Positions 1 through 39,921 of a stretch of 39,921 nt of DNA are shown here, one piece after another. Numbering within the stretch: the stretch's first letter is position 1; each line of letters begins with the position of its first letter. Source of the DNA: an uncultured Methanobrevibacter sp. (GTDB taxonomy: Archaea > Methanobacteriota > Methanobacteria > Methanobacteriales > Methanobacteriaceae); contig NZ_CAJOKH010000024.1 in the NCBI RefSeq assembly GCF_905235195.1, positions 1 through 39,921 on the forward strand, read 5' to 3'. Below the pieces are notes generated by a model. The model saw only the letters and a program-made list of their open reading frames with translations, made no database searches and was not told the origin of the DNA. Both the position numbers and the translations under genes were made by a program.

Positions 1-390
1 TTATGAAAACACCATTATAAAATAAAATTAAATTAATTGAATTTAGTAAAAATAAGAGTTTTGTGCAAGTTTCTCGTACAAAATAATCTAGCACCCTATA
101 AAATAAATTAGAACATACAACGAGTAAAAAAAAATGGATAATGGGAAATAAAGAAAAATATAATATTTAATATTAAAAATAATAAAAAATATATGAAAAC
201 ATGAAAAATAAAAATATAATAAAAAGAATCAATATAAAACAAATAATAATATAATAATATAATAATATAATAAAGAGAATAACTCTAAAATAAAAAAAAT
301 AATTAAAAAAATAATGCAATGAATAAAAAACAAAGAATAAATTTATATTCCATGATTAAATAAGGGATGAGTATTAATCATCGAAAATAA
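1..390. other. AT-rich spacer downstream of sucC
   Basis: No gene is visible. An imperfect 8-bp hairpin (59-66 with 76-83, nine-base loop, one G-T pair) lies near the left edge, and a short 8-bp tandem repeat of ATAATAAT type lies around 245-275. On the minus strand the spacer offers oligo-T tracts just after sucC: T8 opposite 292-299, T7 opposite 305-311, and T9 opposite 126-134. These are the kind of sequence at which archaeal RNA polymerase stops, so the kor-sucC transcript probably ends here. Confidence 0.5.
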
Positions 391-1497
391 TTAATCTAGA
401 GAGTTACAGATTTCAACAGCCTTTTGAGCTGCTTTTTCCATAGACACTTCAAATGGAATACCCGCTTCTTCTAATATTCTTTGACCTTCTTCTTCATTAG
501 TACCTGTAAGTCTGATTACAATAGGAATTTCCCTATTAGCAGATTTTATTGCATCAACAACACCTCGTGCAACATCATCTGCCCTTGTAATTCCACCGAG
601 AACATTTAAAAATACAACTTTAACAGGAGGATAATTTAAAACTAAATTAAGAGCTTTTTTAATAGTCTCTTCAGAAGAACCTCCACCAATATCCAAAAAG
701 GTTGCAGGTTTACCTCCATATAAATTAATCATATCCATACCAGTTAAGGTTAATCCAGCACCATTACCAAGAACTGCAATATCCCCATCAAGTTTTACAA
801 AACCAAAATCTTTAGGTTTAGTACCACTTAATTCAATTAAATCCTTATGTCTAAATGAAGCATCATCCTCCACAATGAGCTTTGCATCTGCAGCAAAAAT
901 ACCCTCTGGTGTAAGTACTAATGGATTAATCTCTACAATATCACAATCATATTTCTTATAAAGATTGACGAGTTTATATATAACTGCTCCAATTTTAGAT
1001 ATAAGTTCTGATTCAACACCCATTTTACAAGCAATCTCACGTGCTTCATAAGGTAAAAATTCATCTAAAGGATTAATATAATATTTAATAATCTTATCAG
1101 GGTTGTTTTTAGCAAGGTTTTCGATTTCTACACCACCTTCAGCACTAGCCATAATAATTGTCTTTTTACTTGTTCTATCGGTAGCAACACTAACATAATA
1201 TTCATTTAAAATATTAGCTTTCTTTTCAACAAGAATATGTTTTACACTTTCACCCTTAATTTTAGAACTTAAAAGTTCTTCAGATAAAGAATATACTTCA
1301 CCAGGATGATTTGCAAATTTAATTCCACCAGCTTTACCTCTTCCACCAACTAAAACTTGAGATTTTAAAGCTACAGCACAACACATATTAGTTGCAATCT
1401 CTACAGCATGTTCTGAATCATAAGCCACATGCCCCTCTAATGTTTCTATACCATTTTCTCTAAAAATCTTTTTTGCAATATGTTCAAAAAATTTCAT
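391..1497 (-). CDS. sucC: Succinyl-CoA synthetase (ADP-forming) beta subunit
   Basis: This is the ATP-grasp subunit of succinyl-CoA synthetase; in a methanogen it would make succinyl-CoA from succinate, ATP and CoA, feeding the neighbouring 2-oxoglutarate synthase. Seen in the 368-residue product: N-terminal ATP-grasp fold with GGRGKAGGIKFA, the metal-binding stretch VEINPLVLTPEG, and the C-terminal CoA-ligase part with LGNGAGLTLTGMD, FLDIGGGSSEE and LGGITRADDVARG. Length is close to bacterial SucC (about 388). I start at the ATG at 1497, because GGGA lies five bases before it, whereas the upstream ATG at 1503 abuts that site. It is the last gene of the kor operon. The alpha subunit sucD is not in the window, so it must lie elsewhere. 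Confidence 0.95.
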   Translation of the reverse strand: MKFFEHIAKKIFRENGIETLEGHVAYDSEHAVEIATNMCCAVALKSQVLVGGRGKAGGIKFANHPGEVYSLSEELLSSKIKGESVKHILVEKKANILNEYYVSVATDRTSKKTIIMASAEGGVEIENLAKNNPDKIIKYYINPLDEFLPYEAREIACKMGVESELISKIGAVIYKLVNLYKKYDCDIVEINPLVLTPEGIFAADAKLIVEDDASFRHKDLIELSGTKPKDFGFVKLDGDIAVLGNGAGLTLTGMDMINLYGGKPATFLDIGGGSSEETIKKALNLVLNYPPVKVVFLNVLGGITRADDVARGVVDAIKSANREIPIVIRLTGTNEEEGQRILEEAGIPFEVSMEKAAQKAVEICNSLD

Positions 1498-1547
1498 ATA
1501 CATCCCTTTATTAAATACTAACTTTATATTATAAAAATTCTAAAAGT

Positions 1548-2099
1548 TTAATTATCTATTAAATTTAATCCTGCTTCAAAAGCTTCTATGTTCTTCTTTT
1601 CAGTTCCTTTTGGAACACTATCTAAAATAGCTTTACGAGCAGCTTCTTCAGATACAATACCTGTTGCTTTAACAATTGCGCCTATCATAACAATATTTGC
1701 AACAATTTTAAGACCAATATCATTTACAGCAGTTCTTGTTACAGGAGCTTCATAAACATTAATTTCTCGTTTATCAATAAACTCTTGAATTTCATCTAAA
1801 TCCACCATATCAGGATCAACAATAAGAATTCCTTTCTTATTTAAATCTCCTAAATATTTTATTAAAGCTTCATGAGATAATGCAACAAAAACATCCGGAT
1901 TTTCAACTTTAGGATAATCAATTTCCTCATCACTAATAACAACTTCACATTTAGAAGCCCCTCCACGAGCTTCAGGACCATAAGATTGGGTTTGTACCGC
2001 TTCAAGATTATCAAATAAAGAAGCAGCTTTTCCTATAATGATACCTGCTAAAATAATACCTTGGCCACCAAAACCTCCAAATCTAATTTCATTTCTCAT
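1548..2099 (-). CDS. korC: 2-oxoglutarate:ferredoxin oxidoreductase, gamma subunit
   Basis: Gamma subunit of 2-oxoglutarate synthase, which joins succinyl-CoA and CO2 using reduced ferredoxin, or runs in reverse, in the cytoplasm. The 183-residue product opens with the family signature GFGGQGIILAGIIIGKAA and then has QTQSYGPEARGG, both typical of the gamma domain that helps bind CoA. A clear AAGGAG site lies seven bases upstream of the ATG at 2099. It follows korB by 28 bases and precedes sucC by 50 bases on the same strand, so it sits inside one operon. Length is normal for the family. No unusual residues were noticed. Confidence 0.93.
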   Translation of the reverse strand: MRNEIRFGGFGGQGIILAGIIIGKAASLFDNLEAVQTQSYGPEARGGASKCEVVISDEEIDYPKVENPDVFVALSHEALIKYLGDLNKKGILIVDPDMVDLDEIQEFIDKREINVYEAPVTRTAVNDIGLKIVANIVMIGAIVKATGIVSEEAARKAILDSVPKGTEKKNIEAFEAGLNLIDN

Positions 2100-2127
2100 T
2101 ATATAAACTCCTTAATTATTATTCTCC

Positions 2128-3039
2128 TTATTTATCAAAAGAATTTAAAAAAGCTGATCGTCTAATGGTTTCATGACCATATAATTCTTTAGATAATTCT
2201 TGAAGATTATCTGTAAATTCAGGACTATCTTTATTAACAAATTCACCAACAACAATTTTATCTTTAAGCTCATAATCGCTTAAACCTTTAGCATTATTAA
2301 TGTAGATTGTTGATTCCTTAATATGATTTACCATTTCTACAGCCTGCTTCATTTTATTTTTTCTTCCAAAATAAGTTGGACATTGTGAAAAAATTTCAAT
2401 AAATGAAAATCCATTATTTTTTAAACCCCTTTCAATTGATTTAACAGCACTTTCAACTTGAGCTGTAGTCCATCTTGCAACATAAGTTGCACCTGCTGAT
2501 TCAACAAGTTCTGCTAAGTGAAATGGCTTATCTCTATTTCCATATGGAGCAGTTGAACCAAAACTTCCTTTAGGTGACGTTGGACTAATTTGACCACCGG
2601 TCATTCCATAAATATTATTATTAATACAGATAACAGTTAAATTAATATTTCTTCTTGCAGCATGAATTAAATGATTTCCACCAATAGATGCACAATCTCC
2701 ATCACCTGTAAAGACAACTACATCCAAATCTGGATTTGAAACCTTAAGACCTGTTGCAAAGGAAATTGACCTTCCATGAGTAGTGTGTAAAGAGTCACAT
2801 TTTACATAACCTGGAATTCTTGAAGAACATCCAATACCTGAAACCATTGCAAGATTGTTAAAATCAATACCTGCTTTTTCCATACCTTTAAAGAATGTGT
2901 TTATAATAGTACCATTACCACATCCTGGACAGAAAATATGAGGAAGCCTATCTTCTCTTAAGTATTGAATAAATGGAGCTTTTACTCTTTCTGTCTTTTC
3001 ATAATTATCTTCAATAGTATATTCATCAATTTCAGACAT
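2128..3039 (-). CDS. korB: 2-oxoglutarate:ferredoxin oxidoreductase, beta subunit
   Basis: Thiamine-diphosphate subunit of 2-oxoglutarate synthase. Visible are CPGCGNGTI near the N-terminus, the ThDP/Mg motif GDGDCASIGGNHLIHAARR, and the closing NNNIYGMTGGQ. The product is about 303 residues. A longer reading from GTG at 3048 is possible, but that GTG is part of the GGAGGTG ribosome binding site; the ATG at 3039 has that site six bases upstream and is preferred. The binding site itself lies within the last codons of korA, and only one base separates the korA stop from this ATG, so the two are probably translationally coupled. Confidence 0.94.
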   Translation of the reverse strand: MSEIDEYTIEDNYEKTERVKAPFIQYLREDRLPHIFCPGCGNGTIINTFFKGMEKAGIDFNNLAMVSGIGCSSRIPGYVKCDSLHTTHGRSISFATGLKVSNPDLDVVVFTGDGDCASIGGNHLIHAARRNINLTVICINNNIYGMTGGQISPTSPKGSFGSTAPYGNRDKPFHLAELVESAGATYVARWTTAQVESAVKSIERGLKNNGFSFIEIFSQCPTYFGRKNKMKQAVEMVNHIKESTIYINNAKGLSDYELKDKIVVGEFVNKDSPEFTDNLQELSKELYGHETIRRSAFLNSFDK

Positions 3040-3040
3040 T

Positions 3041-4174
3041 TTATGCACCTCCTACTGATTTAATAGCCTTTAATATTTCTCTAGGACTATGTAATGCACC
3101 ACCAATAACAGGAACAAGTTTAACTTTACAACGACCTGCTACTACCCTTTCAACCTCATGAGACATTTGACCTAAGTTCATCTCAGGAACAATAATAGCT
3201 TTAGCTTGATCTGCAATTTGATCTATTTCTTCCACAGGCAAAGGCCATGGAGTATCTATTTTTAAAAGACCTGCTTTAACTCCTTCCTCACGTGCTTTTT
3301 CTACAGCAGTAATAGAACTTCTAACAGGCGCCCCATAAGCAACCACAATAATATCTGCATCTTCTAATTGATTTTTTTGAACATGAACAATTTTATCCCT
3401 ATTTTTTAAGATTTTATTACATAATCTTTTTACAAGTCTTGTATGAGTCAATGGGTCATTAGTATCTGGATAACCCCTTTCATCATGAGTAAGACCAGTT
3501 ACATGAATATCATATCCATCACCAAATGCAGGCATTGGATTGGTTGCATTTTTTCTATTTTTAAATGGAAGGAATTTATCTAAATCCATTGTAGGTTCTT
3601 TTCTTTCTTTAATCTTTACAGTATCAGGAATAGTAATTTTTTCTCTCATATGACCAATAGATTCTTCAGTCATTAAAAATACTGGAACCCTAAATTTTTC
3701 AGCTAAATTAAAAGCTTTAATAGTAAAGTCATAATATTCTTGAACAGATGAAGGTGCAAGAGCTATAGGTTCATAATCCCCATGAGAACCCCAACGTGCT
3801 TGCATCATATCAGATTGACTTGCCATAGTAGGTTGACCTGTAGAAGGTGAACCTCTTTGAACATCTACAACAACAAGAGGAGTTTCACTCATAAATGCAT
3901 AACCTAAATTTTCCATCATAAGAGATAATCCAGGACCACTTGTTGCAGTCATAGCTTTACTACCCCCCCAACTAGCACCAATAACTGCACCTATAGATGC
4001 AATTTCATCCTCCATTTGTACGAAAGATCCCCCATATTTAGGAAGTAATCTAGCTAAATTTTCAGCTACTTCAGTTGATGGTGTAATAGGATAACCTGCA
4101 AAGAATCGGCAACCTCCTCTTATTGCACCTAGTGCACAAGCTTCATTACCTTGAACAAATAAATTTTCAACCAT
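3041..4174 (-). CDS. korA: 2-oxoglutarate:ferredoxin oxidoreductase, alpha subunit
   Basis: Alpha subunit of 2-oxoglutarate synthase, 377 residues, carrying the pyrimidine-binding (PP) domain first and a transketolase C-terminal-like domain last. Motifs seen include QGNEACALGAI and FFAGYPITPSTEVAE at the N-terminus, MEDEIASIGAVIGASWGG, and TSGPGLSLMMENLGYA. The substrate class is taken from the KorDABC organisation with a separate small ferredoxin subunit and linkage to sucC; a 2-oxoacid synthase for another acid is less likely. The start is well set: GGAGGT lies six bases before the ATG at 4174. It is second in the operon after korD. Confidence 0.93.
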   Translation of the reverse strand: MVENLFVQGNEACALGAIRGGCRFFAGYPITPSTEVAENLARLLPKYGGSFVQMEDEIASIGAVIGASWGGSKAMTATSGPGLSLMMENLGYAFMSETPLVVVDVQRGSPSTGQPTMASQSDMMQARWGSHGDYEPIALAPSSVQEYYDFTIKAFNLAEKFRVPVFLMTEESIGHMREKITIPDTVKIKERKEPTMDLDKFLPFKNRKNATNPMPAFGDGYDIHVTGLTHDERGYPDTNDPLTHTRLVKRLCNKILKNRDKIVHVQKNQLEDADIIVVAYGAPVRSSITAVEKAREEGVKAGLLKIDTPWPLPVEEIDQIADQAKAIIVPEMNLGQMSHEVERVVAGRCKVKLVPVIGGALHSPREILKAIKSVGGA

Positions 4175-4231
4175 TTCATAACCTCCATAAAATATATAAC
4201 TAAATTATACAGATAATTTTTCAAATCTTGT

Positions 4232-4501
4232 TTAACTATGCTTTTGTTTTGCAAAATTAGGATTAAATGCAAAGGTATTATTTTTACTCATCCACCAATT
4301 CCTTTCAATATCCACACTAATTGCTTGATCTGGACATACAAGTTCACATTCTTTGCAATTTGAACAATTTTTTTCATTGGCAGGATAAGGTAAAAGAACT
4401 TCTTTCTTATTAGGCATGTCACTAACTACATAAACATGCTTATGACATGTATTTACACATAATAGACAGCCCTTACATAAATCCGGATCAATATATATCA
4501 T
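4232..4501 (-). CDS. korD: 2-oxoglutarate:ferredoxin oxidoreductase, ferredoxin-like delta subunit
   Basis: Small (89 residues) polyferredoxin subunit that passes electrons between ferredoxin and the catalytic KorAB pair. Two [4Fe-4S] motifs are visible: CKGCLLCVNTC near residue 9 and CSNCKECELVCP near residue 46. In the first the residue after the fourth cysteine is His rather than the usual Pro. GGAGAT lies just upstream of the ATG at 4501. It is the first gene of the minus-strand operon korD-A-B-C-sucC, and its promoter must lie in the roughly 100-base spacer shared with fumB. Confidence 0.92.
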   Translation of the reverse strand: MIYIDPDLCKGCLLCVNTCHKHVYVVSDMPNKKEVLLPYPANEKNCSNCKECELVCPDQAISVDIERNWWMSKNNTFAFNPNFAKQKHS

Positions 4502-4552
4502 AAAAATCTCCTAAATTAATCTAAATATAAATTTATTTCAACTTTATATTAT

Positions 4553-4566
4553 GATAATATATATTC
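4553..4566 (-). promoter_or_regulatory. Candidate TATA box for the kor operon
   Basis: Read on the minus strand, a TATATATT element lies about 55 bases before the korD start. That would place a transcription start about 25-30 bases ahead of korD, leaving room for the GGAGAT site. In DNA this AT-rich, such matches arise often by chance, so this is a positional guess only. Confidence 0.3.
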
Positions 4567-4714
4567 ATAAACATTTAAATAATTTATTAAATTAAATAAA
4601 TTTTAAACATTGTTATATAATATAAAATATGAAATTTTAAAAAATAAAGTTAATAATAAAATATTTAAATATGATTTAATTTTATTTAAAAATTTTATAA
4701 TAGATTTTGATAAA

Positions 4715-5212
4715 ATGATTAAAATAAAAACACCACTTAATGATGACGACATCCTAAATCTTAAATTAAATGACAAGCTTTTAATAAGTGGAACAATCTA
4801 TACTGGCCGTGATACAGTACTTCCAAAACTCGTAGATTTACTTGAAAGAAAAGTAAAATTAGACATAAATATTCAAGGAAGTGGCATAATGCACACTGCC
4901 GTAAGTGATGCAGGTATTGCAACTACAAGCTCAAACAAAAAGGAAATAGAATCAAGTATTGGACCTTTATCTAAACATGGTATTAAAGTACATATTGGAA
5001 AAGGAGCATTAAGTGATAAAACAAAAAGGGAACTTGAAAAATATAATTCTACATACCTAGTATCCCCACCAGTAGCTGCACTTTTAACAGATTGTATAAT
5101 AAAAAAAGAATGTGTAATGTTTGAAGAAGAAGGTATAGAAGGGTGTTTTAAACTTCAAGTTAAAGATTTACCTGCTGTTGTTACAATAGTTAATGGAAAA
5201 AGTATTTATTAA
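4715..5212 (+). CDS. fumB: Class I fumarate hydratase, beta subunit
   Basis: C-terminal (beta) half of the two-subunit, oxygen-sensitive iron-sulfur fumarase found in methanogens; it interconverts malate and fumarate. The product begins MIKIKTPLNDDDI and contains SGTIYTGRD, then a region ending SIGPLSKHGIKVHIGKGAL, and VSPPVAALLTDCI, all as in archaeal FumB. An in-frame reading from TTG at 4610 would add 35 Asn/Lys/Ile-rich residues with no family counterpart, so I start at the ATG at 4715 (165 residues); no strong ribosome binding site is visible. The alpha subunit with the cluster cysteines is not in the window. Divergent placement next to kor-sucC fits the reductive TCA branch. Confidence 0.85.
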   Translation: MIKIKTPLNDDDILNLKLNDKLLISGTIYTGRDTVLPKLVDLLERKVKLDINIQGSGIMHTAVSDAGIATTSSNKKEIESSIGPLSKHGIKVHIGKGALSDKTKRELEKYNSTYLVSPPVAALLTDCIIKKECVMFEEEGIEGCFKLQVKDLPAVVTIVNGKSIY

Positions 5213-5313
5213 TGTTTAGTTTAAAAAATATTTTAAAATAAAAATTTGCAAATAAATTATTACTTTCCATATACTCACCCCATATTTAAATATTTGAAAA
5301 CTAATTCTAAATT

Positions 5314-6462
5314 ATGCAAAGAAAAGGAATGGCAAATTTACCCATACATGGAGGGCATGCACCAAGATGGTTATGGAACAGAATGGTTAAATTATCAAAG
5401 GCCATTAGCGAAGTTATTCTTGAGGAATATGGGCAAAAAGAATTTTTAGAGAGAATATCAAATCCATACTGGTTTCAGAGCTTTTCATGTGTTATTGGAT
5501 TTGATTGGCACTCATCAGGTACAACGACTACAACATGTGGTGCCCTAAGAGCTGCACTAAATGAAGAAGACCATGGTATAGTTGTGCTTGGAGGCAAAGG
5601 TAAAAATTCCTTAAAAACACCGAAACAACTTGAAAATAAAGGAGAATATTTTAATTTTAAAGACAAACAGATTGATGATTTAATTAAAAGTTCTCGTCTA
5701 ACTGCAAAAATAGATAATTCCTGTATTCAAGACACTTACACCTTATATCAACATAATTTCTTTTTAACTGAAAAAGGCAGTTGGGCTGTAGTTCAACAGG
5801 GAATGAACTTAGATGAAAAATATGCAAGAAGATATCATTGGATGAGCGATGAATTTGATAAATTCCTTGAAGATCCCCATACAGCAATAAGTTGTGATAA
5901 AAAGGAAAATGAAACCTTAAATATGGCATCAAAAGAAAGTAGTCAGGTACAAAAAATAAGTCTTGATTTGATTAATGATAATCCAGACCATTTACGTAAA
6001 TATTTTAGAAACAAAGACCCTAATCAGACAAGTTTAATGGATTTTATGAAAGATTCAGATAAAGATTTCAGTGGTTTTAATCTTCAAGAATCTTTAACTC
6101 TTCCCTCCCATCACCCCATATATAAAATGGATATGAACGATAGAGAATTTGAAGTTTTAAAAAATGCATATGAACTCCAAGTAGAAAAATATGAAGATTT
6201 GATTATGCTTAAAGGAATAGGCCCTAAAAAAATAAGAGCCCTTGCACTAATTAGTGATATAATATATGGAGAGAAAGCAAGTTGGAGAGATCCTGTAAAA
6301 TATAGTTTTGCACATGGAGGAAAAGATGGTTTTCCATATCCTGTAGATAGAGAAACCTATGACCATTCAATTGAAACAATGAAAGACGCTTTATATCAAG
6401 CAAAACTTGATGATGATGAACGATTATCAGCAGTTAAACGATTAAATAAATATATGAATTAA
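5314..6462 (+). CDS. DUF763 domain-containing protein
   Basis: Member of the DUF763 family found in many archaea and some bacteria; biochemical role not established to my knowledge. Seen: the opening MQRKGMANLPIHGGHAPRW, then GFDWHSSGTTTTTCGAL, LGGKGKNSLKTP, and a C-terminal block containing LKGIGPKKIRALALISD, which looks like a helix-hairpin-helix element, followed by FAHGGKDGFPYPVDR. The hairpin-like piece hints at nucleic-acid contact, but this is inference. Length 382 is normal. No good ribosome binding site precedes the ATG at 5314; the start is chosen because the family begins with this Arg/Lys-Gly and HGG pattern. Confidence 0.85.
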   Translation: MQRKGMANLPIHGGHAPRWLWNRMVKLSKAISEVILEEYGQKEFLERISNPYWFQSFSCVIGFDWHSSGTTTTTCGALRAALNEEDHGIVVLGGKGKNSLKTPKQLENKGEYFNFKDKQIDDLIKSSRLTAKIDNSCIQDTYTLYQHNFFLTEKGSWAVVQQGMNLDEKYARRYHWMSDEFDKFLEDPHTAISCDKKENETLNMASKESSQVQKISLDLINDNPDHLRKYFRNKDPNQTSLMDFMKDSDKDFSGFNLQESLTLPSHHPIYKMDMNDREFEVLKNAYELQVEKYEDLIMLKGIGPKKIRALALISDIIYGEKASWRDPVKYSFAHGGKDGFPYPVDRETYDHSIETMKDALYQAKLDDDERLSAVKRLNKYMN

Positions 6463-6520
6463 TGTTTTATTAAAAGGTAAATAGAAGTATAAAAAGAGAA
6501 TGAAATAAATTTTTGATGAA

Positions 6521-6646
6521 AGATAAAAAAAAGTTTAAATTAAATATAATAACGGCAATAAAAATTAAAATCCCTATTAAAAAAGATAAAGAAGTTTAAA
6601 TTAAAATAATAAAGCCCATAAAAATTAAACTAATAAAAAAAGGTAA
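6521..6646. repeat. Two-copy imperfect 63-bp direct repeat between convergent genes
   Basis: Two adjacent copies (6521-6583 and 6584-6646) share AGATAAA, AGTTTAAATTAAA and AAAAATTAAA in the same order, with substitutions and small indels between them. The copies sit between the convergent ends of the DUF763 gene and trm56. They look like a decayed local tandem duplication rather than a mobile element. Confidence 0.6.
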
Positions 6647-6668
6647 AAAAGTTAATAATTAAATAAAG

Positions 6669-7211
6669 TTAAAATTTATTTTCTTCATGAATATTGACAT
6701 TTTTTCCATGAAGTGTTGGAATAACCTCAAATACAGGGTCCTCAAATTCAAAATCAAATTCTGCCCCATCCATAAGCAGATGCTGGAAAACTGCAAGTGC
6801 AGCAACTTCAGAGTGAGGTTGTGTTGTAACAGAAACATTCCAATCTGCATTTTTATAGATTTTAGAAGGTACTTTACTACCTCCAACAATAATTAATAAA
6901 TCCCTATCTTCACTACGGACTTCATCAACTATTTTATGTGCCTGTTCACCATACATTGTCAAATGTACTATTTTTCCACCAACGTTTTGCCAGTTTTTAA
7001 TAAGTGCCAAATAATCATGAACATACTCTACATTAAATTTTCCACCCCAACGGCTTACAATATCTGCAACATTATCCATTAAATGAGTATCTTCTTCACC
7101 ACTTAACCAAACCTTATCAGCACCAAAGGCTCTTGCTGTTAGACACACATGAGTAGTTATACGTGTATCTCTACCTATTCTATGATCTAATCTTAAAACA
7201 TGAATTCTCAT
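6669..7211 (-). CDS. trm56: tRNA (cytidine(56)-2'-O)-methyltransferase, aTrm56 family
   Basis: Archaeal SPOUT-class enzyme that methylates the ribose 2'-O of C56 in the T-loop of tRNA with S-adenosylmethionine. The 180-residue product starts MRIHVLRLDHRIGRDTR, has TTHVCLTARAFGADKVWLSG and the SPOUT knot region LLIIVGGSKVPSKIYKNAD followed by SVTTQPHSEVAALAVFQH. Length and motif order match the family. An AGAGGAT site precedes the ATG at 7211. It stands alone, convergent with the DUF763 gene and divergent from the trp operon. This enzyme is an archaeal marker and supports the taxonomic call. Confidence 0.9.
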   Translation of the reverse strand: MRIHVLRLDHRIGRDTRITTHVCLTARAFGADKVWLSGEEDTHLMDNVADIVSRWGGKFNVEYVHDYLALIKNWQNVGGKIVHLTMYGEQAHKIVDEVRSEDRDLLIIVGGSKVPSKIYKNADWNVSVTTQPHSEVAALAVFQHLLMDGAEFDFEFEDPVFEVIPTLHGKNVNIHEENKF

Positions 7212-7661
7212 AAATAATCCTCTCTAATAATAGAATATTATATACAATTTTTAAAATATGAAAAATACTTTTTATCATTATTCGGACTGTATAAATTTTT
7301 TAAAAAATGTATTTAATAAATAAAAATATTTAAAATCTTATTGTTCTTTTTAAATATTTAAATAATTATTATTTTTTAATTTTTAAAAAAAAAATCTAAT
7401 ACTTTTATAATTATTTATTTTTTAATAGTTTAAAAGTTTTTAATTAAAACCTCAATATTACATAATTTAAAAAAGACATATCAAAAAAAATATTCTATAA
7501 TGTACAAAAATATACAACAAAGTTTTAAATAGTACCTTGAAAATATTATTTATTAAAAAGATTTAGTCAAGACAAATTTAAAAAAAATATATAAATTAAC
7601 AAAATATGTATTTTTTTAAAAATTGAAGTATAAGCGATATTTTAAAAATTGAGGTTTTAAA
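7212..7661. promoter_or_regulatory. Divergent control region between trm56 and trpE
   Basis: A 450-base spacer, over 85 percent A+T by eye, holding promoters for trm56 (minus) and the trp operon (plus). A TATATAAAT element at 7588-7596 is about 65 bases before the trpE ATG and would give a short leader. The palindrome TGTACA occurs at 7501-7506, followed by a near match TATACA at 7511-7516; TGTACA is the box bound by TrpY in Methanothermobacter. One exact box is not significant in this base composition. No leader peptide with tandem Trp codons or clear attenuator hairpin was seen. Confidence 0.4.
7588..7596 (+). promoter_or_regulatory. Candidate TATA box of the trp operon
   Basis: TATATAAAT preceded by an A-rich stretch that could act as the TFB-recognition element. 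Spacing to the trpE start (66 bases to the ATG) is reasonable for an archaeal promoter with a leader of about 40 bases containing the GAGGT ribosome binding site at 7651-7655. Confidence 0.4.
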
Positions 7662-9259
7662 ATGATTTATCCCAATATTGAAGAAATAAAAGAAATAGTA
7701 AAAGAGGATGATTACAAAAGAATTCCTATTTGCTATGAAATATATTCAGACACTAAGACTCCAATAGAAGTATTAAGAAGAATTAAAATATTAAGTAACC
7801 ATTGTTATATACTTGAAAGTGTTGAAGATTCAAAAAATTGGGGTAGATACAGTTTTTTAGGATTTGATCCTATACTTGAGCTAAGTTGTCAAGACAATAA
7901 ATTAAAAATTAAAGGAAAAAGTAGTTTTACAGATAAAAAAGATTCATTTAATATTAATACAGACGAACCTGGAAAATATATAAGGCAAATTATAAAGGAA
8001 AATAAAAGTCCTAAACTTAAAAATTTACCTCCATTTTCAGGAGGACTTGTAGGATATTTTGCTTATGAATATATAAAATATTCAGAAAAGTCCATTGTTT
8101 TAGATGGAAAAAATGATGACTCATTTAAAGATGTAGATTTAATGCTTTTTGATAAGGTTATTGTTTTTGATAATTTTAAACAAAAAATAATTATAATTGT
8201 CAATATGGAAATTAAAGATGATTTAGTAAAGGAATATGAAAAAACATCAAATCAAATAAAGAATATAGTAAAGGTCATTAAAAACTACAATATTATTGAT
8301 TTACTAAAAGAAATTAGTAAAGAAAATATAACAAATAAAAAAACCTTAGAAATATTGAAGAAAATAAAATTAAAGACAATGAAGAATTAATAAATAAAAT
8401 TGATTTAGGTTTTAAAATTAAATCTGATTTTAAGTATTTGTTTTCAAAAGAAGAATATTGTAGTCTTGTTGAGAGGGCTAAAAATTATATTTATGAAGGA
8501 GATATTTTTCAGGTTGTATTATCTAATTTAATAGAAACTAAAATGGAAGGCAGCCTATTTGATGTGTATAGGGTTCTTAGAACAACTAATCCTTCACCAT
8601 ACATGTTCTATTTTTCAAGCGATAATATTGAAATTGCGGGGGCATCTCCTGAGACCCTTGTAAAATTAGTGGACAATAAAATTTACACATTTCCACTTGC
8701 AGGCACCCGTCCAAGAGGAAAAACAAATAAAGAAGACTTATCCCTTGAGAAGGAATTATTATCTGATGAAAAAGAACTTGCAGAACATAATATGCTTGTT
8801 GATTTAGGAAGAAATGATATAGGTAAAATAAGTAAAATTGGTTCTGTCAAATTAAGTAAATATATGAATATTGTAAGATTCTCTCATGTGATGCATATCG
8901 GATCAACTATTGAAGCTGAAATAAGAGATGATTATGATTATTTATCTGCAATTGATTCTATTTTACCTGCTGGAACATTATCTGGAGCACCAAAAATAAG
9001 AGCATGTTCCATTATTAATGAATTAGAAAAAAATAAAAGAGGCATCTACGGCGGAGCAATAGGTTATATAGATTTAACAGGTAATTTAGACACCTGTATA
9101 ACAATTCGAGTAGCTTATGCAAAGAATAATAAGGTATTTATCAGATCTGGTGCAGGTATTGTAGCAGATAGTATTGGAGAAAATGAGTACAATGAATGTT
9201 TAAACAAAGCACAAGCTGTTATAGATGCTTTAAAGATAGCCAATAAAGGAATAAACTAA
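7662..9259 (+). pseudogene. trpE: Anthranilate synthase component I, split by a one-base frameshift
   Basis: Makes anthranilate from chorismate with TrpG. The gene reads as two pieces: 7662-8390 (N-terminal domain, with the feedback-site region CYILESVEDSKNWGRYSFLG) and 8438-9259 (catalytic domain, with IAGASPETLVKL, RPRGKT, LVDLGRNDIG, GTLSGAPKIRA and GGAIGYIDLTG). The second piece has only a TTG with no ribosome binding site, and its frame is open back through the break, so both belong to one gene. Adding one A to the A7 run at 8337-8343 restores a single 532-residue protein of normal architecture. GAGGT precedes the ATG at 7662. True mutation, homopolymer sequencing error, or polymerase slippage are all possible; all catalytic motifs remain, so the gene may be functional. 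Confidence 0.85.
8337..8343 (+). other. A7 run at the trpE frame break
   Basis: The run A7 followed by CC is the only place in the overlap of the two reading frames where a simple homopolymer change joins them. The first frame reads Asn-Lys-Lys-Thr-Leu-Glu here; the second frame reads on as Asn-Leu-Arg-Asn-Ile-Glu and continues into the catalytic domain. One base is missing relative to a continuous frame. Confidence 0.7.
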
Positions 9260-9276
9260 ATATAACAGGTGAGATT

Positions 9277-9900
9277 ATGATTCTTTTAATAGATAATTAT
9301 GATAGTTTTGTTTATAACTTATATCAATATATAGCAGAAGGATTAGCTAATATTAACAATTATAATTTAAAAAATGATAAAGATTTAGAAAAAATCTATA
9401 ATAAGATTAAAGTTATTAGAAATGATGAAATAAGTCTTAAAGAAATAGAAAAATTAAATCCCGACCATATAATCTTATCTCCAGGTCCTGGAAAACCTAA
9501 AGATGCTGGAATATGTGAAGAAATTGTAACTTATTATGCTAAAATGAATACACCTATTTTAGGTGTATGTTTAGGTCATCAGGCAATATGTGAAGGATTT
9601 GGATCTAGCATAATAAAAGCTAAAAAATTGATGCATGGTAAAACCTCCTACATTGAACATAATGATGATAAGATTTTTAAAAATATGGAAGGAGGTATTA
9701 TAGTTGCTCGTTATCATTCCCTTGCAGTGGATACTGCTACATTAAATAAAGATTTAAAAATACTTGCAAAAGCAGATGATGGTGAAATAATGGCCGTTAA
9801 ATATAAAGATTCAAATATTTATGGACTACAATTCCATCCTGAATCTGTTTTAACTCCTGATGGATTAAATATTATTGAAAATTTTTTAAAAATAAATTAA
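9277..9900 (+). CDS. trpG: Anthranilate synthase component II (glutamine amidotransferase)
   Basis: Glutaminase subunit that supplies ammonia to TrpE. Class I amidotransferase: MILLIDNYDSFVYNL at the start, oxyanion region LSPGPGKPKDAG, nucleophile Cys98 in ILGVCLGHQA, and the His/Glu pair in FHPESVLT. At 207 residues it is a stand-alone TrpG, not fused to trpD. AGGTGA lies just before the ATG at 9277, 17 bases after trpE. A PabA role is possible in general for this family, but the operon makes tryptophan synthesis the main job. The insert around residues 24-45 is rich in Asn and Lys. Confidence 0.95.
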   Translation: MILLIDNYDSFVYNLYQYIAEGLANINNYNLKNDKDLEKIYNKIKVIRNDEISLKEIEKLNPDHIILSPGPGKPKDAGICEEIVTYYAKMNTPILGVCLGHQAICEGFGSSIIKAKKLMHGKTSYIEHNDDKIFKNMEGGIIVARYHSLAVDTATLNKDLKILAKADDGEIMAVKYKDSNIYGLQFHPESVLTPDGLNIIENFLKIN

Positions 9901-9921
9901 ATAAGAATTTTAGGTGTAAAA

Positions 9922-10932
9922 ATGACTTATATTGAAGAAGCGATAGTTAAACTATCAAATAATGAAAATTTATCATTTAATATGGCTAAAGGAACTATGG
10001 ACGAAATAATGGAAGGTAAAGCAACAAATGTTCAGATAAGCTCTTATTTAATGGGATTAACTATGAAAGGAGAAACAATAAATGAAATTAGTGGTTCTGC
10101 AGTTTCAATGCGAAATAATGCTACAAGATTAAATCATTCTATGCCTACTCTTGAAATTGTAGGTACCGGAGGCGATGGATCAAATTCGTTTAATATTTCT
10201 ACAACATCTGCAATAGTTATATCTTCAGCAGGAGTTGCAGTAACAAAACACGGGAACCGTTCAGCTTCAAGCAATTGTGGCTCTGCAGATGTTTTAGAAG
10301 CATTAGGAGTTAATATAAATTTAGAAGTAGAAAAAAGTATGAAACTCTTAGAAGAAATTAATTTAACATTTCTTTTTGCTCAAAAATATCATACTGCAAT
10401 GAAATATGTTGCACCCGTACGTAAAGAACTAAAAATTAAAACCCTTTTTAATATTTTAGGCCCTATAGCAAATCCTGCTTTTGCATCTTACGAATTAATG
10501 GGAGTTTATAGTGAAAAACTTGTTGAACCACTTGGAAATGTTTTAAAAAATATGGGTATTAGAGCTATGGTTGTTTATGGTCAAGACTGTTTAGATGAAA
10601 TATCTATCTCTAAACCTACAACAATATGTGAAGTGAAAAATGATGAAATATTTAAATATGAAATAAAACCTGAAGATTTTGGTATAAAAAGAGCAGCCCA
10701 CAATGAACTTCTTGGAGGGGATTGTAAATGTAATGCAAAAATTACTCGAAATATTTTAAAAGGTGAAAAGGGTCCTAAAAGAGATGCTGTCCTACTTAAT
10801 TCTGGGGCTGCTTTATACTTAAGAGGAGAAGTAGATGACATCAATGAGGGAATTGATTTAGCAGCTAATGTAATAGATAATGGTAAAGCATTAAAACAAT
10901 TAGATGATTTTATAAAATTATCAAATACTTAA
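9922..10932 (+). CDS. trpD: Anthranilate phosphoribosyltransferase
   Basis: Transfers phosphoribose from PRPP to anthranilate, the second committed step. Seen in the 336-residue product: the PRPP loop GTGGDGSNSFNISTTSA, the block KHGNRSASSNCGSADVLEALG split over two short conserved stretches, and FLFAQKYHTAMKYVAPVRK, all standard. AGGTG lies five bases ahead of the ATG at 9922, and the gene begins 21 bases after trpG. Its place third in the operon matches bacterial trpEGDCFBA; the Methanothermobacter operon, as I recall it, has trpD last. Confidence 0.95.
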   Translation: MTYIEEAIVKLSNNENLSFNMAKGTMDEIMEGKATNVQISSYLMGLTMKGETINEISGSAVSMRNNATRLNHSMPTLEIVGTGGDGSNSFNISTTSAIVISSAGVAVTKHGNRSASSNCGSADVLEALGVNINLEVEKSMKLLEEINLTFLFAQKYHTAMKYVAPVRKELKIKTLFNILGPIANPAFASYELMGVYSEKLVEPLGNVLKNMGIRAMVVYGQDCLDEISISKPTTICEVKNDEIFKYEIKPEDFGIKRAAHNELLGGDCKCNAKITRNILKGEKGPKRDAVLLNSGAALYLRGEVDDINEGIDLAANVIDNGKALKQLDDFIKLSNT

Positions 10933-10942
10933 AGGTAAAAGT

Positions 10943-11728
10943 ATGATATTAGATACAATTGTTAAAAAGACTGAAGCTAGACTTAGAAGACTAAAAGAAA
11001 ATATGCCATTAGAGAAACTTAAGGAAAAAGTAGATTCTCTTGATTGTAATAATGACTTAAAATTTGAAAAGTCTCTAAAAAAGGAGGGAATGTCATATAT
11101 TTGCGAAATAAAAAAAGCTTCCCCTTCAAAAGGTCTTATTGTAAAAGATGAAGAGTTTGATCCTCTTAAAATTTCAAAAGAATACGAAGATGGAGGAGCA
11201 TCTGCTATTTCAATACTTACAGAACCTTATTTTTTTAAAGGTTCTAATGAATATTTAAGTTCTGTAAGTCAAAACACCATCCTACCTATTTTAAGAAAAG
11301 ATTTTATTATAGACGAATATATGATTTATGAAGCAAAACTTTTAGGTGCAGATGCTGTATTACTTATTGCTTCTATTTTAGATAAAGAAATTCTAAAAAA
11401 ATTTATCAAACTAAGTTATTCCCTTGGTATGTCTGCACTTGTTGAATCACATAATCAAAAAGAACTTGAAAAAGCATTAGATGCTAAAGCTAGAATAATT
11501 GGTATAAATAATAGAGACTTAAAAACATTTAAAGTAGATTTTAATAATGTTATAAAATTAAGAAAAAAAGTGCCCTCTGAAATTATATTTATTTCTGAAA
11601 GTGGAGTTAAAACAAAAGAAGATATTGACCTTTTAAAAGAAAACAATATAGATGGAGTATTAATTGGAGAATTATTAATGAAAAGTCAAGATAAAAAAGC
11701 TATGATAAAATATTTAGATGGGAGCTAG
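10943..11728 (+). CDS. trpC: Indole-3-glycerol-phosphate synthase
   Basis: Closes the ring of carboxyphenylamino-deoxyribulose phosphate to indole-3-glycerol phosphate; a TIM-barrel enzyme. The 261-residue product has CEIKKASPSKGLI with the catalytic Lys, ILTEPYFFKGS, ILRKDFIIDEYMIYEAK, IGINNRDLKTFKVD, and ISESGVKTKEDI. It is not fused to trpF. AAAGGT precedes the ATG at 10943, ten bases after trpD, and eight bases separate it from trpF, which indicates a tightly packed operon. Confidence 0.95.
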   Translation: MILDTIVKKTEARLRRLKENMPLEKLKEKVDSLDCNNDLKFEKSLKKEGMSYICEIKKASPSKGLIVKDEEFDPLKISKEYEDGGASAISILTEPYFFKGSNEYLSSVSQNTILPILRKDFIIDEYMIYEAKLLGADAVLLIASILDKEILKKFIKLSYSLGMSALVESHNQKELEKALDAKARIIGINNRDLKTFKVDFNNVIKLRKKVPSEIIFISESGVKTKEDIDLLKENNIDGVLIGELLMKSQDKKAMIKYLDGS

Positions 11729-11736
11729 TTGATTTT

Positions 11737-12384
11737 ATGGTAAAGGTAAAAATATGTGGTCTTAAAAGAGCAGAAGATATTGAAATTATAAATAAATATA
11801 ATGTAGATTATGGGGGATTTGTATTTGCAAAAAGTTCTAGACAAATAAATGCTAAAAAAGCAGAAAAATTATCAAATCTTTTAAAAGATAATATTTCTCC
11901 AGTGGGAGTTTTTGTAGATGAAGATATAAATTTTATTTTAGAGTTATTTAATGCAAATATTATAAAAATTGCCCAATTACATGGAAAAGAAGATGAAGAA
12001 TATATTAAAAAATTGAAAGAAAAATCCCATAATAAAACAAATAAACAAATACCTATAATAAATTCTATTGAAATTAAAGATGAAGATATTAATAAGGTTA
12101 ATGAAAAAATATTAAATTTAAATAATTCTCTATCAGATTATATTCTATTAGATAGTGGAAAAGGTTCTGGCAAATGTTTTAATTGGAATCTTGTTAATAA
12201 AAATAATATAATTAAAAAACCATTTTTTCTAGCAGGAGGCTTAAATAGTAATAATATTAAATTAGCAATAGATGAATTTAATCCCTATTCTGTTGATTTA
12301 AGTAGTAGTGTGGAAAAAAATGGATTTAAAGATGAAGAAAAAATTAAAGAAATTGTTGAGATAGTTAAAAATAATATATCTTAG
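11737..12384 (+). CDS. trpF: Phosphoribosylanthranilate isomerase
   Basis: Isomerises phosphoribosylanthranilate by an Amadori rearrangement. The 215-residue product begins [16 protein letters not shown] with the catalytic Cys, keeps [36 protein letters not shown] with the general acid Asp, [11 protein letters not shown] and [14 protein letters not shown]. It has Asn/Lys-rich surface stretches (about residues 93-108 and 115-128). The ribosome binding site is weak; it may be coupled to trpC, whose stop lies eight bases upstream. Confidence 0.93.
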
Positions 12385-12415
12385 AAAATTATTAATTATA
12401 ATCAAGGTGAAAAAT

Positions 12416-13600
12416 ATGAGTAAAGGGAGATTTGGAATTCATGGAGGCCAATATATCTCTGAAACCTTAATGAATGAACTATTAAATTTAGAAAAAGAAT
12501 ATGATTATTTTAAAAATGATAAAAATTTTAAAAAAGAACTTAATAAACTTTTAAACGAATATGCTGGAAGGCCCTCCTTATTATACTACGGAAAAAGAAT
12601 AACAAAAGATCTTGGCGGAGCGAAAATCTATTTAAAACGTGAAGACTTAAACCATACTGGAGCACATAAAATTAATAATGTATTAGGCCAATGTTTACTA
12701 GCAAAAAAAATGGGTAAAACAAGAGTTATTGCAGAAACAGGAGCAGGCCAACATGGTGTAGCTACAGCTACAGCTGCAGCACTTCTCGATATGGAATGTG
12801 AAATTTTTATGGGTGAAGAAGATACTAAAAGACAAAGCCTTAATGTATTTCGGATGGAATTATTAGGAGCTAAAGTTCATACTGTAAAAACAGGAACCAA
12901 AGTTTTAAAAGATGCTGTAAATGATGCTTTTAGAGAATGGATTTCACGGGTAGAAGATACACATTATGTTATTGGTTCTACAATGGGACCTCATCCATTT
13001 CCAACAATAGTTCGTGATTTCCAATCTGTAATAGGCAATGAAATAAAAGAACAAATTTTAAAACTTGAAGGTAAATTACCAAATACAATAATTGCATGTG
13101 TTGGTGGTGGAAGTAATGCAATAGGCTCATTCTATAATTTTATAGAAGATAGTGAAGTAGAACTTATTGGTGTAGAAGCAGCAGGAAAGGGACTTGATAC
13201 AGAATATCATGCTGCAACAATTGCTAAAGGAAAATTAGGTATTTTTCATGGAATGAAATCCTATTTCTGCCAAGGAAATTACGGGCAGATTTCTCCTGTT
13301 TATTCAATATCAGCAGGTTTAGACTATCCTGGAATCGGACCTGAACATTCATATTTACATGATATTCAAAGAGCAAAATATGTTTCTGCAACAGATAATG
13401 AAGCAGTTAATGCATTTGAATATTTATCCCATATGGAAGGAATTATTCCAGCAATTGAATCCTCTCATGCACTTGCTCATGGAATGAAAATTGCACAAGA
13501 TATGGATAAAGAAGACATTATTGTTATTACTCTTTCAGGTCGTGGAGATAAAGATGTAGCAGCTATAGCACGTTATAAAGGAATCGAATTATATGAATAA
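12416..13600 (+). CDS. trpB: Tryptophan synthase beta chain
   Basis: PLP enzyme joining indole and serine. The product of 394 residues opens [19 protein letters not shown], carries the PLP lysine (K85) in [37 protein letters not shown], the phosphate loop [11 protein letters not shown], and LSGRGDKD near the end. It is the canonical TrpB1 type. A GTG at 12407 is also in frame, but it is part of the AAGGTGA site, so the ATG at 12416 is the start. The N-terminal sequence reads like clostridial TrpB, which bears on the possible bacterial origin of the operon. Confidence 0.96.
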
Positions 13601-13613
13601 TAAGAGAGATAAA

Positions 13614-14393
13614 ATGAATAAAATTAAAATTAAAAATGCATTTACAAATGGGAAAGCTTTCATTGGATTTTTAACAGGGGGAGACCCAACAATTGAAAAA
13701 ACTATAGAATATGTATTAGCAATGGAAGAAGGAGGATGTGATTTAATTGAAATAGGTATTCCCTTTTCAGACCCAGTAGCAGAAGGTCCTGTTATTCAAA
13801 AAGCAAATCAAAGGGCACTATCAAATAATACAAATACGGATGACATATTTAAAGCGATTGAAAAAATCAGAGCAAAAACTAATATTCCTTTAGTATTATT
13901 AACTTATATTAATCCTGTATTCTACTACGGCTATGAAAACTTCTTTAAAAAATGTAATCAACTAAATATTAATGGAATTATCTCTCCAGATTTACCTTAT
14001 GATGAAAAGGAAGAAATATTAGAAACAGCAAATAAATATAATATTGATATAATTAGTTTAATAGCACCTACATCTAGTCAACGTATTAAAATGATTGCAA
14101 AAGATGCTAGTGGTTTTATATATCTTATATCTTCTATGGGTGTTACAGGAATGAGATCTGAGATAAAAACTGAATTAAAGTCTATAATTAAAGATATTAA
14201 AGAAGTAACTACTATACCTATAGCAGTAGGATTTGGAATAAATAGGCCAGAGCAAGCAGAAAAGATTTCAAAAATAGCAGATGGAGTTATTGTTGGAAGT
14301 GCAATTGTAAATATAATAGAAGAACATGGAGAAAATGCTAGAGAACCTATTAAAGAATATGTTAAAACTATGAAAGATGCAATGTCTAATTAA
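13614..14393 (+). CDS. trpA: Tryptophan synthase alpha chain
   Basis: Cleaves indole-3-glycerol phosphate to indole, which is channelled to TrpB. TIM barrel of 259 residues with LTGGDPTIEKT, the catalytic Glu46 in DLIEIGIPFSDPVAEGP, DLPYDEKEE, and SSMGVTGMRSE. The position equal to catalytic Asp60 of the E. coli enzyme is Glu here (VAEGP rather than LADGP); I recall this variant from several Firmicutes. An earlier in-frame ATG at 13593 would overlap trpB by eight bases without a ribosome binding site; AGAGAGAT precedes the ATG at 13614. Last gene of the operon. Confidence 0.94.
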   Translation: MNKIKIKNAFTNGKAFIGFLTGGDPTIEKTIEYVLAMEEGGCDLIEIGIPFSDPVAEGPVIQKANQRALSNNTNTDDIFKAIEKIRAKTNIPLVLLTYINPVFYYGYENFFKKCNQLNINGIISPDLPYDEKEEILETANKYNIDIISLIAPTSSQRIKMIAKDASGFIYLISSMGVTGMRSEIKTELKSIIKDIKEVTTIPIAVGFGINRPEQAEKISKIADGVIVGSAIVNIIEEHGENAREPIKEYVKTMKDAMSN

Positions 14394-14405
14394 TAAGTGT
14401 CAATT

Positions 14406-14416
14406 TATTTTTTTTA
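14406..14416 (+). terminator. Oligo-T tract after trpA
   Basis: A T8 run at 14408-14415, about 15 bases beyond the trpA stop, preceded by a short TTTA. Archaeal termination often needs only a T-rich stretch without a hairpin, so this is a likely end of the trp transcript. The next gene begins only about 22 bases later, so partial read-through is possible. Confidence 0.45.
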
Positions 14417-14437
14417 AAATTTGATTTAAGTGTAAAT

Positions 14438-15046
14438 ATGAAAGTAGCAATAATCCCTGACAGTGCAATGTTAATACTAAATCCAGTAAATAAATCAAAA
14501 CACCAACTCCTATCAGAATTTGACCGAATATATAAAGAAGGAAAAAATAAAGAGATTATAGAAGAATATAAAAAAGATGTTCATAAAAGTTCTGAAAAAA
14601 CCCATACAATAGAAGGAATAAACCCTTATACAGGAATCAAATATTGTGGCTATGAAGCACCATCTGGAGTTCTTGGGAGAATGTCAAAAATCGGACCTAT
14701 TATTGATGAAGCCGATGCCGTAGTAATGCTTACAGGAAACAGCCCTAATCATATGTACAACACATTAAATGAACTTATATTATTTGGAAGTTCAGGATGT
14801 TTAAACACACTAAGACTTTTAGAGTCCCAAATAAAATCTCGTAAAATACCATTTTTAAAATTAGATTATCCTGACACTAGAGAAGACCTAATAAATATAA
14901 TTGATGAAGAGAATAATTTCTTAAAATACTTAGAAGACCTTGAAACAGGTAAAGTCAATGAACCCTATAAAATAAAACATGAAAAAGTAGTGTGTGAAGA
15001 TAAAATTAGTGTAAATGAATTGGAAGAAATATTACACTTAAATTAA
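14438..15046 (+). CDS. Uncharacterised protein, possibly methanogenesis marker 5 (DUF2112)-like
   Basis: A 202-residue soluble protein. I do not recognise it firmly. The middle, KYCGYEAPSGVLGRMSKIGP followed by IIDEADAVVML, and then IPFLKLDYPDTREDLINIID, reminds me of methanogenesis marker protein 5, where a Gly-Arg-Gly/Arg stretch, a PLIDEA-like segment and a late hydrophobic-Tyr-Pro pattern occur. The N-terminus MKVAIIPDSAMLILNPVNK differs from what I recall for that family, so the match is tentative. It lies 44 bases after trpA on the same strand but has no link to tryptophan synthesis. Only a weak ribosome binding site is seen. Comparison with the DUF2112 profile would settle it. Confidence 0.45.
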   Translation: MKVAIIPDSAMLILNPVNKSKHQLLSEFDRIYKEGKNKEIIEEYKKDVHKSSEKTHTIEGINPYTGIKYCGYEAPSGVLGRMSKIGPIIDEADAVVMLTGNSPNHMYNTLNELILFGSSGCLNTLRLLESQIKSRKIPFLKLDYPDTREDLINIIDEENNFLKYLEDLETGKVNEPYKIKHEKVVCEDKISVNELEEILHLN

Positions 15047-15095
15047 ATGATAGTATTTTAGATAAATAGTAAACTATATTTAATATCATTAAAAA

Positions 15096-15911
15096 TTAGA
15101 AATAAATAGCTAAAACTAAAAACAATAAACTAAAAACCCTACCGATTTCTACTGATGCTCCAAGAACATCCCCGGTTGCTACTTCAAAGTTTCTTTTAGA
15201 AATAAGTGCAATGAGAGAACCTGAAAATACTCCTCCAATAACACCAAAGACTCCTAAAAATCCAAGTAGCCCGTATCCTATTATACCACAAATTAAAAGT
15301 GATGCCACAAATTTAGGAACATCCATACTTTCAATAAAATATTTACCAATACCGTCTGATGATGGTTTAGAACATATACAAGTTGTAACAAGTGAAAGTT
15401 TAGAAGACATCTCAGCAATTAAAATAGCCCATAATATATTTTTATCGATAACTGCACTTATAGAGACAACTGTTATAAATGCTACAATAACCATTGTAGA
15501 TATTGCACTTGTTCCAAGAATAGAATCTCTCATAACCTCAATTTTTCTTTTTTTATCTCCATGAACCATTATCCCATCAGCAAAATCAAGTAATCCATCA
15601 ATATGATTATATCCTGTTATAATAGTAAAGAATCCATAGATAATAACTGCAATAAGAATTGAAGGAAAGTGAAAATAATTTAATAGAAGATATGAAACAC
15701 CAACTGCAAATAGACCTAAAATCACATCAAGTAAAGGCCAAATCCATGTTAAACTTACTACAGATTCTATTGAAGTGTAAACCCCAAGTGGAATAATTGT
15801 TGAAAAACTTACAAGTCCAAGAAGAGAGCGAATAAAAGATGAATTTTTACCTTCATCATCATAATACTCATCCTTATTTTTACTTAAATCATTATCCATA
15901 TTATCTGTCAA
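15096..15911 (-). CDS. cobS: Adenosylcobinamide-GDP ribazoletransferase
   Basis: Membrane enzyme that joins adenosylcobinamide-GDP to alpha-ribazole (or its phosphate), the last assembly step of the lower cobamide ligand. About seven hydrophobic segments cover residues 25-271. The diagnostic CobS motif is clear: GYNHIDGLLDFADGIMVHGD, followed by RDSILGTSAI. The start is TTG at 15911 with GAGGTG five bases upstream; a later ATG (codon 5) is less well placed. The first 25 residues are very acidic and cytosolic in character. CbiS, acting in the same pathway, lies 1.2 kb away on the same strand, separated by an acetyltransferase gene. Confidence 0.92.
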   Translation of the reverse strand: MTDNMDNDLSKNKDEYYDDEGKNSSFIRSLLGLVSFSTIIPLGVYTSIESVVSLTWIWPLLDVILGLFAVGVSYLLLNYFHFPSILIAVIIYGFFTIITGYNHIDGLLDFADGIMVHGDKKRKIEVMRDSILGTSAISTMVIVAFITVVSISAVIDKNILWAILIAEMSSKLSLVTTCICSKPSSDGIGKYFIESMDVPKFVASLLICGIIGYGLLGFLGVFGVIGGVFSGSLIALISKRNFEVATGDVLGASVEIGRVFSLLFLVLAIYF

Positions 15912-16507
15912 GTTTACACCTCAAAAAAAAGATTCAAATGAAAATTATAACTCTATAAATATTATTATTAAAATCATCTATTTAATAAATTATTTTTTAA
16001 TATATTATTTGTGATATGTTTATTATTTCACCACATTTTATTTTATATAATTACTATTGTATATACTTAAAAATTTTTTTAAAACCATATATTTTTTCAT
16101 GAAATTTAGAAAATAATAACTTTGTATAAAAAAATCAATATGAATTTCAAGTGTAAAAAAAAATTATTTTATAAAAATAGTGTAATTAATATTAATTTTT
16201 TAAAATTATAATTTAATACTCGCCAAAACCACTTTTTCAATACTTTTTAAAGAATAAGTATATTTTAATGATTAGAATTAAAGCTTTAAATCCAATAATA
16301 CTTTGTTAATAAATATATTATATCCCACTACTTTAAAAAATATTAGGATAATGCCTTTATACTAATTTAAAGTGGTCATTAGTGATTATAATGATATTTT
16401 TAATTTTATAAGTAAATTTTGAAGATTAAGTTTTTAACATTGTTTATACATAAAGATTTATAATGAATTAAACAAATTTTATGCACTAAATATAAAGGAG
16501 ATTATAT
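15912..16507. other. Long AT-rich spacer with inverted repeats
   Basis: About 600 bases without a convincing gene on either strand. It contains the cobS promoter side and the leader of the acetyltransferase gene. Two inverted repeats stand out: ATACTT/AAGTAT around 16239-16261, and a longer one, about 11 pairs, at 16327-16337 with 16366-16376. I see no tRNA-like or riboswitch-like fold; in particular no cobalamin-riboswitch consensus near cobS. Confidence 0.5.
16327..16376. repeat. Inverted repeat of about 11 bp with 28-base loop
   Basis: The left arm ACTACTTTAAA (16327-16337) pairs with the right arm TTTAAAGTGGT (16366-16376), ten Watson-Crick pairs and one G-T. The loop contains a small AGG/CCT stem (16345-16347 with 16354-16356). 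It is 130 bases upstream of the acetyltransferase start. It may be a structured leader, a protein site, or chance. Confidence 0.4.
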
Positions 16508-17044
16508 ATGAAATATATGAATTTCAATCCCCAAATTCATGATGTAAAAAAAATTGCAACATTAAAATATAATGTGGACTTTAGAACTTATAATAAGTTT
16601 TATAAATCAAAAGAAAAAGCCATTAAAGCCATCGAAAAAACTCTAAAAGAAGAAGATTGTATTAAGGTTATTTATGATAATGAAAATATTATTGGGATGT
16701 TAGTTGCATATAATCATGAAAACGAACCTGAATTTCATTTTAAGTCCCTTAAACTCTTAATTATTGCAATAATGGATAATTTTGTTATTTGTAATCTAAA
16801 AAAAGATGACCTTTACATTGCAGAAATAGCTATCGATGAAAAACAACAATCAAAAGGGTATGGAACAAAAGTCATTAATGATGTTATAAATTATGCTAAA
16901 AAAAATAATTATAAAAGAGTTATTTTAGATGCAGATTTTAGAAATCCCAAAGCAAAAGCATTATATGAAAGAGTAGGATTTAAAGTTTATAATAAAAAAT
17001 CATTTTTAAAAAGAGGTATGTATAATATGGAGTACAAAATTTGA
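16508..17044 (+). CDS. GNAT-family N-acetyltransferase
   Basis: A 178-residue cytosolic acyltransferase of the GCN5 superfamily. The acetyl-CoA binding motif A is present as EIAIDEKQQSKGYGTKVIND (Q-x-x-G-Y-G), followed by RNPKAKALYERVGFKVYNKK, the usual motif B with Asn and Tyr. The acceptor cannot be told from sequence. AAAGGAGAT gives a strong ribosome binding site six bases before the ATG at 16508. It is a single-gene unit lying between two cobamide genes on the opposite strand, and nothing connects it to them. Confidence 0.85.
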   Translation: MKYMNFNPQIHDVKKIATLKYNVDFRTYNKFYKSKEKAIKAIEKTLKEEDCIKVIYDNENIIGMLVAYNHENEPEFHFKSLKLLIIAIMDNFVICNLKKDDLYIAEIAIDEKQQSKGYGTKVINDVINYAKKNNYKRVILDADFRNPKAKALYERVGFKVYNKKSFLKRGMYNMEYKI

Positions 17045-17130
17045 AACAGCTCTATTACTACATATTACACATTTAATTTATAAAAAAAATTAAAAAATTA
17101 AAAAAAAATGAAATAAAAAAAGCAAAAATA

Positions 17131-18267
17131 TTAATTAAAGACCTTTGTAACAAGACCTGCAATTAATCCTGCAAAGGCATCTGAATATACTGGACCAAGA
17201 GGTCTTATAATACCTGGTTTTAAAAAATCATAAGCATTGAAATTAACAACAGCCTTATTTCCTCCAATCTGATTTGCAATTACAAGACCTAAAATCTGAG
17301 ATGTGGAAATATTATCAATATCATTTACCTCACGAATATTACCATTGGAAATATCAAATTCCATTCTAAAGGCTGCAATTAAAAGAGAAACAACATCTTC
17401 ATCTTCCAGTATATTATAAAGTTCAAGCTCCAAAGTCTCCTTAATCTCTTCAGTTTTTTCACAATCCATTAATTCAATAGCAGTATCTATTAAATCAGAA
17501 ATTTGTATTCCTAATGATACAAAATAGTCAAGTATACCTACACTTAAAGAGGATTTTTCATATGCACATTCCAAAGCAATTGATACTGCATCAGTAACCC
17601 TAACTGCAAGATCATCATAATCATAATCTTCATCATAATCTATCCTGTTTATATCAACACCAAATTCTATTTCTTCATCACTAATATCATCCCCTTTCAT
17701 ATTAGCTGCTAAAGCTAAAAAATCATCATAACCAATAATATTATCAATATGATATGGTAGATTTAATGATTCAAAAAACCTAATTCTTTCTTTATTTGCC
17801 TCAGAATGTAGTCTAATTAAAACTTTTGGAGATAATGCTTTATTTATAATAACTATTTGTCCGAAATCTATTTTTGCATTTTCAAAACCTTTTGGAGAAT
17901 TTAAAACTTTAAGATTATTATAATAATCTTCAACTACTATATCACTAGTTAAAACAGTAATAACTGAAATGTCATCATAGGTGTTTATAAAATATTTTAC
18001 ATTGTTTAGATTGTGAAAAATATAACTACCATTTAATTGATTATTCTCCATAAAATTTTCAATGCTTTTAAAAAGATCATCAGTATTATCAAGGTCAATT
18101 GCTTTATTTTGAAGAACCAAAATATTTTCAACAATATCAATCCCATCACTTATATTGAAGTCTGAGAATACTAAAAAGTAATTAGGATTGTAAAAGTTTA
18201 CCCCATGTTTATTATAAGAAATTTCAACATTTTCATTTGATAATTCATTATGATTATCTATCTTCAT
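17131..18267 (-). CDS. cbiS: CbiS-like: adenosylcobinamide amidohydrolase-alpha-ribazole phosphatase fusion
   Basis: Resembles the CbiZ-CobZ fusion CbiS characterised in Methanopyrus: CbiZ removes the side chain of adenosylcobinamide so it can be re-used, CobZ dephosphorylates alpha-ribazole phosphate. Residues 1 to about 235 fit CbiZ (a FGQIVIINKALSPKVLIRLH block and RVTDAVSIALECA); residues 240-378 fit CobZ/PgpA-like phosphatase (SLLIAAFRMEFD, VIANQIGGNKAVVNF, LKPGIIRPLGPVYSDAFAG). The CbiZ half is divergent: the glycine/threonine stretch usual before TD is VR-V, and residues 193-219 are strongly acidic, so amidohydrolase activity is uncertain. GGTGATT precedes the ATG. cobS nearby supports a cobamide role. 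Confidence 0.7.
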   Translation of the reverse strand: MKIDNHNELSNENVEISYNKHGVNFYNPNYFLVFSDFNISDGIDIVENILVLQNKAIDLDNTDDLFKSIENFMENNQLNGSYIFHNLNNVKYFINTYDDISVITVLTSDIVVEDYYNNLKVLNSPKGFENAKIDFGQIVIINKALSPKVLIRLHSEANKERIRFFESLNLPYHIDNIIGYDDFLALAANMKGDDISDEEIEFGVDINRIDYDEDYDYDDLAVRVTDAVSIALECAYEKSSLSVGILDYFVSLGIQISDLIDTAIELMDCEKTEEIKETLELELYNILEDEDVVSLLIAAFRMEFDISNGNIREVNDIDNISTSQILGLVIANQIGGNKAVVNFNAYDFLKPGIIRPLGPVYSDAFAGLIAGLVTKVFN

Positions 18268-18456
18268 CTAATCACCAGGAAAAATAAAAATAAAAATAAA
18301 ATTTTAAATTAATATATTAAATTATAGTATTAAAATTATAAATAAATTAAGAAAATAATAATAAAATAAAAAATATAGAATGAAAATGAATTAAGGATAA
18401 AAAAATTTATAGTTTGTATTAGCAATTATTAAAGAAAAAAAACTTCAGGTAATAAT

Positions 18457-19689
18457 ATGACAATTATAATAGACCCTCAAAATTCAGGAATATCAGGAAA
18501 TATGTTTATAGGTGCACTGGTTGATTTAGGAGCAGATAAAGATAAAATAATAGAAATTACCGAAAAAGTTTCAAAAGCCTTTGGAGGAGTTAAAACTACA
18601 ATTGAAAAAGTAAATAAATCAGGAATAGACTCCCATTATTGTAATATAATAATATTAGATAAAGAAAATCCTAATAATCAATCTATAGGATATTGCGAAT
18701 TAATTGAAATAATTGATAACTTATACAATATTGTAGCGGCTGAAGTTATTGAAAAATCCAAGGAAGTTTTCTATGAAATAGCTAAAGCAGAATCTAAAGT
18801 CCATGGGAAAAGTATTAACAAGATTCATTTTCATGAAGTTGGTGCAGCAGATGCTGTATGTGATGTAATCGGAACTATTTATGGATTATACTTACTTAAT
18901 GCTCTTGATGAAGATATAATAGGACTTCCAATATCTGTAGGTGGTGGAAGGGTTGAAACTGCCCATGGTATTGTAAGTATACCTGCACCTGCAACACTGG
19001 AGATTTTAAAAGGGTTAAAATTTAGAGGCGGACCTGTAAACTTTGAACTTGCAACTCCTACAGGATGTGCATTATATAAAGTATTATGTTGTGAATATTT
19101 AGAGTTCTTACCAACTATAGATATAATAAATACAGGTTACGGAGCAGGTAGTAAAGATTTTAATCATCCAAATATATTGCGAATTTTAAAAGCTAAGGAT
19201 TTGGATATATTAAAAAATGCTAAAAGTACTGTAAATGTACTTGAAACAAATGTTGACCATTTAACCGGTGAAGAATTAGGTTATCTTTATGAAAAATTAC
19301 TTGACGGCGGTGCAAGAGACGTAACAATGATTCCAATCTTTATGAAGAAAAACAGACCCGGACATTTAATACAAGTAATCTGTAAAGATGAAAATATTGA
19401 AAGTTTACTTAAAATATTATTTAAAGATACACAGACACTAGGTATTAGAATTTCCCCAAAAACACATAGAGGAACAGCTAAAAGAGAATTTGTAAAATTA
19501 CCTCTAATCATCGAAGATGAGAAATTTGAAGTCACCTTTAAAATAGGATATTATAATAATAAAATAATCTCTAAAAGGGCAGAATTTGACGATAAAAAAA
19601 ATATAGCAAACCGTACTGGTTTAAGTATTAAGGAAGTAGACGAATTATGTAATATAACTATTAGAGACTATCTGTTAGATAATAATTAA
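18457..19689 (+). CDS. larC: LarC-type nickel insertion protein (DUF111 family)
   Basis: LarC uses CTP to insert nickel into the pyridinium dithiocarboxylate pincer cofactor first found in lactate racemase. The 410-residue product has the N-terminal ISGNMFIGALVDLGAD, the metal-site segment KIHFHEVGAADAVCD, SVGGGRVETAHGIVSIPAPA, FELATPTGCALYKVL, and the C-terminal domain VLETNVDHLTGEELGYLYEK with MKKNRPGHLIQVIC. In lactobacilli the protein is split by a programmed frameshift; here it is one open frame. AGGT precedes the ATG at 18457. No larA, larB or larE is in the window, so the target enzyme is unknown. It is 12 bases upstream of queC and may be co-transcribed. Confidence 0.9.
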   Translation: MTIIIDPQNSGISGNMFIGALVDLGADKDKIIEITEKVSKAFGGVKTTIEKVNKSGIDSHYCNIIILDKENPNNQSIGYCELIEIIDNLYNIVAAEVIEKSKEVFYEIAKAESKVHGKSINKIHFHEVGAADAVCDVIGTIYGLYLLNALDEDIIGLPISVGGGRVETAHGIVSIPAPATLEILKGLKFRGGPVNFELATPTGCALYKVLCCEYLEFLPTIDIINTGYGAGSKDFNHPNILRILKAKDLDILKNAKSTVNVLETNVDHLTGEELGYLYEKLLDGGARDVTMIPIFMKKNRPGHLIQVICKDENIESLLKILFKDTQTLGIRISPKTHRGTAKREFVKLPLIIEDEKFEVTFKIGYYNNKIISKRAEFDDKKNIANRTGLSIKEVDELCNITIRDYLLDNN

Positions 19690-19701
19690 AAATGTGATAA
19701 A

Positions 19702-20385
19702 ATGAAAGAAAAAGCTATAGCAATTTTATCTGGAGGCCTAGACAGTGGAGTGGCAATGTCTTCATATGTTGAAAACTATGAGATTTATGCAATTACATTT
19801 GATTATGGGCAAAAAGCAATTGAAGCTGAAATAAAGGCATCTAAAGCATTATGTGATCATTATGGTATTTTTCACAATGTAATTGACTTAAAATGGTTAG
19901 GAAAAATTAGTAATTCAGCACTTAACAGTTCAAAAGATATTCCTAAACCTACAGAAAATAATCTAGATAATCTTGATAAATCTAAAGAAAGTGCAAATGC
20001 TGTTTGGGTTCCAGGACGGAATACTGTTTTTACTGCAATAGGATGTTCATTTGCCGAAAGTATTGGTGCCAGTAAAATCATTGTTGGTTGGGATTTAGAA
20101 GAAGCAAATACATTCCCCGACAATTCCAAAGAATTTTTAGAATCCTTTAATGAACTTATAAAAATAGGCTCACCAGATAATATTGAAGTTGTTGCACCAT
20201 TAATTGATCTAAATAAAGATGAAATTGTAAAACTAGGAAAGTCCAATAATTGTCCGATGGAGCTAACTTATTCTTGTTATGAAGGTGGAGAGATTCACTG
20301 TGGTACGTGTGAATCTTGTATGAGACGTAAAAGAGGATTTAAAAAAGGAGGAATAAGGGATTTAACAGAATATAAAAGTGATTAA
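19702..20385 (+). CDS. queC: 7-cyano-7-deazaguanine (preQ0) synthase
   Basis: ATP-dependent enzyme converting 7-carboxy-7-deazaguanine and ammonia to preQ0, used in archaea for archaeosine at position 15 of tRNA. The 227-residue protein has the PP-loop ILSGGLDSGVAMS, FDYGQKAIEAE, VPGRNTVFTAIG, and the C-terminal zinc site with cysteines in SCYEGGEIHCGTCESCMRRK. Spaced 12 bases after larC and directly followed by the first zinc-ribbon gene, whose ATG touches the queC stop. QueD/QueE are not in the window. Start is the ATG at 19702, with only a weak GTGAT upstream. Confidence 0.95.
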   Translation: MKEKAIAILSGGLDSGVAMSSYVENYEIYAITFDYGQKAIEAEIKASKALCDHYGIFHNVIDLKWLGKISNSALNSSKDIPKPTENNLDNLDKSKESANAVWVPGRNTVFTAIGCSFAESIGASKIIVGWDLEEANTFPDNSKEFLESFNELIKIGSPDNIEVVAPLIDLNKDEIVKLGKSNNCPMELTYSCYEGGEIHCGTCESCMRRKRGFKKGGIRDLTEYKSD

Positions 20386-20883
20386 ATGGTAGTTGTAGAT
20401 ACATTCATCTGCAGTGACTGCGGATATAAATATACCAACAAAGCAGAAATTTTCTATTTTAATGAAGATTTTAAGGAACTTGAAGTTACACTTAAACTTA
20501 CACTAACTCTTAGAAACCTATCTAAATCACCATTATACGGTTCTGCTCATGAAAAATATTGCCCAAAGTGTAATGAATTTATTAGAACTTATAATATTTA
20601 TAAAAATACTAATAAAAAAAATCTAAGTAGAGAAGAGATAAACAGCAAAATTAATCAATTGTCAAAAACCAGGATAAATATTGTAAATATTAAAAGTACG
20701 AGCAACAACAATGGTGAGAAAAAACCTAGTGTAAGCTCTTATATGAAAGTTAAAAAAGAAGATGAATATTGTCCTATATGTGGTGAAAAAATATATGCTG
20801 TTTATAATGATATGGAATGTCCAAAATGCATGAAAGGTAAATTAAATATTCAATGCAGAGTATGTAAAATAGATAGACGATAA
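20386..20883 (+). CDS. Multi-zinc-ribbon protein 1 of 3
   Basis: A 165-residue protein of unknown function with five Cys-x2-Cys pairs: C9/C12, C59/C62, C129/C132, C145/C148 and C157/C160. N-terminal FICSDCGYKY and EIFYFNEDF are followed by SKSPLYGSAHEKYCPKCNEF, a short alpha/beta segment (SREEINSKINQL), and a C-terminal ribbon EYCPICGEKI with ECPKCMKGK. The ATG immediately follows the queC stop with no visible ribosome binding site, so translation is probably coupled to queC. It is a clear relative of the next two proteins. Likely a metal-binding structural or nucleic-acid/protein adaptor; I infer no specific role. Confidence 0.75.
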   Translation: MVVVDTFICSDCGYKYTNKAEIFYFNEDFKELEVTLKLTLTLRNLSKSPLYGSAHEKYCPKCNEFIRTYNIYKNTNKKNLSREEINSKINQLSKTRINIVNIKSTSNNNGEKKPSVSSYMKVKKEDEYCPICGEKIYAVYNDMECPKCMKGKLNIQCRVCKIDRR

Positions 20884-20884
20884 T

Positions 20885-21322
20885 ATGGCACTAACTGAAA
20901 AATATAAATGTAATAACTGTGGATTTGAATATGAAACAAAAGATGACATATTTTATTTTAACCGATACCTAACTGAAATAATAGAAGAGCCTGTAAATAA
21001 AAAGTCATTTGATGAGGCAGGTAAATCACCAATATCTGGAAGAATAGATGAAGGATATTGTAGAAAATGTAAAAAATTTGTAAAAATTTATCTAATATCA
21101 AATAATGATAATTATACCTCCCTAAAAAATGAAGAAATAAGAGAAAAAATAGTAGAACTTAATGGTGATAAAAATATAAGAGTTTATTTCTTCCAAAATG
21201 AACGCAACCGCAAAAATAATGGAGATTTATGTGGAAAATGTGAAAAAGTACTTGAATGGTTATATCCAGAAAGTCTTTGTCCAGAATGTGGTGAAGGCAA
21301 ATTAATGCTTAAAAAACATTGA
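20885..21322 (+). CDS. Multi-zinc-ribbon protein 2 of 3
   Basis: 145 residues, function unknown. Four Cys-x2-Cys pairs at C9/C12, C59/C62, C116/C119 and C132/C135; the first two are at exactly the same positions as in the preceding protein. Shared blocks: YKCNNCGFEYETKDDIFYFN, GKSPISGRIDEGYCRKCKKF, NEEIREKIVEL, then LCGKCEKVLEW and LCPECGEGKL. The third pair is C-G-K-C rather than C-P-x-C. One base separates it from the stop of protein 1, so the two form a translationally coupled pair. Soluble, no signal peptide or membrane segment. Confidence 0.75.
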   Translation: MALTEKYKCNNCGFEYETKDDIFYFNRYLTEIIEEPVNKKSFDEAGKSPISGRIDEGYCRKCKKFVKIYLISNNDNYTSLKNEEIREKIVELNGDKNIRVYFFQNERNRKNNGDLCGKCEKVLEWLYPESLCPECGEGKLMLKKH

Positions 21323-21403
21323 AGACAAAAAAGAGAAGTCTGATAAAATTAAATTACAATAAAATATAAAAATATTGTATAAACTAAGTAAAAAGGTGAA
21401 ATA

Positions 21404-21871
21404 ATGGGTTTTGCTAAAGAAAGAATATGTCAAAAATGCGGATTTAAATTTAGTGAGCTAGACGAGATTAGTTTCTATCTTAATGATGATTTAACAATAT
21501 TAACTGAAGAAGAAGCAAGAGGAGCTTTAGGTTATGAAGTTTTAGATAAAGTTAATAAATCACTTATTTCAGGAAAATTAGAAGAATTTTACTGCAGAGA
21601 ATGTGATGAAATTGTAAATTTTTATATCGTATGTAAAAATGATTCCAGATTATCTGAAGATGAATTAAGTGAATTAATAAAGGACTTATCTGAATATAAA
21701 ATTACTGAAGTAATCTTTGAGATTGGAAGAGATTTAATATTTGCACATACAAATATTGAAGATGAAATATGTCCTAAATGTAATAATAAAATTTATGGTT
21801 ACTTTGAAATGGATGTATGTCCTAAATGTGGAGATGAACAGTTTATAGAATTTTATCAACTTTATGAATAA
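21404..21871 (+). CDS. Multi-zinc-ribbon protein 3 of 3
   Basis: 155 residues, third member of the local family. Cys pairs at C9/C12, C64/C67, C123/C126 and C139/C142. Blocks correspond to the other two: RICQKCGFKFSELDEISFYL, NKSLISGKLEEFYCRECDEI, SEDELSELIKDL, EICPKCNNKIYGYFEMDVCP. It carries an extra roughly five residues before the second pair. It is separated by 81 bases from protein 2 and has its own good AAGGTGA site before the ATG at 21404, so it may be translated independently. Function unknown. Confidence 0.75.
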   Translation: MGFAKERICQKCGFKFSELDEISFYLNDDLTILTEEEARGALGYEVLDKVNKSLISGKLEEFYCRECDEIVNFYIVCKNDSRLSEDELSELIKDLSEYKITEVIFEIGRDLIFAHTNIEDEICPKCNNKIYGYFEMDVCPKCGDEQFIEFYQLYE

Positions 21872-21906
21872 AATAATATACAAATTAAATTAATTAAAAT
21901 TGAAAT

Positions 21907-22093
21907 AAGAAAATAATTAAAATTTAAAATAAGAAAATAATTAAAATTTAAAATAAGAAAATAATTAAAATTTAAAATAAGAAAATAATTAAAATTTAAA
22001 AAAAATAATTAAAATTTAAAATAAGAAAATAATTAAAATTGAAATAAGAAAATAATTAAAATTTAAAATAAGAAAATAATTAAAATTTAAAAT
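21907..22093. repeat. 24-bp tandem repeat, about eight copies
   Basis: Units begin with AAGAAAATAATTAAAATT at 21907, 21931, 21955, 21979, 22023, 22046 and 22070, with one shortened unit near 22003. The common period is 24; one unit is 23 because TTTAAAAT is replaced by TTGAAAT. The array fills the spacer between the convergent zinc-ribbon 3 gene and pycB and fades into related A/T sequence to about 22140. It is not CRISPR: there are no unique spacers. An A8 run at 22175-22182 (T8 on the minus strand) may end the pycB transcript. Confidence 0.8.
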
Positions 22094-22220
22094 TAAAATT
22101 AATTAAAATAAAATTTAAAATTAATTAAAAATTAAAAAAATAATTAATTAAGAGTAAAGGAATATAAAACTTTTAAAAAAAAGAGAATTAATGAATAAAA
22201 AAAGAAAAAATTATAGTCAT

Positions 22221-23930
22221 CTATTCGATGACCATTATTGTATCACCAGCTGAGACAGAATCTCCTTTTTCAACTAATATTTGTGTAACAACACCATCTT
22301 TTTCAGCTTGAATATCATTTTCCATTTTCATAGCTTCAAGTACTGCTACTGTTGAACCTTTAGCAACTTTGTCTCCAACTTCCACTTTAATATTTAAAAC
22401 CATACCTTGCATTGATGATGTAACAGCACCTTCAACAGGAGTAAATGGTCCTTTATCTGTTTCTTCAACCTGAAGATAACCAGTTGGAATAATTTTAACA
22501 TCAAAGACATCTCCATCAACTTCAACATTATATTGTGTTGGAATAGCTAATGGGTCATCTGAGACAGGAGTCTTAGGTTTAAGTTCTTCCTCTTCTGCTT
22601 CACCTTTTAAGAATTTTTCAGCAACTTGAGGATATAAAGCAAGAGTTAAAACATCTTCCTCTTTTTTAATAATTCCTAAATCATTACCTATTTTTTCATA
22701 TTTTTCCATTTCATCTTCAAGTAAGTCTGCAGGCCTACACTCAATAGGTTCTTCATCACCTAAGATTTTTTTATAGACCTTAGGATTTACATCTGCAGGA
22801 GGACGTCCATACATTCCCCTCATATATTCTTTGACCTCATTAGACACAGTTTTATATCTTTCTCCACCAAGAACATTCATTACAGATTGAATACCTACAA
22901 TTTGACTAGTTGGAGTAACAAGTGGAGGATAACCCATATCTTCCCTTGTTCTAGGCATTTCTTCTAAAACATCTTGATATCTGTCAAGTGCATTTTGTTC
23001 TTTAAGTTGAGAAACAAGGTTTGATAACATTCCACCAGGAATTTGATATAATAATACATCAGTATCAATTTGTTCTGCAATAGGATCAAGAATAGAACCA
23101 TATTCCTCCCTAATATCATTAAAGTAATCTTTAACTGAATTTAATAATTTTAAATCTAAACCTGTATCAAATTTAGTACCTTGAAGTGCTGCAACAACAC
23201 TTTCAGTAGGAGGTTGACTTGTACCTCCTGCAACTGGAGAAATTGCAGTATCTAAAATATCTACACCTGCTTCACAAGCAGCATAATATGTAATTGGAGC
23301 CATTCCACTAGTACAGTGACAATGTAAATCTACAAGCAAATCAGTTTCTTCTTTAAGTCTTGAAATTAACTCATATGCAGCGTGAGGAGTAATAAGACCA
23401 GCCATGTCTTTAATACAAATAGAATCACAATCTAATTCTTCAAGTTTTTTAGCAAAATCTACATATGAATCAATAGTGTGTACTGGAGAAATAGTATAAC
23501 TAATAGTACCTTGTACATGAGCACCTTGAGCTTTTGCAACTTTAATAGATTGCTCCATATTACGTATATCATTTAATGCATCAAATATTCTAAATACATC
23601 TACACCATTTTCATAGGATTTTTCTACAAAAGCAGTTACAACATCATCAGGATAATTTTTATAACCTAAAAGATTTTGCCCCCTTAAAAGCATTTGAATA
23701 GGAGTTCTAGTAGCTTTCTCTTTAATCTCCCTTAATCTTTCCCAAGGATCTTCATTTAAATAACGAATACATGTATCGAAAGTAGCTCCTCCCCAAGCTT
23801 CCAGTGAAAAGTATCCTATCTCATCTAACTCTTCAATAACAGGAATCATATCTCGTGTTCTCATACGAGTAGCCAAAAGGGACTGGTGAGCATCTCTAAG
23901 AGCAGTTTCAGTAATTTTGGTATTTTTCAT
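22221..23930 (-). CDS. pycB: Pyruvate carboxylase subunit B (carboxyltransferase plus biotin carrier)
   Basis: Carries carboxyl transfer from biotin to pyruvate, giving oxaloacetate, the entry to the methanogen reductive TCA branch. 569 residues: HMGL-like TIM barrel (about 1-290) with ETALRDAHQSLLATRMRT and the metal-site stretch LLVDLHCHCTSGM; the conserved PYC/OADA domain (about 300-450); an acidic linker; and a biotinyl domain (about 500-569) with the biotin lysine, about K535, in EAMKMEND. The oxaloacetate decarboxylase alpha subunit is homologous, but no sodium-pump subunits are near. GGTGATT lies just before the ATG at 23930. pycA, the biotin carboxylase, is not in the window. Confidence 0.93.
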   Translation of the reverse strand: MKNTKITETALRDAHQSLLATRMRTRDMIPVIEELDEIGYFSLEAWGGATFDTCIRYLNEDPWERLREIKEKATRTPIQMLLRGQNLLGYKNYPDDVVTAFVEKSYENGVDVFRIFDALNDIRNMEQSIKVAKAQGAHVQGTISYTISPVHTIDSYVDFAKKLEELDCDSICIKDMAGLITPHAAYELISRLKEETDLLVDLHCHCTSGMAPITYYAACEAGVDILDTAISPVAGGTSQPPTESVVAALQGTKFDTGLDLKLLNSVKDYFNDIREEYGSILDPIAEQIDTDVLLYQIPGGMLSNLVSQLKEQNALDRYQDVLEEMPRTREDMGYPPLVTPTSQIVGIQSVMNVLGGERYKTVSNEVKEYMRGMYGRPPADVNPKVYKKILGDEEPIECRPADLLEDEMEKYEKIGNDLGIIKKEEDVLTLALYPQVAEKFLKGEAEEEELKPKTPVSDDPLAIPTQYNVEVDGDVFDVKIIPTGYLQVEETDKGPFTPVEGAVTSSMQGMVLNIKVEVGDKVAKGSTVAVLEAMKMENDIQAEKDGVVTQILVEKGDSVSAGDTIMVIE

Positions 23931-24400
23931 TTAATCACCATTGCCTTAATAAAAGTTTTAAAATAACATATAAAAATAATTATTTCATAAATTAATCTCT
24001 GTTTATCCATATTATATTAAAATTCTAAATAAGAATATGAAATAAACAAATTTAAGAAGAAAATAAAGCTCATATGTGAAATAAAAGTAATATAAACCTT
24101 ATTGAAATAAATTATCTAATATTCCTTAAATAATTATATATTGTTTTTCTTATTAATAAAACTTAACTATTTATTCAGTGCATGAAAATAAAATTGAAAA
24201 GAAGATAAAAAAATAAATAAAAAACTTAAATTTTTTAATCTACAATTTAATTGAATTCATTGAAGTATTTTATAAAAAAATCCTAATCTAAAAAAGAACA
24301 AAAGTTTAAAAAAAGAGAATAAAATCTAAAAAAAAGAGAAAATGTAGATATTGATATTTAACACTTAATTATATCTAGAATATGATAAGGTAATAAATAT
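23931..24400. other. AT-rich spacer between pycB and ino1
   Basis: About 470 bases, no gene recognised on either strand. It holds the pycB promoter (minus strand; an ATAATATGG-type stretch opposite about 24005-24020) and, at its right side, A-rich runs at 24309-24343 that read as T tracts on the minus strand and probably end the ino1 transcript. Confidence 0.45.
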
Positions 24401-25504
24401 TTATCTATCTAATTTCCCTTCAATGAAAAGATTTGTATTTTCATATGCTTCATCATCTGTAAATTGAACAGGAGGATGTTTCATAACATATGAAGAAATT
24501 GATGTTAACTGACCTGAAATACCTCGCTCAAGAGCTAATTTACATATACGTATAGCATCAATTACACAACCTGCAGAGTTTGGAGAATCTTCAACACTAA
24601 GTCTAAGTTCAATATTTATTGGAACGTCACCAAATTCCCTTCCTTCCATACGAAGGAAACATAATTTATTATCTTTTTGCCATGGAACATAGTCACTTGG
24701 ACCTATATGAATATCTTTATCATCTAATCTTTCACCAGCAACAGATTGAACTGCTTCAGTTTTAGATTCTTTTTTAGATTCAAGACGACTTCTATTTAAC
24801 ATGTTCATAAAATCAGTGTTACCACCAGTATTTAACTGATAGGTCCTATCTAATTTAACTCCACGATTTTTAAATAAATTAGTAAGAGTCCTATGAGTAA
24901 TTGTAGCACCGAGTTGTGCTTTAATATCGTCACCTATACATGGAATGCCTTTATCTCTAAATTTAGCTTCCCATTCCGGATTACTTACAATGAAAACTGG
25001 CATACAATTAATAAATGCAATACCTGCATCTAAACATGCCTGAGCATAAAATTCAGCCGCCTTTTGAGAACCAACTGGAAGAAAATTTAAAAGCATTTCT
25101 GCCCCACTTTCTTTTAATATGTTTACAACATCTTCAATTTTAGCTTCAGGATTATCTGCAACAATAAATGTTAAATCTTCATCAAAGTTTTTCATATGAT
25201 CTGCAACACCATCTGAAACTTTACCCATTGAAACTTTAACATCACTAGCAGGAATATCCTTCATAAAAACAGTTGTACAGTTAGGCTTAGCAAAAACAGC
25301 TTTATCTATTGTTTGACCCACCTTTCTTTTGTCCACATCAAATGCAGCTACAACTTCGATATCAGATGGTTTATATCCTGCAATATCCCAATGCATCAAA
25401 CCAATTGCATCTTCTACATTTTTATCCTTATAATAATGAATTCCTTGAATAAGGGAACTTGCACAATTTCCCATACCGACTATTGCAATTTTAATTTTTG
25501 ACAA
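24401..25504 (-). CDS. ino1: Inositol-3-phosphate synthase
   Basis: Makes L-myo-inositol 1-phosphate from glucose 6-phosphate with NAD; in archaea the product heads archaetidylinositol lipids. The 367-residue protein starts with the NAD loop KIAIVGMGNCASSLIQGI and contains FINCMPVFIVSNPEWE, GDDIKAQLGATITHRTL, LNTGGNTDFMNMLNRSRLES and PSDYVPWQKDNK, the actinobacterial/archaeal short form. An open reading from 25588 adds 28 hydrophobic residues; I prefer TTG at 25504, because AGGTG lies five bases before it and the NAD motif then begins at the usual place. It faces away from the adjoining glycosyltransferase gene. Confidence 0.92.
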   Translation of the reverse strand: MSKIKIAIVGMGNCASSLIQGIHYYKDKNVEDAIGLMHWDIAGYKPSDIEVVAAFDVDKRKVGQTIDKAVFAKPNCTTVFMKDIPASDVKVSMGKVSDGVADHMKNFDEDLTFIVADNPEAKIEDVVNILKESGAEMLLNFLPVGSQKAAEFYAQACLDAGIAFINCMPVFIVSNPEWEAKFRDKGIPCIGDDIKAQLGATITHRTLTNLFKNRGVKLDRTYQLNTGGNTDFMNMLNRSRLESKKESKTEAVQSVAGERLDDKDIHIGPSDYVPWQKDNKLCFLRMEGREFGDVPINIELRLSVEDSPNSAGCVIDAIRICKLALERGISGQLTSISSYVMKHPPVQFTDDEAYENTNLFIEGKLDR

Positions 25505-25808
25505 AATAACACCTATAAATTTTAATATATAAATAAATTTGATTAATACAACATTATTTAAATATGTATTTTTTATAGTTAAAAACATTATGCATTAATA
25601 AAAAAATAATTTTAATAAAATTAATATAAATCTAAAAAAAAACATTATAAAAAATAATAAGAACAATTAATTAAAAAACAAATAAATTATTAATAAATAA
25701 AATAATCATAATTTATTCGAGAATTATTTAAAAAATATTTCTAAAAATTTAATAAAATTTAGAAAACTTAATTTTTTAGAGTATTAAAAAAGATTTAAAG
25801 GTAATAAG
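25505..25808. other. Divergent promoter spacer between ino1 and a glycosyltransferase
   Basis: About 300 bases, almost entirely A+T. It must carry promoters for ino1 (minus) and the GT4 gene (plus). No hairpin, operator-like palindrome or small gene was seen apart from the AGGTG of ino1 at its left end and AAAGGT of the GT4 gene at its right end. Confidence 0.4.
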
Positions 25809-27131
25809 ATGAAGAATCTTTTATTGGTTAGTTTCTATTTTAATCAAAAAAATGAAATTGCATCTAAAAGACTTAGAAGTCTTTCTAGACACTTACCAAA
25901 ATATGGATGGAACCCCATAGTTATAACACCACATTTTGACAATATAGATACAAGTTTTAATAAAACTGAACTTAAAGACATTGAAATAATTGAAACTGAC
26001 TATGTGGATATGTTAGATAAATATAAGTCATTATTAAACTTTAATAAATCTAAAAAAATAAATAATAATAGTTCTAAGTCTAATAATACTAATAATAATA
26101 CTAACACCCCCACAAATGTAAAACCAAACCCTATTATTCAAAAAGGTATACATTTAGCAGGAGAAATATTTGCATATCCCGATGGTATGAAATACTGGTA
26201 TAAACCTGGATTTAAAGCGTCTGAAAAGATTATAAAAGAAAGAAAAATAGAAGCAATATTATCCTCTTCATGGCCTATAAGCTGTCACAGTATAGCTAAA
26301 GATTTAAGTGAAAAATATAATATTCCATGGATTGGAGATTTAAGAGACCTATGGAATAAAAACCCCTATGTTAATCATAACTTTATAAGAAGACATTTTG
26401 AATATAAACTTGAACATAAAACATTTAAAAATGTAAGTGCTTTAACTGTAACTACACCACTAACAAAAGAAATATTATCAACTATCCATCCAGATAAAAA
26501 AATATACACTATTGAAAATGGCTATGAAAAAAGTGAATTTGAAAATATTGAAAATGTAAAAAAAACAGAAGTTAAACTAAATATCACATATGCAGGAAAA
26601 TTATATGAAGGTAAAAGAGACCCCCAAATACTATTTGAAGCAATAGAAAACCTGTCTAATAATAATCTGATTGATAAAAATAAAATTGAACTAAACTTTT
26701 ATGGAGATAGTGGAAATATACTGGAAATTGGAGAAAAATATAATATAAAAGATATTATTAATGTACATGGATTTATAGACCACACTGAAGTTTTAATAAA
26801 AGAAAAATCAAGTGATATTCTTCTTTTAATATCCTGGAACAATCCAAATGAAAGAATATTTATTCCAGGAAAAGTATTTGAATATATGGCACTTAAAAAA
26901 CCAGTAATATCAATTGGATATAAGGAAGGTTGTCTTAAAGATATAATAGATAAAACAAATATTGGTTTTCATACAGATAATCTTAAAGAGTGTATGGAAG
27001 GCCTTCTTAAATACTATAATGAGTTTATAGAAAATGATTATAAATTAAACTATTATGGAAATGAAGAAGTAAATAATTATACCACTGAAAATATGGCATT
27101 TAAATTTGCAAAAATACTTGATGGATTGTAA
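25809..27131 (+). CDS. GT4-type glycosyltransferase
   Basis: A 440-residue GT-B glycosyltransferase, most likely adding a sugar to a surface glycan or lipid precursor at the cytoplasmic face. N-terminal acceptor half: ASKRLRSLSRHLPKYGWNPI and WIGDLRDLWNKNPY. C-terminal nucleotide-sugar half: ITYAGKLYEGKRDPQILFEA, VHGFIDHTEVL and FIPGKVFEYMALKKPVISIG. Residues about 78-108 are an Asn/Ser/Thr-rich low-complexity loop, unusual for the fold. AAAGGT precedes the ATG at 25809. The acceptor and donor cannot be told. The gene converges on a GT39-like membrane gene with a 59-base gap. Confidence 0.8.
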   Translation: MKNLLLVSFYFNQKNEIASKRLRSLSRHLPKYGWNPIVITPHFDNIDTSFNKTELKDIEIIETDYVDMLDKYKSLLNFNKSKKINNNSSKSNNTNNNTNTPTNVKPNPIIQKGIHLAGEIFAYPDGMKYWYKPGFKASEKIIKERKIEAILSSSWPISCHSIAKDLSEKYNIPWIGDLRDLWNKNPYVNHNFIRRHFEYKLEHKTFKNVSALTVTTPLTKEILSTIHPDKKIYTIENGYEKSEFENIENVKKTEVKLNITYAGKLYEGKRDPQILFEAIENLSNNNLIDKNKIELNFYGDSGNILEIGEKYNIKDIINVHGFIDHTEVLIKEKSSDILLLISWNNPNERIFIPGKVFEYMALKKPVISIGYKEGCLKDIIDKTNIGFHTDNLKECMEGLLKYYNEFIENDYKLNYYGNEEVNNYTTENMAFKFAKILDGL

Positions 27132-27145
27132 AAAAATAATATCGT

Positions 27146-27201
27146 CTAATTAACTGTAAAAAAATTAATATAACCTACTAACTGTAAAAATTAACATATA
27201 A
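27146..27201. repeat. 28-bp imperfect direct repeat at the 3' end of a GT39-like gene
   Basis: Two copies of a unit containing TAACTGTAAAAA and TTAA (TAACTGTAAA at 27151 and again at 27179) fill the gap between convergent genes. The right copy includes the stop codon (27191-27193) of the minus-strand membrane gene, so the repeat touches the end of that reading frame. Confidence 0.55.
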
Positions 27202-28816
27202 TTAAATATTGATTAAAACCATAAAAATAACTAATTATAAGCTTAATACCATTTTGATAATAGGAATAATCACCAATTGAGCCATTTTCTTCTTGAATGC
27301 TTAAATTATCATAATGAGTAATATTATCTTTAATAAAATCAACTATCCCATCACCATCAGTTTGGACATTATCCTGCCTATCAATACTTATACAGTAAAA
27401 TGATGATAAAATAAAGACAAATATTAAAAGCAAAGATGCAAGAGATGAAAATTTAATATTATAATCATGTCTTTTATTTTCTTTTAAATCTAAAGATATA
27501 TCCTTTAATTTATCTGTTTTAAAAATAAGATAAATTGAAAACACAACCAAAGCAATAAAACCAGGAGCCATGCTAGAGAAATATGATGTTGATTTTATAA
27601 AGTGGGCTGATAACATAATAAGATAAGAATAAGACCATGTAAACATTATAATATCATAATTGTAGAATTTGTATTTTGTTTTATGAGGGATTTTATTAAA
27701 TTTACCTAAAACCTTATTTGAAAGTACGCTCATTACATAGATGATTAAAAAGAGTAAAACTTCGCTGATTACTATAGGTATTCTTCCTGCAGTTAAAAAT
27801 ATGCCAAAAAGTAATATTATTCCAATTAAAAGTAGTTTATAAATAATAGATAATGGAACAAATCTATTTAAAAACTTAATACTTTGCTGATTATAAGTTA
27901 CTTTTAAAATACGTCTAGTTCTATATAATACTAATACAATACCAAAAATAAAAATGATATACAGGAAAATCCCCAATATTTCTATATGATTTAAACAATG
28001 AAAGAGATTAACAAAATAAAATCCCAAATCATTGACAGCCCCTAAAGGATATTTATGTATTGTAAAGATTGCATTTAACTGATAATACAAGTTAAAATCA
28101 ATATGATATATTGTTAAATACAGTATATATGGTATAAAGCAAATAATTCCGAGTATTACTCCAATTAATGTATTTTTTTTATAAGTTTTAAATTTCTTCC
28201 ATGAAAATACTCTTAAAATATAATACAAAATCATTATAGGAAGTATTAAAGCTGCAGAATATTTGGATAAAAATGCAAGAACAAATACTGGAAATGCAAT
28301 GTAGAAATACTTCTGATTTTTATCAACAGCCATCATAGTAGAATAAATAGCTATAATAGACAATGCAACAGCAGGAATATCAACTATTGCCGTAGCCTGC
28401 CATATTAAATTAACAGTACAACTACCATATAAAACAGCACCAAGTATGGAATAAAGATTATTAAATCTAAGACGTAATAATTTATAAAAGAAAACTCCAC
28501 CTAAAAAGTAAAAGACCCCAGTAATAAAGAAAATACTGGAAGAACCAATGAAACCTAATCTAAATAAAAAGGAAGTTAAAAAAGGAATAAATGGAGCTAA
28601 ATTATTAATCTGTTGATAACCCTCAATTGAAACACCAGAAAATCTTAAAGCAGCAATTAAATAAGAGTAAACATCCCCAAAAGATTTTCCTAAAATATTT
28701 CCTTTAGAATTAACCAATATCAGAAGAAATGCAAATATAGCAAATAGACAAACAATAAAATAAAATGATATTTTATCCTCATTTCTTCTAAAATATTTTA
28801 TTAGATTAAATTTCAT
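27191..28816 (-). CDS. Polytopic membrane protein, GT39/PMT-like, shortened C-terminus
   Basis: 541 residues with about a dozen hydrophobic segments, a paralogue of the two proteins at 31.6-35.2 kb. The first outer loop has DVYSYLIAALRFSG, then LAPFIPFLTSFLFRLGFIG, matching DVYCYLIESLRLAG and PPFIPFLTSILFRLGFI of the 33.5-kb protein. Such GT39/ArnT-like proteins use a polyprenyl-phosphate sugar at the outer membrane face with an acidic residue in this loop. The soluble C-terminal tail stops at LIISYFYGFNQYLIIC, whereas the paralogues run roughly 30-40 residues further to a V-YKR ending; no other frame supplies the missing part. AGAGGT precedes the ATG. Probably a membrane glycosyltransferase, possibly impaired. 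Confidence 0.65.
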   Translation of the reverse strand: MKFNLIKYFRRNEDKISFYFIVCLFAIFAFLLILVNSKGNILGKSFGDVYSYLIAALRFSGVSIEGYQQINNLAPFIPFLTSFLFRLGFIGSSSIFFITGVFYFLGGVFFYKLLRLRFNNLYSILGAVLYGSCTVNLIWQATAIVDIPAVALSIIAIYSTMMAVDKNQKYFYIAFPVFVLAFLSKYSAALILPIMILYYILRVFSWKKFKTYKKNTLIGVILGIICFIPYILYLTIYHIDFNLYYQLNAIFTIHKYPLGAVNDLGFYFVNLFHCLNHIEILGIFLYIIFIFGIVLVLYRTRRILKVTYNQQSIKFLNRFVPLSIIYKLLLIGIILLFGIFLTAGRIPIVISEVLLFLIIYVMSVLSNKVLGKFNKIPHKTKYKFYNYDIIMFTWSYSYLIMLSAHFIKSTSYFSSMAPGFIALVVFSIYLIFKTDKLKDISLDLKENKRHDYNIKFSSLASLLLIFVFILSSFYCISIDRQDNVQTDGDGIVDFIKDNITHYDNLSIQEENGSIGDYSYYQNGIKLIISYFYGFNQYLIIC

Positions 28817-29197
28817 ATTTTACCTCTAACTGAAAAATCACTGAATTTTAATGTACCACATTATTATTTAAAATTATTCGCACATACTACACCCCATTTG
28901 TACAATTATAATATATAGTAAGTAGTATAAAAATATACAATTTTACAGAAAAAAAAGGAGTATAAAAAAAGTGTGGAATAAATCATTACTGAGCCTAATA
29001 CTGAGCCCGTCATAATGACCTAGTTTTAATCTATTTGCAAATAAAAATATAAAAAACTTTCTAAAATAAAAATATAAGTTAACATATGGTCAATTTTTGC
29101 TTAAGTTTCTAGCAGTACAGTTCTAATGAAAATATTAATTAATAATAAAAAATAGAATATTAAAAGTTATAAAATTAATTGTAACCTGGTTTTTGGT
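28817..29197. other. Spacer upstream of the GT39-like gene and DUF3800 remnant
   Basis: About 380 bases without a gene I can support. It includes the promoter side of the minus-strand membrane gene and a short direct repeat ACTGAGCC (around 28988 and 29000). A TGTACA palindrome lies at 28899-28904 but is expected by chance at this frequency. Confidence 0.4.
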
Positions 29198-29802
29198 ATG
29201 TCTTATATTTATATTGATGAAAGTGGAGATTTAGGAAGTAAACATAGCAGTTCTAAGTATTTTGTCATGAACGCCATCAAAGTTGAGGATTCAAAAAATC
29301 TAGAAAAAATAATCAAGAAAAACCCTCCTAGATTATAAAAAGAAAATGTTAACTTCCAATGAAGTCAAACGCGGAAATCTCCCATATGAATTAAAAATTA
29401 AAATCCTTGAAAAATTAAAAAATATAGATTATGAAGTTTTTATAATAGTTTTTGACAAAGAAAACAAGTATAAAATAGGATATGGAGACAATAAAAAAGT
29501 TTACGATATTTTAGCTTCAAGATTAGCTAAATTAATTAACATTGATAAACCTACTTTTATATTCATTGACAAATCAAAAAACAATAGAAAGAGATTGATA
29601 GTTTCAATGAACTCTTTTTAGATAATTTAAATAATATTAAAAAACAGCCAATTAAGATAGAATATGCAGATTACATACATTACAAAGGCTTGCAGATGGT
29701 TGATTTGATTTCATGGTCAATTTTTAAAATTTTTAAAATGATAATCCAGAATTTTTAGATATTATAAAAAATCGAGTAGTAAAATTAGTATGTGAAAATT
29801 AG
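29198..29802 (+). pseudogene. DUF3800 protein, broken by several frameshifts and a stop
   Basis: Remnant of a DUF3800-family protein, a group with an RNase H-like fold often found near mobile or defence genes. Piece 1 (from ATG 29198 to a stop at 29336) starts MSYIYIDESGDLG, the family's hallmark N-terminus with the acidic residues. Piece 2 (open to 29621) holds ILEKLKNIDYEVFIIVFDKE. Piece 3, in another frame, holds KIEYADYIHYKGLQMVDLIS, the C-terminal hallmark, then stops at 29756; a fourth frame continues PEFLDIIKNRVVKLVCEN to a stop at 29800. At least three lesions are needed, so it is inactive. No partner gene is adjacent. Confidence 0.8.
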
Positions 29803-29815
29803 AAGTGATTTGTGA

Positions 29816-29953
29816 ATGATAGAAGAACCCATATACCACCAAATTCGCCCTCGTCGAGACAAGGATATACAAGCTGAACTTCAAAAGAAGTTTTTACCTC
29901 CTATTAATATTCAAGTTATACTATGTATGCTATTGCATATAAATATTTGCTAA
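29816..29953 (+). pseudogene. Short fragment, possibly from an IS630-type transposase
   Basis: A 45-codon open stretch beginning MIEEPIYHQIRPRRDKDIQA. The Arg-Pro-Arg followed by a charged Asp-x-x-x-Gln/Glu helix resembles the linker just before the catalytic domain of IS630-type transposases, but the match is short and unverified. Its first 60 bases (CGCCCTCGTCGAGAC region) are visibly richer in G+C than the surroundings, which fits an imported origin. It has no identifiable ribosome binding site. It directly follows the DUF3800 remnant. Confidence 0.25.
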
Positions 29954-29984
29954 ATGGTCTGTTATATTTCAACACCACTGTAAG

Positions 29985-30140
29985 TTAAAATCCTCTCAAC
30001 GATGGCTGTTCCTCTTCAAAGTTACTTAAATAATTCTTATAGATTTTACCACATTCAAAAGACAATTCCATAATATATAAGAGTATATCATCCCTTGAAT
30101 AGCGGAAGTAAATATCTAAAGTTTCGTAGGTAATTAGCAT
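29985..30140 (-). pseudogene. Small unrecognised reading frame, probably a gene fragment
   Basis: A 51-codon frame on the minus strand starting MLITYETLDIYFRYSRDD and ending in QPSLRGF. The segment LLYIMELSFECGKIYKNYL resembles the translation of the DNA just upstream in another frame (LLYIMKLSSTAKKTYANYL), so the region appears to be an old, diverged duplication of part of a larger gene. I do not recognise the family. No ribosome binding site stands out. Confidence 0.3.
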
Positions 30141-30582
30141 AAGTTTTCTTTGCTGTTGAAGACAATTTCATTATATAAAGCAATAATTCCATTATATAAC
30201 CCAATACTTAAAAATAACAATTGAATATAATTAAAATAAGGTATTAATAAATTAAAATTTATAAATAAATTATTAAAATAAAAATAGATAAAATTAACTA
30301 AATTAAAGAAAAATAAGTTGAAAAAAGTAGTGAAAATAAGAAAAAAATTCTAAAAAATTTTAAGTTTATAGCAGTGTATATATTTTAAAAATTTATAACA
30401 TTAAAATAAATTAATATTAATATTAATATTAGTATTTAATAATAAATATAAAAAGTTTTTTAATTAAAAAATTGATTTATTGAAAAATAATTTTTAAGAT
30501 CCTCTAAAGATTAAAAAAATTAATTCATAAATTAACAAAACAAAATATAAAATAAATTTTATTAAATAATTAATGTGGTTAA
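30141..30582. other. Spacer ahead of the lipid prenyltransferase gene
   Basis: About 440 bases. Its left 70 bases carry further copies of the ATTCCATTATATAA-like motif of the decayed patch (about 30164-30202, with an earlier one near 30066). The rest is A/T-only sequence with a TTAATATTAATATTAATATTAGTATT repeat of period 6 around 30410-30435. The promoter of the downstream gene must be here; no distinct box can be chosen. Confidence 0.4.
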
Positions 30583-31440
30583 ATGAATCCTTATTTAGAG
30601 ATAATTAGACCGGGAAATGCAATTATGGCCATTATTGCCGTGATTTTAATGGGATTTGTAGGGCATGATTTTGGTATTGCATTGATACTAGGTATGCTTG
30701 CAACATTTTTAGCCCTTGGAGGGGGAAATGCTATAAATGATGTATTTGATGTAAAAATAGATAGTATTAATAAACCTACAAGACCAATCCCCTCAGGTAG
30801 AATAAAACTTAAAACCGGAAAAATATATTCACTTGGACTAATGGCTGTAGCAGTTATTGTAGGTGGAATAATTAGTTTAATAGTTAATCATTTTGGCCCT
30901 GTTTTGATTGTTATAGGAGCATGTATACTTGAATACTTTTATGCAAGAGATCTTAAATCCACAGTACTTATTGGAAATATATCTGTTGGACTACTGACAG
31001 GATTATGTTTTTTATTCGGAGGAGTAATTATTGGATGTAAAAATGGAAACATCCAGATTATTAAAATATCATTAATACTTGCATTTTTTGCAATGCTTAT
31101 GACCACTGCAAGAGAAATAGTTAAAGATATTGAAGATATTGAAGGAGATAAAAAAGAAGGTGCAAAAACATTTCCAATAGTTTATGATAAAAAAGTATCA
31201 GCATATCTTACTGCATCACTTATCATAATAGATACAATTTTATGTCCTTTATTATATAGTTATCATATTTTTAGTTTAAGCTACCTGATAATCGTTGCAA
31301 TTGCTATGATACTCTTCTTTTACAGCGCATATAGTATTTTAAAAGACCAAAGAAGAGAAAATTGTACTAAAATTTCTAAATTTCTCAAAATAGGAATGAT
31401 AATTGCATTTATTGCTTTTGCACTTGGATCATTAATTTAA
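30583..31440 (+). CDS. Digeranylgeranylglyceryl phosphate synthase (UbiA family)
   Basis: Integral membrane prenyltransferase that attaches the second geranylgeranyl chain to geranylgeranylglyceryl phosphate, building the archaeal diether core. 285 residues, about eight to nine transmembrane helices. Both Asp-rich substrate sites are present: NAINDVFDVKIDSINKPTRP near residue 48 and KDIEDIEGDKKEGAKTFPI near residue 185. The length and the opening NPYLEIIRPGNAIMA match archaeal members; other UbiA roles (menaquinone, heme) are unlikely in a methanogen. GTGGTT lies just before the ATG at 30583. It sits amid surface glycosyltransferases. Confidence 0.92.
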   Translation: MNPYLEIIRPGNAIMAIIAVILMGFVGHDFGIALILGMLATFLALGGGNAINDVFDVKIDSINKPTRPIPSGRIKLKTGKIYSLGLMAVAVIVGGIISLIVNHFGPVLIVIGACILEYFYARDLKSTVLIGNISVGLLTGLCFLFGGVIIGCKNGNIQIIKISLILAFFAMLMTTAREIVKDIEDIEGDKKEGAKTFPIVYDKKVSAYLTASLIIIDTILCPLLYSYHIFSLSYLIIVAIAMILFFYSAYSILKDQRRENCTKISKFLKIGMIIAFIAFALGSLI

Positions 31441-31578
31441 TCAAATTATTGTATAAATTTAAATATTATATTTAATTACTAAACTTTATTATACAGTTTA
31501 TAAATGATTTATAATAAAAATTTAGTAAACAACTATTAAAGTAATTTAATTAGACAAATAAACTAAGAGGATTATTAA

Positions 31579-33348
31579 ATGGATTTTGAAAAATATAAAA
31601 AAGATATTATGTTTATTGGGCTTTTAATTATAATTAGCTCAGTAATTTTATATTTCTTTTTAAAGATTGACAGTAAAATGGGATCATACTACATTCATGA
31701 TGTTTATATTTACTTAAATAACAGTCTTAATTATGCAGGTCTAGGAGGCAGTAGTAGAAACCATGGACTACCTCCAGTAATACCCTTAATTACTTCAATA
31801 TTTTTCTCATTAGGATATGTTTCTTATAAAGTAATATTGTATGTATGTAGTTTTTACTATATTTTAACTGCAATTGGAATGTATGGACTTTTACGTTTAA
31901 AATATAAGGAACTTTTAAGTTTTACAGGTGCAATTATTTTAATATCTATGCCTATTAATCTTGTTTGGGCAACAAAAGGAATGCTTGATATTCCAGGCCT
32001 TGCAATGTCAATATTAGCATTATACTTTATGGCACTTGGATTATATAAAAACCCTAAATACTATTATATTGCATTTCCAGTACTAATTATAGGATTTTTT
32101 ACAAGATTTACCGTAATTCTTACTCTCCCAGCAATGTTAATGTTAATATTATTTACAGGTAATCCTTTAAACTACATAAATAGACATTTAGGCAAACTTA
32201 TTAAGGGATTTTTATCTGGTGGTCTTTGTTTCGGACTTTTTATGATATTTTATAAAATATATAATATTCCATTATTCTTCTTAAGTCAATCTTCATCTAT
32301 TTCTGCTACTTCAAATCCTGGAGCTTCAACTGTAGCTGCAACTACAAATAATCTAATGTATTATTTAAACAATCTTCCAATATATATGGGAACATATAAA
32401 TGGGTCCCCTATTCTCTAAAACCTGGAAGATTTATATTTGATAAAATGGCATGGCTTGGAAATGATCCTAGCTTCCTATCCTACATATATTTACTAACAA
32501 TATTAATCGGAATTATAATATTTATTTGGAGATTATGTGAAAAACAAAATTTAGAGAAAATCCTAAAAAATAAAAACAAATACTTTTATGGAAAAGTTAT
32601 TTTATTTATTGTACCTTTAATAGCTTACTTTATAAGTTTTACACATGTTTCACTTTATCTATCAATGGGACTTATAAGTATTTCAATTTTATTTTTATTT
32701 AGAATCATTAGAAAATCTGATTTAAAATATTTAGCAATAGATTTTATGTTCCTATATTGGTTAGCTGTCAATCTTACTTTTTACACATTCCACATAATTA
32801 AAACAGATAGATATGGAATCTGCTTTACACCAATGATTACATATTTCATCATATTCTCTTTATACCTTATTTATGGAAAACTTAAAGAATTTGTTCCTAA
32901 AGCCAAAAATAAAAAGGAGAATAAATTTAAAATTAGTCCTAAGACCCTTAACACCATAAAGGTTTTAGTTCCTCTGATTTTAATTATTTCAACATTATCA
33001 ATTACAACATTCTGTTATATGACAAATAGTCCTCATACTTTTGATAACTTACAACCAGATAATATGCTAACTGCATATGAAGATCAAAAAGAAGTTACAG
33101 ATTGGATCATACAGACAGACCCGGATTATAAAAACAAAGTAATATATGCAACTAATTGGATAGAAATATCATTTAATCTAAGAATGGATGTAAATCAGAC
33201 CTTTGGCCTATCAGATAACCTTACATCAACTCTAGTTCAAAATAATGCAAGTTATTATATTAGTGATGCAAAGAATCCTAATATCGACCCAAGTTATTAT
33301 ACTATTGTAAAGGAAAAAAACGGATTTGTAGTTTATAAAAGAGTATGA
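31579..33348 (+). CDS. Polytopic membrane protein, GT39/PMT-like (paralogue 2)
   Basis: 589 residues, about a dozen transmembrane segments followed by a soluble C-terminal tail of roughly 110 residues. The first outer loop has MGSYYIHDVYIYLNNSLNYA, then LPPVIPLITSIFFSLGYVS, aligned with the other two paralogues; AMSILALYFMALGLYKNPKY and YYIAFPVLIIGFFTRFTVI follow. An Ala/Ser/Thr-rich outer loop (about residues 238-258) is specific to this copy. The most likely role is transfer of a sugar from polyprenyl phosphate to an external acceptor; not proven. AGAGGATT precedes the ATG at 31579. It is the most divergent of the three. Confidence 0.65.
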   Translation: MDFEKYKKDIMFIGLLIIISSVILYFFLKIDSKMGSYYIHDVYIYLNNSLNYAGLGGSSRNHGLPPVIPLITSIFFSLGYVSYKVILYVCSFYYILTAIGMYGLLRLKYKELLSFTGAIILISMPINLVWATKGMLDIPGLAMSILALYFMALGLYKNPKYYYIAFPVLIIGFFTRFTVILTLPAMLMLILFTGNPLNYINRHLGKLIKGFLSGGLCFGLFMIFYKIYNIPLFFLSQSSSISATSNPGASTVAATTNNLMYYLNNLPIYMGTYKWVPYSLKPGRFIFDKMAWLGNDPSFLSYIYLLTILIGIIIFIWRLCEKQNLEKILKNKNKYFYGKVILFIVPLIAYFISFTHVSLYLSMGLISISILFLFRIIRKSDLKYLAIDFMFLYWLAVNLTFYTFHIIKTDRYGICFTPMITYFIIFSLYLIYGKLKEFVPKAKNKKENKFKISPKTLNTIKVLVPLILIISTLSITTFCYMTNSPHTFDNLQPDNMLTAYEDQKEVTDWIIQTDPDYKNKVIYATNWIEISFNLRMDVNQTFGLSDNLTSTLVQNNASYYISDAKNPNIDPSYYTIVKEKNGFVVYKRV

Positions 33349-33534
33349 ATTATAAGAAAATATTTATGGCCTTTTTAAAAATTTTTGTGATTAGATATTT
33401 CTCTATTTATCCCATCACAAAAATTCTATTTTTCTTTATTATTAAATTAAAAGTAGCAAAATTAATATATTAAATAGAACTTAAATTTATAATATACTTA
33501 TAAAAGTATTAAATTAAAAAAAAAGGGGATTTGA

Positions 33535-35238
33535 TTGTTAGATATAAGTAAAAAAATGGAAAATAGAATATCATTAATAATAGTCTTATTATTTTCACTC
33601 ATAATAACAATTGCAATGATTTATCAAAATATTATACATCAACGTGGAATAGGAACTCATTATATTGATGTATATTGTTATTTAATTGAATCATTAAGAT
33701 TAGCAGGTATACAAATTGGAGGGTATCAGTTTGTAAACTATTTACCTCCTTTTATACCTTTTTTAACATCAATTCTGTTTAGACTAGGTTTTATATCAGA
33801 ATTTAGTATTTTTTTCACCACTGGACTCTTTCACATAATTGGAATACTTGGAATGTATTATCTTTTAAAATTAAGATTTAAAAATTACTATTCTATTTTT
33901 GGGGCAATAGTTTATGGTGCATTCCTTATAAATATGAAATGGATAGGAAATGGAACATTAGATATTGCTTTTACTGCACTCATGATTTGGGCAATATATT
34001 TCTTTATTCTAGCAATGGAAAAAAATCAGAACTATTTTTGTATTGCAATTCCCTTAGCCATAATAAGTTTTTTTACAAAATATCCAGCAGGACTTATTTT
34101 CCCATTAATGCTGTTATATTTTATGGCTAAAACGAGATTTTTTTATAATGTTAAAAAATACTCCAAAGGGCTTATTAAAGGAGCTATAGCTGGAATTATA
34201 ACATTAATCCCCTTTTTAGGATATTTTTTTATAAATAAAATTCCTTTAGGATTTATAAACCAAGCACAAGAAATATCATCTAAATCATCTCTTACAGCCA
34301 CTAGTGGCGGTAAATTAATGGGAAATGATTTATTTTTTTATATTAAAATTATTCCACAGATTATTACATATCATTATGGAAAAATTATATTAGCAATATT
34401 TATAATTGGATTAATTGTATGTATTTATTTTGTTATAAAGAATTTTAAAGATACATTTTCTAAAAATAAAAATTCAAAAATGAAAATTTATAAATGGGAT
34501 GTTTCATCAAAATTAATGTATTTGCTTTTTGCCATATCCCTTATTTTGATTTTAATATCATTTTTTACTGCTAGTTTATTTTCATTTATAATTTCAGAGT
34601 TACTTTTATTTATAGGTCTTTATTTATGTGCATACTCTTATACAAAAATCTATTTAGAATATGATAATGCTGATGATATAAGTAAAACAAGATATCCTTA
34701 TTTACTTCTTAATATTATTATGATCGGATTTTTCTTATCTTATTTAGTATTTTTTTCCGCACATCTAATAAAACTCAAAAGGTATTTTGTATCAATGACA
34801 CCAGGTTTTGTATTTTTAATAACATTATCTATTGAAACATTAGTTATAAAAATGAGAGATATTAAAATTAAAAAAATTAATTTAAAACAATTGATTCCAA
34901 TATTTATAATATTATTAATGTTACTTTCATCCGTCCAATATATGGACAGTTTAAAAGATGATAAAAATTCTATTGACGAAAAACTTGCTGCAAAATGGAT
35001 AAAAGATAAAGATGGCATTATTATGTCTGATAGAGGTCCTGCTTATACATTTTATTTAAAAAGAGAGATTAAACATGTAAAAAGTATTAATCAGGAAAAA
35101 CATCTTGATGAAAAACTTTTAGATAATAATGCAGATTATTTTATAGCACTAAATCCAGTTAATTTAACTCATTACTCACCAGTAAAAGAATTTGGAAATG
35201 TAACAGTTTATAAAAGAAATAATGAAATCTATAATTAG
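33535..35238 (+). CDS. Polytopic membrane protein, GT39/PMT-like (paralogue 3)
   Basis: 567 residues with the same plan: N-terminal helix, outer loop with HYIDVYCYLIESLRLAG, PPFIPFLTSILFRLGFISE, repeated hydrophobic segments and a C-terminal soluble tail ending VTVYKRNNEIYN. It is closest to the minus-strand copy at 27.2-28.8 kb. The start is TTG at 33535, supported by GGGGAT about five bases upstream; no ATG stands earlier, and the next (codon 7) would trim only the N-terminus. It is followed after 58 bases by a GT4 gene on the same strand, so both may act on one glycan. A conserved hydrophilic tail is probably extracellular. Confidence 0.65.
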   Translation: MLDISKKMENRISLIIVLLFSLIITIAMIYQNIIHQRGIGTHYIDVYCYLIESLRLAGIQIGGYQFVNYLPPFIPFLTSILFRLGFISEFSIFFTTGLFHIIGILGMYYLLKLRFKNYYSIFGAIVYGAFLINMKWIGNGTLDIAFTALMIWAIYFFILAMEKNQNYFCIAIPLAIISFFTKYPAGLIFPLMLLYFMAKTRFFYNVKKYSKGLIKGAIAGIITLIPFLGYFFINKIPLGFINQAQEISSKSSLTATSGGKLMGNDLFFYIKIIPQIITYHYGKIILAIFIIGLIVCIYFVIKNFKDTFSKNKNSKMKIYKWDVSSKLMYLLFAISLILILISFFTASLFSFIISELLLFIGLYLCAYSYTKIYLEYDNADDISKTRYPYLLLNIIMIGFFLSYLVFFSAHLIKLKRYFVSMTPGFVFLITLSIETLVIKMRDIKIKKINLKQLIPIFIILLMLLSSVQYMDSLKDDKNSIDEKLAAKWIKDKDGIIMSDRGPAYTFYLKREIKHVKSINQEKHLDEKLLDNNADYFIALNPVNLTHYSPVKEFGNVTVYKRNNEIYN

Positions 35239-35296
35239 ATTTAGAAGGTCTTATAATATTAAGATATTATAATTTTATAAATTAAAGAGGATATTT

Positions 35297-36484
35297 ATGA
35301 AAATATTGCATGTTGTTCCATCATTTGTTCCATGTCTTGCAGCAGGAGGAGTAGTAAATGCATCATACCAAATAGCTAAAAAGCAAAAGGAATTAGGTCA
35401 TGAGGTAGTAGTATACACTACTGACTCCTGTATTAAGCGTTTAGAATTTGAAAATAATTACAATATTGATGTAGATGGAATAAAGGTTTATTATTTTAAA
35501 AACATCTCAAATACTTTTAAAAATAAATTTACAATTGACACTCCTAGAAATTTGAAAACCCATCTAAAAAAACATATTAAAGACTTTGATATAATCCATA
35601 TTCATGAACATAGACATTCCCTTGCAATACTTACTCACAAATATGCGATGAAATACAATATCCCATATATTTTACAAGCTCATGGGTCTGTACTACCTTT
35701 TTTTCAAAAAGAAGGGCTTAAAAATATTTTTGATAAACTATGGGGATTTAATATATTATATGATGGAAAAAGAGTATTTGCACTAACAGAAATTGAAAAA
35801 GAACAATATTTAAAAATGGGTGTTGACCCTAGTAAAGTTGAAATTGTTCCTCTTGGAATCGATATTGAAGAATATGGAAATCTACCAGACTATGGAGAAT
35901 TTAGGAAAAAATTTAATATTTCATCAGATGAAAAATTAATTATTTTTATTGGAAGACTAAATAAAATAAAAGGTCTGGATTTACTAATAAAAGGTTTTAA
36001 TAAATTTAATGATAATAACCCAAATTCAAATGTTAAACTTGCAATTATAGGTCCTGATAATGGTTTTGAAGATGAAATAAAAAGATTAATTAAAGAATAT
36101 GATCTTGAAGATAAAATTATACTTACAGGACCATTATATAAAGAAGATAAAATAAAAGCCTTAAAAGATTGTAATGTTTTTATAATGCCCTCACAATATG
36201 AATCCTTCACAACAAGTGGACTTGAAGCTATGGCCACATCTAAAGCTCTACTTTTAACAGAATGTAATCACATATCAAGTTGGGTTAGTGGAGTTTGTGG
36301 TGAAACTTGCAAATACAATAGTGACGATTTAGCCTGTACCATTGAAAAACTCATATTTGATGATAAACTTATGGAAAAATATGGTAAAAATGGGCGAAAA
36401 CTTGTTGAAAATGAATATAACTGGGATAAAGTATTAAATAAAATTATGAAAATTTATAATAAAGTAATAGATGAAAATAATTAA
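35297..36484 (+). CDS. GT4-family glycosyltransferase
   Basis: 395-residue retaining GT-B enzyme, with the N-terminal acceptor domain MKILHVVPSFVPCLAAGGVV and IHIHEHRHSLAILTHKYA, and the C-terminal domain with FIGRLNKIKGLDLLIKGF, LTGPLYKEDKIKALKDCN and the E-x7-E motif in ESFTTSGLEAMATSK. It is a typical member of the Glycos_transf_4/1 class acting on lipid-linked or surface sugars. AGAGGAT precedes the ATG at 35297. It lies just downstream of the GT39-like paralogue 3, which suggests a shared transcript. Donor and acceptor are not deducible. Confidence 0.87.
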   Translation: MKILHVVPSFVPCLAAGGVVNASYQIAKKQKELGHEVVVYTTDSCIKRLEFENNYNIDVDGIKVYYFKNISNTFKNKFTIDTPRNLKTHLKKHIKDFDIIHIHEHRHSLAILTHKYAMKYNIPYILQAHGSVLPFFQKEGLKNIFDKLWGFNILYDGKRVFALTEIEKEQYLKMGVDPSKVEIVPLGIDIEEYGNLPDYGEFRKKFNISSDEKLIIFIGRLNKIKGLDLLIKGFNKFNDNNPNSNVKLAIIGPDNGFEDEIKRLIKEYDLEDKIILTGPLYKEDKIKALKDCNVFIMPSQYESFTTSGLEAMATSKALLLTECNHISSWVSGVCGETCKYNSDDLACTIEKLIFDDKLMEKYGKNGRKLVENEYNWDKVLNKIMKIYNKVIDENN

Positions 36485-36606
36485 TTAAAAAAAGTAATAA
36501 ATAAAATATAACTAGTTAAAAGAAATAATAAATAAACTAAGTAATTTAAAAAAAGTAATAAATAAAAACTAACTAACTAAAATAAGTAATGGATAAAAAT
36601 AAGAAA
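36485..36606. repeat. Two-copy 61-bp imperfect direct repeat
   Basis: Copies at 36485-36545 and 36546-36606 both begin TTAAAAAAAGTAATAAATAA and share ACTA/AATAA pieces further on. They start one base after the GT4 stop codon. This is the same type of local duplication seen at 6521-6646 and 21907-22093. Confidence 0.6.
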
Positions 36607-36923
36607 TTAAATTTTAAAATTTCTCTTTAGTTTAAAAAAAAAATATGAAAAAAATATGATTTTAAAAATTTAATACTGATTTATAATAAAATTAGTAGAA
36701 AGTTTAAAATATTATTATATAATAAAATCTAAAAAATAATATAAAAATCGAATAATTTATAAAAAAGAAAAATAATAATAAATAAACATTAATAAAAAGG
36801 AAATAAATAATTATACTGATTTAAAAAAAATAAGAATTATCATAAAAATTAAATCATCAAATTAACTTAAACTATTATGTTAAAATAGTTTAATTTAAAT
36901 AAATAATAAAATGTGGCAAAATA
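36607..36923. other. A/T-only spacer before the zinc-ribbon/NERD gene
   Basis: About 320 bases made almost only of A and T, with no recognisable gene, hairpin or promoter element I would defend. Together with the repeat before it, the gap between genes is about 440 bases. Confidence 0.4.
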
Positions 36924-39022
36924 ATGAAAATTGTAGTCTGTAAACATTGTGGAGCTAATTTCCAAATAGAAGATGATGAGGATATTAATACCTATGAGTG
37001 TACTGTTTGTGCAGGGGATTTAGAATATGATAAAAATTATTCTACCTTACCTTCAAATGGAGGAACACAAAGATTCAATACAGACATACTTACTAAAAGC
37101 TACAATATGGTTCAATGTAAAAGTTGTGGACTTAGATTCAGATTAGATAAAACTGACAATATTCTAGATTATGAATGTTCTAGTTGTGGAGGACAATTAA
37201 AGTTTTTAGAGGAAGATTTAAACGAAGATATAGAAGGAATTCATCAGAATCAAAAAACTTTTGAAGAAGAATTTGTAAAAAATGCAAAACAAGATGATAC
37301 TGCATATTCCAATCCCCCTCTAGATGACGGTTATATCTATGTCGAACATGAAGATAAACAAGAAGACATTGAAGTAGTCTATACAGATGACCCTAATTAT
37401 ACTGGAGAAAATATTAATACCACAAATAATAATCCAAATAATGAGATTAAAGACTATATTGGACCTAGTAAAGCTATAAATGATAAGAAAAAAATCATTG
37501 AAGAAAATGATTTTGAAAATAATGAGAATAATAATATTTATCCAAATACAGATGAAGATTTAATTGGTAATGTCGAATATCAAAGCGAATTTAAAGTTCC
37601 AGATAATTTAGACTATAATGAACTTAAAAAATATATTCTCCTTTCATTTGCTGAAAATATGGACCATAGATATAATAAATATGAAAAAAATTTAAAAAAA
37701 AAACTCAAAATTTAGAAAATGATAATTTAAGATACAAAACCCAATATGGAAAAAATTCTTCAAGTAAATATAATTATAAGCCAAATTTAAATAATAAAAA
37801 CCAGATACCTACTTATTTTAACAATTCTAATAATGATGCAATAGATAATAATTCATTAGACGAAAATAGAAAAAAATATTTGGAGCTGAAAAAACTTAAA
37901 TCAGATTTAGATAATAAAAATAGAAAATCTAAATCAACTATAAATAGATTAAAAGGAGTTTTTTCAAAAAATAATTCTCGTTTTGATGAAATAAAAAATT
38001 CTCAATCAAGTGCTTCTAATACCACTAATCAAATAAATACTGATCATTCTATTGACAATACTACTCAAAAGAAAGATTATGAAAGTAAACTAAAAGATTA
38101 TGAAAAGGAAATAAATGATACATATACCTATAATCCTAACAAAGACACTGTACCTTATATTTACAATCCTGAAAAAGAAGAAGCATTAATATATTCAAGT
38201 GAAATTTTAAATCCTAACACTACCTTAGAAGATTTAGACAATATTAAAAAACAAAATCTTGTACCCAATCCAAATGAAAGTAATGAACCATTTGTCTATC
38301 TTTATATTGGAAGCGGTAGCCTTGTAATGATACTTGGTTTATTTGATACCGTTTATTCAAATAGAATATATAGTTTAGTTTTTGTACTTATTGGAACAGT
38401 AGTTCTTGCAATAGGTATTTATAAAAATAAAAATTTTGATGAAAAAGAAAAACGTGGGCGAATTATACGTTCTAAATTACTTACACTTCCAGAAAACTTT
38501 TATGTTCTATATTATGTAAGAGTTCCAGAATCAAATGAAGGAATTAACCATGTAGTTATTGGACCAACGGGAATTTACACAATATTGTCACAAAAATTTG
38601 ATGCAAAAGAAGATAAAAACAGAATCAAACAAGAAAATGAAACCCAAGAATTAATTTCCCTCCTCGGTGATGAAAGTAAGGAAAGATTAATCCCAGATGA
38701 TAATCCTATTACTGCTAAATTTATAAATCCCGAACATAAATTTAAATTTGAACATAATAACCGAATTAAACAAAAAGTTCTTAAATTATCTTATGAGTTA
38801 GAAGATTTTTTAAAAGAAAATGATTTAGAATGTCCTGTTCAACCTTATGTAGGCTTTGTAAATCAGGAAGTTGCAGTATTAAATAATCCTTTAAGAGATG
38901 AAGATTATTTTATTGATGAATTATTAAATAAAATCATTTACTCTAAACAAAGAGTTAGTTTAAATACGGTTCATAAATGTGCTATACTTTTAACTCAATA
39001 CTCAACTAGATGTTCTAATTAG
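36924..39022 (+). pseudogene. Two zinc ribbons plus membrane-anchored NERD-like protein, frame broken once
   Basis: Reads as two pieces, 36924-37715 and 37880-39022; the second has only TTG and no ribosome binding site, and its frame is open back to the A10 run at 37694-37703. Adding one A there gives one 699-residue protein. Order: two zinc ribbons (C6/C9-C26/C29, C65/C68-C85/C88), a long Asn/Asp/Glu-rich linker, a second Asn/Lys-rich linker, two membrane segments (about residues 138-156 and 163-181 of the second piece), then a NERD-like domain (about 197-345) with INHVVIGPTGIYTI. NERD is a predicted nuclease-related fold; activity is not shown. The break may be sequencing error, mutation, or slippage. 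I recognise no named family for the whole. Confidence 0.7.
37694..37703 (+). other. A10 run at the frame break of the zinc-ribbon/NERD gene
   Basis: In the first frame the run is read Lys-Lys-Lys then Leu-Lys-Ile-stop at 37713. In the second frame the following codons give TQNLENDNLRYKTQYGKN and continue uninterrupted to the membrane segments. As in trpE, one base is missing relative to a continuous frame. Confidence 0.7.
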
Positions 39023-39040
39023 ATAAGAATATTATATAAG

Positions 39041-39115
39041 TTTAAAGGCCTTTAATAAAATATAAAGGTCTCAATAAAATATAAAGATATTAATAAAATT
39101 TAAAGGTCAATAATA
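39041..39115 (+). repeat. Four-unit 19-20 bp tandem repeat ending in a ribosome binding site
   Basis: Units 39041-39060, 39061-39079, 39080-39098 and 39099-39115 each begin T(T/A)TAAAG(G/A) and end AATAAAA or AATAATA. The last unit's AAAGGT (39102-39107) is the only plausible ribosome binding site of the gene starting at 39116. Units 1 and 2 keep AAAGG; unit 3 has AAAGAT. Confidence 0.65.
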
Positions 39116-39772
39116 ATGAAAGAAGATAAAACTTTAAAGTTAGAAGTAAAACTTTATGATTCTATTGGTTTTGGATATTTATATGGTCTAAACCAAGAAA
39201 TTCCTAAAGAAGATTTTGAAAAAATCAAACCATATATGAGATATTACAGATATATTGATTTTGTAGATCATATGAAAATTACAGGAAATCCTAAAGGTTG
39301 GATGTGTTTAGAAAAAGATGTAAGTAAAGTTGAAGAAATTTTACACATTACAGACACAGTAAAATCCCGTAGAGAAAGAATATGTGAAAAATTTAAAGAC
39401 CCTCACAAAAAACAACAGATTAAAGACCAAGTATTAGACTGGATTGTGCTTCTCTATACAAAAGGAGGTAAACAACCTAAACAAGATTTTTCAAGACTAG
39501 TTGTTCATGGAGTCAAAATATATGATCCTGACAATAGTTTTAGAGATAACAGGGCAATTGGAAAAGGTAAACTATTTATTTACACACCTCATACTATCTG
39601 GTATATAATTAACAATAATAGTGCAGATAGTGATACTAGTCTAAATAATATAAGTATGGATGAAGGAGGAGCAATAGGTTATCAGTTATTATATGACCCT
39701 ACACTTGATAGATTAATTAGAATATACACTGAAGAAAATGAATACAACGGACCTAATCTATTAAAGAAATAA
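39116..39772 (+). CDS. Uncharacterised 218-residue protein
   Basis: I do not recognise this family. The product is soluble and highly charged, with no signal peptide, membrane segment or cysteine pair. Distinctive pieces: FGYLYGLNQEIPKEDFEKI, MRYYRYIDFVDHMKITGNPK, and a C-terminal part VVHGVKIYDPDNSFRDNRAI then GKGKLFIYTPHTIWYIINNN and GGAIGYQLLYDPTLDRLIRIY, which reads like an alternating beta-sheet domain. AAAGGT in the last repeat unit lies eight bases before the ATG. It follows the zinc-ribbon/NERD gene by 93 bases on the same strand, so the pair may be one transcription unit. Function is unknown. Confidence 0.7.
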   Translation: MKEDKTLKLEVKLYDSIGFGYLYGLNQEIPKEDFEKIKPYMRYYRYIDFVDHMKITGNPKGWMCLEKDVSKVEEILHITDTVKSRRERICEKFKDPHKKQQIKDQVLDWIVLLYTKGGKQPKQDFSRLVVHGVKIYDPDNSFRDNRAIGKGKLFIYTPHTIWYIINNNSADSDTSLNNISMDEGGAIGYQLLYDPTLDRLIRIYTEENEYNGPNLLKK

Positions 39773-39828
39773 TAGCTTTATAATAAAATTAGTAAAAAAA
39801 AGAACTAATGACTAATTAAGTATTTAGG

Positions 39829-39876
39829 GGCCTGAAATCTTCTGAATAAAATTCGGGCTGAAAACTCTTATTTTTT
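39829..39876 (+). other. GC-rich hairpin followed by T6, possible terminator or RNA
   Basis: In an otherwise A/T-only spacer, GCCTGAA (39830-39836) pairs with TTCGGGC (39852-39858), seven pairs (one G-T) with a 15-base loop, followed after a short link by T6 at 39871-39876. It lies about 60 bases after the preceding stop codon. It could be a terminator for the upstream unit or part of a structured RNA that continues outside the window. Confidence 0.4.
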
Positions 39877-39921
39877 ATATTTATCATATTCATTTATAAT
39901 TGTTTGTAAAAATACAATTTA

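Follow-up and report, generated by a model that had tools for sequence, protein, structure and literature searches.

Small zinc-ribbon proteins of unassigned role are a familiar class in archaea. The CPxCG-related small zinc finger proteins, which comprise Brz and the mu-proteins of Haloferax, remain largely uncharacterised and carry one ribbon each, in proteins of under 100 aa for the Brz class and under 70 aa for the mu-proteins (PMC2253796, PMC6562870). Brz of Halobacterium was shown to regulate the neighbouring bop gene (PMC2253796). Here we analyse three consecutive genes located behind queC in a stretch of 39,921 nucleotides from an uncultured Methanobrevibacter (contig NZ_CAJOKH010000024.1; the whole stretch is called the window below), which belong to a family that the libraries and papers searched appear to leave without a name.

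The original prediction described three related genes of 165, 145 and 155 codons with four or five CxxC pairs per protein, the first pair being C9/C12 in all of them, and direct reading confirmed the lengths, the exact coordinates (Table 1) and these pairs. They stand at residues 9/12, 59/62, 129/132, 145/148 and 157/160 in gene 1, at 9/12, 59/62, 116/119 and 132/135 in gene 2 and at 9/12, 64/67, 123/126 and 139/142 in gene 3, against a mean of 0.4-0.5 pairs in shuffled sequences. The second pair had been placed at C59/C62 in two proteins only, which is correct for genes 1 and 2; in gene 3, a five-residue insertion shifts the equivalent pair to C64/C67 and both N-terminal pairs are therefore present in all three proteins. 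The relationship is well above chance, since gene 3 used as a query retrieves gene 2 with an E value of 1.8e-15 and gene 1 with 4.6e-12. The three proteins align over their full length with about 31% identity and eight cysteines in common, in the layout C9/C12, C59/C62, C129/C132, C145/C148 (gene 1 numbering), which points to two probable C4 zinc sites. Judging from these invariant pairs, the products are probably zinc binders. The tight coupling announced for queC, gene 1 and gene 2 was also found: the ATG of gene 1 directly follows the TAA stop of queC (20383-20385), with a gap of 0, and a single base separates genes 1 and 2. Gene 3 begins 81 bases behind gene 2 and, as expected, has a ribosome-binding site of its own, AAGGTGA.

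Table 1. Features of the window around the three zinc-ribbon genes
Feature	Coordinates	Strand	Details
larC (nickel pincer cofactor biosynthesis)	18457..19689	+	NCBIfam TIGR00299 E 5.3e-50; Pfam Ni_insertion 1e-116
queC (7-cyano-7-deazaguanine synthase)	19702..20385	+	TIGR00364 214.8 bits vs cut-off 150.3
Zinc-ribbon gene 1	20386..20883	+	165 aa, ATG start, five CxxC pairs
Zinc-ribbon gene 2	20885..21322	+	145 aa, ATG start, four CxxC pairs
Ribosome-binding site AAGGTGA + spacer before gene 3	21391..21403	+	sequence read directly
Zinc-ribbon gene 3	21404..21871	+	155 aa, ATG start, four CxxC pairs, own ribosome-binding site
pycB-like (carboxyltransferase, C-terminal biotin-carrier-like domain)	22221..23930	-	named from sequence

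Several other features of the window were recorded. Immediately after gene 3 and before the convergent pycB-like gene comes an AT-rich tandem array (21887-22151) made of 11.5 copies of a 24-base unit with 88% matches. A separate protein of 263 aa (36924-37715) carries two N-terminal CxxC-type zinc ribbon repeats and is missed by the family profile. An apparent trpE is split into two ORFs, 7662-8390 (242 aa) and 8438-9259 (273 aa), ahead of trpG and other trp genes, which may reflect a frameshift, a disruption or an assembly error.

The family was presumed to have no curated description and, indeed, no Pfam or NCBIfam model scored above its cut-off for any of the three window proteins. In the literature searched, the family is nowhere described, and the word zinc is absent from the main text of the M. 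ruminantium genome paper. The profile search called for by the original prediction revealed members in 61 of 139 Methanobacteriaceae genomes and 4 of 17 genera. The window genome itself has a fourth copy outside the window, next to a MutS-like gene. The worry that the pattern might be limited to this genome was thus justified for the triplet, which occurs in the window genome only among the data searched, and unjustified for the family itself. When a more sensitive profile was run over a wider set of 152 genomes of the phylum, further weak matches appeared; many of them span about 43 codons, correspond to the C-terminal ribbon only and are probably other ribbon proteins. The family is restricted to Methanobrevibacter-like and Methanosphaera-like methanogens, which we take, from general knowledge of these genera, to be host-associated.

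Of the 53 members that we examined, 36 are short forms of 138-210 aa and 17 are long forms of 225-252 aa. G52 and Cys pairs two to four never vary among the short forms, and the first pair is almost invariant; in L052, the called start lies downstream of it. The long form, of about 235 aa, is clearly homologous to the short one (E 7.8e-34 between the two alignments), and because long forms match the profile twice, their N-terminal module is repeated. Pairs of long forms 3-4 kb apart are conserved between two genomes (L070 4442-9180 and L073 4538-8999), and clustered copies therefore recur outside the window.

The linkage to queC was followed through the four genomes of the window's genus. All four keep the larC-queC pair (larC orthologues adjoin queC in L066, L111 and L112), and two of them, the window genome and G002, have a family gene behind queC. 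In G002, this gene is an orthologue of gene 1 with 80% identity and the fifth pair C157/C160 retained; genes 2 and 3 do not follow it there, and the end of a convergent gene is reached after 63 bases. Unlike gene 1, genes 2 and 3 have no orthologue. In G001 and G003, no family gene is present behind queC, which is followed by a convergent nitroreductase gene and then by a pycB orthologue. Since its contents differ between the window genome, G002 and G001/G003, the slot between queC and pycB is variable, with the pycB-like gene as its convergent boundary. The gene found in this slot in G001 and G003 encodes a nitroreductase-ferredoxin; elsewhere, the window genome has only a partial match to it with stop codons read through, possibly a decayed copy (loci L111 2415-3221, L112 330-1127 and L120).

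The original prediction proposed to look for the same triplet beside queC in other methanogens. Scanning contigs with the triplet returned three Methanobrevibacter loci and no others, and the full set of three stands in the window genome alone. Linkage to queC is thus not conserved across methanogens, being found in two of the four genomes of the genus, while members elsewhere follow other genes, and a recent tandem expansion tied to queC is not supported, for the same reasons. A partnership with QueC in preQ0/archaeosine synthesis would be in line with the 0-base gap to queC in two genomes; we consider it extremely improbable, because queC does without a family gene behind it in G001 and G003 and because the members everywhere else follow unrelated genes. 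Given the number of unrelated genes behind which members are found, the location of genes 1-3 after queC is probably incidental.

The phylogeny also bears on the origin of the triplet. Gene 1 groups with its G002 orthologue (support 99), whereas genes 2 and 3 are weakly joined as sisters (support 86) on long branches, which argues for an old divergence and not for a fresh triplication. A comparison of the window genome with G002 gave dN/dS values of 0.14 for gene 1, 0.24 for queC and 0.15 for larC, and values from 0.09 to 0.29 were obtained in the other family clades where synonymous sites are unsaturated. These low values, which cover gene 1 and the other clades, genes 2 and 3 having no orthologue, indicate purifying selection on gene 1, which, like the other family members tested, is maintained as a protein.

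Elsewhere, the placement of copies differs from one genus to another. In genus g8, they stand between cofE and cofD or behind mtd (mtd/hisB), in genus g9 behind argD, and other copies are located behind uvrB, an acyltransferase gene or hsdS, or by lysS or a mutS-like gene. Some placements are stable within a clade, behind cofE in about 11 genomes and behind argD in more. For 20 representative locus types, one per placement, the upstream gene was on the same strand in 20/20 loci versus 65% of a background of 310 genes (Fisher p 0.0004), and the member was the last gene before a convergent neighbour in 11/20 versus 23% (p 0.003), figures that are indicative only since the choice of representatives was manual and the fourth copy of the window genome (L087) has its upstream gene on the opposite strand. 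Very tight spacing showed no enrichment over background (p 0.45).

By analogy with Brz and bop in Halobacterium, each copy could be a local regulator of its own operon. This is the strongest rival to the explanation that we favour below, and we still judge it unlikely. It would account for the spacing of 0-30 bases behind queC, argD, cofE, hsdS and others and for the clade-stable placement behind cofE, argD and mtd, and Brz offers a precedent for control of a neighbour (PMC2253796). However, brz lies upstream of its target and the copies lie downstream, the partner genes have no common function, and tight spacing as such is no more frequent than in the background.

About six locus types have restriction, GmrSD, DUF4062 or prophage genes in their vicinity, which suggested an accessory role in defence or counter-defence on islands and prophages. 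In L063, a member stands between hsdR and GmrSD genes; in L083 and L059, it follows hsdS and is accompanied by an integrase; in L062, a GmrSD gene precedes it; in L060, its neighbours are a terminase and a DUF4062 gene; and in L058, it is close to a helicase-HNH gene. This role seems very doubtful to us, since about three quarters of the locus types, the window included, have housekeeping or uninformative genes around them, the family has only weak and scattered matches in PADLOC, and the viral collections gave nothing convincing: phage records gave no match or chance integrase matches, and viral scans with single members yielded nothing beyond one match (L108). Matches in PHROGs were likewise weak and scattered. 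Reading the genes of L108 ruled this match out as a chance one, caused by a CPKC stretch in a bacterial-type phage. In L083 (1300-5505) and L059 (15806-19653), the member is part of a type I restriction locus that also contains a tyrosine integrase gene and hsdS genes or fragments of them, a layout that suggests an invertible specificity cassette.

The ribosome and RNA polymerase had been named as possible partners, and a general accessory of transcription or translation, docking on either through its C-terminal ribbon, has to be weighed. The C-terminal ribbon weakly resembles Rpo12/RPB12 and S27ae/eS31 (E 0.007-0.05), and gene 3 gives a weak match over residues 6-68 to the archaeal transcription factor S4 model (NF047723), against which the window proteins score 14.0, 16.0 and 22.9 bits (22.9 for gene 3) for a cut-off of 120. 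TFS proteins have two ribbons. All these similarities are far under the curated cut-offs and are common to most CPxC ribbons, so that such partners are not supported, and it is unlike a core function that the number of copies varies strongly and that many genomes have none; a role of this kind is accordingly a slim prospect. Most members are acidic (pI 4.4-5.6), yet the proteome median pI is 5.2 and 62% of background proteins are below 5.5, so that acidity was judged too weak an argument against binding to nucleic acids and was set aside.

The structure of the proteins was addressed by AlphaFold2 models of genes 1 and 2 built from six sequences, whose confidence is modest (best pLDDT of 73 for gene 1, in one of five models, and 64.5 for gene 2). 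The models of both proteins agree on a predicted strand-strand-helix-strand-strand-helix-strand core (residues ~20-102) after the first Cys pair, with the C-terminal ribbon region separate from it. Foldseek searches against the PDB and BFVD gave nothing with E under 0.4 and hence no known fold, a result compatible with a new fold as well as with a known one.

Taken together, these observations lead us to favour, with about an even chance of being right, the view that these double-zinc proteins make up an accessory family prone to duplication, that read-through from host operons drives their expression, and that they are probably protein-binding adaptors and not partners of the archaeosine pathway. 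The first and second CxxC pairs, about 50 residues apart, would together make one C4 zinc site, carried by a beta-rich fold. Behind this N-terminal domain would come a helix-strand linker, which varies between members, and then a classical C-terminal zinc ribbon (CPxC-x12-CPxC) as the second site. Copies would duplicate, change their place in the genome and end up immediately behind unrelated host genes; read-through expression is proposed because they lie downstream of these genes and are often the last ones before a convergent neighbour. In the window, gene 1 would thus be read after queC and gene 2 after gene 1, while gene 3 would use its own ribosome-binding site. Working in trans, the proteins would most likely be regulators or adaptors that bind other proteins, with no dedication to preQ0/archaeosine synthesis. 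The clade-stable cofE and argD placements could mean a local function and count against such a passenger status. A bolder proposal, that this family of gut methanogens spreads by inserting copies directly behind host genes and that each copy regulates or modulates the product of the preceding gene, with some branches recruited to restriction or other defence loci, appears to us improbable; if true, it would represent a new regulatory habit in methane-producing archaea.

What began as a curiosity behind queC is thus a defined, unannotated family with a clear domain layout and the unusual habit of placing its genes downstream of unrelated ones. It warns against assigning a role in tRNA modification from neighbourhood and offers a set of targets for structural and deletion work.

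Compared with curated families, the proteins resemble the CpXC protein (PF14353) in having an N-terminal CxxC and a second CxxC. Weak matches to this model occur in 9/36 short and 2/17 long forms, the window proteins are below its 25.4-bit cut-off (gene 3 reaches 15.5 bits at best), a genome search with PF14353 gave zero matches in genomes of the window's genus, and in a profile comparison with an archaeal CpXC protein the CPKC stretch alone was aligned. The C-terminal ribbon is like that of DZR (PF12773) and DZR_2 (PF18912), models that cover the ribbon alone and imply no function; for a DZR cut-off of 27.3 bits, gene 1 reaches 18.3 and gene 3 23.5, gene 2 being unlisted, and one long member (L067) exceeds it with 31.4. 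The likeness to the CPxCG class lies in the C-terminal part, where CPxC pairs are about 12 residues apart (PMC2253796, PMC6562870): C129/C132 and C145/C148, and their equivalents in genes 2 and 3, are two Cys pairs separated by 7-40 residues, at least one of them CPxCG-like, as in the Brz class. The window proteins, at 145-165 aa, exceed the limit of 100 residues set for that class, and the family as a whole differs from the CPxCG proteins in its length of 138-252 aa, in having a conserved N-terminal domain and in its two or three probable zinc sites.
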